From Paraburkholderia sp. PGU19 (GTDB lineage Bacteria > Pseudomonadota > Gammaproteobacteria > Burkholderiales > Burkholderiaceae), in assembly GCF_013426915.1 (NCBI RefSeq), contig NZ_AP023182.1, forward strand, positions 1,302,001 to 1,366,000: DNA of 64,000 bases. The letters run 5' to 3'. Shown here in pieces: positions 1-64,000 of this stretch. Positions within the stretch are counted from its first letter, which is position 1, and each line of letters starts with the position of its first letter. A program made the translations under genes and the position numbers. The notes beneath the pieces were generated by a model. That model saw nothing but the letters and a program-made list of their open reading frames with translations, was not told the DNA's origin and searched no databases.

Positions 1-459
1 CCACGATTCAATGCGCTCGATCGCGTCACTCGCGGCCTTCCACTCGCCTGCCAGCAGCCACAGGGGTACGGCATGACTGCCGGCATCGTTGCCGCGAAAG
101 GCCAGGGCCGCAGCCCGCTGGGCAAGCGATCGCCAGCACGGTGTGAGCCAGGCCTGGACGTCCTGCGCCAACAGCACCCGCCGGGCCGCAGGCACCACCT
201 CGTCGTCAAGGTGACGGCGGGCGCTGGCCAGCGCTGCGTGATCAGCAAAGGGCGCTGTCGAATCACGTTCTAGCTCACGGACCAGCACGGTCATCGCGGG
301 CAACGTGTCATCGTCGGGATAGTCGCTCGCAAGTCGTTCCAGTGCCGTTTGAGCTGCTGTCGCATCGCGGCGCTGCAGCTGTTCCAGCACGTCATTGCGC
401 AACATCACGTCGCGGCTGTCGGCAAAGATATCCAGTTGCTGCACGCTCTGCATGGTCAT
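1..459 (-). CDS. Hypothetical protein, 3' end beyond window
   Basis: An open minus-strand frame runs from an ATG at 459 to base 1 (153 codons) without a stop, so the C-terminus lies outside the window. It begins MTMQSVQQLDIFADSRD and is mostly charged and alanine/leucine-rich, suggesting an alpha-helical protein. A second ATG at codon 3 is an alternative start. The upstream 76-aa gene stops only 5 bp before this start, and the KfrA-like gene lies just before that, so the three probably form one operon. I do not recognise the family; the setting suggests a role linked to the mobile or plasmid-like module. The reality of the gene is fairly sure, its function unknown. Confidence 0.6.
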   Translation of the reverse strand, partial: MTMQSVQQLDIFADSRDVMLRNDVLEQLQRRDATAAQTALERLASDYPDDDTLPAMTVLVRELERDSTAPFADHAALASARRHLDDEVVPAARRVLLAQDVQAWLTPCWRSLAQRAAALAFRGNDAGSHAVPLWLLAGEWKAASDAIERIESW

Positions 460-464
460 CGCGC

Positions 465-695
465 TCAGAAAAGTTGCCCTTCGAGACGGGCCAGATTAGC
501 CCACTTCACCGTGCTGCGGAAGGTGCGACCGTCTTCATCGACCGACTCGATGATCACGCACTGGCCGCTCGCTTCGGCGACAACGCGGACGATCCGCTCG
601 CCGTAGCGCATCAGCGCGCCGATCGGCGGACAGGCCGGGACCTTGCGCCTGATTCGCACCGTTCCCCGTTTGTGCGGGCGAGTTTTCTGTTCCAT
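465..695 (-). CDS. Small hypothetical protein (76 aa)
   Basis: Short basic-then-acidic protein sitting 6 bp downstream of the KfrA-like gene and 5 bp upstream of the left-edge gene, so probably co-transcribed with both. The N-terminal 20 residues are rich in Lys/Arg. The rest (RYGERIVRVVAEASGQCVII, then a hydrophobic/acidic alternation) looks like a small beta-rich SH3-like fold, but this is only an impression from the sequence. No catalytic motif is visible. I do not recognise a named family. Its tight placement inside an operon is the main argument that it is a real gene. Confidence 0.55.
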   Translation of the reverse strand: MEQKTRPHKRGTVRIRRKVPACPPIGALMRYGERIVRVVAEASGQCVIIESVDEDGRTFRSTVKWANLARLEGQLF

Positions 696-701
696 CGCAC
701 C

Positions 702-1784
702 CTACCCCCGCTTCTTGCGGCGTGCCGCCGTCTTGCTGGGCGGGGCGGAGGACACCGGGATCTTGCGCGCCGGGCCTAGTGTCCGTGCTGGACGCGTCGC
801 AGTCGGGCGTGCCGGAACAGTCTTCGCGCGCGCCGGCCGGCCTGCGCTGTCATCCGCCTCGCGCCGTGCCGCCAGTTGCTGCTGCAGCGTCACGTTCGCC
901 GTCTGCACGGCATCGAGCCGCCCCTGCAGCAGGCCCGCCTGATGGCGCGCGTCACCGAGCTGTGCCTGCAGTGCCTCGATCGAGCGGCGATGGTCGGCGT
1001 CGCGCCGGTCGGCCCGTTTCGTGGCCTCGTCGTTTTCCTTCTGCAGCTTCGCGGCGGCGCCCCGTTCGCGGTCGATCTCGAGGAGCGCGCGCTTTTCCGT
1101 GGCGCGCAGGCGCTCGTCGGCGCGCTCCGCCGTCTCGCGCAGTTTCTCCAGATCCCGCGAAAAGCTGTCGCGCACCTTCTCAAGCTCACGGTCGCGCGCC
1201 GCCGCCTCGGCCTTCAGCCGGCTGATCTCGGCCTCGAGCGCCTGCCGTGTGGCGTGACCCTCCGCCTGCGCCTTTTCCAGCTCCCGGACCTCGACCTGGG
1301 CGGCCAGCAGCGCCGCGGTGCGCTGCTCGAGCGCGGTTTCGGTGCGGTCCAGTTCGCCCCGCGCCGCGGCGACGCGCTGTTCGGCCTCGGCTCGCTGCGC
1401 CTCCACTTCCGCCCGCAGCGCGTCGAGCTCCGCCTGCGCGGAGGCGGTCGCGCGCGTCCACAGCGTCGCGACCAGCTCCCCGGCCGCATCCCGCAGATCC
1501 CCGGGCAGGTCCGGGTGCTCGATGCGCACGCGGCTCTTGGCGCGCAGTTCCGCCCAGAACTCGCCGAGCACCGCCGCGGGCGTGCCCATGCTGCCGCGCT
1601 TCACGATCTGGTACAGGCGGTTGGCGGTCGGCGTCTGCCCGAAGCGGAAGAACAGCAGCGCGCAGACCTCACGGTACAGCTCGCGCGTTTTCGGGAACGC
1701 GGCTTTCAGGCGCTCGATCTCGGCCGCGAGCCGAGCGTCATCGGACGCGACATCGGACGAAACAGCAGACAGGTCACCGGACAT
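702..1784 (-). CDS. KfrA-like DNA-binding coiled-coil protein
   Basis: A 360-aa protein. Residues about 15-115 match the N-terminal DNA-binding domain of KfrA-type plasmid proteins (helices with GQTPTANRLYQIVKRGSM, then LGEFWAELR). Residues about 115-310 form a long coiled coil rich in Ala, Glu, Arg and Leu (QAELDALRAEVEAQRAEAEQ). The tail is basic and Pro/Arg/Lys-rich with PARP-like repeats. KfrA proteins bind operator DNA in their own promoter and act in plasmid maintenance as alpha-helical accessory proteins. Here the gene is divergent from a tyrosine recombinase and heads a three-gene operon, a pairing that suggests control of an integrative element. Autoregulation through the AT-rich intergenic region is an inference. 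Confidence 0.8.
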   Translation of the reverse strand: MSGDLSAVSSDVASDDARLAAEIERLKAAFPKTRELYREVCALLFFRFGQTPTANRLYQIVKRGSMGTPAAVLGEFWAELRAKSRVRIEHPDLPGDLRDAAGELVATLWTRATASAQAELDALRAEVEAQRAEAEQRVAAARGELDRTETALEQRTAALLAAQVEVRELEKAQAEGHATRQALEAEISRLKAEAAARDRELEKVRDSFSRDLEKLRETAERADERLRATEKRALLEIDRERGAAAKLQKENDEATKRADRRDADHRRSIEALQAQLGDARHQAGLLQGRLDAVQTANVTLQQQLAARREADDSAGRPARAKTVPARPTATRPARTLGPARKIPVSSAPPSKTAARRKKRG

Positions 1785-1981
1785 GGAGATGAAAGTGGAT
1801 TTCGATTGATCAATAATACAACGTAAAACGCATTATATCCAATTAGCGAATGGTAGTAATTTGACATTAACCCCATAATGTTGTAAATATCACCCATACC
1901 CTGTCCGGCAAATTTATGGGGTCAAATCATTGCCGGTCCGGCTCCCGCAAACGCTCACCGTTCCCGGAAAAGCTCACCATC
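1785..1981. promoter_or_regulatory. AT-rich divergent promoter region with inverted repeat
   Basis: The 197 bp between the KfrA-like gene and the recombinase is much richer in A+T than its surroundings. It contains an inverted repeat ACATTA-N6-TAATGT at 1864-1881. A TTGACA at 1861-1866 with a weak TAAATA at 1884-1889 (17-bp spacing) could be a plus-strand promoter for the recombinase, and the repeat overlaps its spacer. That is where an autoregulating KfrA-type protein could bind. The sites are visible; the function is inferred. Confidence 0.5.
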
Positions 1982-3238
1982 ATGTCCACGCCGCCGTCAG
2001 CCAACCTGGTCCTGGTGCACCCCACCCCGCTGGAAAGGCTCGTGGTTCCGGCCGCACTCGACGGCCACGCGGGGACCAACCGCGCGACGGGCGGCCACGC
2101 GCAGCTCGCCGCCGCGAACGATCTCGACGCGATCCGCGCGTGGCTCGCGCGTTTCGCCGACAAACAGACCACGTTCGACAGCTACCGCAAGGAAGCCGAG
2201 CGGCTGCTCCTGTGGTCGCTCGTGCAGCTGGGCAAGCCGCTCTCCTCGCTCACGCACGAGGACTGCCTGCGCTACCAGCGCTTCCTCGCCGATCCGCAGC
2301 CGGCCGCCACCTGGGTTGCCAACGCCGGCGCGGGCGGCGGCCGCAAGCATCCGCGCGACGACGCGCGCTGGCGGCCCTTTCACGGCCCGCTCTCACCGGC
2401 CAGCCTCCGGCAGGCGATGGTGATCCTGAACGTGCTGTTTTCGTGGCTCGTGCAGGCCGGCTATCTGGCCGGCAATCCGCTCGCGCTCTCGCGCCAGCGC
2501 ACGCCGAAAGCCGCTCCGCGCATCACGCGCTATCTCGAACCGGGCCTGTGGCAGGAGGTCAAGGACTTCATTGCGTCGATGCCGCAGGAGACCGCCCGGG
2601 ACCGCGCGCACTATCACCGCGTGCGCTGGCTCTTCACGCTGCTGTACCTGGGCGGGCTGCGCATTGCCGAGGCCGGCGGCAACACGATGGGCCAGTTCTT
2701 CGTGCGGCGCGACGCCGACGGCACGATGCGCTGGTGGCTCACCGTGCACGGCAAGGGTGACAGGGAACGGCTGGTACCGGCCACACGCGAACTGATGACA
2801 GAACTGTCGCGCTACCGCCAGTTCCTGGGGATGACGGCCCTGCCCTCACCCAACGAGACGACGCCCCTCGTCCTGCCGATCGGAAGCACGGCGGGAAGCA
2901 CAGCGGAACCGGGCCTGACGAAGACGGAAGGTCCGTCACAGCGGCCGCTGACCCGGGCCGCGCTGCACACGATCGTCAAGGACGTGTTTGCCGGCGCCGC
3001 CGGGCGGCTGCGCGAACGTGGCGAGGCCTTTACGGCACGCGCGGACCTGCTCGGGCAGGCCTCGGCGCACTGGCTGCGGCACAGCGCCGGTTCGCACATG
3101 GCCGACAATCAGGTCGATCTGCGCCTGGTGCGCGACAACCTCGGTCACGCGTCGCTGACCACGACGAGCCTTTACCTGCACGTCGACGACGATCGCCGCC
3201 ATCACGAGACCGACGAGAAGCATCGCATCGACTGGTGA
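1982..3238 (+). CDS. Tyrosine recombinase / phage-type integrase
   Basis: Site-specific recombinase of 418 aa. The N-terminal part contains a SAM-like core-binding domain (about residues 55-190). The catalytic domain carries the full set of active-site residues: Arg in LGGLRIAEA (about 226), Lys in HGKGDRERLVP (about 257), His-x-x-Arg in AHWLRHSAGSH (about 362-366), His in NLGHASL (about 388) and the nucleophile Tyr in TTSLYLH (about 398). I chose the ATG at 1982 (context MSTPPSANLV) over an upstream ATG at 1916 because the extra 22 residues are low-complexity and would overlap the promoter. Divergent from the KfrA-like operon. It probably integrates the element carrying this region; no attachment site could be identified. 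Confidence 0.88.
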   Translation: MSTPPSANLVLVHPTPLERLVVPAALDGHAGTNRATGGHAQLAAANDLDAIRAWLARFADKQTTFDSYRKEAERLLLWSLVQLGKPLSSLTHEDCLRYQRFLADPQPAATWVANAGAGGGRKHPRDDARWRPFHGPLSPASLRQAMVILNVLFSWLVQAGYLAGNPLALSRQRTPKAAPRITRYLEPGLWQEVKDFIASMPQETARDRAHYHRVRWLFTLLYLGGLRIAEAGGNTMGQFFVRRDADGTMRWWLTVHGKGDRERLVPATRELMTELSRYRQFLGMTALPSPNETTPLVLPIGSTAGSTAEPGLTKTEGPSQRPLTRAALHTIVKDVFAGAAGRLRERGEAFTARADLLGQASAHWLRHSAGSHMADNQVDLRLVRDNLGHASLTTTSLYLHVDDDRRHHETDEKHRIDW

Positions 3239-3392
3239 CGCCTGCCCTGCCCGGATTCATGCCGCAGACCGGTCAACGTTCGACCTCACGTGTCCGTTAT
3301 ACAGGGCACCCGGTACGATCCGATATTCAAACCGCATCGCGTATGCAAGAATCCGTGTGACGCGCCCCGAAGCATTGACTGCCTGACCGCCC

Positions 3393-3662
3393 ATGGAAAC
3401 TGTTGAACTCGAACCCCAGGTGCTTGCCGACCACCGCGGCGTGGCGTTTGGCCTCGTGCGCCCGAACGGCCCGGTTGAATGCGTGATCACGATCGCGACA
3501 CTGGAAGCGTATTTCTGGCTCGAACCCCGGGCCAGCGACGCCCGCATCCTGAAGACCTTCCGCGATGGGTACGGGCGCATCCGCGCGATTGCCGAGCGCA
3601 GGCTGCTCGCCCATCCGGCCACGCGCCTGGAACTGACGCCGGACGATTTCGCGCGTCCCTGA
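3393..3662 (+). CDS. DUF1488-type small protein
   Basis: An 89-aa protein with the pattern of DUF1488 proteins common in Burkholderia: a central GVAFGLVRPNGPVECVITIATLEAYF segment, then a helical segment ending with an Arg-rich IRAIAERRLLAH. The family has no known activity. The start ATG has no strong ribosome-binding site. It lies 155 bp downstream of the recombinase on the same strand and is followed by about 360 bp without a convincing gene. Family assignment is by visual pattern only. Confidence 0.6.
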   Translation: METVELEPQVLADHRGVAFGLVRPNGPVECVITIATLEAYFWLEPRASDARILKTFRDGYGRIRAIAERRLLAHPATRLELTPDDFARP

Positions 3663-4026
3663 CGACTTCACCGCAGGTCCGGCAATCCCGATGACCACGA
3701 TCAGCATACCGAACCATCTCTCCCGCCATTGAGGATTGTCGCTGACGCGAAATGGTTAGCACGCCCGGATACGCCTCGCCAGTTCGTGAGGGGGAGCGGG
3801 TCGTCAGCCGTCCCGGCAAGGCCCGGTTCCGGCCTCATGACTTCGGTCGCATCGCCTTGCAGATGGCCGTTTTTACACAGTCGCCGTCGTGACAGGTCAA
3901 AGCCCACCAACCTCGTGTGGCGAAAATGTCAAAGTCCAATGGTCGCATTTTTGAAATGTATTTTTTGAGTGCCACCATAGGACACCGAGCCTTGAATCAG
4001 GTTTGCAGGCAAACAGGGGGCATCTC
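3663..4026. other. Intergenic stretch, no gene seen
   Basis: No frame here shows convincing coding character. The last 70 bp (from about 3950) are AT-rich and are followed by an AGGGGG ribosome-binding site at the start of the next gene, so a promoter for that gene probably lies here. Confidence 0.4.
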
Positions 4027-4359
4027 ATGGGCAGCGCGCTGGTTTGGGCAGCGATCCCTCACAACAGCGATGGGGTCGTGTTCCAGGTTCGCGTGATTCG
4101 CGGACTTCAACGCTTTCATATCCCACGCCGGGTGCTTGAGGAGGCCTACGACCTGCCACCTCATGTATCGGATGCAGGGCAGCTCGAAGTCTTTTATCGG
4201 CACGCCACCCACATCCTGAGCCGGGCCATGCGCAAACGTCCGATTGCGGGCGCTGACACTGCTGCATTTCAGACTCTGGATTTCACCCCTCTCGTCGAGG
4301 TAGCACAGGCCGCGACGGCGCTCCCGTCGGAAGCGGAAGGCTATCTGGCTTCAAACTGA
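4027..4359 (+). CDS. DUF1488-like small protein
   Basis: A 110-aa protein with the layout VVFQVRVIRGLQRFHIPRR, then a LEEAYDL helix, then VFYRHATHILSRAMRKR. This resembles the DUF1488 neighbour at 3393 in order of strand, helix and final basic helix, so the two may be distant paralogues. The ATG at 4027 is chosen because CAGGGGG lies 6 bp upstream; an ATG eight codons earlier lacks such a site. Unknown function. The convergent HU gene lies downstream with its terminator. Confidence 0.55.
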   Translation: MGSALVWAAIPHNSDGVVFQVRVIRGLQRFHIPRRVLEEAYDLPPHVSDAGQLEVFYRHATHILSRAMRKRPIAGADTAAFQTLDFTPLVEVAQAATALPSEAEGYLASN

Positions 4360-4483
4360 AGGGCTGTGACGGGTGAGAACCGTCGCTGGAGTACGGAAAA
4401 GTCGAACGTATCGCGTTCACCTATGGGTAACGCGCGCAACGTTCGGCAGCGCAATCTGCCATCTCTTCAACACGTCGGGCTCG

Positions 4484-4517
4484 AAAAAAAGCCCAACGCC
4501 CTGTCGGGACGGTGGGC
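4484..4517 (-). terminator. Rho-independent terminator of HU gene A
   Basis: Read on the minus strand: an imperfect GC hairpin (arms GCCCACCGTCC and GGGCGTTGGGC, loop about GACA) followed directly by seven T residues (A-run at 4484-4490 on plus). It ends the HU transcript about 190 bp after the stop codon. Confidence 0.75.
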
Positions 4518-4706
4518 CTCAACACGCACCCAAAGTCAGGGATCACCGCTATAACTTCTGGAACCTTGAACGTTACATTACAACGTACTGTCTATCAATC
4601 CGAACATACAAAAACAACGATGGGGTTATTCCTGATCAGGTTGTTGCGTCAACAAGCGCTCTGATCAGGTAACGCTGTCGATTGGATGTTACGCACACCG
4701 GCCCAT

Positions 4707-4985
4707 TCATGCGGCATTCACGACGTCCTTGAACGCCTTGCCTGCAGTGAACTTGACGGTTTTCGCGGCCGGAATCGTGATTGTCTCGCCAGTAGAAGGA
4801 TTGCGACCGGTACGTTCGGCGCGGGCGCCGGTCGAAAACGAGCCGAAGCCGATCAGCTGGACGGTGTCGCCACGCGTCACGGCCGCCGTCACGGCCTCGA
4901 GGATGGCATCAATGGCTTCGCCCGTGCTGGCCCTGCTTTCGCCCGTGGTCGATGCAACAGCATCAATCAGTTCGTGTTTGTTCAT
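4707..4985 (-). CDS. HU-family histone-like DNA-binding protein (copy A)
   Basis: A 92-aa HU/IHF-family protein that bends and compacts DNA as a dimer. The signature region [22 protein letters not shown] is complete and holds the beta-arm with the conserved NP turn; the N-terminal [11 protein letters not shown] and the C-terminal [10 protein letters not shown] are typical. A near-identical paralogue is at 16934-17212. Upstream on the minus strand AGGGAGACTGAAAG provides a ribosome-binding site. The gene has a long 3' region of about 190 bp before its terminator, conserved in both copies. Probably an accessory HU rather than the housekeeping copy, given its island setting; this is an inference. 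Confidence 0.92.
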
Positions 4986-5102
4986 CTTTCAGTCTCCCTT
5001 TGAGCAGTAACATCCCCATGCAGCGGGACGGACGCCACCCTACCGCAGGTGCGTTGGTCCGGCAACCCGCGAGTTGGCTGACGAGGCATTGGATGTGAGA
5101 GT

Positions 5103-5285
5103 CTAAGTCGCGCGCACATACCGGGCGGCGATCAGGTCGTGGAAGTCTTCGTCGTGAGGCCGCTGCAGCGGCTTGACGGCGAAGTCGTCGATGATGAGCA
5201 GCGGCACGCGCACGAACTGCTGGAACTTGCGCTCGTACAGGCCTGTGGCCCGCGCAGCGTGCAGCTTCTTGAGCAGATCGGTCAA
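5103..5285 (-). pseudogene. istB: IS21-family IstB ATPase remnant
   Basis: A 60-codon fragment matching the central part of IstB, the AAA+ helper of IS21 transposition: LLKKLHAARATGLYERK, then LLIIDDFAVKPL with the Walker B Asp-Asp, then DFHDLIAARY. The Walker A region and the C-terminus are missing, and no istA or inverted repeats are seen. It marks an old insertion between the HU gene and the acetone regulator. Confidence 0.8.
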
Positions 5286-5595
5286 AGGCGGGTGTAGACA
5301 GCGCAGCCCGATTTTCGTGATTCTCGAAGGAAAAATTCAGACGTGCCTATACGGAGAAACAACCTTATCGGCACAAGGCATTCACCACCCGCGTCCTTCG
5401 CCTCAGACTCAAAGACAAACACGCACAGTTGTGAGCTTGCGTGCGAGGTCCACTTCGTATGGAATTACTGTGCCGAGCTGTCGTTAAAGGTCTGGCAGCG
5501 CGAGCAGCGCTTCCTGTCGGGCGCGCACGCCGCTCCCTGGGATGGATCCCGTTCAAGGCCAGCGCCATTCGGTATCTCGTCTGACTCACAGCTGG
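5286..5595. other. Intergenic stretch, nothing recognised
   Basis: About 310 bp between the IstB remnant and the detached HTH of the sigma-54 activator. No frame with coding character and no obvious repeat or RNA was seen. Confidence 0.3.
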
Positions 5596-5756
5596 TTAAA
5601 TGCTGGCATTCGAATTGCAGGGCTGCGCCCTGATTGCAGCTAATTTGACGTACAGCGTACTCCTCGAAATTCCCAGCGTCCGGGCGGCCATCGACATATT
5701 TCCGTGTGCGTTCGCAATTGCGTCGAGTATTGCCTGTCTCTCCATTTCCTTCAGAC
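5596..5756 (-). pseudogene. Detached Fis-type HTH of the sigma-54 activator
   Basis: On the minus strand, in a frame shifted relative to the activator, the sequence encodes EMERQAILDAIANAHGN followed by MAARTLGISRSTLYVKL and a stop at 5596-5598. This is a textbook Fis-type helix-turn-helix of AcoR/NtrC-class activators. The main frame stops at 5751, just before it. A -1 shift (one extra base, or two lost) in the linker would rejoin the two parts. Confidence 0.8.
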
Positions 5757-7595
5757 ATCCGAAAGAAGCAGAAATCGGAGTTGGTGTGGATATCCCTGCG
5801 GGTTTTGGACCATTCCGATGGGCGGAGGTAGGAGTGATGCATCAATAACGTTACTCTCGCTCAGCGCGAACATGACCTCGAAGACGTTCTGCAGTTCTCG
5901 TATGTTGCCCGGCCAACTATAATTGAGAAACGCTTGTTTCACGGCTGGGTCAAGTAGCTTGGGCTCGCAGCCGTACTTGCGTGCCATCTTGTTGTTGAAA
6001 TGGTCGACGATTATCTCGATGTCACCAGGCCGCTCGCGCAGTGCAGGCAGTTGCAGGTTGACAACGCAGAGACGGTGATACAGGTCTTGACGGAAACGTC
6101 CTGCAGTGACTTCTTTCTGCAGGTCACGGTTGGTGGCCGCAATCAGGCGTACCGAGACGCACCGCTCATGGGTATCACCCAGGCGGACCACGACGCCATC
6201 TTGCAACACACGCAAGAGGTGGGGCTGCATATCAAGCGGCATCTCACCTATTTCATCAAGAAACAGCGTGCCACCGTCGGCTTGCTCAAACTTGCCTGGC
6301 ATTCCACCACGGCGAGCACCGGTGAAAGCGCCTTCGGCATAGCCGAAAAGCTCGCTCGCCAGCAATTCTCGCGTCAAGGCACCACAATTGATGGCAATGA
6401 ACGGCCCAGCGGGGCGACGCCCCGCCCGATGCAGCGCGCGAGCGAAGAGTTCCTTCCCCGCGCCGGTTTCGCCGAGGAGCAGGACCGTGAGGTCCAGAGT
6501 GGCAACGCGGCGCGCACGTGCCTTGGTCGCGATCAGTATCTCGCTTTCCCCAATGATGTCGCCAAAAGCGTCGTCCCTTGCCGGCGTCGCCATCGCTTCA
6601 GGTATCGATATGGCAGAACGTCTGTTTCCAGCCGCAAGCGGAATCACAATCATCGTACCCAGGATCCCTTCATGATCCTTCACCGGATGCAACCAATCAG
6701 GGCGAAGCCATGCAGGACGTTGGCAGCATCGATCCACCTCTGACAGGGCAAGGTCGAGTCCTGGTACCTGGTTGCCAACTTGAAGCAGCAATTGCAGGTC
6801 GTAGGTATCTCGCGCTGCCTGCGCACTTCCGTTGGTCCGAACGATGCGCCCCCGGCTGTCGACGAGAACAACGTAATCGCTGGCGTAACGTATGAAACTG
6901 TCGATCGCTCGGGTCAGAAGCCGCTCGTGGCGAGCAACGTCCAAGCGACCCAATTCGCACTCGATATGCTTGGCGGCTGCCACCACCAAGCCCAATGTGT
7001 GACCGTGGAGCGTTTCTTTGACACCGGAGACGTCCACTACTCCCAGCAGGGAGCGATCAAACGGGTCGAGAATTGGGGCAGCGGCGCACGTCCAGCGCTT
7101 GACGTCTTGGCAGAAATGCTCATTGGCATGGATCTGAACCGCAGCTCCAGTGACGATTGCCGTCCCGATGGCATTGGTGCCGATAACTTCCTCATTCCAG
7201 CAGCCGCCGGTGGCCAAGTTGATTTCCTCTCCAACGCTGCGGAGTCGGGTCTCGCCATTGAGTTGGAGTACGGTGCCGCCCCGGTCGCAAAGCAGGATGA
7301 GAGTTCCACACTCCCGTAGGATATCGCGCAGATATTCAAGTGCCGGACGTGCGGCATCACAGAGATCGCCGTTTTGCCGCTGCAATTGTCGGACACGGTT
7401 GGCAGCGGCACCAGGCGCGGAGTGCCTGGTCGGATCAACAGCCTCAGAGCGGCATCGTTGCCAGGACGCGAGAACGACGTTACGCACACCTTCTCTGTCC
7501 AGTGGCTTGTCCTGCAGAAAGCGCTCCCAAGCAGACGCCACGACGGATTCGTCGCTGATGCGGGGGATTAGAACACCGCAATGTGAAAACGGCAT
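5751..7595 (-). CDS. acxR: Sigma-54-dependent activator, AcoR/AcxR type (frameshifted C-terminus)
   Basis: A 614-aa enhancer-binding protein. The N-terminal half is a GAF-like sensor domain of the AcoR class (about residues 60-300). The AAA+ domain follows: Walker [12 protein letters not shown], sigma-54 contact loop GAFTGARR, Walker [13 protein letters not shown], then LIAATNRDL. The frame ends with LRFLLLSDV before the DNA-binding domain; the Fis HTH is found immediately downstream in another frame, so the gene is frameshifted or the sequence has an indel. Start chosen at [17 protein letters not shown] (7595); the longer frame upstream is Arg/Ser-rich non-coding sequence. Divergent from the acetone carboxylase genes, whose expression in other bacteria needs a regulator of this kind and sigma-54. 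Confidence 0.85.
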
Positions 7596-7704
7596 TTGAC
7601 GATCGCGCTCATTGGATCGTCTGACTCTAGCCCGGCGGTACGAGCAAGTCAATAAACCTCTTTCACAGCAACAACTTGTGCTTTGCAGCAAGCAATCCGG
7701 ACGA

Positions 7705-7721
7705 TGTCCGGAATCCGGATG
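7705..7721. promoter_or_regulatory. Activator-site copy 1 (TGTCC-N7-GGATG)
   Basis: TGTCCGGAATCCGGATG, a 17-bp imperfect inverted repeat. It matches the copies at 7734-7750 and 9094-9110 in arm sequence and arm spacing. It lies about 110 bp upstream of the activator gene and 240 bp upstream of the LRAT sigma-54 promoter. An extra ATCCGGAC half-site precedes it. Confidence 0.55.
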
Positions 7722-7733
7722 CTGCCGCCATGC

Positions 7734-7750
7734 TGTCCGAATTCTGGACA
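7734..7750. promoter_or_regulatory. Activator-site copy 2 (TGTCC-N7-GGACA)
   Basis: TGTCCGAATTCTGGACA has perfect TGTCC/GGACA arms; with one further base each side (7733-7751) the arms are CTGTCC/GGACAG. Best of the three copies. Probable upstream activating sequence for the adjacent AAA+ activator (inference). Confidence 0.6.
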
Positions 7751-7832
7751 GCGAGGGACGGTGGAGGCAAGACGCTTCCTTCGAACTCGCGGGCCATGCC
7801 GCAGCTAAAAGCGCCGCACAATCCAGTGTGGC

Positions 7833-7851
7833 CACTCAACGTGCTTGAGTG
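7833..7851. repeat. Inverted repeat CACTCAA-N5-TTGAGTG
   Basis: Perfect 7-bp arms with a 5-bp spacer, flanked by GTGTG and CACAC. It lies between the activator sites and the first sigma-54 promoter. It could be a second operator or part of the looping region; no T-run follows, so it is not a terminator. Confidence 0.4.
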
Positions 7852-7962
7852 CACACGGCGGACGCAGGGGAAGATGGTGCGCCGCAACTTCCATCGACGC
7901 AGAAACGAACCCTGAGCACGGTCGTCAGCACACGCCTCTGCTTTTGGCGCGCCGTTGGACTA

Positions 7963-7978
7963 TGGCACGGCTTGTGCG
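7963..7978 (+). promoter_or_regulatory. Sigma-54 promoter of the LRAT-like gene
   Basis: TGGCACGGCTTGTGCG: a perfect -24 TGGCACG and a -12 GTGCG, with GG and GC exactly 10 bp apart. The predicted start of transcription, about 7989, is 29 bp before the ATG at 8018. Confidence 0.65.
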
Positions 7979-8017
7979 GTCAATGGACGCAAGAGGCAGC
8001 GATATGTGGTGACGGTC

Positions 8018-8518
8018 ATGAAAGACTTATCGAGGACAGGGCATGTGGTTATCGACGCGGTTGCCTACGTGAATCTGACAATCGGAAGCCATCTCGTCAC
8101 CGAACGACTTGGGTACATGCATCATGGCCTCTACGTGGGGGCCGGTAAGGTTGTGCATTACGCAGGACTGTCCCGGTCACTGCATCGCGGGCCGGTGCAG
8201 GAAGTCACGCTCGAAGCATTCGCACACGGGCACCCGATCTGGGTCAGGCAAAGCTTGGGTGCCAGGTTCGCTGGCCGGGAAGCAGTCCGGCGAGCCTACT
8301 CCCGCCTTGGAGAGGACTACTACCGACTAATCTCGAACAACTGTGAGCACTTCTGTATGTGGTGTCTTTATGGCGAAAACCGCAGTGAGCAGATTGATCT
8401 TTTGACGTCGTGGGCAATTGACGCATTGGACGCCGGGATCAAAGCCATCCGGCAACTCAGTGGTGCCCTGACTTCGAAGGGGACAACTGGACACACCAAT
8501 TTTTCGCTGCAAACCTGA
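8018..8518 (+). CDS. LRAT-domain (NlpC/P60-like) protein
   Basis: A 166-aa protein with the lecithin:retinol acyltransferase-like fold, a circularly permuted NlpC/P60 papain-like family. The His motif is YMHHGLYVGAGKVVHYAGL and the catalytic Cys motif is SNNCEHFCMWCLYG. Bacterial members act as acyltransferases or thiol hydrolases, substrate usually unknown. The ATG at 8018 is preferred to an upstream ATG at 7955 because a good sigma-54 promoter lies at 7963-7978, inside the longer reading. It sits between the activator and acxABC and shares promoter class and activator sites with them, so it is probably induced together with acetone carboxylase; its role there is unknown. Confidence 0.75.
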   Translation: MKDLSRTGHVVIDAVAYVNLTIGSHLVTERLGYMHHGLYVGAGKVVHYAGLSRSLHRGPVQEVTLEAFAHGHPIWVRQSLGARFAGREAVRRAYSRLGEDYYRLISNNCEHFCMWCLYGENRSEQIDLLTSWAIDALDAGIKAIRQLSGALTSKGTTGHTNFSLQT

Positions 8519-9093
8519 AGGCTATCTGATGCTATGTCGTCCTTCCGACGATCATGAGAACACGCATCGGGGACCGACGAACACTCGCCATTTCGCTTTC
8601 ATCTCCATGGCGTCATCGTTGTCAAGACGTACGGTGACCTAGCCATTCCAGTTGTACACCCTAGGCACCGCCGTGCTTACGGTCATCTTTGAATCGACCG
8701 ACTACCACATGCTAAAGGCGCAAAATATGGCGACTTGCCGTCGTACGGCAGTTGCGAATCCTTTCGCGCAGCGGTTGGTGATATTGAGGGAACGTCTTCC
8801 ACCTGCGCCGGTTGACCCAATTCCGGTCGACCGCAACACTGACCTTGAACATCTTGTCCGCCATGACGTTTGTTCATGGCTGGTACCGTTTCGCTCGAAG
8901 TGCGTCTGACAGCGGTTCCAGCGATTGCTTTGCTTCGCAATTCTCCGACTCCATGACCCTGCCCACTAACAGATAGCCTTTAATTCAGCCAACAAAGTCC
9001 GGCTTGAATACGGCCACCCGAATCAGACAGACAATTTGTACTCCGTATCATTTAAACCGAGACCTGTTCGATTTCTGGGCGCATCTGTCTAAG
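8519..9093. other. Long intergenic stretch, no gene seen
   Basis: No frame shows coding character and no transposon remnant could be identified. The acx control region follows directly (activator site at 9094, sigma-54 promoter at 9212). Confidence 0.35.
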
Positions 9094-9110
9094 TGTCGGG
9101 ATTCCGGACA
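9094..9110. promoter_or_regulatory. Activator-site copy 3 upstream of acxA
   Basis: TGTCGGGATTCCGGACA, a 17-bp inverted repeat with TGTC/GACA ends matching the copies at 7705 and 7734. It is centred about 111 bp upstream of the -24 element of the acxA promoter, a usual distance for an enhancer site of a sigma-54 activator. Confidence 0.6.
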
Positions 9111-9211
9111 GTGACATCGGGCACTCGCTGCTGGTGAGTCATCTCGAAAGACTTCGGCAGCTTGTTGATTTCATTGACTTGCCGGGCATCCGTGTCGACG
9201 TCGGACTGCAT

Positions 9212-9227
9212 TGGCATGCCCCTTGCC
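9212..9227 (+). promoter_or_regulatory. Sigma-54 promoter of acxABC
   Basis: TGGCATGCCCCTTGCC: GG and GC are 10 bp apart as required for sigma-54, with one mismatch in the -24 and one in the -12 element. It lies 54 bp upstream of the acxA start codon. Confidence 0.75.
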
Positions 9228-9281
9228 ATATATCGGCCGTGGGGATTCCCACCGTGACCAATGCAATGACAGGAGACAAAT

Positions 9282-11426
9282 ATGCAGCAGCAATCTACCG
9301 TCCAGGTGATGGGTATTGATGCCGGTGGCACAATGACCGACACCTTCTTTGTCCGCTCGGACGGCCGTTTCGTGGTCGGCAAAGCGCAGAGCAACCCCGG
9401 CGACGAATCCCTCGCCATCTATAACTCGTCGCAGGATGCCCTAGCCCACTGGGGCCGGGGCGTCGACGACGTATACCCGGAACTGGCGACGTGCGTTTAT
9501 TCCGGCACTGCCATGCTTAACCGCATCCTGATGCGCAAGGGCCTCAACGTGGGCCTGATCTGCAATCGCGGCTTCGAGCAGATCCACTCGATGGGTCGCG
9601 CTCTACAGAGCTATCTAGGCTACGCCCTCGAGGACCGCATCCACCTCAACACGCACCGTTATGACGAGCCCCTGGTGCCAGTATCCCGCACGCGCGGCGT
9701 CACCGAACGGACCGACGTGCAGGGCAAGGTAGTCATCCCATTGCGTGAGGCCGATGTGCGTCAAGCGACGCGCGAACTGGTGGAAGCCGGCTCCCAGGCC
9801 ATCGTCATCTGTCTGCTGCAATCACATAAGAACGAGACGAGCGAGATGCGCGCGCGTGACATCGTCAAGGAGGAACTGAAGAAACTGGCTGTGGACATTC
9901 CCGTTTTTGCGTCGGTCGACTACTACCCGTCGCGTAAGGAAAGCCACCGCATGAACACCACCATCCTCGAGGCCTACGGCGCCGAGCCCTCGCGCCAGAC
10001 CCTGAAGAAAGTGAGCGATCGTTTCAAGAAGCACGGCGCCAAGTTCGATCTGCGCGTGATGGCCACGCACGGCGGAACCATCAGCTGGAAGGCCAAGGAA
10101 CTGGCACGCACCATCGTCTCCGGCCCGATCGGGGGCGTCATCGGTTCGAAGCTGTTAGGCGAGGCTCTTGGCGACGAGAACATCGCCTGCTCCGACATCG
10201 GCGGCACGAGTTTCGACGTGGCCCTGATCACGAAAGGCAACTTCGCCATCAAATCGGATCCGGACATGGCGCGCCTGGTCCTCTCCCTGCCGCTGGTGGC
10301 GATGGATTCCGTCGGCGCTGGTGCTGGCAGCTTCGTGCGCCTCGATCCGTACAGCAAGTCGATCAAACTTGGCCCGGATAGCGCGGGCTACCGCGTAGGC
10401 ACGTGCTGGCCCGAGAGTGGGCTCGACACCGTCTCCGTGTCCGACTGCCACGTCGTACTCGGCTACCTGAACCCTCAGAACTTCTTGGGCGGCGCGATCA
10501 AGCTTGACGTTGAACGCGCCCGCCAGCACATCAAGGCACAGGTCGCCGATCCTCTCGGTCTGTCTGTCGAAGATGCCGCCGCCGGTGTCATCGAGCTTCT
10601 CGACCTGACCCTGTCCGAGTATCTGCGCGCCAACATCAGCGCCAAGGGCTACAACCCGGCCGACTTCACCTGCTTCTCCTACGGCGGCGCCGGCCCGGTA
10701 CACACCTATGGCTATACCGGGGGCGTTGGCTTCAAGGACGTGGTCGTGCCCGCCTGGGCGGCCGGCTTTTCGGCCTTCGGCTGCGCCTGCGCCGACTTCG
10801 AGTACCGCTATGACAAGTCAGTGGACCTCGGCGTCGCCCAGCTCGCCTCGGCCACCGACAAGGAGGCCGCTTGCAAGACTCTTCAGGAAGCGTGGTCCGA
10901 ACTGGCCGTAAAGGTCATCGATGAGTTCGTCCTCAACGGATACAAGGCTGAGGATGTTCTGTTGATCCCCGGCTACAAGATGCAGTACATGGGTCAGCTC
11001 AACGACCTCGAGATCGTCTCGCCGGTGACTAGCGCCGCCACTGTCTCCGACTGGGACCAGATCGTCGAAGCCTTCGAGAACACCTACGGCCGTGTTTATG
11101 CCAGCTCCGCTCGCTCACCGGAACTGGGCTTCTCGATTACCGGTGCGATCCTGCGCGGTACCGTCGTGACCCAGAAACCGGTGCTGCCAGAAGATCCGGA
11201 CGCGGGCCCGACGCCGCCGAAGGACGCCTACCTCGGCACCCGTCCCTTCTACCGCCACAAGAAGTGGGTGGACGCCGAACTTTGGAAGATGGAAGCACTC
11301 AAGGCCGGCAACCATATCGTGGGACCCGCCATCATCGAATCGGATGCCACCACCTTTGTGGTGCCGGACGGTTTCGAGACGACGGTCGACAAGCACCGCC
11401 TGTTCCACCTCAAGGAAGTGAAGTAA
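9282..11426 (+). CDS. acxA: Acetone carboxylase beta subunit (HyuA-like)
   Basis: A 714-aa subunit of the ATP-dependent enzyme that carboxylates acetone to acetoacetate. The N-terminus shows the hydantoinase/oxoprolinase ATP-binding fold (GIDAGGTMTDTFFV), and there is a second sugar-kinase-like motif IACSDIGGTSFDVALI near residue 305. C-terminal motifs FSYGGAGPVHTYGY and LIPGYKMQYMGQL are typical. Length is close to that of known AcxA proteins (about 717 aa). Ribosome-binding site AGGAG precedes the ATG. First gene of acxABC, 11 bp before acxB, under a sigma-54 promoter. Cytoplasmic. Confidence 0.95.
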   Translation: MQQQSTVQVMGIDAGGTMTDTFFVRSDGRFVVGKAQSNPGDESLAIYNSSQDALAHWGRGVDDVYPELATCVYSGTAMLNRILMRKGLNVGLICNRGFEQIHSMGRALQSYLGYALEDRIHLNTHRYDEPLVPVSRTRGVTERTDVQGKVVIPLREADVRQATRELVEAGSQAIVICLLQSHKNETSEMRARDIVKEELKKLAVDIPVFASVDYYPSRKESHRMNTTILEAYGAEPSRQTLKKVSDRFKKHGAKFDLRVMATHGGTISWKAKELARTIVSGPIGGVIGSKLLGEALGDENIACSDIGGTSFDVALITKGNFAIKSDPDMARLVLSLPLVAMDSVGAGAGSFVRLDPYSKSIKLGPDSAGYRVGTCWPESGLDTVSVSDCHVVLGYLNPQNFLGGAIKLDVERARQHIKAQVADPLGLSVEDAAAGVIELLDLTLSEYLRANISAKGYNPADFTCFSYGGAGPVHTYGYTGGVGFKDVVVPAWAAGFSAFGCACADFEYRYDKSVDLGVAQLASATDKEAACKTLQEAWSELAVKVIDEFVLNGYKAEDVLLIPGYKMQYMGQLNDLEIVSPVTSAATVSDWDQIVEAFENTYGRVYASSARSPELGFSITGAILRGTVVTQKPVLPEDPDAGPTPPKDAYLGTRPFYRHKKWVDAELWKMEALKAGNHIVGPAIIESDATTFVVPDGFETTVDKHRLFHLKEVK

Positions 11427-11437
11427 GGAGACCCGCC

Positions 11438-13762
11438 ATGAACGTTATGAGCAACAAGGAAATCGGCTGCGCCAACCTGCTGAAGACCGGTGAGACGCTT
11501 AAGCAATACCGCGACGGCATCATCGAGCGCACCAAGGCCAGCGGGCACTACAACGGCATCGAGAAACTGGAGTTCCGCGACGCTGACCCAATCGGCTACG
11601 AGAAGCTGTTCTCCAAGCTGCGAGGCGGCCTGGTGCACGCACGCGAAACCGCCAAGAAAATCGCCGCGAGCCCCATCGTCGAGCAAGAAGGCGAACTCTG
11701 CTTCACGCTGTACAACGCTGCCGGCGACTGCGTCCTTACCTCGACTGGCATCATCATCCACGTCGGCACAATGGGCGCGGCGATCAAGTACATGATCGAG
11801 AACAACTGGGAAGCCAACCCCGGCATCAACCCTGGCGACATGTTCACGACCAATGACTGCGCTATCGGCAATGTCCACCCCTGCGACATTGCCACCATCG
11901 TCCCAATCTTCTGGGAGAACCAGCTGATTGGCTGGGTCGGCGGCGTCACCCACGTCATCGACACGGGCTCGGTGACGCCGGGCTCCATGTCGACCGGGCA
12001 GACACAGCGCTTCGGCGACGGCTACATGATCACCTGCCGCAAGACCGGCGTGAACGATGTGCCGCTGCGCGACTGGCTGCACGAGTCACAGCGCTCGGTG
12101 CGTACCCCCAAGTACTGGATCCTCGACGAAAAGACCCGCATTGCCGGCTGCCATATGATTCGTGAGTTGGTGGAGGAGGTAATCCGCGCCGACGGCCTCG
12201 ACGCTTACCAGAAGTTCGCCTTCGAGGTCATCGAAGAAGGCCGTCGCGGACTGCAGAGCCGTATCAAGGCCATGACTCTGCCGGGCAAGTACCGCAAGGT
12301 CTCCTTTGTCGACGTTCCTTACAAGCATGAGGACGTGCAGGTCTCAAACGCCTTCGCCAAGCTTGACTCCATCATGCATTCTCCAGTGGAGATGACCATC
12401 AGGCCGGACGGCAAGTGGCGACTAGACTTTGAGGGCGCGAGCCGTTGGGGCTGGCACACCTTCAATGCCCATCAGGTGGCATTTACTTCCGGCATCTGGG
12501 TCATGATGTGCCAGACTTTGGTGCCCACTCAGCGCATCAACGACGGTGCCTACTTCGCCACCGAGTTCCGCCTGCCAAAGGGCACCTGGTGTAATCCGGA
12601 TGACCGCCGCACCGGTCACGCCTACGCCTGGCACTTCCTGGTCTCCGGCTGGGCGGCCCTGTGGCGCGGTCTCTCCCAGTCCTATTTCAGCCGTGGCTAC
12701 CTGGAAGAGGTCAACGCGGGTAACGCCAACACTTCCAACTGGCTTCAGGGCGGCGGCATCAATCAGGATGGAGAGATCCACGCGGTTAATAGCTTCGAGG
12801 CCAGCTCCTGCGGCACTGGTGCCTGCGCCGTAAAGGATGGCCTCAACCACGCCGCTGCCATCTGGAACCCGGAAGGCGACATGGGTGACATCGAAATCTG
12901 GGAGATGGCCGAACCGTTGCTCTACCTTGGCCGAAACGTAAAGGCCAACTCCGGCGGCTACGGCAAATACCGTGGAGGCTGCGGCTTCGAAACGCTCCGC
13001 ATGGTGTGGAACGCGCAGGACTGGACCATGTTCTTCATGGGCAACGGCTTCATGAATAGCGACTGGGGCATGATGGGCGGCTACCCGTCCGCGACGGGCT
13101 ATCGCTTCGAAGCCCACAAGACGGGTCTGGACGAGCGAATCGCCATCGGCGATTCCCTGCCGATGGGCGGCGATATCGATCCGGGAAACCCGGACTACGA
13201 GTGCCATCTCAATGCTTCCGCTGTGGTCAAGCGCGACAAGCAGTGCATTACCACTGAAGACTGCTACGCCAACCACGACCTCTACCTCAACTATCTTCGT
13301 GGCGGTCCTGGCTTCGGCGATCCGATCGATCGTGATCCAAAGGCCATCGAGGCGGATCTTAACCAGAAGTTCCTGTTGCCGGAATATGCACAGAAGGTGT
13401 ACGGCGCTGTCTTCACCGAGGATGCCAAAGGGGTGTTCACGGTGGATGTGGCCAAGACTACGGACCGCCGCACCAAGATGCGCGCGGAACGTTTGGCAAG
13501 GTCGCTGCCGACCCATGAATGGATGAAGGAGGAACGCGAACGCATCCTGAACAAACACGCCGCAACCCAGGTACAGCACATGTTCGCTACGAGCTTCGCG
13601 TTGTCCGAGAAGTTCACCCGCAGCTTCAAGACATTCTGGAGCCTGCCGGACGACTGGCAGTTGCTCGAGGAGGAACTGGGCGTGCCGTCCTACGGCGCCA
13701 AGCACCGCATGGACCTGTCGCTCCTGCCCGACGTCACCACGGTCGTTCAGGTCGAAGAGTAA
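11438..13762 (+). CDS. acxB: Acetone carboxylase alpha subunit (HyuB-like)
   Basis: A 774-aa hydantoinase B-type subunit, close to the 776 aa of known AcxB. The ATG at 11438 with AAGGAG 8 bp upstream was chosen; the frame is open further upstream only because it overlaps acxA. Motifs seen include EGELCFTLYNAAGDCV, FTTNDCAIGNVHPCDI and GGYGKYRGGCGFETLRM. The alpha subunit carries the metal site where acetone is carboxylated, with phosphoryl transfer from the beta subunit. Followed 23 bp later by acxC. No sign of damage. Confidence 0.95.
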   Translation: MNVMSNKEIGCANLLKTGETLKQYRDGIIERTKASGHYNGIEKLEFRDADPIGYEKLFSKLRGGLVHARETAKKIAASPIVEQEGELCFTLYNAAGDCVLTSTGIIIHVGTMGAAIKYMIENNWEANPGINPGDMFTTNDCAIGNVHPCDIATIVPIFWENQLIGWVGGVTHVIDTGSVTPGSMSTGQTQRFGDGYMITCRKTGVNDVPLRDWLHESQRSVRTPKYWILDEKTRIAGCHMIRELVEEVIRADGLDAYQKFAFEVIEEGRRGLQSRIKAMTLPGKYRKVSFVDVPYKHEDVQVSNAFAKLDSIMHSPVEMTIRPDGKWRLDFEGASRWGWHTFNAHQVAFTSGIWVMMCQTLVPTQRINDGAYFATEFRLPKGTWCNPDDRRTGHAYAWHFLVSGWAALWRGLSQSYFSRGYLEEVNAGNANTSNWLQGGGINQDGEIHAVNSFEASSCGTGACAVKDGLNHAAAIWNPEGDMGDIEIWEMAEPLLYLGRNVKANSGGYGKYRGGCGFETLRMVWNAQDWTMFFMGNGFMNSDWGMMGGYPSATGYRFEAHKTGLDERIAIGDSLPMGGDIDPGNPDYECHLNASAVVKRDKQCITTEDCYANHDLYLNYLRGGPGFGDPIDRDPKAIEADLNQKFLLPEYAQKVYGAVFTEDAKGVFTVDVAKTTDRRTKMRAERLARSLPTHEWMKEERERILNKHAATQVQHMFATSFALSEKFTRSFKTFWSLPDDWQLLEEELGVPSYGAKHRMDLSLLPDVTTVVQVEE

Positions 13763-13785
13763 TCAACGAACTCAGGAGTTCAAAC

Positions 13786-14295
13786 ATGTCTACCTACACC
13801 AATGAACAGGTGGCGCACCTCGTCGAAGGCTCACTGGACTGGGAAACCACATTCCGCATGCTTTCCATGCCAAAGGACGAAAGCCGCTTTGAGCAGTACC
13901 TGGCAGCCCTCCAGGCCAAGGTGAGCTTCCCGGACCGCATCATCCTGCCGCTCGGGCCGCACCTGTACATCGTACAGTCGGCTACGACCAAGAAATGGCT
14001 CACCCAGTGCGATTGCGGGCACACCTTCTGCGATTACCGCGAGAACTGGAAAATGCACGCCGCCATCTACGTGCGGGACACTGAGGAGGCCATGACTGAA
14101 GTCTATCCGAAGCTGATGGCCCCGGACACCCAATGGCAGGTGTATCGCGAGTACTACTGCCCGCAATGCGGCACGATGCACGACGTCGAGGCACCGACGC
14201 CGTGGTATCCGGTGATTCACGACTTTGAACCGGACATCGACGCCTTTTACAAGGAGTGGGTCAACCTGCCGGTGCCCGAGCGCGCCGCCGACTAA
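13786..14295 (+). CDS. acxC: Acetone carboxylase gamma subunit
   Basis: A 169-aa subunit with two cysteine clusters, CDCGHTFC (about residues 76-83) and CPQC (about 125-128), fitting the zinc-binding gamma subunit of acetone carboxylase (about 168 aa in known enzymes). Starts at ATG 13786 with AGGAG upstream; a longer open frame upstream overlaps acxB and is rejected. Third gene of the acx operon and needed for a full heterohexamer. Confidence 0.93.
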   Translation: MSTYTNEQVAHLVEGSLDWETTFRMLSMPKDESRFEQYLAALQAKVSFPDRIILPLGPHLYIVQSATTKKWLTQCDCGHTFCDYRENWKMHAAIYVRDTEEAMTEVYPKLMAPDTQWQVYREYYCPQCGTMHDVEAPTPWYPVIHDFEPDIDAFYKEWVNLPVPERAAD

Positions 14296-14442
14296 AGGTC
14301 GAAAAGCCGCGTAACGCAGGGGGCTGGCTCTGCCTGCTCCCCTGGCGCAACGATGCTGGAAGCAGACTTGCGAGTTGCACGCTCGCGTGCAACTCGCCAA
14401 TCCGCCCACACCGAAACCCTCTCGCCTGAAACGAGGGAAAGC

Positions 14443-15990
14443 ATGAACCACAACCTCGCTCACATGCTGATCAACACCGCACGTGCCTACCGTGATCAGG
14501 TTGCGATCTTCCACGGCACAGATGCCTTCTGCACCTTCTTCGAGTTAGCACTACGCTCTGCACGTTGCGCTCGCGGGCTGCGCGCGCAGCTCGGACTCAA
14601 TGCCGGCGACCGGGTCGCGCTGGTCATGAAGAACAGCCCACAGTACGTAGAGCTGCTGTACGGCATCTGGCACGCGGGCCTGTGCGCCGTGCCAATCAAT
14701 GCGAAGCTGCATCCGTGCGAGATCGACCACATCGTGCAGGACAGTCGCGCCCAGGTCTGTTTCGTTTCCGGCACGGAGGACGCGCCTGACACCAGAACCA
14801 TCGCAATCGAGTCCACGGAATACCGGGCGCTCTTCGAGTCGCCGGGGATGCCGGTGGCCGAGGTCGACGGCGATGCAATCGCCTGGCTCTTTTACACCAG
14901 TGGCACCACCGGCAAGCCCAAAGGCGCCATGCTCTCGCACCACAATTTGGCTGCGATGTCGCGAGCGTATTCCACCGCCGTTACCCAAATTTCGCCTGGA
15001 GACAGCTTGATCCACGCAGCGCCAATGTCCCATGGCTCGGGGCTCTATATTGTCCCCCATGTTGCCAAAGGTGCGAGCCAGGTAATCCCGCTCTCCGGTG
15101 GCTTTGATATCGCTGAGCTGGAGAGCCTTATCGCTGCACATCGGCGCCCGAGCTTTTTTGCCGCGCCCACCATGCTCAACCGGCTGGTCGAACATGTGCG
15201 ACAGACTCAGGCCGATCTGGCCAATCTCAAGGTCGTCGTCTGCGGCGGCGCACCGCTCTATCTCGAGAACGAGGTTGCCGCACTCGACTGCCTGGGCGCC
15301 AGGATCGCCCAGATCTACGGCCAGGGTGAGAGTCCGATGACCATCACCGCGCAGTCACCTGACCAGATTGCGGCCGCCTATGCCACCGGTGACTTCGAGG
15401 TGCTGTCGTCGGTTGGGCGTCCGTTGCCGGAGGTTGAAATTCTCATTGTCGATGCCGAAGACCATCCGCTGCCGGTGGGTCATGTCGGCGAGGTGCTAGT
15501 TCGTGGGCCCACAGTGATGCAAGGTTACTGGAACAACCCATTGGCCAGTGCTGTGACGTTGCGCAACGGCTGGCTGCATACAGGCGATGTCGGGTTCCAG
15601 GACGAGCATGGTCAGGTCACCCTCAAGGATCGCATCAAGGACGTGATCATCAGCGGTGGTTCCAACATCTACCCGCGCGAGGTGGAGGACGCCCTGCTTG
15701 CCCATCCGGCAGTAAGTGAAGTCTCTGTGCTCGGCCGCAGCCATCCTGACTGGGGAGAAGAAGTGGTGGCTATCGTGGTGCCGACGGCGGGTGCGCAATT
15801 GACCAAGCCAGAGCTTGACCAATGGTGTCTGGACCGCATCGCCCGCTTCAAGCGGCCGAAGGCCTACCTGGTCGTCGAAGCATTGCCGAAGAACAGCACC
15901 GGCAAGGTGGTCAAGACGGCACTGCGCGATCTATTGATCAGGCTTGGCGAGGAGGCGAATGCCAGAACCTGGCGCTGGAGCCTCGCATAG
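14443..15990 (+). CDS. AMP-forming acyl-CoA synthetase (probably acts on acetoacetate)
   Basis: A 515-aa ANL-superfamily ligase. It has the P-loop-like LFYTSGTTGKPKGAML (about residues 148-163), IYGQGES, the hinge/adenylate motif GDVGFQDEHG, the GGSNIYPREVED segment, and the C-terminal catalytic Lys in PKNSTGKVVKT. Start at ATG 14443 after GAGGGAAAGC. It follows acxC by 147 bp on the same strand. Its position suggests it activates acetoacetate, the acetone carboxylase product, to acetoacetyl-CoA; substrate is inferred from context, and medium-chain acids are also possible. Confidence 0.88.
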   Translation: MNHNLAHMLINTARAYRDQVAIFHGTDAFCTFFELALRSARCARGLRAQLGLNAGDRVALVMKNSPQYVELLYGIWHAGLCAVPINAKLHPCEIDHIVQDSRAQVCFVSGTEDAPDTRTIAIESTEYRALFESPGMPVAEVDGDAIAWLFYTSGTTGKPKGAMLSHHNLAAMSRAYSTAVTQISPGDSLIHAAPMSHGSGLYIVPHVAKGASQVIPLSGGFDIAELESLIAAHRRPSFFAAPTMLNRLVEHVRQTQADLANLKVVVCGGAPLYLENEVAALDCLGARIAQIYGQGESPMTITAQSPDQIAAAYATGDFEVLSSVGRPLPEVEILIVDAEDHPLPVGHVGEVLVRGPTVMQGYWNNPLASAVTLRNGWLHTGDVGFQDEHGQVTLKDRIKDVIISGGSNIYPREVEDALLAHPAVSEVSVLGRSHPDWGEEVVAIVVPTAGAQLTKPELDQWCLDRIARFKRPKAYLVVEALPKNSTGKVVKTALRDLLIRLGEEANARTWRWSLA

Positions 15991-16094
15991 CGGTGGACCC
16001 GCCCTGCCAGCTACGCCAATCACAAAACAGCGAGCCTTCGCCACCTGATGTGTCAAATCACAAGCCCCTCCTCCTTCTCCAACGGAGAATCGAC

Positions 16095-16223
16095 ATGGCC
16101 GAAACTCAAGCACATATCGAATGCGTGACCAAGACGGCGTTCGATCATCACCTCGACGCATTCGCACTTTGCGAGCTGCTGCCGAGGCAGCATGCTCGGG
16201 ATGTAGAGCTGCCAAAGGCTTAG
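16095..16223 (+). pseudogene. Short fragment, possibly SnoaL-like N-terminus
   Basis: A 42-codon frame beginning MAETQAHIECVTKTAFDHHLDAFALCEL after CGGAGAATCGAC. The HHLDAF pattern resembles the first helix of SnoaL/NTF2-like proteins, but the frame stops at 16221 and no continuation is evident. Probably a truncated gene behind the acyl-CoA ligase; weak evidence. Confidence 0.3.
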
Positions 16224-16710
16224 CAACAGGATTGCAATCGCTTAAAACGACGACTACCGCTCAAGAAACGGTGGCGCAGTCGGTCGTCTCTGCGCGGCGG
16301 AGTCGCCCATCACCGATCCGCGCGATCTCGCACAGATCAGACGGTAGCTGGGATGCCCCACTTGCCATCACGTGGCGCCTCTGGTGACGCCCGCCGTCAA
16401 TAAACGCCATGATCAGGTTTGCGCAACTCAACGGCAGTCGGCCCCTTCCCAGCGCGAACAGGTGACGCGTAACCGACCGCTGGAAGTCGCTTGGCGACGG
16501 TTGCTTCCGTTTCGCAACGATGCCCGTCGAATTTCGAATGCAATATTCGCCTTGAACAGAAACCACGAAATCGTGCGTGGTTGCCCGTCGTCTGCGAGAT
16601 CCATGACATGTGTATGGCCCGGCTGCGCCGCGTGTAAACGCAACAGGTCCTTGGTTCTTTTCGAAAGGGTTCTCAGGGCGCACGCTACGCCACGGTATCC
16701 GCTATCAAAG
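16224..16710. other. Intergenic stretch, nothing recognised
   Basis: About 490 bp between the acetone cluster and HU copy B. Open frames on both strands overlap each other and show no family features or ribosome-binding sites. Confidence 0.3.
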
Positions 16711-16744
16711 AAAAAAATACCCACCGCCATCTCTGCCGGTGGGC
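16711..16744 (-). terminator. Rho-independent terminator of HU gene B
   Basis: On the minus strand a hairpin with arms CCCACCG and CGGTGGG (10-nt loop) is followed after TA by seven T residues. It ends the HU copy B transcript. Confidence 0.8.
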
Positions 16745-16933
16745 CTCAACACGCACCAGAAGTCAGGGATCACCGCTATAACTTCTGGAACCTTGAACGT
16801 TACATGACAGCGTGCCGTCTATCAATCCGAACATACAAAAACAACGATGGGGTTATGCCTTATCTGGATGTTGCGTCAACAACCGATCTGATCAGGCAAC
16901 GCTGCCGATCGGATGTTACGCACACCGGACCAC

Positions 16934-17212
16934 TCATGCGCCATTCACGACGTCCTTGAACGCCTTTCCCGCGGTGAACTTCACGGTTCTCGCTGCCGGA
17001 ATCGTGATGGTCTCGCCTGTCGACGGATTACGGCCCGTGCGTTCGGCGCGGGCGCCGGTCGAAAAAGAACCGAAGCCGATCAGCTGGACAGTATCGCCGC
17101 GCGTGACGGCCGCGGTCACGGCCTCGAGGATGGCGTCAATGGCCTCGCCTGTGCTGGCCTTGCTTTCACCCGTGCCGGCGGCGACCGCATCGATGAGTTC
17201 ATGCTTGTTCAT
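16934..17212 (-). CDS. HU-family histone-like DNA-binding protein (copy B)
   Basis: A 92-aa HU protein identical to copy A except at five positions (for example Ala-Gly for Ser-Thr at 12-13, Lys18, and Arg for Lys in the IPAAR segment). The [22 protein letters not shown] signature is intact. Upstream on the minus strand CAGAGGAACTCAT precedes the ATG. Same orientation and same 3' organisation as copy A, which points to duplication of the whole block rather than of the coding region alone. Confidence 0.92.
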
Positions 17213-17300
17213 GTATGAGTTCCTCTGGTTAAAAATGCCCGCGCATTGCTGGACAGGACACCCACCCTATCGCAGCTGTACCGCACCCGGCAACCCGCGA

Positions 17301-17901
17301 CGCTCCAGAAAGACATTGTCGCGTTTTTAACGCCTTGCATACCCTTCCTTGCGCGGACAATACAGAGGCCTCTTCTTGCCGGCGGGAGTTTGGCGAAGCC
17401 GGGCAAGTATTGAAAAAATTCAAACCGTTAGTTGCGCCCGCACGATGTAACCTCTCGCTCGGCAGGCACCGTCGGCTGTGTTGTTATTCGTAACGGTCGC
17501 AATGGGATGTCAAGCAGCCGCTCAGTTTCTCCACTCAATGACAAGACTTCGGCCATACCCGCCGTTGGCGCGACCATCGTCCAATGGCGGCTATGATTAG
17601 TATTGCTAACGTCGGGCACAGAATCAGGTCGAACGGCAGCTTCGTGCGCGTCCGGAGGACAGTAGTCGTTAAGGGTTATTGGACGTCTGCCCAAGGAGAC
17701 TCAGGGCAATTTTTTAGCCGGAGCGGTCATGCGGGGCAACATCTGCTATTGCCAGAAGCGTCCTCACACCGCTTTGAGGCCGAGAGCTGACCTGAATCCT
17801 TGATGCAGATCATAGGGTTACCCGTCGTGCCCTCCATACTTTTGATACACGGGAGGCGATCGCAGGCTGAACGCGCCGTGTCGACGGGTAAGGGGTTCGA
17901 T
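17301..17901. other. Intergenic stretch with a TTGAA-N4-TTCAA palindrome
   Basis: No convincing gene in 600 bp. A perfect inverted repeat TTGAA-N4-TTCAA lies at 17410-17423; it resembles an FNR box but has A instead of T at the fifth position. It is about 490 bp from the hemerythrin gene, so a link is doubtful. Confidence 0.35.
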
Positions 17902-18477
17902 ATGCAAACGCCGATAGCGAGAAAGGCCGTACGGGTCATCGTTAGGGAACACCAGCAGCTATCGATGGTCGTCACAAGCATGCAACGCTTTGTCAAACTG
18001 CTCGGTGCCGGCGCAGACGTGGCTCGACCCATGATGTTTCGGTCCATGCTGTATTACATTAGCGAATATCCGGAGCAGCTACATCATCCCAAGGAAGAGC
18101 GCTATCTGTTCGCGCGCTTGCGGCACCATGCCAACGACCTTGACAAAACCATCGACGACTTAGAGGAACAGCACGCTCAGGGCAAAGCTCGTATGCGAAA
18201 CATCGAACATGCGTTGACCCGATACGAGCTGGTTGGCGAATCCGCGCTCCCGGTGTTGCGCGAGATGGTCGAAGAATATGCCGCGTTCTCCGCAAATCAC
18301 AGGCGCCTGGAAGAAGAGGTGATTCTGCCTGCCGCGCGTCAATGGCTGACGGAGGAGGACTGGAACGAGCTGGACGAGGCGTTTGGCACAAACCGCGATC
18401 CGTTCGCGGGCGTCATGGTAGAGGCAGATCTCGGCCGCCTCTTTGCAATGATCGTCAAGGCCACCCGGGAACCTTAG
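17902..18477 (+). CDS. Hemerythrin HHE-domain protein
   Basis: A 191-aa four-helix bundle protein of the hemerythrin/HHE cation-binding family, which binds a di-iron site and senses or carries oxygen or nitric oxide. Iron ligands are visible in VREHQQL, LHHPKEERYLF and ANHRRLEEEV. The ATG at 17902 is preferred (GGTAAGGGG upstream) over an ATG 34 codons earlier whose extension lacks family character. It opens a plus-strand group with a membrane protein, a SnoaL-like protein and cytochrome c; the oxygen-related theme fits the low-oxygen genes further on. Confidence 0.85.
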   Translation: MQTPIARKAVRVIVREHQQLSMVVTSMQRFVKLLGAGADVARPMMFRSMLYYISEYPEQLHHPKEERYLFARLRHHANDLDKTIDDLEEQHAQGKARMRNIEHALTRYELVGESALPVLREMVEEYAAFSANHRRLEEEVILPAARQWLTEEDWNELDEAFGTNRDPFAGVMVEADLGRLFAMIVKATREP

Positions 18478-18681
18478 GAAATGCAAATGTTGATCTGCGT
18501 CAATGCGGCAGCGTTGGCGCATGGTCATGCTAGATGGTAAGTGCCCTTCATCCGGTGAACGTCAGTTCAGCCCAGCAAGAGCGCATTCTGCGAGCGACAT
18601 TCATGGAATGTTTGACCGCCCGCCAGATCGTTCCAGGTGTGACAGGATGCGAGGACGCTTGCCGCCGAGAAGGGAGGCGAT

Positions 18682-19029
18682 ATGCAAGCCATGCATCACT
18701 TTCATCTGGAACTGCGACACGCAACGATGCCCACGTATGTTGCTAGTTATCTCTTCCCGTTTCTTTTATTCGTCTACGAAACTCATCGCGTCGGCAGGTG
18801 GATTTTCGACTACGGGATGAATTTCTCAAACTACAAGTTTATGGGCTATGAGTATCTGCTCATGCTCGTGTTCGTCGCACTCCAGATCATCGTCGAAGTC
18901 GCTTTCCTCCTGGGAGCCTGGTTGGGGCGACATCACGATCTCGATCATCGAATTGCAAACGTCCTGGCTGGGGTGGGCTGTTCCATTGGCATCCTCGTCT
19001 TCGATTTTGCCTTGCAGCACGCCCTCTAG
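18682..19029 (+). CDS. Small membrane protein, unknown function
   Basis: A 115-aa protein with about three hydrophobic helices (YVASYLFPFLLFVYETH, YEYLLMLVFVALQIIVEVAF, and VLAGVGCSIGILVFDFAL). It has a His-rich N-terminus (MHHFHLELRH) and GRHHDLDHR between helices 2 and 3. GGGAGGCGAT precedes the ATG. The following gene starts 38 bp after the stop. I do not recognise the family; the histidines could bind metal, but this is speculation. Confidence 0.6.
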   Translation: MQAMHHFHLELRHATMPTYVASYLFPFLLFVYETHRVGRWIFDYGMNFSNYKFMGYEYLLMLVFVALQIIVEVAFLLGAWLGRHHDLDHRIANVLAGVGCSIGILVFDFALQHAL

Positions 19030-19067
19030 ACCGGGCATGTCGTCTTCTGTCGGCGAGAGGTGATGCC

Positions 19068-19508
19068 ATGGTCCACGCGAACGAAGTAACCCGCGATCTT
19101 GCGCAGCGGATCATTGGCGACTTTTACCACGCACACGCTCAAAAAGACGTTGCACTTCTGAGGACGGTTGTTACGCCCGACTGGCAATACGTGCCTCCGT
19201 CTTTCGGGCCGGCCAGGGGACCAGATCAGATGATTCCAGTATTTGTTGACTTAGCTTCTGCGCTGCCGGACATGGATATTCAGATCTTGGATGTATTGAT
19301 CCACGGGAACATGGTTGGCGTGCGGGCAAAAGTCAGGGGAACGCAGTCTGGGTCTCTGATGGGCATCGCAGCGACATCAAAGCCAATCGAGTTTGCGATT
19401 CACTCTTTTCACGAGTTCCGCGGCGAACGTATAGCGAAAACCTGGCATCTCGAGGACTGGCTAAGTGTCTTCCATCAGCTCGGAACGCTTCCGCCCAATC
19501 TAGATTGA
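19068..19508 (+). CDS. SnoaL/NTF2-like protein (predicted ester cyclase type)
   Basis: A 146-aa protein of the SnoaL-like fold: IIGDFYHAHAQKDVALLRTVV, WQYVPPSFGPARGPDQ, LPDMDIQILDVLIHGNMVGV, then FHEFRGERIAKTWHLEDW, the usual final strand pair. Such proteins are small alpha+beta-barrel enzymes or binding proteins with variable substrates. GAGAGGTGATGCC provides the ribosome-binding site. Same strand as and close to the membrane protein, so probably in one operon. Confidence 0.75.
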   Translation: MVHANEVTRDLAQRIIGDFYHAHAQKDVALLRTVVTPDWQYVPPSFGPARGPDQMIPVFVDLASALPDMDIQILDVLIHGNMVGVRAKVRGTQSGSLMGIAATSKPIEFAIHSFHEFRGERIAKTWHLEDWLSVFHQLGTLPPNLD

Positions 19509-19858
19509 ACAAGAAATGTCGGCAGGTATGCTGCTTTTGTGGGCATTTCCGTTGCCCAGCAAGTTTGGATTGCATCGAGACTCCAACATTCGACTTCTGT
19601 GGATTTTCCATTGCACGACCGAGGTCGTCACGGGGGATGAATTTGCTTGCGGTAATGCTGGCGAAATTGCGTGACGCCCGCGGGCGGCAAGCAATCGCTC
19701 GTGCACAGACGAGACGTATTGCATACATTGCTACCGAACTTGATCCCAAGGAAAGAGGGTGCTTGAGTATTTTTTGAATACCGTGCTCGATGAAGTTGAC
19801 GTTGCCGACCATAGGCTCGGCGTAAACGAATCGATCCAGGCTTACTCGGGAGCTTTTC

Positions 19859-20194
19859 ATGAAGCGTACGTTTATCGCAGTCACAATGCTGTGGATATCC
19901 GCCTCGGTCGTGGCTGCACCACCAGACGGGAAAGCCCTCTACCAAGAAAATTGCGCCAGTTGTCATGGCCAAAACGGCAAGGGCGACACCGGACCGAAGC
20001 TCGTTGGCGATGCGAGTGGATGGAAGCCAAAACTCTTTGAGAGGGCCGTGCTAAATGGTATCGACGATCAGGGAAAATCGCTCAAATCCCCTATGCCACA
20101 CTGGTCAGGCGCCAGTTTCAAAACGGACAGCGGTGTCGCGCCAAGCAAAGCTGAAGTCGACGCGATCCAGGATTACCTTCGTACGCTAAAGTAG
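19859..20194 (+). CDS. Periplasmic c-type cytochrome
   Basis: A 111-aa class I cytochrome c. Residues 1-19 form a signal peptide (MKRTFIAVTMLWISASVVA, cut before APP). The haem-binding motif is CASCH (about residues 32-36), followed by GKGDTGPKLVG. The likely axial Met is in SPMPHWSG, and the C-terminal helix is AEVDAIQDYLRTLK. A monohaem electron carrier of the periplasm. It ends the hemerythrin-membrane protein-SnoaL group, though a 350-bp gap precedes it, so it may have its own promoter. Confidence 0.88.
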   Translation: MKRTFIAVTMLWISASVVAAPPDGKALYQENCASCHGQNGKGDTGPKLVGDASGWKPKLFERAVLNGIDDQGKSLKSPMPHWSGASFKTDSGVAPSKAEVDAIQDYLRTLK

Positions 20195-20849
20195 TGAGCA
20201 CCCAATCTCCGGGCTGTGATAAGGGCAATACTGGCGAGGCGGCCGGCACGGAAGTCATGGCGTCGCGGCGTCGCCCTGGTTTTTGTGCTGCGACGCTATC
20301 CGCTCCTGCTGAGCGCGTGGCACCGGGTCGTAGTCGCTCGATGCGGAAGAAATCGGGATTGACTCGCGCGTGTTTCGCGGCACGCGGCCGGTCGGGCATG
20401 TCACCCTGTCCGTTCCACTCGTTGCCGACGGACAAACCGGTGAACGAATGAACCGAACCATCTTGTTATGAAGGCGAAGTCCTTATAGGCTGGCATGGGT
20501 TCCTCAGTTGACGATGGTCGACCAGTCCGGGCGAACGGCCGCTTTGAACGTCGCCGAGCGGCAGTGCACGTCGACCCTCGCCGGCCATACGCGACTGCGC
20601 CTGCACGACGACCGCTGCCATGGGACAGCCGCCATCCGTGCTGTCGCGTCGGCTGCCTTGTACTCGGCCGAAGTGCATGTGGCACGCAAGTCATGCCGCA
20701 GCCTTCTGGTCCAGCATGATCTCCGCGCACTGATGCCGCAGTGGATTGATCTGTGTCAGTCCTTCTTGGGTTGCAACCAGTAGTATTTCAATTGGTTGTG
20801 TCGCGATAATGGCGGCAAGGCAAGAAAATTCCGTGATGATAAGGAGTCC
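20195..20849. other. Intergenic stretch, no gene recognised
   Basis: About 650 bp between cytochrome c and the IS6 remnant. Overlapping Arg-rich frames on both strands look like shadows of GC-rich non-coding sequence. At 20746-20759 there is TTGAT-N4-GTCAG, one base short of an FNR-type box, without a gene to serve. Confidence 0.3.
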
Positions 20850-21295
20850 CTACACCACCAACGAATAGAACTGGTCGGCAACGGTTCGGGTCACGCCGCT
20901 GTCCTTCATCTGGTCTTTCCTGATCATATGCATCGTCTCAATGCCTGACAGGATGATGCGGGCACACCGGAAATCCTTGAAGCCCATCATGGGCCTGGTT
21001 CGGCGTTTGATCGCCCGATGATCCTGCTCTACGATGTTGTTCAGATACTTGACCTGCCGGACCTTGATGGGCTTTTCCCGCTCGGCGTTGATGGCCTGGA
21101 GGGCGGCCAGATTCGCCCGGCTTTTATCCATGGTCACGGTCTCGGGCGTCCCGTTCCGATCGATGGCTTTCTTGAAGTAACGGCGTGCTGCCGCCTTGTC
21201 GCGATGCGCCCGCAACAGGAAACCGACCGTATTGCCGGCCTTGTCTACCGCGCGATACAAGTACTACCACTGGCCGCCCACCGTTGCACGCGCTG
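20850..21295 (-). pseudogene. IS6-family (IS26-like) transposase remnant
   Basis: Minus-strand fragment of a DDE transposase of the IS6 family: LYRAVDKAGNTVGFLLRAHRD with the second-strand Asp, then TMDKSRANLAALQ with the DK motif, then VEQDHRAIKRRTRPMMGFK with the catalytic Glu. Just upstream the frame continues as VGGQW, then a stop codon, then YLYRAVD, so the N-terminal half with the first Asp is interrupted and then lost. No inverted repeats were found. An inactive relic immediately downstream of the hyf-like operon. Confidence 0.85.
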
Positions 21296-21378
21296 CGATC
21301 CCGGCTTGCATTCCCACGACGTCGCAGACCGGCAGGAAGCGCAGAGAAGACTGAGCCGCGCGCCGACCGTCTCGACGC

Positions 21379-21819
21379 TCAGTCCACGCGACCGCTACGG
21401 ATTGCCCAGATGGCCGCGATGGCAAGAAAAATCAGGCATGAGCTCCACTGGCTCAGTACGCTTGACCACGCCAGTGAGGGATTCGTTGTCGCTTCGGCGT
21501 GGCCGGCCAGATACAGGAGGCTGCCAGAGGGCAACTGCATCTGCTTTTCCACGAACCACCACTTCAGCGTAAGGACGATCGAGGCCAGTCCGCTGCCCAC
21601 GAGAACGGCACCCAGCAGAGGGGCATGAAGCGCTGACGCTCCGCCCGATTCAACGCAGCGGCCAATGTGCCACACGACCGCGCCAACAACTGCGATCGAG
21701 AGAATGATAAACCAGCCCGGAAACCTCAAGCCGACCGCCACCAGGAATCCCGCAAGCGTGACAAGCTGCGGCCACGTGCCGCGCACCAATGCCACGCATA
21801 CTGCTCCCAAGCGCTCCAC
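21379..21819 (-). CDS. Membrane protein at the end of the hyf-like operon
   Basis: A 146-aa protein with four hydrophobic stretches (LVTLAGFLVAVGL, WFIILSIAVVGAVVWHIG, LLGAVLVGSGLASIVLTL and SSCLIFLAIAAIWAI). It begins 19 bp after the stop of the small-subunit gene on the same strand, so it is probably the last gene of the operon. I do not recognise the family. It might be an extra membrane subunit or assembly factor of the complex (inference from position). Confidence 0.5.
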   Translation of the reverse strand: MERLGAVCVALVRGTWPQLVTLAGFLVAVGLRFPGWFIILSIAVVGAVVWHIGRCVESGGASALHAPLLGAVLVGSGLASIVLTLKWWFVEKQMQLPSGSLLYLAGHAEATTNPSLAWSSVLSQWSSCLIFLAIAAIWAIRSGRVD

Positions 21820-21838
21820 TATTTCTCTCCCGCAATGA

Positions 21839-22369
21839 TTACGGCGCGCGTGCGTCCGGCCTCGAGCGCAGCGCCGTCAGAATGCCTCTTAACAGTTCAA
21901 CCGGTGGTGGCGGACAGCCTGGAATGGCAACATCCACCGGAAGCAGCTTCGAGAGCGGCCCACACACGGCATAGCTGTTCCTGAAGATGCCACCCGTGCA
22001 CGCGCAATCGCCTGCGGCAACCACGAGCTTTGGATGGGTTGTCGCGTCCCATGCCCGTCGGACCGCTTCCTTCATGTTCAGCGTGAGCGGACCGGTGACC
22101 AGCAGCATGTCCGCATGACGCGGACTCGCGACGAACTTGATGCCGAGACCCTCGATGTTGTAGTACGGGTTATTCAGCGCGTGAATTTCCAGCTCGCATC
22201 CATTGCATGAACCCGCATCGATCTGGCGAATGCACAGCGCGCGACCGAGCACCTCGAGAATCTCCCGCTGGATCTGCTGCTGATGCGAGGTTCTCCACGC
22301 GTCGTTCGTGTCCGGGACGGACCCGGCCGGAATGTCTGTCCGTGCGATCTGTTTGAGAAGTTGCCACAT
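21839..22369 (-). CDS. hyfI: Complex-I-like small subunit (NuoB/HyfI-like)
   Basis: A 176-aa subunit carrying the four cysteines of the proximal 4Fe-4S (N2-like) cluster: SCNGCELE (about residues 56-63), GDCACTGG (about 121-128) and PGCPPPP (about 150-156). Homologous to NuoB and to HycG/HyfI. The ATG overlaps the stop of the large-subunit gene as TAATG, so translation is probably coupled. It would pass electrons to the catalytic or quinone-like site at the membrane arm junction. Intact. Confidence 0.88.
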   Translation of the reverse strand: MWQLLKQIARTDIPAGSVPDTNDAWRTSHQQQIQREILEVLGRALCIRQIDAGSCNGCELEIHALNNPYYNIEGLGIKFVASPRHADMLLVTGPLTLNMKEAVRRAWDATTHPKLVVAAGDCACTGGIFRNSYAVCGPLSKLLPVDVAIPGCPPPPVELLRGILTALRSRPDARAP

Positions 22370-23934
22370 TACAGGTCGTGTCCCGCGTAGTTCAGGTTGA
22401 ACGATTTGTTGATCAGCGGGAAATCGGGAACGATATTGCCGATGATCGCGTGCTCCAGCGCCGGCCAGTTCTGCCACGATGGGTCATGGCAATGACACCG
22501 GGAAATGGTCCCGTTTTCACCCGTCTCGATTGCCACGAACACATCACCGCGCCAACCTTCGACCCAGCCGACACCGCAGGATGGCGACTGGCCGGTTTCT
22601 ACTGGCGCGACGACGCCGCCGTCAGGCAGACCGTCGAGAAACGCGCCAATCAGCCGCAGAGACTCGTAGACCTCGTTGAACCGCACAGCGACGCGAGCAG
22701 CCACGTCGCCCCGGTTGTCGCACACCATTTGAGGCTGGACTTCGTGATACGGCGTGTAAGGATGATCAATGCGGACGTCGATACCAAGACCGCTCGCCCG
22801 TGCCGCCAGGCCGCACACGCTGAAATGTGCGGCAACGTTCGCCGGGAGCTTGCCTGCGCCTGCAAAGCGATCCTGTAATCCCGACTGCTCTTCGTAAATG
22901 CGCTGCATCACGCGGACCGCGTGTTCGGTTCGCTCGCACTGGTCAGCGACAACTTCGATGAACTCCGCAGCCATATCGCGCGCCACACCGCCCGGCACGA
23001 TCTGGTCCATCAGATAGCGATGTCCGAATACCTGGTCGTTCAGACGCAGCCAGTCTTCCTTCAGCCTGGAGAACTGCGCGAGCCCATACGCGAAGCCGGC
23101 ATCGTTGCCAAGCGCGCCGAGATCGCCCAGATGATTGGCGATTCGCTCACGTTCGAGCGACAGGGCGCGCAGCCGCTGCGCGCGTGGCGGCACAAAGACG
23201 TTCAGTGCGCGTTCGACGGCCATGCAATAGGCCCACGAGAAGGCGACCGTCGTGTCGCCTGCAATCCGTCCCGCCAGACGATGTCCGAGCAGCAACGGCG
23301 TCTGCCCGAACAGCCGCTCGATACCCCGATGCGTATAACCCAGCCGCTCTTCCAGTCGCAACACCTTCTCACCGACGACGGAGAAGCGAAAGTGTCCCGG
23401 CTCGATGATGCCCGCGTGAATCGGTCCCACCGCGATCTCATGAACACCGTCTCCAGCGACCTGCACGAACGGGTAGTCTGCTTCCTGTGATTCGAAGCGC
23501 TCGTTTCCGGACGACAGACTCTGAAGCGGAAAATAGTCGGATGGCCAGTTGCCGTGATTCAGCCACGGTCGCGTATCCGCCGCGCCGGTCGCGTGCAGCC
23601 CGAGCAGGTCGTAGACGGCACGCTGCATGCGCGACGCACATGGAAAGATGCTGGAAAGGTCTGGATAGCTCGCCACGCCTTCCTCGCCCATCGCGACAGG
23701 CAACCGCACCCACAACAGGCCATCCTGCATCGCATAGGCAGCCGACATCACAAACGTGCTCGCAGCCGCTTCCGCACCCCACAACGAAATCAGCCGGCTA
23801 CCCTCCTCGCGTGCTGTGCTGGCGATGCGCACCCACGTCGCGGCGTCGGTATCTGCCAGATAGGCGGACGCCGCCCTGCCGGCAGACGCCGACAGCCGAA
23901 CGAGGTCAGAAAGCCCGAGCGCGTCGATCCGCAT
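22369..23934 (-). CDS. hyfG: Complex-I/hydrogenase-4-like large subunit without Ni ligands (HyfG-like)
   Basis: A 521-aa fusion of a NuoC-like N-terminal domain (about residues 1-165, with GVASYPDLSSIFPCASRMQR) and a NuoD/HycE-like domain (RLEERLGYTHRGIERLFGQ). In NiFe hydrogenases the nickel is held by R-x-C-G-x-C and D-P-C-x-x-C. Here the first region reads RIAGDTTVAFSWAY and the second HDPSWQNW, so all four nickel cysteines are absent. The protein therefore cannot be a normal hydrogenase; it belongs with the energy-converting hydrogenase-related (Ehr) complexes. Other cysteines (CHCHD) near the C-terminus are of unknown use. Confidence 0.85.
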   Translation of the reverse strand: MRIDALGLSDLVRLSASAGRAASAYLADTDAATWVRIASTAREEGSRLISLWGAEAAASTFVMSAAYAMQDGLLWVRLPVAMGEEGVASYPDLSSIFPCASRMQRAVYDLLGLHATGAADTRPWLNHGNWPSDYFPLQSLSSGNERFESQEADYPFVQVAGDGVHEIAVGPIHAGIIEPGHFRFSVVGEKVLRLEERLGYTHRGIERLFGQTPLLLGHRLAGRIAGDTTVAFSWAYCMAVERALNVFVPPRAQRLRALSLERERIANHLGDLGALGNDAGFAYGLAQFSRLKEDWLRLNDQVFGHRYLMDQIVPGGVARDMAAEFIEVVADQCERTEHAVRVMQRIYEEQSGLQDRFAGAGKLPANVAAHFSVCGLAARASGLGIDVRIDHPYTPYHEVQPQMVCDNRGDVAARVAVRFNEVYESLRLIGAFLDGLPDGGVVAPVETGQSPSCGVGWVEGWRGDVFVAIETGENGTISRCHCHDPSWQNWPALEHAIIGNIVPDFPLINKSFNLNYAGHDL

Positions 23935-23937
23935 GCG

Positions 23938-25398
23938 TCACCCCGCAATCATCGCTGCCGCCTGCCGGTACCACGTGGCAAGGTACGGCGGAATGTAAAG
24001 CCCCAGTATCAATCCAAAGCCGAGGTGAACGAATATCGGCAGGACCGCTGGTGGATGCTCAAGCACGGTCGCCGTTGGCTCGCCAAATACCATGTGCTGC
24101 ACGCGCGCGAAGATGGTTGCGAACGCCACGGCAAGCGCGATGAGGAGCACAGGTGTCACCCACGGCAGTTCGTTGATGGCCGTAGTCAGGATCAGGAACT
24201 CGCTCGCGAAGACGCCGAACGGCGGCATGCCGAGAATGGCCAGCGCTCCCAGCATCATGCCCCACCCGACGGTCGGGCTCACGCGCAGCAGCCCGCGGAT
24301 GTCGTCGATCGTCTGCGTGCGCGCTTTCTGGGCAGCATGGCCGACAGAAAAGAAGATCGCCGACTTGACGAGCGAATGCACGGTCATATGCAGCAGGCCG
24401 GCGAATGTCGCAGTCGGCCCGCCCAGTCCGAAGGCGAACGTCATCAGGCCCATGTGCTCGATCGACGAATACGAGAACAGGCGCTTCACGTCTTTCTGCC
24501 GCAACAGCGAAAAGGTGGCGACCAGCACCGACACCAGTCCGAACCCGATCATCAGGCGCCCCGGCAAACCGTTCTGCAAAGCCCCGTCGGCGAGCACCTT
24601 GCAGCGCAGTACCGCATACAACGCCACGTTGAGCAGCAGGCCGGAGAGCACGGCGGAAATGGGCGTAGGCCCCTCGGCGTGCGCGTCCGGCAACCAGTTG
24701 TGCATCGGCACGAGGCCGACCTTCGTGCCATAGCCGATCAGCAGGAAGACAAACGCAAGCGACATGATGGTGGGATCGAGCGCGCCCTTGACCGCGCTCA
24801 GGCTGGTCCAGAGCAACGCATCGCCGCCAGTGAGCTGCCGGCTTGCCGCGAGATAAAGCAGGATCGTGCCGAACAGCGCCTGCGCAATGCCGACACCGCA
24901 CAGAATGAAGTATTTCCACGCCGCTTCGAGACTGGCCGCCGTGCGATAGACGCTCACCAGCAGCACCGTCGCGAGCGTCGCGGCTTCCATTGCCACCCAC
25001 AGGATGCCGACGTTGTTGGTGAGCAGCGCGAGCAGCATCGCGAACACAAACAGCTGGTACATGCTGTGATAGAGCCGCATGCGCGTCGCCGTCATTTTGC
25101 CGCGCCCCTGTTCGATCCGCATATACGGCCGCGAGAAGATCGAGGTAGTCCAGCCGACGAATGCCGTCAGTGCAACGAGGAAGACGTTAAGCGGATCGAC
25201 GAAAAAGAGCTTCCCGAGTGCAAAGGCCGGACCGTGGGCAACGGTTCGCGCGGCCAGCAGCATCGCCGCGACGAAAGTCAAAAAACTGAACGCAATATTC
25301 AGGCTCGGAGCCGACGCATGTTGCCCCACTAGCGCGAGGCATGCTCCCGCACACAGAGGAATGCCGAAAACCAGCACCAGAATCCAGGCGTCAGTCAT
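23938..25398 (-). CDS. hyfF: Proton-pumping antiporter-like subunit (HyfF/NuoN-like)
   Basis: A 486-aa polytopic membrane protein of the Mrp-antiporter/NuoL-M-N family. The conserved segments are NNVGILWVAMEAATLATVLL (with the key Glu), a Lys-containing loop near AAWKYFILCGVG, GYGTKVGLVPMHNWLPDAHAE and RLFSYSSIEHMGLM. It matches HyfF, a membrane-arm subunit that translocates H+ (or Na+). Its start overlaps the end of hyfE by 8 bp and the large subunit follows 3 bp after its stop. Confidence 0.88.
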   Translation of the reverse strand: MTDAWILVLVFGIPLCAGACLALVGQHASAPSLNIAFSFLTFVAAMLLAARTVAHGPAFALGKLFFVDPLNVFLVALTAFVGWTTSIFSRPYMRIEQGRGKMTATRMRLYHSMYQLFVFAMLLALLTNNVGILWVAMEAATLATVLLVSVYRTAASLEAAWKYFILCGVGIAQALFGTILLYLAASRQLTGGDALLWTSLSAVKGALDPTIMSLAFVFLLIGYGTKVGLVPMHNWLPDAHAEGPTPISAVLSGLLLNVALYAVLRCKVLADGALQNGLPGRLMIGFGLVSVLVATFSLLRQKDVKRLFSYSSIEHMGLMTFAFGLGGPTATFAGLLHMTVHSLVKSAIFFSVGHAAQKARTQTIDDIRGLLRVSPTVGWGMMLGALAILGMPPFGVFASEFLILTTAINELPWVTPVLLIALAVAFATIFARVQHMVFGEPTATVLEHPPAVLPIFVHLGFGLILGLYIPPYLATWYRQAAAMIAG

Positions 25399-26059
25399 CT
25401 TTGAGCTTTTCCAGGTGGTGGATATCCAGGCTGTCGAACTGCTCGCGAATCTGGAACATGAATACGCCGAGAATCAGGATGCCGACCAGCACGTCGAGCC
25501 CGATGCCGAGTTCGACGATCATGGGCATGCCGTTGGTCGCCGCCGCGGCCGCGAAGAAAAGACCGTTCTCCATCGAAAGGAAGCCGATCACCTGCGGTAT
25601 CGCCTTGGAGCGAGTGATCATCATCATGAACGACAGCAACACGCAGGCGAGCGCGATACCGAGCGTGCCACGCGCTACCGAAGATGCGAGCTGGCTGACC
25701 GGCGTCGCTACGTTGAACGCCACGATAACGAGCACGATTCCGATGAGCAGCGTCGTCGGTATGTTGAGTAGCGTCTCGACATCGGTTTTCACGTTGAGGC
25801 GCTGCACTAGCCGGTACAGAATCCAGGGGATGAGCCCGACCTTGAGGACGAGAGTCAGTATCCCCGAGATGTACAGATGGACGTCATCGGTGACAAAGCC
25901 CAGAACGAGGTTGGCCAATACAAGCGCGATACCCTGCACCGTATAGAGGTGAATCAGCGTCAGAATCCGTCGCTGACTGAGCATCGCGAACGACACCATC
26001 AGCAGAACAGCGGCCAACAGGTTGATAATCTGCGTCGAAAGACCGTGGAGACCGTGCAT
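25391..26059 (-). CDS. hyfE: Membrane subunit HyfE-like (NuoK-related)
   Basis: A 222-aa protein with about six transmembrane helices (INLLAAVLLMVSFAML, LYTVQGIALVLANLVLGF and others) and the GFLSMENGLFF motif with a conserved membrane Glu typical of HyfE and related to NuoK. Its ATG follows the TGA of hyfC directly and its end overlaps hyfF. Part of the membrane arm. No damage seen. Confidence 0.86.
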   Translation of the reverse strand: MHGLHGLSTQIINLLAAVLLMVSFAMLSQRRILTLIHLYTVQGIALVLANLVLGFVTDDVHLYISGILTLVLKVGLIPWILYRLVQRLNVKTDVETLLNIPTTLLIGIVLVIVAFNVATPVSQLASSVARGTLGIALACVLLSFMMMITRSKAIPQVIGFLSMENGLFFAAAAATNGMPMIVELGIGLDVLVGILILGVFMFQIREQFDSLDIHHLEKLKDD

Positions 26060-27010
26060 TCATGCCCCCAGCAGAAAGTGGACAAGCATGCCGATCACCG
26101 CGAGCAGAAAGGCCGTGGCGAGAAACTCCGGCACCCGGAAGATGCGCATCTTCGCGTTGGTCGTCTCCACCACGGCGAGCGCGGCGCCGCCCACCAGCAG
26201 CTTGACGAACAGCGTTGGTATTGCGAGCAGCAGTGAGACGGGATTCCCGGCTTCCGCGATGCCCCACGGCGCGAAAAGGGCCAATCCGATGCACGAGTAG
26301 GCAAACAGCTTGAGACTGGCGGCCCACTCCATCAGGGCGAGATGCCGGCCTGAGTACTCGAGGATCAACGCCTCGTGGATCATTGTCAGCTCGAGATGCG
26401 TGGTCGGATTGTCGACGGGCAGGCGGGCGTTCTCGGCGAGTGAAACCATCGTGAAGGCAATGCCCGCGAACGCGAGGCTCGGATAGATCGCAAGCTCCTG
26501 ATGACTCAGCGTGCCCACGATACGCGTCAGCAGCGTCGAGTGCGTGATCAGCGACGCGGAAAAAAGCACCATCAGCAAAGCCGGTTCGGCAAGGAATCCC
26601 ACCAGCATTTCGCGCCGTGCGCCCAGCGTGCCGAATGCCGTGCCGATATCCATCGCGGCAAGTGAAATCGTCACGCGTGCCAGCGCGAATAGCCCGACCA
26701 GCGCAACGGCGTCGGCGGCGGGCGACAACGGCAGATCCGTCGAGAGCGTCGGCACAATCGCGCACGCGAGCGTCATGCAGCCCCAGATCACGTACGGCGC
26801 AACGCGAAATACGGGACTTGCGTGATACGCGACGACCGATTCCTTGTTGAACAGCTTGTGCAGCATCCGGTACGGCTGCCAGATGGACGGCGCGCGACGG
26901 TTCTGCAGCCAGGCGCGGCACATGTTGATCCAGCCGGTCAGCAGCGGTGCGGCCGCGAGCGCCAGCAGGATTTCAAGCAGTTGCGAGAAGAGTCCCGGGA
27001 TCGTGATCAT
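26060..27010 (-). CDS. hyfC: Membrane anchor subunit HyfC-like (NuoH-related)
   Basis: A 316-aa membrane protein of the NuoH/HycD family. Typical segments are NRRAPSIWQPYRMLHKLFNK, AMDIGTAFGTLGARREMLVG, ENARLPVDNPTTHLELTMIH and EYSGRHLALMEWA, which form the interface between the redox arm and the pump modules. The start at 27010 (MITIPGLFSQ) overlaps the hyfB stop as ATGA. The much longer open frame upstream is only the shadow of hyfB. Confidence 0.88.
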   Translation of the reverse strand: MITIPGLFSQLLEILLALAAAPLLTGWINMCRAWLQNRRAPSIWQPYRMLHKLFNKESVVAYHASPVFRVAPYVIWGCMTLACAIVPTLSTDLPLSPAADAVALVGLFALARVTISLAAMDIGTAFGTLGARREMLVGFLAEPALLMVLFSASLITHSTLLTRIVGTLSHQELAIYPSLAFAGIAFTMVSLAENARLPVDNPTTHLELTMIHEALILEYSGRHLALMEWAASLKLFAYSCIGLALFAPWGIAEAGNPVSLLLAIPTLFVKLLVGGAALAVVETTNAKMRIFRVPEFLATAFLLAVIGMLVHFLLGA

Positions 27011-29016
27011 CGTCTTACCAGAATCAGCAGGCCGATGAGTACCAGAAAGCTGTACATCAGATAGACAGCAATGCGGCCCGCCTGGAGCAGGCCGGCCAGC
27101 GCCGCGATAAGCCTGACAGCGCGTTCGATGGGTTCGTAAATCATCGTCCACGTGCGGTCCATTACGGCGACGCGATACGTGGGACGCGCATCGAAGGGTG
27201 ACGGAAGCTGCCGTTCGATCATGAACACCGGCGCGAAGATTTCGCGGATCGGCTGGCCGAACCCTTCGGCCGTATCCTGCATGCGTGCATTCACGAACGG
27301 ATGGCCGCACGCCCAGGGAATCGCGCGACGCAGCCGCCCATGATAGAACCGACGCACCAGTATCCAGGCTAGCGCGCAGCAGCCGACGAAGAACAGCAGA
27401 AAGACCAAGGGCATGTAACTCGCTCGCCCAATATTCGTGGGCGCCAGCAGCAACCAGCCATTCCGGGCGACCGCCGGCCCGATGCCCGCGCCGATCAGCG
27501 CCTGCGTCACGCGATCGAGAACGGCCACGAACTGCACCGGCAGCAAGCCGAGCAGCACGCACATCGCCGCGAGCCAGACGAAACCGACACGCTCCCATGG
27601 GCTTGCGTCCCGCGCGTTGCCCAGCTTTGGCTCGCGTGGCTGCCCGAGAAAGATGATCCCGAAGAACTTCACCATCGTGTAGCCGGCGAGCGCGGCAACC
27701 AGTGCGATGAGGGCCGCGACCAGCGGAATTATCATGTTCAGGAATGAGTTCGGCAGGTCGGGCGTGAACAGGAAACTCTGCAACAGGAGCCATTCGGACA
27801 CGAACCCGCTCAAGGGCGGCAGACCGGCACTCGAAAGCGCCCCCAGCAACGCCACCCACGCGGTCCACGGCATGAATCGGATCAGGCCGCCAAGGCGTCC
27901 GAGATTGCGCTCACCCGTTGCGTGCAGGACGGAACCCGTCGATATGAACAGCAGGCTCTTGAACGCGGCATGGCTTGCGATCTGGTAGAGCAATGCGGTT
28001 AGCGACAACCCGGCGAGCGCCGGCATGTCGAACGCCCGGAACAGGACCGCGAGTCCCATGCTGACGAACATCAGACCGATATTGTCGATCGACGAGTACG
28101 CGAGCAGCCTTTTCATGTCGGTCTGGATCGCACTGAATACAACGCCGAACAGCGCGGTGAAAAGGCCGAGCGCCAGCATCACGACACCCCACCACGCGAT
28201 CTGCAAGTGCAGCAGGTCGAAGACCGTTCGCAGCATGCCGTAAAGCCCTGCCTTCAGGACAAAGCCACTCATCAGTGCTGACACGGGCGAGGGCGCTGCC
28301 GGATGCGCCTCGGGCAACCAGACGTGCAATGGGAAGATGCCCGCTTTCGCACCGAAGCCGAGCAGCGCCAGCGCGAACGCGATGGATGCCCAGAACATGC
28401 CCAGATGCTGTTGCCGCATGCCGGCAAACGTATAGTCGCCGGTACCCGCCTGCAGCAAGCCGAAACACAGCAGCAGCGCAAGCGCGCCCACGTGCGAAAT
28501 CAGGAAGTACAGGTAGCCGGCCCGGCGGATCTCGGCAATACGGTGGTTGCTCATGACGAGGAACGTTGCCGCAAGCGTCATCGTTTCCCACGCGACCATG
28601 AAGCAGTAGGCGTCGTTCGCCACAAGGACGAGTGCGAGGCCCGCGAGGCACACGTGGTACTCGAAACAGAGCAACCCGGGGGGCGTGCCTTCGCCCTTGC
28701 GGAAATAGCCGGCGGAAAAGGCACTGACGCCTGCGCTAACCATCCCGAGCACCGCCAGGAAGTACGCCGACAGTCCATCGAGCCTGACGTGAAACGGCAG
28801 ACCCGGCAGCCCCAGCGGCAGGATCGCCTCCTGAGGGGCGGAAAACGCGCCTGCAATGCCCAGCGCGCAGAGCAGCACCCCGAACAATGCGCCTGCCGGG
28901 AACAGCCCGTGTGCGACGACTCGCGTGCGATGCAGACTGGTGAGCCCCAGCACCCCGACGAGGAGCCAACCTGCGATCACAGCAAGCACGAACGGAAGGA
29001 TGGTGAGAGAGGCCAT
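27007..29016 (-). CDS. hyfB: Proton-pumping antiporter-like subunit HyfB (NuoL-related)
   Basis: A 669-aa multi-spanning subunit of the NuoL/HyfB family. The family motifs include FMVAWETMTLAATFLV with the key Glu, GFGAKAGIFPLHVWLPEAHPAAPSPVSALM and RLLAYSSIDNIGLM. It is the first gene of the six-gene operon hyfBCEFGI; on the minus strand AAAGGGCGACG lies upstream. A 19-bp palindrome sits 239 bp before its start. HyfA, HyfD, HyfH and HyfJ homologues are missing, so the electron input is unknown. The same six-subunit set occurs beside Rv0081 in Mycobacterium tuberculosis. Confidence 0.88.
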   Translation of the reverse strand: MASLTILPFVLAVIAGWLLVGVLGLTSLHRTRVVAHGLFPAGALFGVLLCALGIAGAFSAPQEAILPLGLPGLPFHVRLDGLSAYFLAVLGMVSAGVSAFSAGYFRKGEGTPPGLLCFEYHVCLAGLALVLVANDAYCFMVAWETMTLAATFLVMSNHRIAEIRRAGYLYFLISHVGALALLLCFGLLQAGTGDYTFAGMRQQHLGMFWASIAFALALLGFGAKAGIFPLHVWLPEAHPAAPSPVSALMSGFVLKAGLYGMLRTVFDLLHLQIAWWGVVMLALGLFTALFGVVFSAIQTDMKRLLAYSSIDNIGLMFVSMGLAVLFRAFDMPALAGLSLTALLYQIASHAAFKSLLFISTGSVLHATGERNLGRLGGLIRFMPWTAWVALLGALSSAGLPPLSGFVSEWLLLQSFLFTPDLPNSFLNMIIPLVAALIALVAALAGYTMVKFFGIIFLGQPREPKLGNARDASPWERVGFVWLAAMCVLLGLLPVQFVAVLDRVTQALIGAGIGPAVARNGWLLLAPTNIGRASYMPLVFLLFFVGCCALAWILVRRFYHGRLRRAIPWACGHPFVNARMQDTAEGFGQPIREIFAPVFMIERQLPSPFDARPTYRVAVMDRTWTMIYEPIERAVRLIAALAGLLQAGRIAVYLMYSFLVLIGLLILVRR

Positions 29017-29254
29017 CGTGCGTCGCCCTTTGCTGTATGCCTATTCGCGGCCCGCGGCCGCACCGGATGCGAGGCGATCAACGACTTGCGTCGCACGCCC
29101 TTCAGGACAGGTGACGCCCGAGCGCCTGCCTGTCTGACCGCCCGGTTGACGAAGCTGTCCGTCTGCCGCAAATCCGCGCCGCATGGGATGTCTCCTCTCG
29201 AGGCCGGAACCTGCAAGCACAGGACCGGCGTCAGGAACATACAGTTATCAGATT

Positions 29255-29273
29255 ATGATAATGTCGTTATCAT
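29255..29273. promoter_or_regulatory. 19-bp palindrome, candidate operator 1
   Basis: ATGATAATGTCGTTATCAT, a palindrome with one mismatch. It is 18/19 identical to the site at 30334-30352. It lies between divergent hyfB (minus) and DUF1275 (plus), embedded in further TATCA half-sites. Confidence 0.6.
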
Positions 29274-29463
29274 CCTATCAGCTTTGCCCGCAGGATTCCA
29301 TGCGGCAGCGATGACACCGTCGCTTCGCGGCGGCGCCGTGTTTTCACGCCGGCACAATGGCAATCCGTCTTTCAGACCCGAGACCAGCGCGAAATTCCGA
29401 CGCGGTGGAACTCACGCCCACACTAGGCCGCATACATCGTGTGACCGCAGGAGTCTTTCTCGC

Positions 29464-30234
29464 ATGCCCGCGCACTTCTTTCGAACATTGACCGGAAAGG
29501 ACCGGAGTACCGAGGCGAACAGGCGCCTCGGGTTTTCCCTTGCGTTTGTCGCAGGCGCGGCGAACGCGGGTGGATATCTGGCCGTGAAGCAGTACACATC
29601 GCACATGAGCGGCATTGTTTCCGCGATCGCGGACGAGGCGGTGCTTGGCGATGTCGCGCTGGTGCTCGCCGGTATCGGTTCGCTGATTTCGTTTCTGCTG
29701 GGCGCCGCCTGCTCGGCGGTGCTCGTCAATTGGGGGCGCCGTCAGCGCCTGAACAGTCAATATGCTTCCCCACTGATGCTCGAAGCCGCCCTGCTTCTGT
29801 GCTTCGGGCTGGTCGGCAGTCATCTGGCTCTGCGGGACACCTTGTTCGTGCCGGCAACCGTCGTGCTGCTCTGCTTCATCATGGGGCTGCAGAACGCCAT
29901 GATCACCAAGCTGTCAGGCGCGGAAATCCGCACCACGCACATGACGGGCATCGTCACCGACATCGGCATCGAACTCGGCAAACTCTTTTACTGGAACGCT
30001 TCGAAAGACGATATGGCGTCGAAGCCCGTTCTCGCCAACCGGGAGCGACTCAAGGTGCACTCGGGCATGCTCGCGAGTTTCTTTGCAGGCGGCGTGACAG
30101 GCGCCCTCGGTTTCAAGCACGTCGGCTACGCGTCGACTATTCCGCTCGCGGGCGTGCTGACGGCGCTGGCGATCATTCCATTGCTTGACGATCTGCGGGA
30201 GCGCCCGTGGCGGCCCGCGCGCAAGCCGCAATGA
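29464..30234 (+). CDS. DUF1275 (YoaK-type) membrane protein
   Basis: A 256-aa inner-membrane protein with about six helices. It matches DUF1275: RRLGFSLAFVAGAANAGGYL at the start, LGAACSAVLVNWGRR, then MGLQNAMITKLSGAEIRTTHMTG. The family is found in many bacteria, function not established. Start ATG 29464 with AGGAG 10 bp upstream; the open frame upstream has no such site. Divergent from hyfB and flanked by two copies of a 19-bp palindrome, suggesting shared control. Confidence 0.82.
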   Translation: MPAHFFRTLTGKDRSTEANRRLGFSLAFVAGAANAGGYLAVKQYTSHMSGIVSAIADEAVLGDVALVLAGIGSLISFLLGAACSAVLVNWGRRQRLNSQYASPLMLEAALLLCFGLVGSHLALRDTLFVPATVVLLCFIMGLQNAMITKLSGAEIRTTHMTGIVTDIGIELGKLFYWNASKDDMASKPVLANRERLKVHSGMLASFFAGGVTGALGFKHVGYASTIPLAGVLTALAIIPLLDDLRERPWRPARKPQ

Positions 30235-30333
30235 TCCCGGTGACGAGCCGACACGATCGCGCCTCATGCTCCCTGCCGGGCCGGCACGGAACGCGGAGCC
30301 GCGTCATCTGTGCCGGTCAAACGCACACATGAT

Positions 30334-30352
30334 ATGATAATGTCATTATCAT
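30334..30352. promoter_or_regulatory. 19-bp palindrome, candidate operator 2
   Basis: ATGATAATGTCATTATCAT is a perfect palindrome (9-bp arms around a central T). It lies 118 bp before the next gene. It contains GATAAT/ATTATC arms like a Fur box but with a 3-bp gap instead of 1, so another repressor is more likely. Confidence 0.65.
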
Positions 30353-30469
30353 TTGAGTTGCATTGCAGTCTGGCGGGGTGTGCTGACAGGAGGCTGGATT
30401 GGGAAAGCCTTGAAGCGGTGCGCTGCACAGACGTGCGAAGCGTGTCCGAAAGACCGGCAAGGAAAGAAC

Positions 30470-30916
30470 GTGATTGACCCTGGTGCTGCTCTGCTGTCGT
30501 ACGACCACGCATGCCGACTCGTTCGGGATATGAAGGGCGATCACGGCCTGGTCGTGGTCGGCGTGGGCACGGCCGGGGAACGCGGGTTTCAGATGCTCCA
30601 TCGGTTTGCGGAGATATCCGACAGTCTCGAAGCTCATGGAATCAACATCGTTTTTGTCTATCCGAAGGCATCGGCGCGCCACGTGTTCGACGCTATCTCC
30701 ATCCGTGGCGCCCGGTATCGCGGAAAGACGTGCCTCTTTCTCGACGGCGATGGCCGGCTTTTTCGCAAACCACTACCACCTAGAGCCGTCCGCGCGGTCT
30801 ATCTCGACGCCAGCCTGCGGCCGGTGGAAACCACCAGCGTGATGCTGGACAGCGAGACATGGGACGAAGAGTTGCGCAGCTTTCTTGCGGACATTGTCGG
30901 ACAGCGTCTGCACTAG
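30470..30916 (+). CDS. Hypothetical protein, possible thioredoxin-like fold
   Basis: A 148-aa protein starting at GTG 30470 with GGAAAG upstream. The pattern GLVVVGVGTAGERGFQML, INIVFVYPKASA, KTCLFLDGDGRLF, then AVYLDASLRPV suggests alternating strands and helices, perhaps a thioredoxin- or peroxiredoxin-like fold without an obvious CxxC. I do not recognise a family. First gene after the perfect palindrome at 30334 and probably the head of an operon with the HPr-like and spermidine-synthase-like genes. Confidence 0.55.
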   Translation: MIDPGAALLSYDHACRLVRDMKGDHGLVVVGVGTAGERGFQMLHRFAEISDSLEAHGINIVFVYPKASARHVFDAISIRGARYRGKTCLFLDGDGRLFRKPLPPRAVRAVYLDASLRPVETTSVMLDSETWDEELRSFLADIVGQRLH

Positions 30917-30968
30917 GTCGAATACGGATCGACCTTGTTGAACCGGCGCGAAGGAACGGAGAGATGCA

Positions 30969-31286
30969 GTGGTAGATGCTTTGATTCGGGTGACGGCCCG
31001 ATGGGGAGTCGATGAGACCGTAGCTGCGGAATTCGCTGCAACAGCGGCCACGTTTGCGAGCGATGTTATCTGCACGGCAAATGGCCGCCATGTGAATGGC
31101 AAAGATGCCATGTCGGTCATGTCGCTGCGGGCCCGGCGGGACACGCCCGTTCGCATTCTTGTGGCAGGTCCTGACGAGCGGGATGCACTGCACGCCCTTT
31201 CGGCCATACTCAGTGCGTCAAAGTGCGGGGCGTTGCAATACATGCAGCCGCGCCCGCGATGCACACCTGCCATTGCCGAACGATGA
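30969..31286 (+). CDS. HPr-like protein lacking the phosphorylation histidine
   Basis: A 105-aa protein. Residues 20-80 resemble the second half of HPr: FASDVICTANGRHVNGKDAMSVMSL, then VRILVAGPDERDALHALSAIL. In true HPr the segment GLHARPA carries the phosphorylated His15; here the matching region reads ARWGVDETVAAEFAA, with no His. So it has the HPr fold but probably not its phosphotransfer chemistry. Start is GTG 30969 (GGAGAG upstream). The stop overlaps the start of the next gene as ATGA, so the two are translationally coupled. Confidence 0.65.
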   Translation: MVDALIRVTARWGVDETVAAEFAATAATFASDVICTANGRHVNGKDAMSVMSLRARRDTPVRILVAGPDERDALHALSAILSASKCGALQYMQPRPRCTPAIAER

Positions 31287-32074
31287 CCCGGAGCGGCTGG
31301 CCCAGCCGGAATCCAGGACACGAGCGACCTGTCGTTGTACGTGCGGGCGGTTTCGTCGCGCTGCAGTTCGATGAAACCGGCGTGCAGAGTTGCATGCTTG
31401 CGCATGAGCCCTACGCGCTTGCGTTGGGATATACGCGAACCATGATGGGCTTTTTGTTGTTCCAGCCGAATCCGCGCCGCATTTCGATCGTCGGCCTGGG
31501 CGGGGGCTCACTGGCGAAGTATTGCTATCGCTATGTGCCGGACGCCGTCATCACCGCTGTCGAAATCAATCCCGACGTGCTCGCGCTTCGTTCGCTATTC
31601 CAGATACCGGCCGACGACGAGCGGTTCGCGGTGATATGTGCGGATGGCGCCCACTATGTCGATTCGTCTGACCATCGCCCCGACGTGCTGCTTGTCGATG
31701 GATTCAACGCCGAGGGTGTGCCGCCGCAACTGTGCAGCACAGCGTTCTATACGGCCTGCCGGCGACAGTTGCCGGATAACGGATTGCTGGTAGCCAATCT
31801 GATCAGCAGCGATTCCGGGTTCCGCCGCTGCGTCTGCTCAATCAGGGCCGTCTTCGACGATGCAGTCGTCGTGGTGCCGGCGGAGGACAGTCCCGAGAAT
31901 GTCATCGTCTTTGCGTGGAAGGCGCCGGCCGCATCCCTCCCCCTGGACGAGTCGCTTGCACGAGCGCGCGTCCTCGAAACCATGCACCCGTTGAATCTAC
32001 GCGAAACGGCGATAAGGATCGAATACGGCAAAAGGATTGACTGGGAAGAACGCACGGCCTGCCCAAGAACCTGA
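31283..32074 (+). CDS. Spermidine synthase-like methyltransferase-fold protein
   Basis: A 263-aa protein with the nucleotide-binding motif ISIVGLGGGSLAKYCYRYVP, the acidic loop AVEINPDVLAL, ICADGAHYVD, and DVLLVDGFN (catalytic-like Asp). This is the core of spermidine-synthase-like proteins that use S-adenosyl compounds. Start ATG 31283 overlaps the stop of the HPr-like gene; an earlier ATG in frame would overlap that gene by 64 bp. The substrate is unknown; many such short proteins are not true polyamine enzymes. Confidence 0.75.
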   Translation: MTRSGWPSRNPGHERPVVVRAGGFVALQFDETGVQSCMLAHEPYALALGYTRTMMGFLLFQPNPRRISIVGLGGGSLAKYCYRYVPDAVITAVEINPDVLALRSLFQIPADDERFAVICADGAHYVDSSDHRPDVLLVDGFNAEGVPPQLCSTAFYTACRRQLPDNGLLVANLISSDSGFRRCVCSIRAVFDDAVVVVPAEDSPENVIVFAWKAPAASLPLDESLARARVLETMHPLNLRETAIRIEYGKRIDWEERTACPRT

Positions 32075-32150
32075 CCAGACACGCTCCCCTGCGGGATCGA
32101 GTTCACCCCGCTTCTCCCATCGCGAACCACGCCATTACAAGGACTGAGAC

Positions 32151-32378
32151 ATGACCGAGCCTACTGACTTTCAGCCAGTCACATTAAGCCATGCAGCGAT
32201 CTGGGCGCTCGAGCGCCTTTCGCAACCACGCTACGGGCGCGACACGCCAGCCCTGAGCTGGTCCGTCACTCACGAACTGATTCGTGCCGGGTTTGTTGCC
32301 GTCTCCGAAAACGGTCGGGGGGCCACGACGCTCACCCAGGCGGGACGCAGTTTTCTGCTTGGCCGGACGCAAATCTGA
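32151..32378 (+). CDS. Small hypothetical protein (75 aa)
   Basis: A compact protein: LSHAAIWALERLSQPRY, then VTHELIRAGFVAVSENGRGATTLTQAGRSFL. The helix-helix-strand-TLTQAGR pattern looks like a winged-helix end, common in small DNA-binding proteins. AAGGACTGAGAC precedes the ATG. Position 76 bp after the spermidine-synthase-like gene on the same strand. Unnamed family. Confidence 0.55.
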   Translation: MTEPTDFQPVTLSHAAIWALERLSQPRYGRDTPALSWSVTHELIRAGFVAVSENGRGATTLTQAGRSFLLGRTQI

Positions 32379-32524
32379 CGCTCTTGTTGCTGCTGGCGGC
32401 CGCCAGGACTGCCACCTGGACGCACGCGCCCGCCTGTCGATTGAGCCCCGTGACATCAATTACTGTAGCGAAAGCGAACAATCCATTATAATTTGATTAA
32501 CATGTTCCAACCTTCGCTGCCACC

Positions 32525-32713
32525 ATGGAATCGAAAAGCGCCCGACTGACAGTCCTGATTGACCCCGTAAAAAAAGAAGCGTTCGAGAAACTCTGCGCCG
32601 CACAGGACCTGACACCGTCTCAGGTTGTGCGGCAGCTTATCAGAGACTACCTCGAGCAGCACGGCGTGACCTGGAAAACGCGGAGCACCATCGGCTCACG
32701 TACGCGGCGATGA
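32525..32713 (+). CDS. Ribbon-helix-helix (CopG-like) protein
   Basis: A 62-aa protein with the ribbon-helix-helix layout: strand RLTVLIDPVKKEAFEKLCAA, then PSQVVRQLIRDYLEQHG. Such proteins bind DNA as dimers through the N-terminal strand, often as autorepressors or antitoxins. No toxin gene follows. The 146-bp AT-rich region in front (with CATTATAATTTGATTAACATG) probably holds its promoter. Confidence 0.7.
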   Translation: MESKSARLTVLIDPVKKEAFEKLCAAQDLTPSQVVRQLIRDYLEQHGVTWKTRSTIGSRTRR

Positions 32714-32715
32714 CA

Positions 32716-33150
32716 GTTCTTAGGCACGACGCGTAACGAAGCCCAGGATCACCCTGCACGCCCTGACGTCTTCCACCATCCGTGTTGCCCACAGCGAACT
32801 GGTAACCAGCCTGTGCGTAGATACTGAAATTCGGCGAAAGCAACGCGTGACTCCGCCGGCAAGTCCCATCCGGGTTGCTTCTTCGCGCACAGGAGTCTGG
32901 TCGCTCCCAAACTGCGTGTTCGGCGGCCGCCCAATCGTGCCATAGATTGACGCGGCCATAGGGCTGCCATACCCGGTCGCTGACGGTTTCGATGGTCCAT
33001 TGCCGCACAATCCAATCCGTCCCGTCGTCCTCGAAGCCGCCCCGAGATTGACCTGCCCGAGTCCATCGCTTTTCGCGTCGAAGCTTGTATGGCGTCAGAT
33101 TACCTGCAGTTGAGGTTTCCAGCATGAAGCGCGGACCGAACGGCAATGGC
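32716..33150 (-). pseudogene. Autotransporter beta-barrel remnant
   Basis: Minus-strand fragments of the C-terminal barrel of an autotransporter-type outer-membrane protein, split over two frames: WQPYGRVNLWHDWAAAEHAVW in one, FGSDQTPVREEATRMGLAGG in another, then back to LSPNFSIYAQAGYQFAVGN and DGVQGD-like repeats. Two frameshifts and no passenger domain, so a degraded relic. Also lacks a terminal aromatic residue. Confidence 0.7.
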
Positions 33151-33428
33151 ACGGCAGGACGGACTGTTTTTGTCCGCCGTGTGAGTTTCTCGCCTTGAGG
33201 CGTTCAAGCCGCGATTTCTGTCATTCCCATAAGCGGAAGCGTACATAGTTTCCTGTCCTTTTCTTATACGCTGTGGGCTCAAACGCATGTTCGTTGGAGC
33301 GATTACTACTGCACAAAGGCCCTTGGGGCAATCGAACGCATACCTTCCGACGGGCTTGATGTACTCAAAGAATTCTACTCGTTGCATCACCAATGTTTAG
33401 CGACCAATAGAGACTGGAGGAAAGGACG

Positions 33429-33746
33429 ATGGAAAGCTTACCCTATCCAATTCCGTACCAAGTTTTTGGCGTCTCTCGACCATCGGATTCCAGTCTGTTT
33501 ATTGACTATGTCGCGGGGAGCATAGAGCAACGACGCGCGAACATCATAAGTCTCATTTTGCACGGCACAGACGCGGCGTTGAAGGGATGGTGCGCGTTCG
33601 GACATCTTTCAGATTGCGACGTTTTTGAGATCGAGTGTCTTCCAGATCAGGCGTCTGCAGAAGAAGCCGTGCGATTTTGGCGAGCATATTTCGCATCTTT
33701 GGGCGAGGAAATCGTTTCGGCGAAGCACATGTTTGACGACGCTTAA
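33429..33746 (+). CDS. Hypothetical protein (105 aa)
   Basis: An apparently intact small gene with GGAGGAAAGGACG just before the ATG. It contains SLFIDYVAGSIEQRRANIIS, GWCAFGHLSDCDVFEIECL and EEAVRFWRAYFASLGEEI; no transmembrane helix or signal peptide. I do not recognise a family. Lower GC than its neighbours suggests separate acquisition. Flanked on both sides by pseudogene remnants. Confidence 0.5.
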   Translation: MESLPYPIPYQVFGVSRPSDSSLFIDYVAGSIEQRRANIISLILHGTDAALKGWCAFGHLSDCDVFEIECLPDQASAEEAVRFWRAYFASLGEEIVSAKHMFDDA

Positions 33747-33769
33747 CTTATTTGAACTCTGATTCTTGT

Positions 33770-34095
33770 GACATTGGTCCGTTCGCGTCGCCCGGATATC
33801 TCGCGTTGACAGGCACGCCTTCGCATCCCCGGGGACTCGAAAACTCGCATCACCGCATCATCGGATTCTCATGGGGACGCGCGGGCAATCTCTATCCGCT
33901 CGTCATGCATCGCCGTGGCGAGACGGTAAAGGTGCAAAGCCGTTACGCGCTCGCCGTGGATGATGGCAATGCCTACCTCGCGGCCGGATTGGCCGGCCTC
34001 GGCATCCCGTGGCTGCCGCGCGATATGTCAGAAGCTCATCTGAGAATGGGCGAACTCGTCGCGCTGTTCGAGGACTGGCAGCTCGCGTCATTGCA
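33770..34095 (+). pseudogene. LysR-type regulator remnant (effector domain)
   Basis: Plus-strand frame with the C-terminal half of a LysR substrate-binding domain: FASPGYLALTGTPSHPRGLE, then RYALAVDDGNAYLAAGLAGLGI, then LPRDMSEAHLRMGELVALFEDW. The N-terminal HTH and first subdomain are missing, and the reading frame then runs into unrelated sequence. Confidence 0.75.
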
Positions 34096-34629
34096 AATCG
34101 CGAGTATTGAAGGACGGCGGACGGATGCTAATCCCCCTTCCAATCATCCGGAACGCGACGGCGACAATGGCCGGTTTCAACGCCAATGGACGCCCCATCA
34201 CAGGTTTTCTTTCTCAGGCTCTGTCATGGAAGAGGCGTTGCCATCACCTTCGCCACGGTCGCCAGTGGTCCTTAAGCCCGTCAAGCCGGTTCGAAGCCGA
34301 ACTTGAGGATATGTCGAAGACGTCTACTCGTTTCATTCGCATCGTGTTGCTGCCATCCCTTGGCATCACACGCCCTTGCTTCGGAAGTGATCAACACGCT
34401 TACTCCCAGCATTCGGTGGGGCGTTCATGGCACCTGGAATGGCGTTTATAAAGACTCTGTCCGGACTGTCTTTCCCGCGAATGGAATGACCTGGATCAAC
34501 GATGCGGACCGGCTGTTTATAACCTTGGATCTTGCGCGCTGGAATTGCTCGAACTCGCCCGGCTTAAGCCGGCGAACGGCCGTACGTCGACCATCCCATG
34601 CTCTGCAATCTCCAGAAGATGCACAGGAA
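34096..34629. other. Stretch without recognised gene
   Basis: About 530 bp after the LysR remnant. One frame encodes VINTLTPSIRWGVHGTWNGV and similar, which may be another relic, but no family could be recognised. Confidence 0.3.
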
Positions 34630-36263
<1,634 letters not shown>

Positions 36264-36338
36264 TGTTCCCTCCGCTACCAACAACGCTGTCATAGCCTGT
36301 CGTTGACTCAGAGGCTACTCGCGGACCTGCGGGCTCGC

Positions 36339-36352
36339 TTGATGTGCATCAA
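36339..36352. promoter_or_regulatory. FNR/ANR-type box 1 (mscS)
   Basis: TTGATGTGCATCAA, perfect TTGAT-N4-ATCAA. A TAGCCT at 36312-36317 on the minus strand sits at near class II distance toward mscS. Confidence 0.8.
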
Positions 36353-36908
36353 CGGTTTTGTCCCTCGATCCCGCCCGAGACACCCGGTTCGACCGGGTCT
36401 GATTCATCCCGCGAATCTCCTTGCGCGTTCGCCGCTTCAATCGGCTCCTGCAGTGAAACTCCCGCGCGCGAAATTTGAATCGCCGTTGCCTCGACGAAGT
36501 GGACCCTTACACTGACACCAATGTTGAGCCTGTTCAAAAGACCTTCGGATGACGTTTCCAGCGTTACCGTTCTGGTGGGACCGCGCAAGGTCAGCTGAGG
36601 CTTTTCGTGGATGATCCGTTCATCGATCGCCACCGCCTGGACTCTGAGCACAGCGACGATCCTAGCGACTGGGCGGTGCTGAATCCACTGTCTACCCGTT
36701 CACGAATTCCATTCGACGAACTCTATCCCGCGCGAATCAGAAGCACACGGCGGTATGTAATGGAGACTTCATCACCTGGTTTTAGCGTGCTTACCTCCCC
36801 TACAGACCGATCCACTTGCACGTCGACCGGCTCGCCGCTCTCCCGAAGAAGAGAGAAGCTATTTCGCTCTGCATCAATCCCGAAGACGATGGCCTTCGTC
36901 CGGACCAC
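36349..36908 (-). pseudogene. Periplasmic two-repeat protein remnant
   Basis: Two minus-strand fragments in different frames carry the same kind of repeat: VVRTKAIVFGIDAERNSFSL with LKPGDEVSITYRRVLLI (36723-36908), and VQAVAIDERIIHEKPQLTL with LNIGVSVRVHFVEATAI (36460-36651). This is the pattern of small exported proteins whose repeats read 'A-x-V-x-x-ID-x-x-x-R-x-x-TL ... GD-x-V-x-V-x-Y-x-EAL'. Stops and a frame change between them show the gene is broken. Function of the family unknown. Confidence 0.55.
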
Positions 36909-37125
36909 ACTGGCCCCCTGAAAATTGCCTTGATTGTGCCGGGTCGGTTGGCGCCCGCTCTTGTCCTTAGGCGTCGAACGCTGCTCCGATCCCCATCGAT
37001 AGTGCTGCTATGCCGATGAAGCTTCTAGCCAGCCATTGGATGCTCATGGAAAATTCTCCCAATACGTAGATCAGAGCAGAGCTCATGCGAACCGCCGACA
37101 TCATGCTGTCCGTTTGCCTGCCGAT

Positions 37126-38554
37126 TTACGGCACCCTCGAATGGCTGTCATTGCTCATTTGCCCCTGTTCGATGTCGATTCCCGATGTCATCATCGGTGT
37201 GGTGCTCTCCGATGGACCGCCCAGCCCCTGTGTGTCAGGAATCCTGGCCAGCGCCCTATCTTCGTCGAACATGTGCTCGCGCATAATTGCAGCATCCAGC
37301 AACTCGAGTTCGTGGCGCAACGCCTCATGACGCGATACGGGCAGCGTTTTCATCAAGTTCTTTTGCATACTGCCCGCGCCGCATTGCCGTATTTCCCTGA
37401 TGCTGAGGTGCACGTAGTCGCGCCATTGGGGTGTGCGAAAAAGAACTCGCTCATGCCCGGCGCTCATCCCTAACCGTCCGATCGGCTAGAGATCGCTTAC
37501 CGACGACGCGTAATAGCCTGTGCAACTGATCGATAGCCAGCACGGCCGTCGTGGGGTCATTGATCGCAGCCGACAATGCCTTCAGGGCGATATCGACCTC
37601 GATCCTGAATGCGAACATCGGATCCTGCTCCATCGTTCTTTCCGTACCGAGCGCAACGAGTTTCTGTAACCGGTGCTCGTCAGTTTCATCGATTGCGACG
37701 CTTCCACCGGACAGGTAAAAGAGTGGCTCGTCGGTAGCGATGAAATCGCCCACCTGAACTGCGAACTCAATGAGGCAATCGAGACGCTGGGCCTCCCGAG
37801 CCAAACCGTGCAGGTTCGCGGCAAGGACAACGCCGGAGCGTCCCTGGTAAGGGATCACTCGCCGGCTCTGCGCGCCGCCCTTTGGCGCACGGTCACCGTT
37901 TGCCCTCGAGCCCGGCTCTTGTCTAGCCGGACACTCACCTGTTTGGGAGCCTGAGGCCCCTTGTCGTTGGCGTTCATCGAACGCATACGGATCGATGTGG
38001 CGAATGACGGCGAATCCTTGATCAGCGACTCGCCCTATCAGGCTGACTGGCCGCAGCAGGCGCGCCGAGTAATCGATCAGCAGAATGAATGCGACCAGCG
38101 AAGCAAGCCCGATGATCGATGCGAGCAACACCTGAAGTTGAGGCACAATAGCGGATTGACCCAGTTCCGCCATGGTCCTGTGCGTCCAGAGTAACGAAAA
38201 TACAAACAGTCCCACGATCCATCGGATAACGTTGTCGCGCAGCAGCGTTGTGGCGATGATGCGCGGTGTGTACTGTCCGCCTGCCACCTGAATGGCAACC
38301 AGCAAGGAACCGAAACTGAACACCAGACAGGAGAGGTTCAGCGTGAAGATCCGATCGAGAATCGAATGTGCCTCGTCGGCATTGACGGCAAGGAATCCAT
38401 GCTGCAAATCGTACGCATGATACGTGGTCAACCAGGCACCCACGTACTCGGCAATGCGCTTCAAGGCAATGCCGGCGATCACCGCAAGAATGGGCACGAT
38501 CCACAGTGAGGACCGGACATAGCTGATGACGCTGTATCTTCGGTTCCAGGCCAT
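37126..38554 (-). pseudogene. DUF2254 membrane protein, frameshifted
   Basis: The first 367 codons (38554 to 37451) encode a DUF2254 protein: four N-terminal transmembrane helices (SSLWIVPILAVIAGIAL and others), the GGQYTPRIIATTLLRDN motif, then a soluble domain ending in ALSAAINDPTTAVLAIDQL. The frame closes with DERRA, while the missing C-terminal part (HERVLFRTPQWRDYVHLSIREIRQCG) continues from 37467 in another frame that overlaps by 17 bp. A single indel near 37455 explains this. Start MAWNRRYS at 38554 has GGGAG upstream. Lies 66 bp after SulP in the same operon. Confidence 0.75.
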
Positions 38555-38619
38555 GCAAGTCTCCCTCGCCAGTTTCGACACGGAAACGTCGAGCGCCCGA
38601 TGCACTTTCGTTCAACGGT

Positions 38620-40410
38620 TCATGCCGGCCTGGTGGCGTCCGGCAACGGCCCTTTTCCTGCGTCCTCCACGGTGACGACCGTTGTGTCGGTGCCTTGCAA
38701 GAATGCTTCGACTACGTCGCTCTCGGTTACGCGCCGCCCAAAATCTCCGACTCGCTCCTCAAGACCCTCTGCCCGCAGAATGTCGCGCGCATCCGCGTGG
38801 GCCGCCACGATCCGCAGACGCATTCCCCCTTTCGCAAGATCCGCTTGCAGTGCCGCCAGCATCCGTGCGCCCGCAATGTCGACTGCTGGAGAACTGGACA
38901 GGTCGCAGATCACCAGCTTGACGGGAACTGCGCTCGACCGGATGTGCTTCCATACTGTCGCCCGGACATGTTCGGTGTTGAAGTAGAGCAGCGACGCCTC
39001 CACGCGAAACATCAGCACGCCTGGCACGGCCTCGTTGTCGGGGTGACGTTCGACATCCGAATATAGCCGCGTGCCGGGAATGCGTCCTAGCATCGCTACG
39101 TGCGGATGCGCGGCGCGCCTGATGAGCAGCAGCATCGATGCGAGAACCGCGAATATCACGCCCTTCAGGATGCCGAACTGCAACACCGCGGCGAATGCGA
39201 GCATCGATACGAGAAACTCATAGCGACTCACGCGCCATACATGACGCAATTCGCGAATGTCCACGAGTCCCTTGACCGCCACGAGCACGATCGCGGCAAG
39301 TACCACGTTGGGCAGATTGGTAAGCAGTCCCGTGAGGAACAGCAGACACAACCCGATTGCGATCGAAGCGAACACAAGCGAAAGCGGCGTCTTTGCGCCC
39401 GCCTTGTCGTTGACGGACGACTGCGACAAACCGCCCGCCACCGGATACCCCTGGAAGAAACCGGCCGCAAGATTGGCCGCACCCAATCCCAGCAGTTCCT
39501 GACGCGGATCGATTTCATAGCCGTTCTTTTGTGCAATCGCCCGCGCGGCGGAAACGCTTTCGACATACGATAGCAACAGGCATGCAAACGCCAACGGAAT
39601 GATGCCATCGACATCGCGCACGCGCAGCGCTGGAAAATGGAATTCGGGCAAGCCGGTCGGCAAGGTACCGACGATCTTGAATCCCATCTCGCGAAGCGGC
39701 GTCACCGTCAGCAGCACGATCGACAACACCACAACGAACAGCGCAACGGGACGACCGGGAAGAAATTTTTCGCCCAATAGCAGAAGTGCGAGCGCAGCGA
39801 TACCGAAGATCAGTACGACGAGTTGCGTATCGGGAAGCTGCCCGACGAGAATCGTGACGCGCTCGAAGAACTGCTCGCCGCCTCCCTTGACGCCGAACAG
39901 CTTGGGCATTTGGGTCAACGCGATGGTCAGCGCGGCCCCCGCTTTAAAGCCGAGTAGTATCGTTTCGCTGATGAAGTTCACAAGCGAGCTCAATCGAAAA
40001 ATCCACGCTACCAGACACATCACCGCGATAAGCACTGCGGTCAGGGCTGCTATAGAAGCGAATCTCGCTGGGTCTCCGCCTGCCATGTCGGCGACGGTCA
40101 CTCCCACGAGCATCGAGATTGCGGAAGTGGGACCGATGGCCAGTTGACGCGACGATCCGAATACCGCATAGAACAGACCGCCCACCAGGTAACAGTAGAT
40201 GCCGTATTGCGGCGGCAGCCCTGCCAGCGTCGCGTAGGCGAGCGACACGGGTATGCCGTAGGCTGCGAGCGTCACACCGGCAACTGCATCGGCGGAAAGC
40301 CAGCGCCATTGATAGGTCGATAGCCATTGTGCCGGCGGAAATATCTCGCGCCAGCCTGTAGCGGGTGCCTCAATTCCGGTAGTGGCGCCGGAGACTTGCT
40401 GGTTAGCCAT
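38620..40410 (-). CDS. SulP-family anion transporter with STAS domain
   Basis: A 596-aa permease of the SulP (SLC26) family. It has the signature region LAYATLAGLPPQYGIYCYLVGGLFYAVFGSS with AIGPTSAISMLVG, about 10-12 membrane helices, AARAIAQKNGYEIDPRQELLGLGAANL, and a C-terminal STAS domain from about residue 450 (VICDLSSSPAVDIAGARML). These carry sulphate, bicarbonate or other anions; the substrate cannot be told from sequence alone. Strong ribosome-binding site GGAGGAGGG. Third gene in the DUF2252 operon governed by FNR box 2. Confidence 0.88.
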   Translation of the reverse strand: MANQQVSGATTGIEAPATGWREIFPPAQWLSTYQWRWLSADAVAGVTLAAYGIPVSLAYATLAGLPPQYGIYCYLVGGLFYAVFGSSRQLAIGPTSAISMLVGVTVADMAGGDPARFASIAALTAVLIAVMCLVAWIFRLSSLVNFISETILLGFKAGAALTIALTQMPKLFGVKGGGEQFFERVTILVGQLPDTQLVVLIFGIAALALLLLGEKFLPGRPVALFVVVLSIVLLTVTPLREMGFKIVGTLPTGLPEFHFPALRVRDVDGIIPLAFACLLLSYVESVSAARAIAQKNGYEIDPRQELLGLGAANLAAGFFQGYPVAGGLSQSSVNDKAGAKTPLSLVFASIAIGLCLLFLTGLLTNLPNVVLAAIVLVAVKGLVDIRELRHVWRVSRYEFLVSMLAFAAVLQFGILKGVIFAVLASMLLLIRRAAHPHVAMLGRIPGTRLYSDVERHPDNEAVPGVLMFRVEASLLYFNTEHVRATVWKHIRSSAVPVKLVICDLSSSPAVDIAGARMLAALQADLAKGGMRLRIVAAHADARDILRAEGLEERVGDFGRRVTESDVVEAFLQGTDTTVVTVEDAGKGPLPDATRPA

Positions 40411-40491
40411 TTAACCCTCCTCCCGGTCGGTTCATCCGAAGGTTCAACCGTGCCGGCCGGCCCGTTTTCGAGCCCGCAATCGCGCGAGACA

Positions 40492-41223
40492 TCAACCGCC
40501 CGTAGCGGTTCGCATGCTGGGCCACGTCAATGATACGGTGATGCCGCCGCGCCTCGGAACATTGACGCTTCGCGAGCGCTCGAGTCCGTTCAGCTTTGCG
40601 ACGAGCCGGTAACGTCCCGGTGGAACTTGCGCGTAGAGATACGGACCATCCGAAATGGCTGTGAAGATCAAACGGCCATCGATGGTCAATATGCGCACGT
40701 CCACATCCGAGACGAATTCGCCGCCATTCGCGGTGAAGCGCGCGCGCATGCTGTAGCCGGCCGCTACGGCGCGCATCGCGGCTGCTTCCTCGACGCCCAC
40801 GCCGCCCGTTACATACGCGATGCCCAGACTGCGAGCGACGGTCGGACCTCCCGCTCCGGAGGAAAGCGGCACATCCGTTCCCATACCGCTGCATGCCGGG
40901 CTCATACCCATGCTCATCGGCATGCCGCCGTCATAGCCCATCATTGAATGATGGCTGCCCATGCTGCCTGATAAGTTGACGCCCTGTTCCTTCGCGCGCG
41001 AAACAAGCAGCTCGTGCCATTGTTGTGCGATTGCCTGGCGTTCCGCATGAGTCTGCGCCTCGCGCATTTTCGTACAGAACCCGGTACGCTCAGAGGGCGT
41101 AGTCAGGTCGGCCGACGTAACATTGCGAGTAGGCTGCGTCAATCCTTCAAGCGGAGCGACGATAGCAAGACACAGTAGTGAGCCCACTATGGTCTTGTGC
41201 AGCACGGAAAATAACGTGCACAT
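40492..41223 (-). CDS. Exported protein with carboxypeptidase-regulatory-like domain
   Basis: A 243-aa protein with a signal peptide (about residues 1-30, KTIVGSLLCLAIVAPLEGL). A helical section with KMREAQTHAERQAIAQQWH follows, then a Met/Gly/His-rich stretch SGSMGSHHSMMGYDGGMPMSMGMS. The C-terminal beta-sandwich VDVRILTIDGRLIFTAISDGPYLYAQVPPGRYRLVAKLNG has the carboxypeptidase-regulatory (CarboxypepD_reg) pattern. The Met/His-rich linker could bind copper, a guess. The ATG at 41223 with GGAGG upstream is chosen. Between DUF2252 and SulP in one operon. Confidence 0.65.
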   Translation of the reverse strand: MCTLFSVLHKTIVGSLLCLAIVAPLEGLTQPTRNVTSADLTTPSERTGFCTKMREAQTHAERQAIAQQWHELLVSRAKEQGVNLSGSMGSHHSMMGYDGGMPMSMGMSPACSGMGTDVPLSSGAGGPTVARSLGIAYVTGGVGVEEAAAMRAVAAGYSMRARFTANGGEFVSDVDVRILTIDGRLIFTAISDGPYLYAQVPPGRYRLVAKLNGLERSRSVNVPRRGGITVSLTWPSMRTATGG

Positions 41224-41307
41224 GAAATGCCTCCACCAATCTCTTTCCAGCACCCGATTCGTCGGAACGACGCATCCATGCCTCTGTGCCAGGGCGTTAG
41301 CGCATCG

Positions 41308-42729
41308 CTACTCGACTGTCGTCGCCTGGATCCGGCCTTCGCGAATCGCCTGAATGAACGCCCGATAGTCACGCCGGTTTTGAGAGCTGTACTCGGTCGC
41401 AAATTCGGTGATCGCGTCATCGAAGGTTTGGCCCGAACCCATGTAGCCTGCGATCATTGCTGCATCCCCCGACCGCGCGTGAGCGCGTGCGAGCGCATGC
41501 GCACACATGCGCGCGTACTGCCTGAGCAAGCCCGCATCCAGCGATTCAATGATCACCGACATCTTCAGGTCGCGCAGCTGGCGAATATAGAAGTCGCGCC
41601 TGCCTGATCCGCGGGTCCAGCCGAGAAACACATCGCTGGCCGACTGCATGATGCGCTGGCCGGCAATCACGCGCTCCCCATGATTCGCGTGCAGGCTCTT
41701 GCCCGCGTATGGTTCGAGCACCGACGTCCGCGCCTCCTTGACCTGCAGGAACAGCGGGTCGTTGTCCGAGGCCATGAAAAGACCGACACCGCACACTGTG
41801 CCGACGCTACCCACGCCGACCACCTTCAACGCGAGATCGACGAATTCATACCTGTCGAACAGCACCCGCACATGCTCCGCGAGGCTCTCACGATATGAAG
41901 CGATCGCTTCCGCGTAACCCGACTGAAGACCCGGGGCAATCTCTTCCGTGGGATGGAAGATAAGCGGTGGCTCGTCCTTGATATGTGGCCGCCCGCCTTC
42001 TTCCGATACCAGTTTCGGATAGAAATGATCGGGCACTGTCTTGCGGCGCTCGATTTCGATCCGCTGTGCGATGCGCTTGCGGACCGCTTCGATGACAGCG
42101 GGATCGCCTGAACGATCCTGGTACTTCTGCAGGTCGATTTTGTCATACCAGACGTCTAGCGCACGCATGGACGAGTAGTCGTGCATGCGCTCGCGGTATT
42201 CGCGCACGAGTTCCGTCGTCACGCGGGTTGCGTCGCTGTACTGCAATTCCAGATGCTGCGCTGCGATCACCACGCTGGTTGCAAGGCGTTTCACATCCCA
42301 CTCGAACGGCGCCGGAAGCGTTTCATCGAGGTCGTTGATATCGAAGATCACATTGCGCTCGGGCGTCGCGAAGCCGCCGAAGTTCATCAGGTGAGCGTCA
42401 CCGCATGCCTGCACACGCAATCCGCTCGTCGACGTCACGGCGAGGTCGGCCGCCATGATAATGGCGGCGCCGCGAAAGAACGCAAACGGAGACGCCGACA
42501 TTCGTCCGAAGCGTATCGGTACGAGGCTGGCGAGCCGGCCTTCGTTGGACATCTCGAGAAGCTCCAGCGGATCCTGACGTCGTTCAGGAGTCTTCCATCC
42601 GGCCTGGGATGACCTGGGCACTGCATCACGTACCTGACGCCCTTGAGCCGCCCTTTCATCGGGCGTTCGATACGAAACAGGCGCTGCGTGTGCGTTGCGC
42701 GTTGCCTTGTGTGAAACGGCGTTGTCCAT
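41308..42729 (-). CDS. DUF2252 protein
   Basis: A 473-aa protein of the DUF2252 family, whose fold resembles kinases of the choline/aminoglycoside kind. Motifs: VPIRFGRMSASPFAFFRGAA, QACGDAHLMNFGGFATPERN (catalytic-like HxxN), VIFDINDLDETLPAPFEWDVKRLA, and GVGSVGTVCGVGLF. The family has no proven activity. Start ATG 42729 with AGGAGCGATGTG upstream. First gene of a four-gene operon (DUF2252, exported protein, SulP, DUF2254) with an FNR-type box 77 bp upstream. Confidence 0.85.
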   Translation of the reverse strand: MDNAVSHKATRNAHAAPVSYRTPDERAAQGRQVRDAVPRSSQAGWKTPERRQDPLELLEMSNEGRLASLVPIRFGRMSASPFAFFRGAAIIMAADLAVTSTSGLRVQACGDAHLMNFGGFATPERNVIFDINDLDETLPAPFEWDVKRLATSVVIAAQHLELQYSDATRVTTELVREYRERMHDYSSMRALDVWYDKIDLQKYQDRSGDPAVIEAVRKRIAQRIEIERRKTVPDHFYPKLVSEEGGRPHIKDEPPLIFHPTEEIAPGLQSGYAEAIASYRESLAEHVRVLFDRYEFVDLALKVVGVGSVGTVCGVGLFMASDNDPLFLQVKEARTSVLEPYAGKSLHANHGERVIAGQRIMQSASDVFLGWTRGSGRRDFYIRQLRDLKMSVIIESLDAGLLRQYARMCAHALARAHARSGDAAMIAGYMGSGQTFDDAITEFATEYSSQNRRDYRAFIQAIREGRIQATTVE

Positions 42730-42805
42730 CACATCGCTCCTAAACGCAATCAAGCCTTGCCACATCCGTATACGTTTTACGATACCCACGCGACGACCGG
42801 TCGAA

Positions 42806-42819
42806 TTGATTCAGGTCAA
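42806..42819. promoter_or_regulatory. FNR/ANR-type box 2 (DUF2252 operon)
   Basis: TTGATTCAGGTCAA (TTGAT-N4-GTCAA). On the minus strand TATCGT at 42779-42784 lies 21 bp beyond the box, close to class II spacing for the DUF2252 operon. Confidence 0.75.
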
Positions 42820-42924
42820 TGCTCCGAGGGCATGGAGATTCACCATGAGCGGGAGTTTCCTGGTGATGGCTTCAGCGTTGAATGAATTCCGTCGGTATCA
42901 AATCGGACTCGGCCGGGATCAACC

Positions 42925-43819
42925 ATGTCAGATGAGTGTCGATTCCCGGCGCAGTCATGCGCAGGACCAGTTAGCGGCGCACCGTGTTCATTTCACACAC
43001 GCAATTGGCGCACAGCGTTCGTCGCGACTTACCTTTTGCTGACCGTCATGCAGGTATCGGCCCAGGAACTCGAGCCACGCGCGTATTCGCCCGCACCGGT
43101 GGGTACCAACTTTATTGGACTCACGTATGCCCGGCTGGGTGAACAGGTACTCGTCGATCCGTCGCTTCCTATCAGCGATGTCCACGCCAACATCAATTCT
43201 GCATCCGTTGGATACGTGCACGTATTCAACCTTGCAGGGCATGCCGCGTCGCTTGGACTGATTGCGCCTTTCATTAGCGGTGACATCTCCGGCAACGTCT
43301 TCGATGCACCGAATCAGGTGCACCGCGCCGGCCTGGGAGATCTTCGCTTCAGGCTTTCGATCGATCTTCTGGGCGGGCCCGCGTTGACACCGGAACAATT
43401 CGCGCTCCGCACACCGGACACCGGACACGATCGTCGGCACGAGTCTGACCCTCATTGCGCCAACCGGACAGTATGAATCCGCGCATCTCGTCAATGTGGG
43501 AAGCAACCGATGAGCGTTCAAACCCGAAGTCGGCGTGTCGAAGCCACTGGGCAACTGGTTCGCAGAAGCAACAGCTGGCGTCTGGATCTTCACGGACAAC
43601 ACGTCGTTTCTCGGTAGCAAGCGACGCAGTCAGGCGCCGCCAGGCGTGCTCCAGTTGCACGGCTGATACATGTTCCGCACCGGTCTGTGGCTGGCTGCCG
43701 ACGCGGGCTCCTATACCGGCGGTGCGGTCAGCCAAAATCGCCGTGTCAAATGGCTTCATGGTCCGCGCGGGAGGAAACTGCAAGTCCGTCTCACTGACGT
43801 TGCAGTATCGATGGTTTAA
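42925..43819 (+). pseudogene. Outer-membrane protein (MetA-like transporter family), broken
   Basis: The N-terminus has a signal sequence (TAFVATYLLLTVMQVSAQEL) followed by PRAYSPAPVGTNFIGLTYAR and GLGDLRFRLSIDLLGGPALT, the pattern of outer-membrane proteins of the phenol-degradation MetA-like family. After about 170 codons the frame shifts; the continuation PTGQYESAHLVNVGSNR, then a TGA, AFKPEVGVSKPLGNWFAEAT and VWIFTDNTSF are found in another frame with a further stop near 43665. Clearly non-functional as written. Divergent from the DUF2252 operon. Confidence 0.75.
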
Positions 43820-43868
43820 CCGATAAGGCATCCGTACGATTTTTTAACCGAGAGGCACAGATCATCCT

Positions 43869-43882
43869 TTGACCAAAATCAA
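43869..43882. promoter_or_regulatory. FNR/ANR-type box 3 (arcD-arcA)
   Basis: TTGACCAAAATCAA (TTGAC-N4-ATCAA). TATGCT at 43904-43909 on the plus strand lies 21 bp after the box, giving a class II-like promoter for arcDA. Confidence 0.75.
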
Positions 43883-44064
43883 CTGAAAGGCTTTAACCGT
43901 TTCTATGCTGGGTATGCGTGGAGAGTCCGTCTGTCGAGCGCGAATAACCGCGAGATTCAGACGAACCGGCGCATTCTGGTCCGCGGCACACGACTACCGA
44001 CTGCTCTATCCGTTGAACGGCATGGATCTCGTCGCGGATCGCAAACAGGTGAAGGAGAGGTTAC

Positions 44065-45546
44065 ATGTCTGATTCAGTATCTCAACCTGCATCCGGCTCG
44101 AAAACGGGTCCGGCTATCAATTCCTCTACCGCTCCCAAGTTGCATCTCGGCGCGCTGACCTCACTGGTAGTGGGCTCGATGATCGGAGGCGGCATCTTCT
44201 CACTACCGTAAAACATAGCGGCCAGCGCCAGTGCGGGAGCGGTGCTGATCGGGTGGGCGATTACCGCCGTGGGCATGCTGACGCTGGCCTTCGTGTTCCA
44301 GACGCTCGCGAACCGCAAGCCCGATCTCGACGGCGGCGTCTATATCTATGCGAAGCAAGGCCTCGGCGACTATATGGGCTTCTCTTCGGCGTGGGGCTAT
44401 TGGATCAGTGCGTGGCTCGGAAACGTCGGCTACTTCGTCCTGCTGTTCGGCACTTTCGGCTATTTCTTCCCGGTGTTCGGCGAAGGCAATACACCCGTCG
44501 CGATTGCGTGCGCCTCCGTGTTGCTGTGGGGCGTTCATTTCCTCGTGCTACAGGGCATCAAGGAAGCGGCATTCGTGAACATGGTCACGACCATCGCCAA
44601 GGTCGTGCCGATCGTTCTGTTTATCGTGATCTGCGCATTTGCATTCAACGCGCACTTTTTCACCAACGACTTCTTCGGCTTGAACGCGCCGAAACTCGGG
44701 AGCGTCGCCAATCAGGTTCGAGGCTCCATGCTGGTGACAGTCTGGGTTTTCATCGGTATCGAAGGTGCAAGCATCTTCTCCGCACGCGCGGAAAAACGGA
44801 CGGACGTCCGCAAGGCGACGATCATGGGATTCGTCGGCGTACTGCTCGTTCTCGTACTCGTCAACGTGCTGTCGCTCGGAATCATGGCACGACCTGAACT
44901 TGCCGCGCTGCAAAACCCGTCGATGGCGGGGGTGCTCGAACATGTTGTGGGTCACTGGGGGGCCATTCTGATCAGTGTCGGTCTCGTCATTTCGCTGCTG
45001 GGCGCCCTGCTCTCGTGGGTGTTGCTGTGCGCGGAGATCATCTTCTCGGCTGCGCGGGACAACACGATGCCGAGCTTCGTGCGCAAGGAGAATTCAAAGA
45101 AGGTTCCAGCCAATGCGCTCTGGCTCACCAATGGTCTGACACAGGCATTCCTGCTGATCACGCTGCTCGCCAAAGGAACTTACCTCTCGCTGATTTATCT
45201 GGCGACCTCGATGATTCTGTTGCCGTACTTCTGGTCGGCAGCTTATGCGTTGCTCGTTGCATGGCGTCGCGACACTTACGAGCACGAGCCCGCTCAGCGA
45301 AACAAGGACCTTCTGATTGCAGCCATCGCCGTGATCTATGCCGTGTGGCTGCTCTATGCGGGCGGACTCAAGTACGTGTTGTTGTCAGCGCTGTTATACG
45401 CACCTGGCGCCCTGCTGTTTGCCAAAGCGAAGCACGAAACCGGGCAACGCGTGTTTACGGTGGTGGAAAAACTCATCTTTGCGGCGGTCGTGGTAGGCGC
45501 GCTGGTTGCCGCATTCGGGCTTTACAAAGGTTTCCTCACGCTCTGA
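44065..45546 (+). pseudogene. arcD: Arginine/ornithine antiporter with premature stop
   Basis: An APA-family antiporter that swaps arginine for ornithine in the arginine deiminase pathway. Starting at ATG 44065 (GAAGGAGAGG upstream), the frame reads APKLHLGALTSLVVGSMIGGGIFSLP and then hits TAA at 44209-44211 (codon 49). The normal family sequence there is LPQN, so a CAA to TAA change is likely. The frame then stays open for 445 further codons (NIAASASAGAVLIGWAITAV, and so on). An internal ATG at 44242 could give a product lacking the first helix. Followed by arcA 14 bp later. Confidence 0.85.
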
Positions 45547-45559
45547 CTACGGGAGACAC

Positions 45560-46820
45560 ATGATGACTACGGAAACCATGAAGTATGGTGTTCATTCGGA
45601 AGCGGGCAAGCTGCACAAGGTGATGGTCTGCTCACCCGGACTTGCCCATCAGCGACTGACGCCACGCAATTGCGACGAGCTGCTCTTCGATGACGTGATC
45701 TGGCTCAGCCAGGCCAAACGTGATCACTGCGACTTTGTCACGAAGATGCGCGAGCGCGGCGTCGAAGTATTGGAAATGCACAATCTGCTGACCGAGACGG
45801 TACATATCCCTGAAGCACTTGCATGGATTCTGGATCGCAAGATCCGCCCGGATACCGTCGGCGTTGGGCTCGCCAACGAAGTGCGCGCATGGATGGAGAG
45901 TCTGGAACCTTGCAGGCTGGCCGAGTTTCTGATCGGCGGCGTCGTGGAAGAGAATATACCCGATACCGACGAGTCCAACGCGCTGAAGATGTATCGGCAG
46001 TACCTGGGCTACTCTGGCTTCGTGTTGCCGCCGTTACCCAACACGCTATTCACGCGCGACACGACCTGCTGGATCTATGGCGGCGTGAGCCTCAACCCGA
46101 TGTACTGGCCCGCCCGCCGGCAGGAGACCTTGCCGACCACGGCGATCTACAAGTTCCACCCTGACTTCGCGCACAAGGAATTCGAAGTCTGGTACGGCGA
46201 TCCCGACCGCGAGCACGGCATGGCCACGCTCGAAGGCGGCGACGTCATGCCGATCGGCAAGGGACTGCTGCTCATCGGGATGGGTGAACGCACGTCGCGG
46301 CAAGCCATCGGGGAGCTGGCGCAGAACCTGTTCGCGAAGGGGACTGTCGAGCGGATCATCGTGGCCGGATTGCCGAAAGTCTCGCGCCGCGATGCATCTG
46401 GATACGGTATTCACCTTCTGCGACCGGGACCTGGTCACCGTATTCCCCGAAGTGGTCAACGAGATCGTAGCGTTCTCGCTGCGGCCCGGCGATTCGGAAG
46501 CGACGAAAATCAGCATTCGCCGCGAAGACAAGCCGCTCGTGGAGGTCGTGGGCGATGCTCTGGGACTCGCGACATTGCGTGTCGTCGAGACGGGCGGCAA
46601 TAGCTTTGCCGCCGAACGCGAGCAGTGGGACGACGGCAACAATGTGGTCTGCATCGAGCCCGGCGTGGTCATCGGCTATGACCGCAACACGTACACCAAC
46701 ACGTTGCTGCGCAAGGCCGGCGTCGAAGTGATCACGATCACGGCAAGCGAGTTGGGCCGCGGCCGGGGCGGCGGGCATTGCATGACTTGCCCGATCGTCC
46801 GCGACGGTATCGACTATTGA
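45560..46820 (+). pseudogene. arcA: Arginine deiminase, single-base frameshift
   Basis: Converts arginine to citrulline and ammonia, an anaerobic ATP-generating route. The first part carries the family motifs [23 protein letters not shown] and [12 protein letters not shown]. At about 46379 one base is in excess: the frame changes after AGLPK, and the proper continuation [17 protein letters not shown] runs to the stop at 46820 with the catalytic Cys in [11 protein letters not shown]. All catalytic residues are thus present but in two frames. Ribosome-binding site GGGAG. arcB and arcC are not in the window. Confidence 0.88.
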
Positions 46821-46854
46821 GTGACTCGCGCTGTCCCTGCGGCGGCGCTTCACT

Positions 46855-47868
46855 TTACAGCGCCTGCATCGCCGCGTCGATGTCGAGTCCGCCGGGTAAC
46901 AATTCACTGCGTGGGAACCTGACCATTACGAATGAACGAATGACGGCCGGCTTGCCCGGAATGCGCGCAAAGTGAAACTCGATATCTGTCCCGGCACGAC
47001 TGTCAGGGGCTTGTACGACGTTCATCGAGTCGATCCGCACGTGTCTGCTTTTCACGTGCAGATGATCTGCCGGTTTGAGGAACACGTTGCACACACACTC
47101 CAGTTCGAGTTCGAGCGAGTCTTCCGGCACCCGTAGCTTTGCAAGCGCACGCGAATTCTTTTCCATCTCCGCCTGGATGCGAACCAGGTCGTCCGCTGCG
47201 GCGATGGCGGGCTCGCCGACAACGTCGCGCAAGCCCGTGCCCTGGCTTTCGAGCAAGGCGACGCGTTCTTCGATGAGCGCCCTCGACCGCTTTGCCAGAT
47301 CGCGCCGGTTTGCCCCGAGACTTTCGAAGCCCGCCAGTGCCAGCTGATCGATGAGCCGGCGCCCGATCTCCGCACGTAATGACGCTTCCGAATCGCTGCA
47401 GATTCTGACGCGATGGTCGCTGAAACATAGTGTGGTTTGTGGCACGTCGTGACGAATAGAATCGCCTTCGAGTGCAACACCCAATATGTGCCGCTCGGTC
47501 ATCGCCATACCCAGAACGGCATACGCTTCTGCCGGGGCCGCGTCTCGTGCGAACAGGTCGCGTAGTGCCTCTGAGCGGCTAAATGCTTGAGAGAGGTCGC
47601 GGGGCGTGGCGAAGAACGCGCGAATCACAGCGTCGAACGACCACGCTTCGGCGTTGGCGTCGCGCACCGGCGGCAAAGACGCGACGAGATCGTCCGTGTA
47701 GCTCAGCGCCGTGGTGAGCGAATGCGCAAGCCGCTCTTCGTGATCTCGTGCGCGCTTCAATTTTGGATTCATCGCGAGCACGCGCGCGACTGCCTCGCCG
47801 ATCCTGTTCTCCGTGTCGGCGTCCGTGCGCCTGCGCCGGCGCATAAGCAATCCATTGAACAAGCCCAT
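46855..47868 (-). CDS. Hypothetical protein (337 aa)
   Basis: An intact frame starting at ATG 47868 (MGLFNGLLMRRRRRTD, GGAG 8 bp upstream); the open sequence further upstream has no coding character. Long helical sections (RIGEAVARVLAMNPKLKRAR, RRDLAKRSRALIEERVALLE, LVRIQAEMEKNSRALAKLRV) suggest coiled coil. A C-terminal beta-rich part reads LELECVCNVFLKPADHLHV and PGKPAVIRSFVMVRFPRSEL. No signal peptide. I do not recognise the family. Convergent with arcA. Its 5' region contains the candidate small RNA at 48046-48157. Confidence 0.6.
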   Translation of the reverse strand: MGLFNGLLMRRRRRTDADTENRIGEAVARVLAMNPKLKRARDHEERLAHSLTTALSYTDDLVASLPPVRDANAEAWSFDAVIRAFFATPRDLSQAFSRSEALRDLFARDAAPAEAYAVLGMAMTERHILGVALEGDSIRHDVPQTTLCFSDHRVRICSDSEASLRAEIGRRLIDQLALAGFESLGANRRDLAKRSRALIEERVALLESQGTGLRDVVGEPAIAAADDLVRIQAEMEKNSRALAKLRVPEDSLELELECVCNVFLKPADHLHVKSRHVRIDSMNVVQAPDSRAGTDIEFHFARIPGKPAVIRSFVMVRFPRSELLPGGLDIDAAMQAL

Positions 47869-48043
47869 CTTTCGCGCTCCGAGTGGCCTAAGCTTGCCAT
47901 TCCGGCGGCATCCGTGCGCTCGACCTGCGGCCCTGCAGGGTATCGCGCTGGAGTCGCTATTGCGTTGCATCCGCCGATTTGCTGTTCCCATGGACGGCGT
48001 GATTGACCGCCCGGGATGGCAGCCGCGGATAGGTGGTGATGGA

Positions 48044-48100
48044 AGAAAAAGACCCGCCAGGCATCGCCTTCGCGAGGGGTCCAGCTGCGTAACTGGCGGG
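48044..48100 (-). terminator. Terminator of the candidate small RNA
   Basis: Perfect 8-bp stem CCCGCCAG/CTGGCGGG with a 32-nt apical part, followed on the minus strand by TCTTTTTCTT. It lies between the FNR box and the start of the 46855-47868 gene, and does not follow any protein gene. Confidence 0.6.
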
Positions 48101-48157
48101 ATTCCAAAGTCAGCAACAACACCAGACAGCCGGGAGGTGAAACAGAACGGCCACTGG
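48046..48157 (-). ncRNA. Candidate FNR-controlled small RNA (about 110 nt)
   Basis: On the minus strand a perfect FNR-type box (48193-48206) is followed after exactly 22 bp by TATCGT (48164-48169), the class II activator arrangement, predicting a start at about 48157. A hairpin with arms CCCGCCAG (48053-48060) and CTGGCGGG (48093-48100) and a T-run (48050-48046) then ends the transcript about 110 nt later, before the next start codon at 47868. The RNA contains a single-stranded-looking UUUCACCUCCCGG, complementary to ribosome-binding sites. No reading frame with a ribosome-binding site was seen. Prediction only. Confidence 0.5.
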
Positions 48158-48163
48158 CGAACC

Positions 48164-48206
48164 TACGATAGGAGGAAAAAGACGTATCCCATTTGATTTG
48201 CATCAA
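48164..48206 (-). promoter_or_regulatory. FNR/ANR-type box 4 with class II promoter
   Basis: Box TTGATTTGCATCAA at 48193-48206 (perfect), then 22 bp, then -10 TATCGT at 48164-48169 on the minus strand. Centre of the box is at -41.5 relative to the predicted start. Confidence 0.75.
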
Positions 48207-48304
48207 CGCGAACTGGAGATCGCCGGACAATATGAGCGAGCAGTGAAATAGCTCCGTCGATGTCCGTTGCTGCAGGACGGACATTCCGCGAGATTGACCC
48301 GCCT

Positions 48305-49795
48305 TCAACGGCGGACGATCGCATCGATCGGGAATCTGCTCTGGCCGCAAAATCCGCCGTCAGGTTTGTTTCCAAACCAGGCGAAACCGTTGAGTTGCCG
48401 CACGCGCTCGCGTATGCCCAGCAGGCCAAATGAGTCGGGCTTGCGGCCGGATGCCAGATCGGCACCGCGTCCGTTATCCTCGATACGGACTTCACACTCG
48501 CTATTGTCGAGTTCGATGGTGACGACGACTTCCGTCGCACTCGCATGACGCGCCACGTTCGACAGCGCCTCCTGCACGATGCGAAAGATCGCGGTCGCAG
48601 CCGTATCGCTGAACTCGAGTTCGCCCGCCGACAGACGGGTGTTGACCTTGATCCCGTAGCGCCGGCTGAACTCATCGGCCAGCCACTCTACGGCGGGCAG
48701 CAATCCCAGATCGTCCAGCATGGTGGGACGCAGACCCGACGCGATGCGCCGGACCGCGCTCATCGTCTCGTCGGTCTGTGTGACCAACCCGCGCGCCTTC
48801 GCGGCCGTTTCCGAGGTGTCATGGCCAGCTTCGACTTCCTGCTGCAGGATGATCGCGCTCATTTTCAACGCGGTCAGCTTCTGACCGAGGTCGTCGTGCA
48901 GTTCTCTGGCGATTCTCTTCTGTTCCTCTTCCCGCGCCCGTTCAGTCGCCGCGGCAAGTTCGCCGACATGTTCGAGCTGCTCCAGCCGTTTATGCTCAGT
49001 CAAATCACGCGTCACCTTGGTGAAGCCCTGAAGCGCTCCCTTATCGTCGCGAATGGGAGTGATGATGGCGTCTGCCCAGAAACGCGAGCCATCGCTCCTG
49101 ACACGCCATCCTTCGGCTTCCGAACGCCCCCGTGTGGACGCTGTCTCGAGCATGCGTTCGGGCAAACCCGCCGCCCGTGCTTCTGGCGGATAGAAGACGG
49201 AAAAGTGGCGGCCGATAATGTCGCTGGCGGAATAGCCCTTGATTCGCTGCGCGCCCGTATTCCAGGAAGCGACCTCCCCTGTAGGACTCGACATAAAGAT
49301 CGCGTAGTCTTCGACGCTGTCGATCATCGCCTGTAAGCGCTGCTCGCTTCTGCGAAGTTTTGCCTCGATCAGATGACGCTGCGAAAAATCGTGCGTGACG
49401 GCCGCAAACCCGGCAAGATCCCCCTGCTCACGTCGTTGCGCGATGACCAGTACGCTGGCCCAGAAGCGGGTTCCGTCCTTGCGCACATGCCAGCCCTCAT
49501 AGTAGGCTCGCCCGGTCGCCGCCGCTCTCGCCAGAATGTCCGACGGGACGGGCACATCCGGGGGAACCTTGGGATAAAGTACCGAAAACGGCTTGCCGAG
49601 GATTTCACCCGCCCCGTAGCCGGTAATGTGTTCGGCCGCAGCATTCCACGTCTCGACCTGACCGTGTGTGTCGAGCGTAAAGATGGCGAATTCGCCGTCG
49701 ATATCAATGGCAAAATGATAGCGGTGTTCCCCGGCCGCATTGCCCTCGGGGTCCGCCTTTTCGTCATTACCACCTGGGGCGCTCGTGCCGCTCAC
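48305..49795 (-). CDS. PAS-PAS sensor histidine kinase (NarX/LuxR-system type)
   Basis: A 496-aa cytoplasmic sensor kinase without transmembrane helices. Two PAS domains (about residues 30-140 and 150-270, each with DGTRFWA/DGSRFWA motifs) precede a HisKA_3 dimerisation domain with the phospho-His in RIARELHDDLGQKLTALKM (H300), then a HATPase with EALSNVARHA and VRIEDNGRGAD, SFGLLGIRERV. Such kinases normally phosphorylate NarL/FixJ-type regulators; none is seen in this window. The soluble PAS pair suggests oxygen or redox sensing, but no haem ligand could be assigned. Intact. Confidence 0.88.
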   Translation of the reverse strand: MSGTSAPGGNDEKADPEGNAAGEHRYHFAIDIDGEFAIFTLDTHGQVETWNAAAEHITGYGAGEILGKPFSVLYPKVPPDVPVPSDILARAAATGRAYYEGWHVRKDGTRFWASVLVIAQRREQGDLAGFAAVTHDFSQRHLIEAKLRRSEQRLQAMIDSVEDYAIFMSSPTGEVASWNTGAQRIKGYSASDIIGRHFSVFYPPEARAAGLPERMLETASTRGRSEAEGWRVRSDGSRFWADAIITPIRDDKGALQGFTKVTRDLTEHKRLEQLEHVGELAAATERAREEEQKRIARELHDDLGQKLTALKMSAIILQQEVEAGHDTSETAAKARGLVTQTDETMSAVRRIASGLRPTMLDDLGLLPAVEWLADEFSRRYGIKVNTRLSAGELEFSDTAATAIFRIVQEALSNVARHASATEVVVTIELDNSECEVRIEDNGRGADLASGRKPDSFGLLGIRERVRQLNGFAWFGNKPDGGFCGQSRFPIDAIVRR

Positions 49796-49883
49796 AGCCG
49801 CCTCCCGTCATCAACACGATGTCCTATTCTCTGGCCGGCCAGCATAAACCGGTCGGCTGCCGGTCAGCACAGCAGGCGTCCTG

Positions 49884-50150
49884 TCACAGCACAGGGTCGC
49901 CCAGTTCCGGATACTCGGCAGCGAGAACGTCGAAAACCCTCGCGGAGCGCGCAGGCAGATTATGTGCGAGACGTCGCTGCAGGTACTCGTCCGATCTGAG
50001 CCATGAATAGGCTCGGCTGACGTCGTCGACGGTCGGCTTGATGCGCATGATCTTCACCACAACGTCGTCTTCGAAAGGCCCGATGATCTTACGGATTTCA
50101 TTGGCCGTCGCCGCTTCCGGCGCTTCGGTCACGGATGTTGCGTTCATCAT
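49884..50150 (-). CDS. Small hypothetical protein (88 aa)
   Basis: Starts at ATG 50150 with AAGGAGAGCAA upstream (two consecutive Met codons). Reads ANEIRKIIGPFEDDVVVKIMR, then TVDDVSRAYSWLRSDEYLQRRLAHNLPARSARVFDVLAAEYPEL. Mostly helical, soluble, no known family. Lies between the kinase and the CBS protein on the same strand, in the low-oxygen locus. Confidence 0.6.
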   Translation of the reverse strand: MMNATSVTEAPEAATANEIRKIIGPFEDDVVVKIMRIKPTVDDVSRAYSWLRSDEYLQRRLAHNLPARSARVFDVLAAEYPELGDPVL

Positions 50151-50358
50151 TTGCTCTCCTTGGCGGCCCGCAGTGAGTGCAGGAATCAGGCAGGACCGGC
50201 ACCGAAGCAATTCCGCTCACCTGCCATTGCGTCGAATCTACCTCTGTGCGGACCGTAGCAATTGACCTTGCGCTACCATGCGCAATGCTCCCGATGCGCA
50301 TCTCGCTTGCGTCCGCGCTGCCGTTCGTGATCGACTCGCCGGGTAAGCGTTGTGCAGC

Positions 50359-51051
50359 CTACATCCCTGTAATCACCGCCGGAAACTCGAGGTGACTATT
50401 CACCTCCTTCACACCGGATACGTTTTCCGCAGCCACGCGAATGGCTTTGCCCTCTTCACCACTTCTGATGACACCCCAAAGGTGCACGACGCCGCCCTTG
50501 ACTAGGATACTTTCGCGCGGCAACGACCAACGTGTGTTTTTTAGGGCAAGCACGATGGTGTCGCGGATTGCCTGATCATCGGCTGCGGCTATCTCGTTCG
50601 GCTCGGCAATGATGCTGGCGAGCGCGCGGATCAAATTCGCGCGGCTCACGAGACCTGTGACCTTGCCGTCCTTCACCACGGGCACGCGTTTGATTCGATG
50701 CCGTTCGAGCAGCTCCGCGATCTCGGCAACGGGCGTATCTTCGGCGACGACAACGACACGCGTCGTCATCAGGTCGCTCACCTTGTGCGAGTGCTCTCTG
50801 ACGTACTCGCTCGCCAGTTCGCGAGTCGACGCCAGAAATTCCAGCCACCAGGCGCGCTTGCCCACGCCAGTGCCGATCTCGGCGCGGTGCAGCAAATCGC
50901 CTTCCGTAATCATGCCGACCAGTTCGCCTTTGTCGTCGACGACAGGCATGCCGCTAATGTGCTGTTTAGCCAGCATCCTCGCGGCTTCCTGAACCGTCGT
51001 CTCAGGGTGTGCGAACACGACCGACGTGGTCATGACATCCATTGCGCGCAT
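50359..51051 (-). CDS. CBS-CBS-BON domain protein
   Basis: A 230-aa protein with two CBS domains (MRAMDVMTTSVVFAHPETTVQEAARML, and VSDLMTTRVVVVAEDTPVAEIAELLERHRIKRVPVV) and a C-terminal BON domain (IRDTIVLALKNTRW, then VVHLWGVIRSGEEGKAIRVA). CBS pairs bind adenine nucleotides; BON domains bind lipid or partner proteins. Start at 51051 (MRAMDV) is most likely, an ATG 3 codons later is possible. Its mycobacterial counterpart Hrp1 belongs to the dormancy regulon. Two FNR-type boxes lie 108 and 155 bp upstream. Confidence 0.85.
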   Translation of the reverse strand: MRAMDVMTTSVVFAHPETTVQEAARMLAKQHISGMPVVDDKGELVGMITEGDLLHRAEIGTGVGKRAWWLEFLASTRELASEYVREHSHKVSDLMTTRVVVVAEDTPVAEIAELLERHRIKRVPVVKDGKVTGLVSRANLIRALASIIAEPNEIAAADDQAIRDTIVLALKNTRWSLPRESILVKGGVVHLWGVIRSGEEGKAIRVAAENVSGVKEVNSHLEFPAVITGM

Positions 51052-51158
51052 CCTTGATTCCTCCATGATGGTCGCGTGAACGGCTGGCAGTCCGACCCCC
51101 GGCCCTTGATGAACCTTCAACGCATAAACCAATCTTCGACCAGGGCGGCCGCTTCGAA

Positions 51159-51172
51159 TTGATCGAGATCAA
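51159..51172. promoter_or_regulatory. FNR/ANR-type box 5 (CBS protein)
   Basis: TTGATCGAGATCAA, perfect. On the minus strand AAGATT at 51131-51136 is exactly at class II spacing, so it most likely serves the CBS-BON gene. Confidence 0.8.
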
Positions 51173-51205
51173 GCGAGTTCGGATATCGAAGACTTTCGTG
51201 CGGTC

Positions 51206-51219
51206 TTGACGGACGTCAA
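51206..51219. promoter_or_regulatory. FNR/ANR-type box 6 (LOG-family gene)
   Basis: TTGACGGACGTCAA (TTGAC-N4-GTCAA). On the plus strand TAATAG at 51243-51248 lies about 23 bp downstream, so it probably serves the LOG-family gene. Confidence 0.65.
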
Positions 51220-51358
51220 TTGCAAAAGGCAGCCCGCGTGCCTAATAGAGACAGCCGACACCGCAACCTCAGTGGAAGGCTTCTTCCAACCTCCGGCACG
51301 AATCCGGATTGCGGCGGCCCGGCCGTACGTTCTGTTTTCGCTACCCGTTCCTCAGCAT

Positions 51359-52311
51359 ATGAATCGTCGTTTTATGAAACGTCATCAACAGCGAGAATGC
51401 GCATCCGTTGAGTTCGAGCAGGACGTTAAGCCGGACCGTGTCCAGCGTGCCGTCGATGACTCCAGCACAACCGGACGCGCTTCGCGCGTGCGCGGCTTGA
51501 TGGAAAGTCCAACCTATCTTCAGGCGGACGAGGATCTGGCATTCCTGAGACGGCCCGAGATGTGCGGCGTCCGGCTGCAACTCGACTACTGGAAAACGGA
51601 GGAATCGCTGCAGCGCCATGCGATCGACCATACGATCGTGGTGTACGGCAGCACCCGCATTCCCTCGCCCTCTGTCGCGCGTCAGCAAATCCGGCACGCC
51701 CGGCGCCTGCAAGAAGAAGGCGGTGATACGCACGGCCATCACGCGCTGCAAGCGGCGAAGGCTCAACTTCAACGAAGCCGCTACTATGACATCGCGCGCG
51801 AATTGGGCCGTATAGCAGGTTCTGCACGATGCGGCGGTGTCCTGTCATCCCTTGCGCTGGTGACGGGCGGCGGTCCGGGGATTATGGAAGCTGCGAATCG
51901 GGGGCTTACGATTCCGGCGCGCCGAGTATCGGCCTGAATATTTCCTTACCGCGCGAACAGGAGCCCAATCCCTATCTCACACCCGAACTCTGCTTCAAGC
52001 TGCATTACTTCGCCATCCGCAAGCTCCATCTGCTGGAACGAGCGCGCGCGGCTGTATTCTTTCCCGGCGGATTCGGCACGTGTGATGAACTATTCGAAGT
52101 CTTGACCCTGCTGCAAACGCAGAAAATCAAGCCATTGCCTGTCGTGCTTGTCGGAGAGTCATATTGGAGGCGCGCAATCGACTTCGACTTCATGATCACC
52201 GAGGGAACCATCTCGCAAGATGACATGCGGCTGTTTGTCTTCCGAGAGACGGCTGAATCCGTATGGGAAGCGATTGTCCATTGGCACGACACGCATGACA
52301 CGCAGCCATGA
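51359..52311 (+). pseudogene. LOG-family (TIGR00730-type) protein, frameshifted
   Basis: A Rossmann-fold protein of the LOG/lysine-decarboxylase-like family, members of which release cytokinin-type nucleobases or split nucleotides. First part: FLRRPEMCGVRLQLDYWK, HTIVVYGSTRIPSP, SSLALVTGGGPGIMEAANRG. At the run of five G (51900-51904) one base is missing; the remainder continues in another frame: GAPSIGLNISLPREQEPNPY, then the PGGFGTCDELFEVLTLLQT motif with the catalytic-type GGxGTxxE, to the stop at 52311. The start is uncertain (ATG 51359 or 51374, no clear ribosome-binding site). A homopolymer indel could also be a sequence error. Confidence 0.75.
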
Positions 52312-52508
52312 CCGCACGCCAGCGTCAGACATTGTCCCCTAAGAAAATTCCGATAGCTCTGCGCCACATCCCTAATCCATCTTCATCCCGCGCTGATAGC
52401 CGTTCTGCTCGCGACCATCGATACTGCAATCATGGATTCCGAGTCTTTTCAGGTGCGCCGGAACCGAGGCAACGTGCGCCCTGAGCCTGGCCTGTTGGGA
52501 GCGCGATC

Positions 52509-52778
52509 ATGACATCCTCCGCCGCCGTTTCCTATGCGTGTGCTGAACATCGTCGTGAGCGCACCGGCAACGCTGCCTGCGAAAGCACGACGAAGCCCGA
52601 CGCGTCCGTGCTGTCCAACGACACGATCCTCGCGATTGCACGGCGCGCAGGCATGCTTGTGATGCTCGATGCACGGATCGGACGTGAAACCTATCAGAGC
52701 GTGACGGGCTCGCTGTCGTCGCTTCATCGTTTCGTAGCGGATCTGCACGACCTGATTCTCGACGGCTCGGCGCAATAA
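52509..52778 (+). CDS. Small hypothetical protein (89 aa)
   Basis: Starts at ATG 52509 with GGGAGCGCGATC upstream. The C-terminal half LAIARRAGMLVMLDARIGRETYQSVTGSLSSLHRFVADLHDLI looks like a compact helical domain; the first 35 residues are of low complexity with several cysteines. I do not recognise a named family. Between the LOG-family gene and the Mg ATPase, same strand. Confidence 0.55.
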   Translation: MTSSAAVSYACAEHRRERTGNAACESTTKPDASVLSNDTILAIARRAGMLVMLDARIGRETYQSVTGSLSSLHRFVADLHDLILDGSAQ

Positions 52779-52860
52779 CCCCCGCCCGGCCGACGTGAGA
52801 CGTGCACGCCCCCGCTGAGTGAGCACGCCTGTCGCGACATCGCTCGCGGACCGAGTGCGC

Positions 52861-52879
52861 CCCATGCAGCGTGCATGGG
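52861..52879. repeat. Perfect inverted repeat before FNR box 7
   Basis: CCCATGCA-GCG-TGCATGGG, 8-bp arms and a 3-nt spacer, ending 11 bp before the FNR-type box at 52891. It may be the end hairpin of the upstream transcript or a second operator; no T-run follows. Confidence 0.5.
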
Positions 52880-52890
52880 TCTGCTCGCCA

Positions 52891-52904
52891 TTGATGTATG
52901 TCAA
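52891..52904. promoter_or_regulatory. FNR/ANR-type box 7 (mgtA)
   Basis: TTGATGTATGTCAA (TTGAT-N4-GTCAA), 58 bp before the mgtA start codon. No strong -10 at class II spacing; TATAGC lies somewhat further downstream. Confidence 0.7.
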
Positions 52905-52962
52905 CGACTCGCGGATCGCGGGCGCCAAGCTCTGTAGTTGTCTATAGCGACAGGTGTTCACG

Positions 52963-55632
52963 ATGCAGACGGCTGAAACCGACGAAGTGCGATCCACCCC
53001 AACGCTTCTCGAACGCGTCTGGCGTTCCTCTCGCGGCGTACTGCATCAGTCGTCCGCAGGTGGGGACACGTTGGCGGTCTGCGCTCAGCTGTCGACCGAG
53101 GAAGCGTTGGCGCGGATGCACAGCGCTACATGCGGGCTCTCCGACGAAGAAGCGGAACGGCGCCTGCGTCTCTCGGGTCCCAACCGGGTCGTCCACGAGA
53201 CGCGCCACACGCTCATCGGCGAACTCGCCAACCGAACGCTGAATCCGCTCAATCTGCTGCTCCTGGTGCTTGCCACGGCATCCTATCTGCTTGGTGATCC
53301 GCGGGCCGCGATCATGATCGGCGTGATGGTTCTTCTTAGCACGTCGCTCAGCTTCGTGCAGGAGCATCGATCGAACAAGGCCGCGGATACGCTGCGCAAA
53401 ATGGTGCGCACGACGGCGACCGTCGTGCGCCGAAACGGGCAGGATGATCCGACCCATGTCGACATTCCCATCGAACAGATCGTGCCGGGCGATATCGTTC
53501 TGCTATCCGCTGGCGACATGGTGCCCGCCGATCTTCGATTGCTTTCCGCACGCGACCTGTTCGTCAATCAATCGGCGCTGACGGGTGAAGCCATGCCATG
53601 CGAAAAGAATGTGCACACGAGCACTGCGCCCGTCGATTCGCAATTTGATCTGACGAATATCTGTTTCATGGGCAGCGCCATCATCAGCGGCGTGGGCTGC
53701 GGGGTCGTGGTGTCGACCGGCAAGACGACGATCTTCGGCGGGATCGCCGATATGGTCGCGGCGCAGCGCGTGCAAACCAGCTTCGACAAGGGCGTCGCCC
53801 GGTTCACGTGGCTGATGATCCGTTTCATTCTGGTGATGGTTCCCCTCGTCTTCGTGATCAATGGCCTGACGAAGGGAAGCTGGTTCGAAGCCGTTCTTTT
53901 CGCGGTTGCCGTGGGCGTCGGGCTCACGCCCGAGATGTTGCCGATGATCGTCACCGTCAACCTGGCGAAAGGCGCGATCGACATGTCGCGCAAACGGGTG
54001 ATCGTAAAGCGTTTGAATGCGATTCAGAATTTCGGTGCGCTCGACGTGTTATGCACCGACAAGACGGGAACCCTGACGCAAGACCGGATCATTCTAAAGC
54101 GTCACCTCGATATTCACGGCAATGAGTCGGAGCGCGTGCTCGAATATGCCTATCTGAACAGCGCACACCAGTCGGGACTGAAAAACCTGCTCGACGTCGC
54201 AGTGTTGAAGCACGTCGAACTCCATGAGCAGCTCAAAGCCCATGAGAGCTTCACGAAGATCGACGAGATGCCCTTCGACTTCGAGCGCCGCCGCATGTCG
54301 GTTGTTCTCGCGAGGAACGATGGCGCGCATATCATGATCTCGAAGGGCGCCGTCGAGGAAATCTTCTCGGTCAGCACGCGCTACGCAATCGACGGCGATA
54401 CAGGCGCGCTCGACGAAAGCCACTACGCTGCAACCAAAGAGATCACCGATGCACTCAACTCGGACGGTTTTCGCGTCGTCGCAGTCGCGTACAAGGAGAT
54501 GCCTCCCGACCAGACCGCCTACTCGGTCGCCGACGAGCGTGAGTTGACCCTGCTCGGATTCATCGCGTTTCTCGATCCGCCCAAAGAAACTGCGGCGGCC
54601 GCGCTTGCTGCACTGAAGAAGAGCGGCGTGCAGGTGAAGATTCTGACCGGCGACAACGACAGGGTCACCCGAAAGATCTGTCACGACGTGGGAATCGAAG
54701 TAGACCGGATCGTGCTCGGAAAGGAGCTTGAGGCACTGACGCCCTTCGAACTCGCAGATCTGGCGGAAAAGGAGTGCGTGTTCGCCAAAGTCTCTCCTTC
54801 GCAAAAGGCATCCATCGTCAACGCCTTGCATAGCAAGGGCCATGTCGTCGGATTCCTGGGGGACGGCATCAACGACGGACCTGCGCTCAAGGCATCGGAC
54901 GTAGGGGTGTCCGTCGATAGTGCCGTCGACATTGCGAAAGATTCGGCCGACATCATCCTGCTCGAGAAAAGCCTTGCCGTGCTCGGCGAGGGCGTTCTCG
55001 AAGGCCGCAAAGTATTCGGCAACATCACCAAGTACATCAAGATGGGCGCAAGCTCGAACTTCGGCAATATGTTCAGTGTGCTGGGCGCGAGCATCATCTT
55101 GCCATTTCTGCCCATGGCGCCGATCCAGGTTCTCACCAACAACCTGCTTTACGATTTCTCGCAGACCAGCATACCGACCGATAACGTCGATGCCGAATAT
55201 CTCAGCGTTCCACGCCGGTGGGATCTCGGCAATATCGTGAAGTTCATGCTGCTGATCGGCCCCGTGAGTTCGCTGTTCGACTATGCGACGTTCTTCACGA
55301 TGCTGAAGATGTTCAACGCCTGGAACAATCCCGCCCTGTTCCAGACCGGCTGGTTCGTCGAATCGCTACTGACGCAGACGCTGATCATCCACATCATTCG
55401 CACCGCCAAAGTACCCTTCGTGGAAAGTCGGGCAAGCTCAGCTCTCATTGCGACGAGCGTCGCTGTTGCCGTCGTGGGCATCAGCCTGCCTTTTAGCTCC
55501 ATCGGCAAGATGCTCGGATTCACACCGTTGCCGTGGACGTATTGGCCCGCCCTGCTCCTGATCCTGCTCAGCTACGCAGCCTTGACGCATCTGACCAAGA
55601 CGTGGTTTGTCCGACGGTTTGGACTTGGCTGA
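52963..55632 (+). CDS. mgtA: Magnesium-type P-type ATPase
   Basis: An 889-aa P-type ATPase of the Mg-importing group (P3B, MgtA/MgtB). The actuator motif LTGEAMPCEKN, the phosphorylated Asp in LCTDKTGTLTQD (about D365), nucleotide-binding KGAVEEIFSV, LTGDND, and the hinge GDGINDGPALKASDVG are all present. Ten membrane helices are expected; the segment QVLTNNLLYDFSQTSIPTDNVD is typical for MgtA. No HMA-type metal site is present. Start ATG 52963. The FNR-type box upstream suggests low-oxygen control, and the mycobacterial dormancy regulon also holds a P-type ATPase. Intact. Confidence 0.9.
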   Translation: MQTAETDEVRSTPTLLERVWRSSRGVLHQSSAGGDTLAVCAQLSTEEALARMHSATCGLSDEEAERRLRLSGPNRVVHETRHTLIGELANRTLNPLNLLLLVLATASYLLGDPRAAIMIGVMVLLSTSLSFVQEHRSNKAADTLRKMVRTTATVVRRNGQDDPTHVDIPIEQIVPGDIVLLSAGDMVPADLRLLSARDLFVNQSALTGEAMPCEKNVHTSTAPVDSQFDLTNICFMGSAIISGVGCGVVVSTGKTTIFGGIADMVAAQRVQTSFDKGVARFTWLMIRFILVMVPLVFVINGLTKGSWFEAVLFAVAVGVGLTPEMLPMIVTVNLAKGAIDMSRKRVIVKRLNAIQNFGALDVLCTDKTGTLTQDRIILKRHLDIHGNESERVLEYAYLNSAHQSGLKNLLDVAVLKHVELHEQLKAHESFTKIDEMPFDFERRRMSVVLARNDGAHIMISKGAVEEIFSVSTRYAIDGDTGALDESHYAATKEITDALNSDGFRVVAVAYKEMPPDQTAYSVADERELTLLGFIAFLDPPKETAAAALAALKKSGVQVKILTGDNDRVTRKICHDVGIEVDRIVLGKELEALTPFELADLAEKECVFAKVSPSQKASIVNALHSKGHVVGFLGDGINDGPALKASDVGVSVDSAVDIAKDSADIILLEKSLAVLGEGVLEGRKVFGNITKYIKMGASSNFGNMFSVLGASIILPFLPMAPIQVLTNNLLYDFSQTSIPTDNVDAEYLSVPRRWDLGNIVKFMLLIGPVSSLFDYATFFTMLKMFNAWNNPALFQTGWFVESLLTQTLIIHIIRTAKVPFVESRASSALIATSVAVAVVGISLPFSSIGKMLGFTPLPWTYWPALLLILLSYAALTHLTKTWFVRRFGLG

Positions 55633-55693
55633 GGGCATTGATCGACGCCCGGCGCATAGCGTGCGGTGCAGGTTCGGAGCCGCGCATCGCACA

Positions 55694-56701
55694 TCACGAG
55701 GATCGAGACGGCGCCAGTTCCCCGCGCACGTTGCGAACGCGCGCGATATCGTGTGCCCGCACAGCACGTTCGCCCGTTGCGTATGCACTCGCGACGTCAC
55801 TTGCATCGCAAAGCCGCGTACCGGTTTGCTTCATCGTCGCCGCGGCGGCTGCCGTTGCGTATGCGAGCGCCTCGCTGGCAACGGCTCCGTGATCGAGCGA
55901 CCAGATCAATCCGGCGAGGAAACTGTCACCCGCGCCGATTGCACTTCGTACTTCCGTTTTCAGCGCAGGCATGAACCACGTCTCGTCGTGCGTCGCGAGC
56001 ACCGCACCTCTATCGGCCAGCGTGAGCGCGACCATTCTCGCCTTACGTTGCGCGATCAACATGCGGGCGGCGTCGACCTGTTCCTCCACATCGTTCAGCG
56101 GCAGCGCCGTCAACTCGCGGAGTTCGTTGAGGCTCGGCTTGACGATATCGACGTGCCCGCCATCGAGTGCCGCCGCGAGCGCCGGACCCGATGCATCCAC
56201 GGCGACACGGATGTTCGGCCGCGCCATGGCGGACGCGCGGGCGATCTGAGCGTAGGCGTCCGGCGGTGCGCCCGGCGGCAGGCTTCCGCTCAGGACGATA
56301 AAGCGCGCAGAGCCCAAATGAGCAGACACACTGCGCAGACATTCGCTCCACTCAGCCGGGGCGAGAGTCGGCCCAGGCAACACGAAACGGTACTTACGCC
56401 GGCTCGACGTCTCCATCACCGAGAAGTTCTCGCGCGTTTCACCTTCGATGTCGATGCAGTGCGTGCGCAGCTGTTCGCTATCGAGCAACCCGCCAAGGAT
56501 GCGGCCCGTCGCTCCACCGGCGGCGAACAGCGCCACACATTCGCTGCCAAGGCGATGCAGTACCCGCGCGACGTTGATTCCGCCACCGCCTGGATCGCGC
56601 TGCGCGACCTCGCATCGCAGCTTGTGCGTGTCGACAATGCGCTCGACAGCCGTCGACAAATCGACGGCGGGATTGAGTGTAACTGTGAGCATCTCGGTCA
56701 T
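55694..56701 (-). CDS. pfkB: PfkB-family 6-phosphofructokinase / 1-phosphofructokinase
   Basis: A 335-aa ribokinase-family sugar kinase that phosphorylates fructose-6-phosphate, fructose-1-phosphate or tagatose-6-phosphate. Motifs: TLNPAVDLSTAVE, the glycine-rich PGGGGINVARVLHRLG, and the C-terminal active-site loop SAIGAGDSFLAGLIW with the catalytic Asp. It follows ppsA by 9 bp on the same strand, so the glycolytic kinase and PEP synthase are one unit. The pairing suggests control of carbon flow at low oxygen. Dormancy regulons in mycobacteria also hold a pfkB. Confidence 0.88.
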   Translation of the reverse strand: MTEMLTVTLNPAVDLSTAVERIVDTHKLRCEVAQRDPGGGGINVARVLHRLGSECVALFAAGGATGRILGGLLDSEQLRTHCIDIEGETRENFSVMETSSRRKYRFVLPGPTLAPAEWSECLRSVSAHLGSARFIVLSGSLPPGAPPDAYAQIARASAMARPNIRVAVDASGPALAAALDGGHVDIVKPSLNELRELTALPLNDVEEQVDAARMLIAQRKARMVALTLADRGAVLATHDETWFMPALKTEVRSAIGAGDSFLAGLIWSLDHGAVASEALAYATAAAAATMKQTGTRLCDASDVASAYATGERAVRAHDIARVRNVRGELAPSRSS

Positions 56702-56710
56702 GGCATGACC

Positions 56711-59149
56711 CTACCGCTTCGTTTCAGAAGGTATCGATCTGCGCGCTTCGCCGCCGGCCGAACCATACGACGCCTCCGCCTGCGCGACGCGCCGCTTGAC
56801 GGCGATAAAACTGTCAGGACTCACCGATAAGGAGTCGATACCGCATTCCACAAGGAAGCGTGCATACTCGGGATGCACGCTCGGCGCTTCGCCACACAGG
56901 CTGACTTTCGCGCCCGCGCGATGTGCCCGGTCGATGACCTCGCGAATCATCCATCGCACGGCGTCGTTACGCTCGTCGAACAGCGATGCCAGTTCCGCGG
57001 AGTCACGGTCGACGCCCAGCGTGAGTTGCGTCAGATCGTTGCTGCCGATCGAGAATCCATCGAACCGCTGTGCAAATGCTTCTGCCAGGATCACGTTCGA
57101 CGGGATCTCGCACATCACATAGATCTGCAGCCCGTCTTCGCCGCGCCTCAGGCCATTGGCCGCCATCGCGGCGAGGACGCGATCCGCTTCGTCCGGCGTC
57201 CGGCAGAACGGCACCATGACGATCACGTTGTTCAGGCCCATTTCCACTCGCAAACGGCGCAGCGCGCGGCATTCCAGTGCAAAGCCGGGACCGTAGCGCG
57301 GCGAGTAATAGCGCGATGCGCCACGAAAACCGAGCATCGGATTTTCCTCGACCGGCTCAAACGCCTGGCCTCCCGTCAAATGCGCATATTCGTTCGTCTT
57401 GAAGTCGCTCAGACGCACCACCACGGGCCGCGGATAACACACAGCCGCGATGCGGCCGAGTCCGCAGGCCAGCCGGTCGACGAAGTATTCAGTCTTGTCG
57501 CTATACCCTTCCGTCATCGCGGCGATCGTGCGGGCGGCCTCGGAATCCTTCAACTGGTCATAGCAAGCGAGCGCCATCGGATGAATCTTGATGTGATTGC
57601 TGATCACGAACTCCATGCGCGCCAGTCCGATGCCGTCCGCAGGCATGCGCCACCAGCGCAGCGCGGCGTCGGGGTTGGCGAGATTCAGCATGACCTGGGT
57701 GCGGGTATGCGGGATCGCGGCGAAGTCGATCTCTTCAACCTCGTAGTCCGCGATGCCTTCGAATACCCGCCCGACTTCGCCTTGCGCGCAGGACACGGTC
57801 ACTTCCTGCTCGTCGTGCAAGACCCGCGTCGCATTGCTCGTGCCGACGATGGCGGGCAGACCGAGTTCGCGGCTCACAATGGCCGCGTGCGACGTGCGGC
57901 CGCCGTGGTCCGTGACGATACCCACCGCGCGCCGCATCACGGGCACCCAGTCCGGGTCCGTTGCGGCTGTCACGAGCACGGAGCCATCCACGAAACGGTC
58001 CCGCTCGACAGGACTGTCGATGACGCACACGTTCCCGGCCGCGATCGCCTGGCCGACGCTCACCCCCGCGACGAGTTCGCGTCCCGCCGACTTGAGCCGG
58101 AAGGTCTTGACGGCTGTTGCCTCGCGCCGCGACTGGACGGTCTCGGGCCGCGCCTGAACGATGAAGATGTGCCCCGTCAGCCCGTCCTTTGCCCATTCGA
58201 TATCCATCGGCTGCCCGTAGTGCGATTCGATTTCGCACGCCCAGCGCGAGAGGGTGAGCACGTCGCGGTCGGTGAGCACGAAGGCAGCGCGTTCGGCCTT
58301 CGAAGTCGGCACATTCTTCGTCGGATGCGCGCCGCCTTTCGCATACACCATTTTCTTTAGCTTGCTGCCGCGCTTCTTGCCGACGATCGGCGCGAAGGCG
58401 CCGTCGCGCAGCAGCGGTTTGAATACTTCATATTCGTCGGGATCGACGGCGCCCTGCACGACGTTCTCGCCGAGACCCCACGCCGCGCTGATCAATACGA
58501 TCTTGTCGAAGCCCGTTTCGGTATCGATCGTAAATGCAACGCCCGCGCCGCCCAGATCCGAACGCACCATCTGCTGCACGCCAACCGACAGTGCAACTTT
58601 CATGTGGTCGAAACCTCGTGCCTCGCGATAACTGATTGCCCGATCCGTGAACAGCGACGCATAGCAGCGGCGGCACGCCTCCATCACCGCGTGCGGGCCG
58701 CGAATGGCAAGCAGGGTCTCCTGCTGTCCCGCGAAGCTAGCATCTGGCAGATCTTCGGCCGTTGCACTCGAGCGTACCGCGACGTCGGGATCGTCGACGC
58801 CGACGCGGCGTGCAAGCTCGCCATACGCGTCGCAAATGGCGCGCGTCGTACTGGCTGGCCATTCGCCCCGAAGGATTGCCCGGCGGATCGTTTCCCCCGT
58901 ATCGACAAGCGACCGGCGGTTGGCACGGAATTCCGATAGCACCGTCGAGATGGCTTCGCGCAGCCCGTTCGCGTCGATGAATTGCCAATATGCGTTGGCT
59001 GTCGTCGCGAAACCGGGCGGAACGCTAATGCCTTTGCCGGCGAGGCAACCCACCATCTCCCCCAGCGACGCATTTTTACCGCCCACGGTCGGCACATCCG
59101 TACGGCGCAACACGTCGAACCAGACGATCTCCGTTTCATTCCTGCTCAT
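56711..59149 (-). CDS. ppsA: Phosphoenolpyruvate synthase
   Basis: An 812-aa enzyme that makes PEP from pyruvate and ATP. The N-terminal ATP-grasp part begins VPTVGGKNASLGEMVG and contains RSSATAEDLPDASFAGQQET. The phospho-His is in DHGGRTSHAAIVSRELG (about H423), and the TIM-barrel part has GFRGASRYYSPRYG, QIYVMCEIPSNVI, SIGSNDLTQLTLGVDRDS and the Cys in VSLCGEAPS (about C752). Start ATG 59149 with GAGGGG upstream. Second in a unit behind a 156-aa gene and before pfkB. Intact, normal length. Confidence 0.93.
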   Translation of the reverse strand: MSRNETEIVWFDVLRRTDVPTVGGKNASLGEMVGCLAGKGISVPPGFATTANAYWQFIDANGLREAISTVLSEFRANRRSLVDTGETIRRAILRGEWPASTTRAICDAYGELARRVGVDDPDVAVRSSATAEDLPDASFAGQQETLLAIRGPHAVMEACRRCYASLFTDRAISYREARGFDHMKVALSVGVQQMVRSDLGGAGVAFTIDTETGFDKIVLISAAWGLGENVVQGAVDPDEYEVFKPLLRDGAFAPIVGKKRGSKLKKMVYAKGGAHPTKNVPTSKAERAAFVLTDRDVLTLSRWACEIESHYGQPMDIEWAKDGLTGHIFIVQARPETVQSRREATAVKTFRLKSAGRELVAGVSVGQAIAAGNVCVIDSPVERDRFVDGSVLVTAATDPDWVPVMRRAVGIVTDHGGRTSHAAIVSRELGLPAIVGTSNATRVLHDEQEVTVSCAQGEVGRVFEGIADYEVEEIDFAAIPHTRTQVMLNLANPDAALRWWRMPADGIGLARMEFVISNHIKIHPMALACYDQLKDSEAARTIAAMTEGYSDKTEYFVDRLACGLGRIAAVCYPRPVVVRLSDFKTNEYAHLTGGQAFEPVEENPMLGFRGASRYYSPRYGPGFALECRALRRLRVEMGLNNVIVMVPFCRTPDEADRVLAAMAANGLRRGEDGLQIYVMCEIPSNVILAEAFAQRFDGFSIGSNDLTQLTLGVDRDSAELASLFDERNDAVRWMIREVIDRAHRAGAKVSLCGEAPSVHPEYARFLVECGIDSLSVSPDSFIAVKRRVAQAEASYGSAGGEARRSIPSETKR

Positions 59150-59193
59150 GGGCAACCCCTCGCTCGCGATTCACCCGCGTTGTTCCCGTCTAC

Positions 59194-59664
59194 TCAGATG
59201 CTGACGTATCCTGCGAACATCCACGGAAGCTTCATCTGGCCGGCACGGAGATAGTCGTCCGTGTCGGGCATGCTCAGTCCGACGAAGCCGGGCGTGCCGT
59301 CGGCCGCAAACATCGGCGTAAACGAGAACGCATGGTTGATCACGATGACGGCCTCACCGTTCAGATGCGATGGCGCAAAAATGGAGACCTCGCGAAAGAA
59401 GTTCGCATGGTCTTTCGCTGCTGCCGCCGTTGTCTCTTTCGTCGCACCGGTGCTGTCGTATCGCGCAGGAAGCTCGTAAGTTCTATCGCCGTGCCGGGTT
59501 TTTCCCGCGGGAGTGAATACGAGTTCGATACCCGGATACGGAGCGCACAACGCGGCAGACTGCACGATCGGTCCATCCGGACCCATGACAGCGGGTGGAT
59601 AAGCCCACAACGAAAGATTCAATGTGCGAGTTCCTTGAGCGAAGTATTCCGTCAACCAGTTCAT
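59194..59664 (-). CDS. Hypothetical protein (156 aa)
   Basis: Starts at ATG 59664 with AGGAGGCGCAA just upstream. It reads LNLSLWAYPPAVMGPDGPIV, YPGIELVFTPAGKTRHGDRTYEL, then AAAAKDHANFFREVSIFAPSHL, GEAVIVINHAFSFTPMF, MPDTDDYLRAGQMKLPWMFA. No signal peptide or membrane helix. I do not recognise the family. It lies 44 bp before ppsA on the same strand and probably heads the ppsA-pfkB unit. Confidence 0.6.
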   Translation of the reverse strand: MNWLTEYFAQGTRTLNLSLWAYPPAVMGPDGPIVQSAALCAPYPGIELVFTPAGKTRHGDRTYELPARYDSTGATKETTAAAAKDHANFFREVSIFAPSHLNGEAVIVINHAFSFTPMFAADGTPGFVGLSMPDTDDYLRAGQMKLPWMFAGYVSI

Positions 59665-59748
59665 TTGCGCCTCCTATCATTGCCTGTCACGTTATCTATG
59701 CCGGGTGCCTTCCTGCGTGGTCCGCCACGTGATTGCCCCGGCCTTTTG

Positions 59749-60399
59749 TCAACCAATCACAAGACGATCGACGACAGTTTTCACACCCGATGTGGCGCGC
59801 GCTGCGCCCCACACGATCGCACGTTCAACCGTCGAGCTGAGATGTCCGGACAGGGTGACATTGCCCTCATCGACTTGAACCTCGAGATGCTTCATTTCGC
59901 GCTCGGTATGACGCTGGATGGCCTTGCGGATGTTGTACTCGATATCGGTCGGCGAAGCGGAACCCGAAATCCTGATGTCGTTCGTGATGCCTGTGACGCC
60001 GCGCATGTGCCCGATATGCTTCTCCGCAATATGGCTGCGGTAACCGTTCTTGACGCTGCCGCTCAACGTCACCCATCCTCGCTCGACCTTGATCCTGATC
60101 GCGTCTTCTTCGAGACCCGAGATCCAGTCGAGCACGGCTCGCACGCTCAATGCGATGTCTTCGTCCGTCCTGTGATCGGTTTCATGCAGCGTCACGCCCA
60201 TATGCGTAACGACCGCGACCACGCCTGCAATCCGCAGCACGGACCTTTCGGTGGCCAGCTTCTGCGCATAGTCCGACACTTGGCCGCTGAGCGTGACGAT
60301 GCCATCCGCGACTGCGACGCCAATCCGGTTCGCATCGATAGCCGGATTGTTCGCCAGCTCTTCCTCCACTTCGCGGCGCAGTTGACTGTCCGGTTTCAT
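59749..60399 (-). CDS. Triple BON-domain protein
   Basis: A 216-aa protein with three BON domains, at about residues 5-75 (LRREVEEELANNPAI, VTLSGQVSDYAQK), 80-150 (LSVRAVLDWISG, VTLSGSVKNGYRS) and 150-215 (IRKAIQRHTE, VTLSGHLSSTVERA). No signal peptide is seen, so it is probably cytoplasmic, unlike OsmY. BON domains bind phospholipid or proteins. Divergent from the universal stress gene with an FNR-type box between them; its transcript probably begins with a perfect hairpin (60430-60451). Confidence 0.85.
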   Translation of the reverse strand: MKPDSQLRREVEEELANNPAIDANRIGVAVADGIVTLSGQVSDYAQKLATERSVLRIAGVVAVVTHMGVTLHETDHRTDEDIALSVRAVLDWISGLEEDAIRIKVERGWVTLSGSVKNGYRSHIAEKHIGHMRGVTGITNDIRISGSASPTDIEYNIRKAIQRHTEREMKHLEVQVDEGNVTLSGHLSSTVERAIVWGAARATSGVKTVVDRLVIG

Positions 60400-60429
60400 G
60401 GCAACGGTCCTCCTGAAGTGCGTCCGTTC

Positions 60430-60451
60430 GTGAACTGGACACCCAGTTCAC
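60430..60451 (-). promoter_or_regulatory. Perfect hairpin at the predicted 5' end of the BON mRNA
   Basis: Inverted repeat GTGAACTGG-N4-CCAGTTCAC. With FNR box 8 centred at 60491.5 and a TAGTCT at 60458-60463 on the minus strand, transcription would start at about 60450-60451, the first base of the hairpin. Confidence 0.5.
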
Positions 60452-60484
60452 ACGCTCAGACTAATCCGCACGCATGCCGCGCAG

Positions 60485-60498
60485 TTGATCGAAGTCAA
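60485..60498. promoter_or_regulatory. FNR/ANR-type box 8 (BON gene / usp)
   Basis: TTGATCGAAGTCAA (TTGAT-N4-GTCAA) between the divergent BON and universal stress genes, 86 bp and 130 bp from their start codons. It could serve both. Confidence 0.75.
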
Positions 60499-60627
60499 GC
60501 AGGTCGCTGTGCCACCGTTGCATCGGACGATAAAGCCGCGTCTGCGGTAGCTTGACGACGATCAATCGAAAGCGTGCTTTTCGAAGGAGAATCAGGATCA
60601 ACCTTTCGCACGATACGGAGAAGCATC

Positions 60628-61590
60628 ATGACGCAGGCATCCAGCGTGGAGTCAACGGCCGGGCGCGTGTTCCAGCGCGTGATGCTGGCGATCGACGATT
60701 CAGAAGCAACGACACGCGCGGCCGAGTACGCGAAAACCCTGTTCGCCGGACGCGCGACGATCAAGGTCGTCACGGTTGCGCAGGACCCGCGCACGCTATT
60801 TCCACTCGGTGCAAGCACGCAAGACGCGCTCGCTTCTGCGAGAGACGACATCGTGGCCGATTCGCGCGCCGCGCTCGCCAAGATCGAGGCCATGTTTGCC
60901 GGGACGACGCTCGAATTCGGCCTGGTCGATCTTTCTGTCCACCGGGGAAATACAGCCGACGCTGTACTCGACGCCGCGTCGCACTGGCAGGCGGATCTCA
61001 TTGTGATGGGCATGCGGCACCATCATGGCCTGCTGCGCTGGGTCGAAGGCACGGTGTCCGAACCAGTTGCGCGCCGCGCAAACTGCTCGTTGCTGCTGGT
61101 TCCGCAGGAGAGTCGCGTTCCAACGGACAAGCCTCCTCAACGCATGGTCTTCGCACTGGATGGCAGCGCCTGTTCGATCGTGGGATTGCAAACGGGTCTT
61201 CGGCTGGCGAGCGCGGATACCCAATTGCGCGCGATCTATGTCGTGGATCGTGCGGGCCACGTGATGGATGGCGCGGCCATCGACCTGCTGGAAAATGTCT
61301 ATCTCGAAGAGGGGTGCACTGCCCTTGAGCGCGCAGCGCGCATCTTCGCCGGGCAGGGGCGCTATGCGGAGACGGCACTGATCAAGACACGTAAAAGCCG
61401 GGACGACATCCCTCACGCGATCCTACGTAACGTTCAGGACTGGAAAGGCGAACTGCTCGTTCTCGGCACTCATGGCCGGCGAGGCTTCGAACGATGGCTT
61501 GTCGGCAGCGTGGCGGCCCGCATGGTGCGGCTTGCCGACACTCCGGTATTACTCGTGCGCGACAGTGCTGCAATGGCTGCCACGACATGA
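60628..61590 (+). CDS. Tandem universal stress protein
   Basis: A 320-aa protein with two Usp domains. The first begins RVMLAIDDSEATTRAAEYA and ends with DLIVMGMRHHHGLLRWVEGTVSEPVARRANCSLLLV. The second runs from RMVFALDGSACSIVGLQTGL to LLVLGTHGRRGFERWLVGSVAARMVRLADTPVLLV, whose G-x2-G-x9-G-S ATP-binding motif is complete. Start ATG 60628 with ACGGAGAAG upstream. Tandem Usp proteins are hallmark members of anaerobic and dormancy regulons. Divergent from the BON gene, FNR-type box between. Confidence 0.9.
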   Translation: MTQASSVESTAGRVFQRVMLAIDDSEATTRAAEYAKTLFAGRATIKVVTVAQDPRTLFPLGASTQDALASARDDIVADSRAALAKIEAMFAGTTLEFGLVDLSVHRGNTADAVLDAASHWQADLIVMGMRHHHGLLRWVEGTVSEPVARRANCSLLLVPQESRVPTDKPPQRMVFALDGSACSIVGLQTGLRLASADTQLRAIYVVDRAGHVMDGAAIDLLENVYLEEGCTALERAARIFAGQGRYAETALIKTRKSRDDIPHAILRNVQDWKGELLVLGTHGRRGFERWLVGSVAARMVRLADTPVLLVRDSAAMAATT

Positions 61591-61699
61591 CAGCACGGCC
61601 GGTGAGACTGCGCCCTAGCTACTACGGCGCCTTTCTCACCGGTGGAGGCTTCTCTGCCTTGTTTTCGCGGTTCCGTTCCCTTTGCCAGCGAGCAGGCCT

Positions 61700-62220
61700 C
61701 AGACGTAGTGTCCGTTCGTGCAGCAGCAGCCCCAGTCCAGCCTGACGACCAGTGCGGGACTCGAAGAAACCCGTCGCGATACGCATGAAACGGCCACGTC
61801 ATCCAGGCGTCATCCGCGAAACGCGGATCCTCGGGCGCGTACTCGTGCTTTGGCCGCGCCACGCTTGTACGCCTTGCGCCCTGTGCAACCTCGGCGCTCG
61901 CCGATACGGCCTCGCTCGCAAGCGCCAGCAAACCTCCCGGGCGCGACGGTCATGTACAGCGCCCAATCCATGAAGGCAAGCACCACGGAGGTCGGAGACA
62001 GGCCGCCCGTCAAAGCGGCGACGCCGGCATGCGCCGCGCGGTCGAGCGGGTCGCGCGAAAGTACGGGGTGAGAGCGGCCTTCTCCGTGACAACCGGTCTG
62101 GGCATGGCCCTGTGCATCGCCCTGGAAAGCGGGAGGCGCAGACGCGGGCGTCGTGAGTCGAGCCGTTTGGTCCGGCAATGGTTGAGGCTTGTCGTCGGCC
62201 GTGAGGGGAAGCGTTGCCAC
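61700..62220 (-). pseudogene. phaC: Poly-hydroxybutyrate synthase (PhaC) N-terminal remnant
   Basis: Two minus-strand frames carry the start of a class I PHB synthase: first DPLDRAAHAGVAALTGGLSPTSVVLAFMDWALYMTVAPGR (61900-62070, the PHBC N-terminal domain), then, after a frame change, YAPEDPRFADDAWMTWPFHAYRDGFL (about 61740-61860). The catalytic alpha/beta-hydrolase domain with its lipase-like box is missing. So a truncated and frameshifted relic of a PHB synthase that once stood behind FNR box 9. The rest of 61591-61700 shows nothing. Confidence 0.7.
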
Positions 62221-62282
62221 CGTCGTTCGGTGGATACGGCCAGTGACCCGTGCCTACGTTACGGGGGCATGGAATCGAACAT

Positions 62283-62296
62283 TTGACTTGCGTCAA
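62283..62296. promoter_or_regulatory. FNR/ANR-type box 9 (phaC remnant)
   Basis: TTGACTTGCGTCAA (TTGAC-N4-GTCAA), 63 bp upstream of the phaC remnant start on the minus strand, with a weak TAACGT at 62256-62261. Confidence 0.65.
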
Positions 62297-62460
62297 CGCA
62301 GAAACACGACGCGCGACTTTCACACTGTGGATCGTGGCTCGCGGCACCAGAAAGCAGCTTCTGCCCGCGCCGGGCGTCGCGCATTTCGCGCACCTTGGCA
62401 GCAAGATCGGCGCGGTTACCGTGAGCGGCTACGGGTTCCACAAACCGCATCGCGATGCGA

Positions 62461-62474
62461 TTGACTGAGGTCAA
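62461..62474 (+). promoter_or_regulatory. FNR/ANR-type box 10 (nitroreductase)
   Basis: TTGACTGAGGTCAA, followed after 22 bp by TATCCT (62497-62502), the exact class II arrangement; predicted transcription start about 62509, 52 bp before the ATG. Confidence 0.8.
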
Positions 62475-62560
62475 CGGTCGCTGTTCGGGTCGCCTCTATC
62501 CTGGAAGCGATGCACCGACGCCTATGCGAATGCATCGACCCACCGACGAAGGAGTCGATC

Positions 62561-63229
62561 ATGACCGACACGCAACTGCTGACTTACGAACCCGCGCACG
62601 GTCGTGCGCCGGCTCACGCCCAAGGCGACACTCCTGCCGTTATCGAACTGCCGAAACCCGACATGTCCTCCGGCGCGCCGCTGATGAAGGCCCTCGCGCT
62701 GCGCGCGAGCATGCGCGAGTTCTCCGACGCGCCGCTTACACCCGCCACACTCGGCGCGCTGCTGTGGGCAGCCGATGGCATCAACCGGCCGCGCACGGGT
62801 GGCCGCACCGCGCCATCGGCGCACGCATTCAATGAAATCGACCTCTACGCCGTGATGCCGAACGGCGTCTATCGATACGATGCACCTGCGCATCGGCTCA
62901 TCCTGAAACATGCAAGCGATGCGCGCAATCTGACCGGTTATCAGGACTTCGTCGGCGCTGCGCCTCTGGACCTGGTCTACGTGGTCAACATGTCGCGTCT
63001 GCTCGACATGCCGCCGCAGCGGCGCGATATCTTTTCGGCCGTTGCTGCAGGGGCAATGGCGCAGAACGTGTCGCTCTACTGCGCGTCCGAGGGGCTGGGC
63101 TGCGTCGTGCGCGGCTGGATCAATCATCGTCTGCTGAGCGACGCGCTGAAGCTGAACGAAGATGAACTGCCCATTCTTGCGCAAACGGTCGGCGCGCCGG
63201 GCACGACGCTGACCTCTCTCGCGGATTGA
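62561..63229 (+). CDS. Nitroreductase-family protein (SagB-like)
   Basis: A 222-aa FMN-dependent nitroreductase-family protein: ALRASMREFSDAPLTPATLGALLWAADGINRP near the N-terminus (phosphate-binding Arg/Ser pair), NEIDLYAVMPNGVYRYDAPAHRL, AVAAGAMAQNVSLYCASEGLGCVVRGW, and TVGAPG at the end. The substrate is unknown; related proteins occur in the mycobacterial dormancy regulon. The ATG at 62561 with AAGGAG 8 bp upstream is chosen over an ATG 17 codons earlier. FNR box 10 sits upstream at class II distance, and a terminator follows. Confidence 0.88.
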   Translation: MTDTQLLTYEPAHGRAPAHAQGDTPAVIELPKPDMSSGAPLMKALALRASMREFSDAPLTPATLGALLWAADGINRPRTGGRTAPSAHAFNEIDLYAVMPNGVYRYDAPAHRLILKHASDARNLTGYQDFVGAAPLDLVYVVNMSRLLDMPPQRRDIFSAVAAGAMAQNVSLYCASEGLGCVVRGWINHRLLSDALKLNEDELPILAQTVGAPGTTLTSLAD

Positions 63230-63306
63230 CGTCACCGGCTTCTACCGGACAGCGCGGTATCATGCGACTCCGAGCCGGCTGCAGCGCCACACTGCGCCAA
63301 CAAGGC

Positions 63307-63333
63307 AACGGGCCTGAAACTCAGGCCCGTTTC
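63307..63333. terminator. Bidirectional terminator between nitroreductase and hsp20
   Basis: Perfect 11-bp stem (AACGGGCCTGA / TCAGGCCCGTT) with a 3-nt loop AAC; T-runs are short on both sides. It separates the convergent nitroreductase and Hsp20 genes. Confidence 0.7.
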
Positions 63334-63425
63334 GAATTCCCCATCGATCTGTTCGGCTGCTTGTGGTCGCGCCACAGAGACCGCCGAGAAGCGCGCCATG
63401 ACGAGCACAGCGCGCCGCGCGCGCA

Positions 63426-63863
63426 TCAGCTGATCGTCAGGCGCTTCTGGTCGGTCGGCGCCTTTTTCGGCAGGCTCAGCGAAAGCACACCGTCCTTGTA
63501 TTCGGCCGTCGCGGTCGCCTCATCCACCTCGCCCGCGAGCGAGAACGAGCGGCTGAACGCGCCGGAATAGCGCTCGCGCCGGATCACGCGTTCGCCTTCT
63601 TTTTCTTCCTTGTTCCGCTCGACTTTTGCGTTGATCGACACGATGCGCCCATCGATGTGCACGTCGATATCCTTCTTGTCGAGGCCGGGAAGCTCGGCCT
63701 TCACCGTGTACGCGCCATCGTTTTCCGTCACGTCGATCTTCATTGATGCAAGCTCGGCGTCCTGAGGCGTCGCCATCGACCGCATGGGCCGGAAGAAACC
63801 CTGAAACAGATCAGAAACGACCGGGTCCAGCGAGAACGGATCAAAACGCGTCAGATTGCTCAT
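63426..63863 (-). CDS. Hsp20-family small heat shock protein
   Basis: A 145-aa alpha-crystallin-type chaperone that holds unfolded proteins. The alpha-crystallin domain spans about residues 40-130: KIDVTENDGAYTVKAELPGLDKKDIDVHIDG, then RVIRRERYSGAFSRSFSLAGEVD, and EYKDGVLSLSLPKKA with the conserved GVL box. A C-terminal IxI-like end (LTIS) is reduced. Ribosome-binding site GAAGGAGAAGTGC. No FNR-type box was found within the 137 bp left before the window edge. Same gene class as HspX of the mycobacterial dormancy regulon. Confidence 0.93.
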   Translation of the reverse strand: MSNLTRFDPFSLDPVVSDLFQGFFRPMRSMATPQDAELASMKIDVTENDGAYTVKAELPGLDKKDIDVHIDGRIVSINAKVERNKEEKEGERVIRRERYSGAFSRSFSLAGEVDEATATAEYKDGVLSLSLPKKAPTDQKRLTIS

Positions 63864-64000
63864 TGCACTTCTCCTTCAGGTAAGCAGGCCAGGACATGGC
63901 CCCGATTGTCCGGCCGCGAGAGCCGGCTCACAGCGTGTTCGCGCGGCGTTGCCATTTTCACGGCTCGCCGCATCGTGAAGTCATGCTTTCAGCGTAGCCA
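63864..64000. other. Upstream region of hsp20, window edge
   Basis: 137 bp upstream of hsp20. No FNR-type box or clear -35/-10 pair stands out before the window ends. Confidence 0.3.

Follow-up and report, generated by a model that had tools for sequence, protein, structure and literature searches.

A candidate FNR-activated small RNA with a predicted anti-Shine-Dalgarno loop in Paraburkholderia

Background

The small RNA FnrS has a family of its own in Rfam. In Escherichia coli and its relatives, passages of PMC8139620 describe this RNA as FNR-dependent and as a repressor of mRNAs that are dispensable under anaerobiosis; they also describe PaiI of Pseudomonas aeruginosa, an anaerobically induced RNA of 126 nt that depends on NarXL and on which the effect of ANR is most likely indirect. 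Among betaproteobacteria, AniS of the meningococcus and FnrS of the gonococcus are made under oxygen limitation and have elusive targets according to passages of PMC5362039, which also present NmsRA and NmsRB of Neisseria meningitidis, sibling RNAs whose exposed UC-rich anti-Shine-Dalgarno stretches lie in loops or single-stranded regions. CU-rich stretches predicted to lie over ribosome-binding sites are attributed to the Burkholderia double-hairpin or toxic RNAs (RF02278) and to Bordetella S17 in passages of PMC5688073 and PMC11722255. Two small RNAs raised under oxygen limitation, RIT1 and RIT81, come from Burkholderia cenocepacia, a member of the same bacterial family as the organism considered here (passage of PMC10987360). 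Among the literature matches listed (titles and abstract openings), none described a small RNA of Burkholderia or Paraburkholderia that depends on FNR.

We analyzed a 64,000-nt stretch of DNA from Paraburkholderia sp. PGU19 (the window), for which a preliminary description had proposed a small anaerobic RNA acting as an analogue of FnrS. The candidate (the element; 48206-48044 on the minus strand, Table 1) resembles FnrS in its predicted trigger and differs in bacterial class and context. A search of the whole window returned no Rfam family at gathering score, and membership of the FnrS family by sequence or structure homology was accordingly not found. Within 48000-48260 the search gave sX5 alone, at 11.6 bits against a cut-off of 50 (E 8.1), and the RF02278 model had no match at E up to 10, which leaves the element outside that family as well; on four related loci the only match was to an irrelevant snoRNA outside the element. 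The NmsRs share with the element an anti-Shine-Dalgarno loop, predicted in our case and compared by description only, and differ in being two sibling copies; no FNR control is named for them in the passages of PMC5362039, whereas the element carries an FNR box. The RF02278 and S17 RNAs have several homologues per genome in the passages cited, unlike the single-copy element. The likeness to RIT1 and RIT81 (FNR control is unstated in the passage of PMC10987360), and to AniS and gonococcal FnrS as low-oxygen RNAs, is one of description, the element lacking an Rfam match. PaiI is similar in length, but it needs NarXL where the element has an FNR box. If the interpretation developed below holds, the element would share its kind of trigger with FnrS and its anti-Shine-Dalgarno loop with the NmsRs, while belonging to neither by the tests made, and a functional analogy with FnrS is plausible.

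Table 1. Coordinates of the element, its predicted parts and its neighbors in the window
Feature	Position	Strand	Basis or remark
Sensor histidine kinase gene (PAS-HisKA_3-HATPase)	48305..49795	-	Pfam; adjoins the element on its upstream side in 5/5 copies
FNR box TTGATGCAAATCAA (perfect TTGATN4ATCAA)	48193..48206	-	Exact match
-10 hexamer TATCGT	48165..48170	-	Exactly 22 bp past the box
Predicted non-coding transcript, ~113 nt	48046..48158	-	Deduced from the -41.5 geometry and the terminator; island of conservation; covariance model match 48041-48164
5' hairpin	48120..48159	-	98.3% of cells paired in 5 copies
Apical-loop motif UCACCUCCC	48132..48140	-	Holds UCACCUCC, as in the 16S rRNA 3' end
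Linker GUUGUUGCUGACUUUGGAAU	48101..48120	-	Identity 65-90% among intact pairs
Intrinsic terminator (8-bp stem around 32 nt, then TCTTTTT)	48046..48100	-	58 nt beyond the inferred start
337-aa gene	46855..47868	-	3' of the element; 4/5 copies
Second perfect FNR box	51159..51172	-	5' of the CBS-BON gene

Results and discussion

Predicted promoter and terminator

The perfect FNR box that the preliminary description placed at 48193-48206 on the minus strand proved to be an exact match. Its claim of a TATCGT hexamer 22 bp further on was right in the spacing and one base off in the coordinates (48165-48170, not 48164-48169). Exact TTGATN4ATCAA sites number three in the window against 0.05 expected, and 0 of 100 shuffles reach three; with one mismatch allowed there are 11 boxes against 1.26 expected, a count also reached by 0 of 100 shuffles. 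The pattern TANNNT starts at 0.33% of window positions, and this box alone among the 11 has it at exactly 22 bp. In six of the others it stands at 19, 21 or 23 bp in a single orientation, and the remaining four lack it at 19-25 bp. A box centered near -41.5 and a -10 hexamer at 22 bp agree with the class II FNR promoter that had been claimed, and this predicted layout is kept in the intact relatives; the -41.5 geometry would put +1 at about 48158.

The 8-bp perfect hairpin and its T-tract also lie where they had been described, with the stem CCCGCCAG/CTGGCGGG pairing 48100-48093 with 48060-48053 and TTTTT at 48050-48046. Two 8-bp perfect stems with a T-tail, this one included, occur in the window when both strands are scanned, against a mean of 0.35 in 20 mononucleotide shuffles; a separate terminator scan with a loop limit of 8 did not pick up the terminator of the element. 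Sequence and comparison among relatives support a predicted short transcript closed by an intrinsic terminator, as well as the lack of a common coding frame. On sequence alone the element has the features of an intrinsically terminated intergenic small RNA, namely a putative promoter of its own, a terminator and no conserved reading frame.

Distribution and conservation

Among 144 genomes of the same genus, DNA and covariance searches located five that carry the element: the window's own (G000), P. caribensis (G053), Burkholderia sp. E7m39 (G153), G169 and Paraburkholderia sp. LEh10 (G021). Box, -10 hexamer, 5' hairpin and terminator stem are intact in the first four, which share the 22-bp spacing between box and hexamer (TATCGT or TATTGT). 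The N4 spacing within the box is present in four of the five copies; the first half-site reads TTGAC in P. caribensis, and the LEh10 box is 2 bp short. A first DNA search, of 146 relatives, gave five genomes at E <= 0.01, two of which (G024 and G131) were set aside on inspection as matches of 30 and 25 nt; a second, of the same-genus set, gave five of 144. At E <= 0.1 the covariance model matched 14 genomes of that set and 14 of the 398 drawn from the family, with five and two strong matches, respectively, both of the latter being among the five; no further convincing copy appeared in the 398 family genomes, three weak loci being left aside. Of 20 distinct weak loci, the 16 inspected over about 3 kb each lack TTGAYN4RTCAA and look like chance or unrelated terminators, and the loci outside that inspection (L019, L020, L021 and L033) are partial matches to the terminator part. 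Run on 27 sources, including 26 of 80 kinase-relative loci, the model gave strong matches in the window, LEh10 and E7m39 and a weak one in L043 (E 0.064), which lies within apparent coding sequence. The model's next-best matches in the five genomes score E 0.54 or worse; there is thus no sign of a paralogue, and the element appears to be single-copy. One record of a plasmid collection, P. caribensis MWAP64, matches at 100% with no annotated feature overlapping there, and the G053 copy is 100% identical to it over 181 nt.

A side observation concerns genome G020, where L031:1501-1591 combines ACCTCCC with a long hairpin ending in CTGGCGGG and a T-run, without an FNR box. This weak model match (E 0.0056) is probably due to chance.

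Conservation begins at the box and stops at the T-tract. Among the six pairs of intact copies the transcript is 76-93% identical, comparable to the 79-89% of the neighboring kinase coding segment, and in the three pairs with G169 it falls 3-4 points under that segment. The spacer from the box to the end of the -10 hexamer is 66-90% identical. Between the kinase stop and the box, the three pairs that include the window copy reach 9-14% identity in an alignment that is mostly gaps, and the other three 82, 45 and 41% across 22-29 columns; from the terminator to the next gene, identity is 55-58% in five of the six pairs and 83% between P. caribensis and E7m39. The conservation that the preliminary description had named as a check was found, in that relatives keep the box-hairpin arrangement and the box-to-terminator segment is better conserved than its flanks.

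Over the five copies the terminator stem is perfect or has one G-U in four and two mismatches in LEh10 (95.0% of cells paired), and the 5' hairpin shows one compensatory A-U to C-G pair (G169) and four pairs with one-sided changes. Five sequences give thin structural support, with 94 of 500 shuffles equaling it; slid controls pair only 24-49% of cells. The whole-transcript fold of the window copy is not clearly stabler than shuffles (z -1.07), nor is that of any copy (z -0.61 to -1.91). Because fold energy is unexceptional, and by itself offers no evidence, the case for the element rests on comparison.

Loop and candidate targets

The first eight bases of the loop motif in the 5' hairpin match the tail of the genome's own 16S rRNA; the longer tail used in this comparison has 7 exact sites in the genome, one confirmed as SSU rRNA. 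In the window copy CACCTCCC (48139-48132) occupies the apical loop with a predicted unpaired probability of 0.68-0.96, and of 0.04 for its last C. The core UCACCUCC, with a chance expectation of 0.002 in a transcript of such length, is present in three of the five copies (window, P. caribensis and E7m39), G169 having UCACCUCU, with one base changed, and LEh10 UCAGCUCC; TCACCTCC occurs once on each strand of the window, about chance level. Loop accessibility is predicted to be open in the window and E7m39 copies, partly paired in P. caribensis and G169, and mostly paired in LEh10. The proposal of an exposed stretch able to pair with ribosome-binding sites is supported for the window copy, where the stretch is complementary to Shine-Dalgarno sequences and predicted accessible, and is weakened by the folds of these last three. 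Since UCACCUCC in the loop is identical to the 16S rRNA 3' end, blocking of Shine-Dalgarno sequences would be the most natural mechanism.

Target prediction had been suggested as a follow-up, and the simple pairing searches used for it (ribosome-site patterns and a duplex scan of 185 window frames) gave no conserved target. The pattern GGGAGGTG-N-ATG has 19, 11, 13 and 6 sites in the window's genome, P. caribensis, E7m39 and G169, respectively, against 11, 3, 6 and 6 for the reversed pattern. Thirty of these 49 loci were translated, and the recurrent genes (CsbD-like, permease, symporter and dehydrogenase-like, named by eye) were rejected as targets because they merely have strong ribosome sites. 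For GGAGGTGAA-N-ATG there were 31 matches, with nothing specific among the 29 listed; one frame start, in E7m39 only, resembles a succinyl-CoA synthetase subunit. Two candidates from the window were also dismissed: the site CCGGGAGG of a SulP transporter is not retained in P. caribensis, the sole relative with the gene in the stretch compared, and GGGAGG before the kinase, kept in four of five loci, is an ordinary ribosome site.

The 337-aa gene family

The protein encoded 3' of the element has no match in Pfam or NCBIfam. Members of its family are present in 88 of 144 same-genus genomes, some of which have 2-3 matches each; the family is uncharacterised and possibly associated with low oxygen. 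The box lies 334-339 nt before the ATG of this gene in the four intact copies. Of 30 homologue loci inspected, four are those at this locus, four lie elsewhere and have an FNR promoter, two (L158 and L164) have boxes without the hexamer, and 20 lack TTGAYN4RTCAA in the upstream stretch examined. In L160, L162, L166 and L170, the four elsewhere, the box stands at -122, -161, -123 and -158 from the ATG with TANNNT at 21 bp, leaving leaders of 75, 114, 76 and 111 nt in which T runs never exceed three. L160 resembles L166 and L162 resembles L170, so perhaps only two events are represented.

Two damaged copies bear on the relation between RNA and gene. In LEh10 the kinase segment is 90% and the transcript 81% identical to those of the window, two terminator pairs are broken in addition to the shortened box, and no 337-aa gene is listed downstream of the element; a relative of the gene is present at another place in that genome. 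In Paraburkholderia sp. Tr-20389 (L037:6587-6783) a TTGAYN4RTCAA box is left, followed by a natural deletion that starts ahead of the -10 hexamer and reaches the 3' part of the 337-aa gene, so that the region of the FNR box is fused to that part. RNA and gene are thus both intact in four of four cases and neither is intact in two of two, few independent events that fit a functional tie.

Interpretation and alternatives

We consider the element most likely to be a genuine small RNA, restricted to one lineage and activated by FNR. The promoter layout, terminator, conservation and lack of a frame rest on sequence comparison, and from there we infer transcription, oxygen control, pairing in trans and repression. 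Our main reading, to which we assign a probability of about 0.53, is that the element constitutes a gene in its own right, for a small non-coding RNA that is activated by FNR at low oxygen and acts in trans on ribosome-binding sites. Falling oxygen would bring FNR protein to the box centered at -41.5 and activate the class II promoter; transcription would start near 48158 and stop at the intrinsic terminator near 48046, giving an RNA of ~113 nt. Its 5'-hairpin loop would display UCACCUCC, which copies the anti-Shine-Dalgarno tail of 16S rRNA, and by pairing with the ribosome-binding sites of some mRNAs the RNA would repress their translation at low oxygen. If the element is real, it offers related species with intact, decayed and deleted copies for direct comparison, and it would provide a handle on post-transcriptional adaptation to low oxygen in the soil and plant-associated members of the family.

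A more tentative reading is that the FNR promoter serves the 337-aa gene, the hairpin-terminator being a conditional attenuator in a 286-291-nt leader and the short RNA its terminated by-product. The FNR promoters directly upstream of four relatives of this gene (two similar pairs), 75-114 nt before the start codon, suggest that the promoter may have belonged to the gene ancestrally and that the RNA arose within the gene's leader, although this arrangement is found outside the locus in only 4 of the 30 homologue loci. That the element is decayed where the gene is absent (LEh10), or gone where the same deletion cuts the gene (Tr-20389), also indicates that the RNA may be, or derive from, an attenuated leader. 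The distance to the gene is nearly constant in all four intact elements, and a strict sigma-70 scan, which also misses the element's FNR promoter, finds no promoter between terminator and gene. A local hairpin, CCAGUU/AGCUGG, could compete with the inner half of the terminator stem; 90% of its cells are paired, and its two compensatory changes (E7m39 and G169) exceed the terminator's own covariation, with 25 of 500 shuffles equaling it. However, this hairpin overlaps just half of the terminator stem, and of its six pairs two are missing in G169 and one in LEh10. We rank a trans-acting RNA above a leader since loop and linker show more conservation than a terminator requires, whereas little is conserved from the terminator to the gene (55-58% identity in five of the six intact pairs). 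A combination of the two is somewhat doubtful: a promoter that drives the 337-aa gene in relatives would here have gained a terminator and the 16S-tail loop, so that most transcripts would act in trans as an anaerobic RNA with an anti-Shine-Dalgarno loop, and those reading through the terminator would still supply the gene. One promoter would then yield both a regulator RNA and a protein.

It is improbable that the hairpin simply terminates an upstream cluster and that the RNA is a 3' UTR or processed 3' fragment without a function of its own. Genes for a CBS-BON protein and a 108-aa protein, followed by the kinase ending at 48305, do lie 5' of the element on the same strand, and the perfect FNR box before the first of them is possibly the promoter of this cluster, although TANNNT is absent at 19-25 bp from it in both orientations. 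The terminator is the sole one on the minus strand in the window scan for 8-bp stems with a T-tail, and passages of PMC8139620 offer a precedent in NarS, which depends on FNR and is processed from a 3' end. Against such an origin, the internal FNR promoter is conserved and the intergenic stretch before it is not, conservation beginning at the box. A small protein or leader peptide encoded by the transcript is very improbable. The preliminary description had seen no start codon with a ribosome-binding site; the window copy has in fact a GTG behind a weak AGG that opens a 14-codon frame, as well as a long open frame, and a similar peptide stretch is open in P. caribensis in a different frame. 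By eye, however, no reading frame is common to the five copies, single-base indels shifting the frames between them and G169 having a stop in that stretch, and a coding function was rejected on this comparison.

Genomic setting

The window also codes for an arginine deiminase with an adjacent amino-acid permease, a DUF2252 protein, a P-type ATPase and, named by eye, the SulP-like transporter. Arginine deiminase and permease together with many FNR boxes are suggestive of an anaerobic pathway, and we read the region as a low-oxygen locus rich in FNR boxes. Two of the FNR-like boxes have a hexamer 21 bp downstream, TATGCT on the plus strand for 43869-43882 and TATCGT on the minus strand for 42806-42819; they lie near the permease and arginine deiminase genes and the DUF2252 gene, and these genes therefore look FNR-controlled too. 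The genome encodes four FNR homologues above the NCBIfam cut-off, each with a CxxCx5C cluster. One of the four (G000:C4:1393222-1393908) is on the same contig, about 27 kb past the end of the window.
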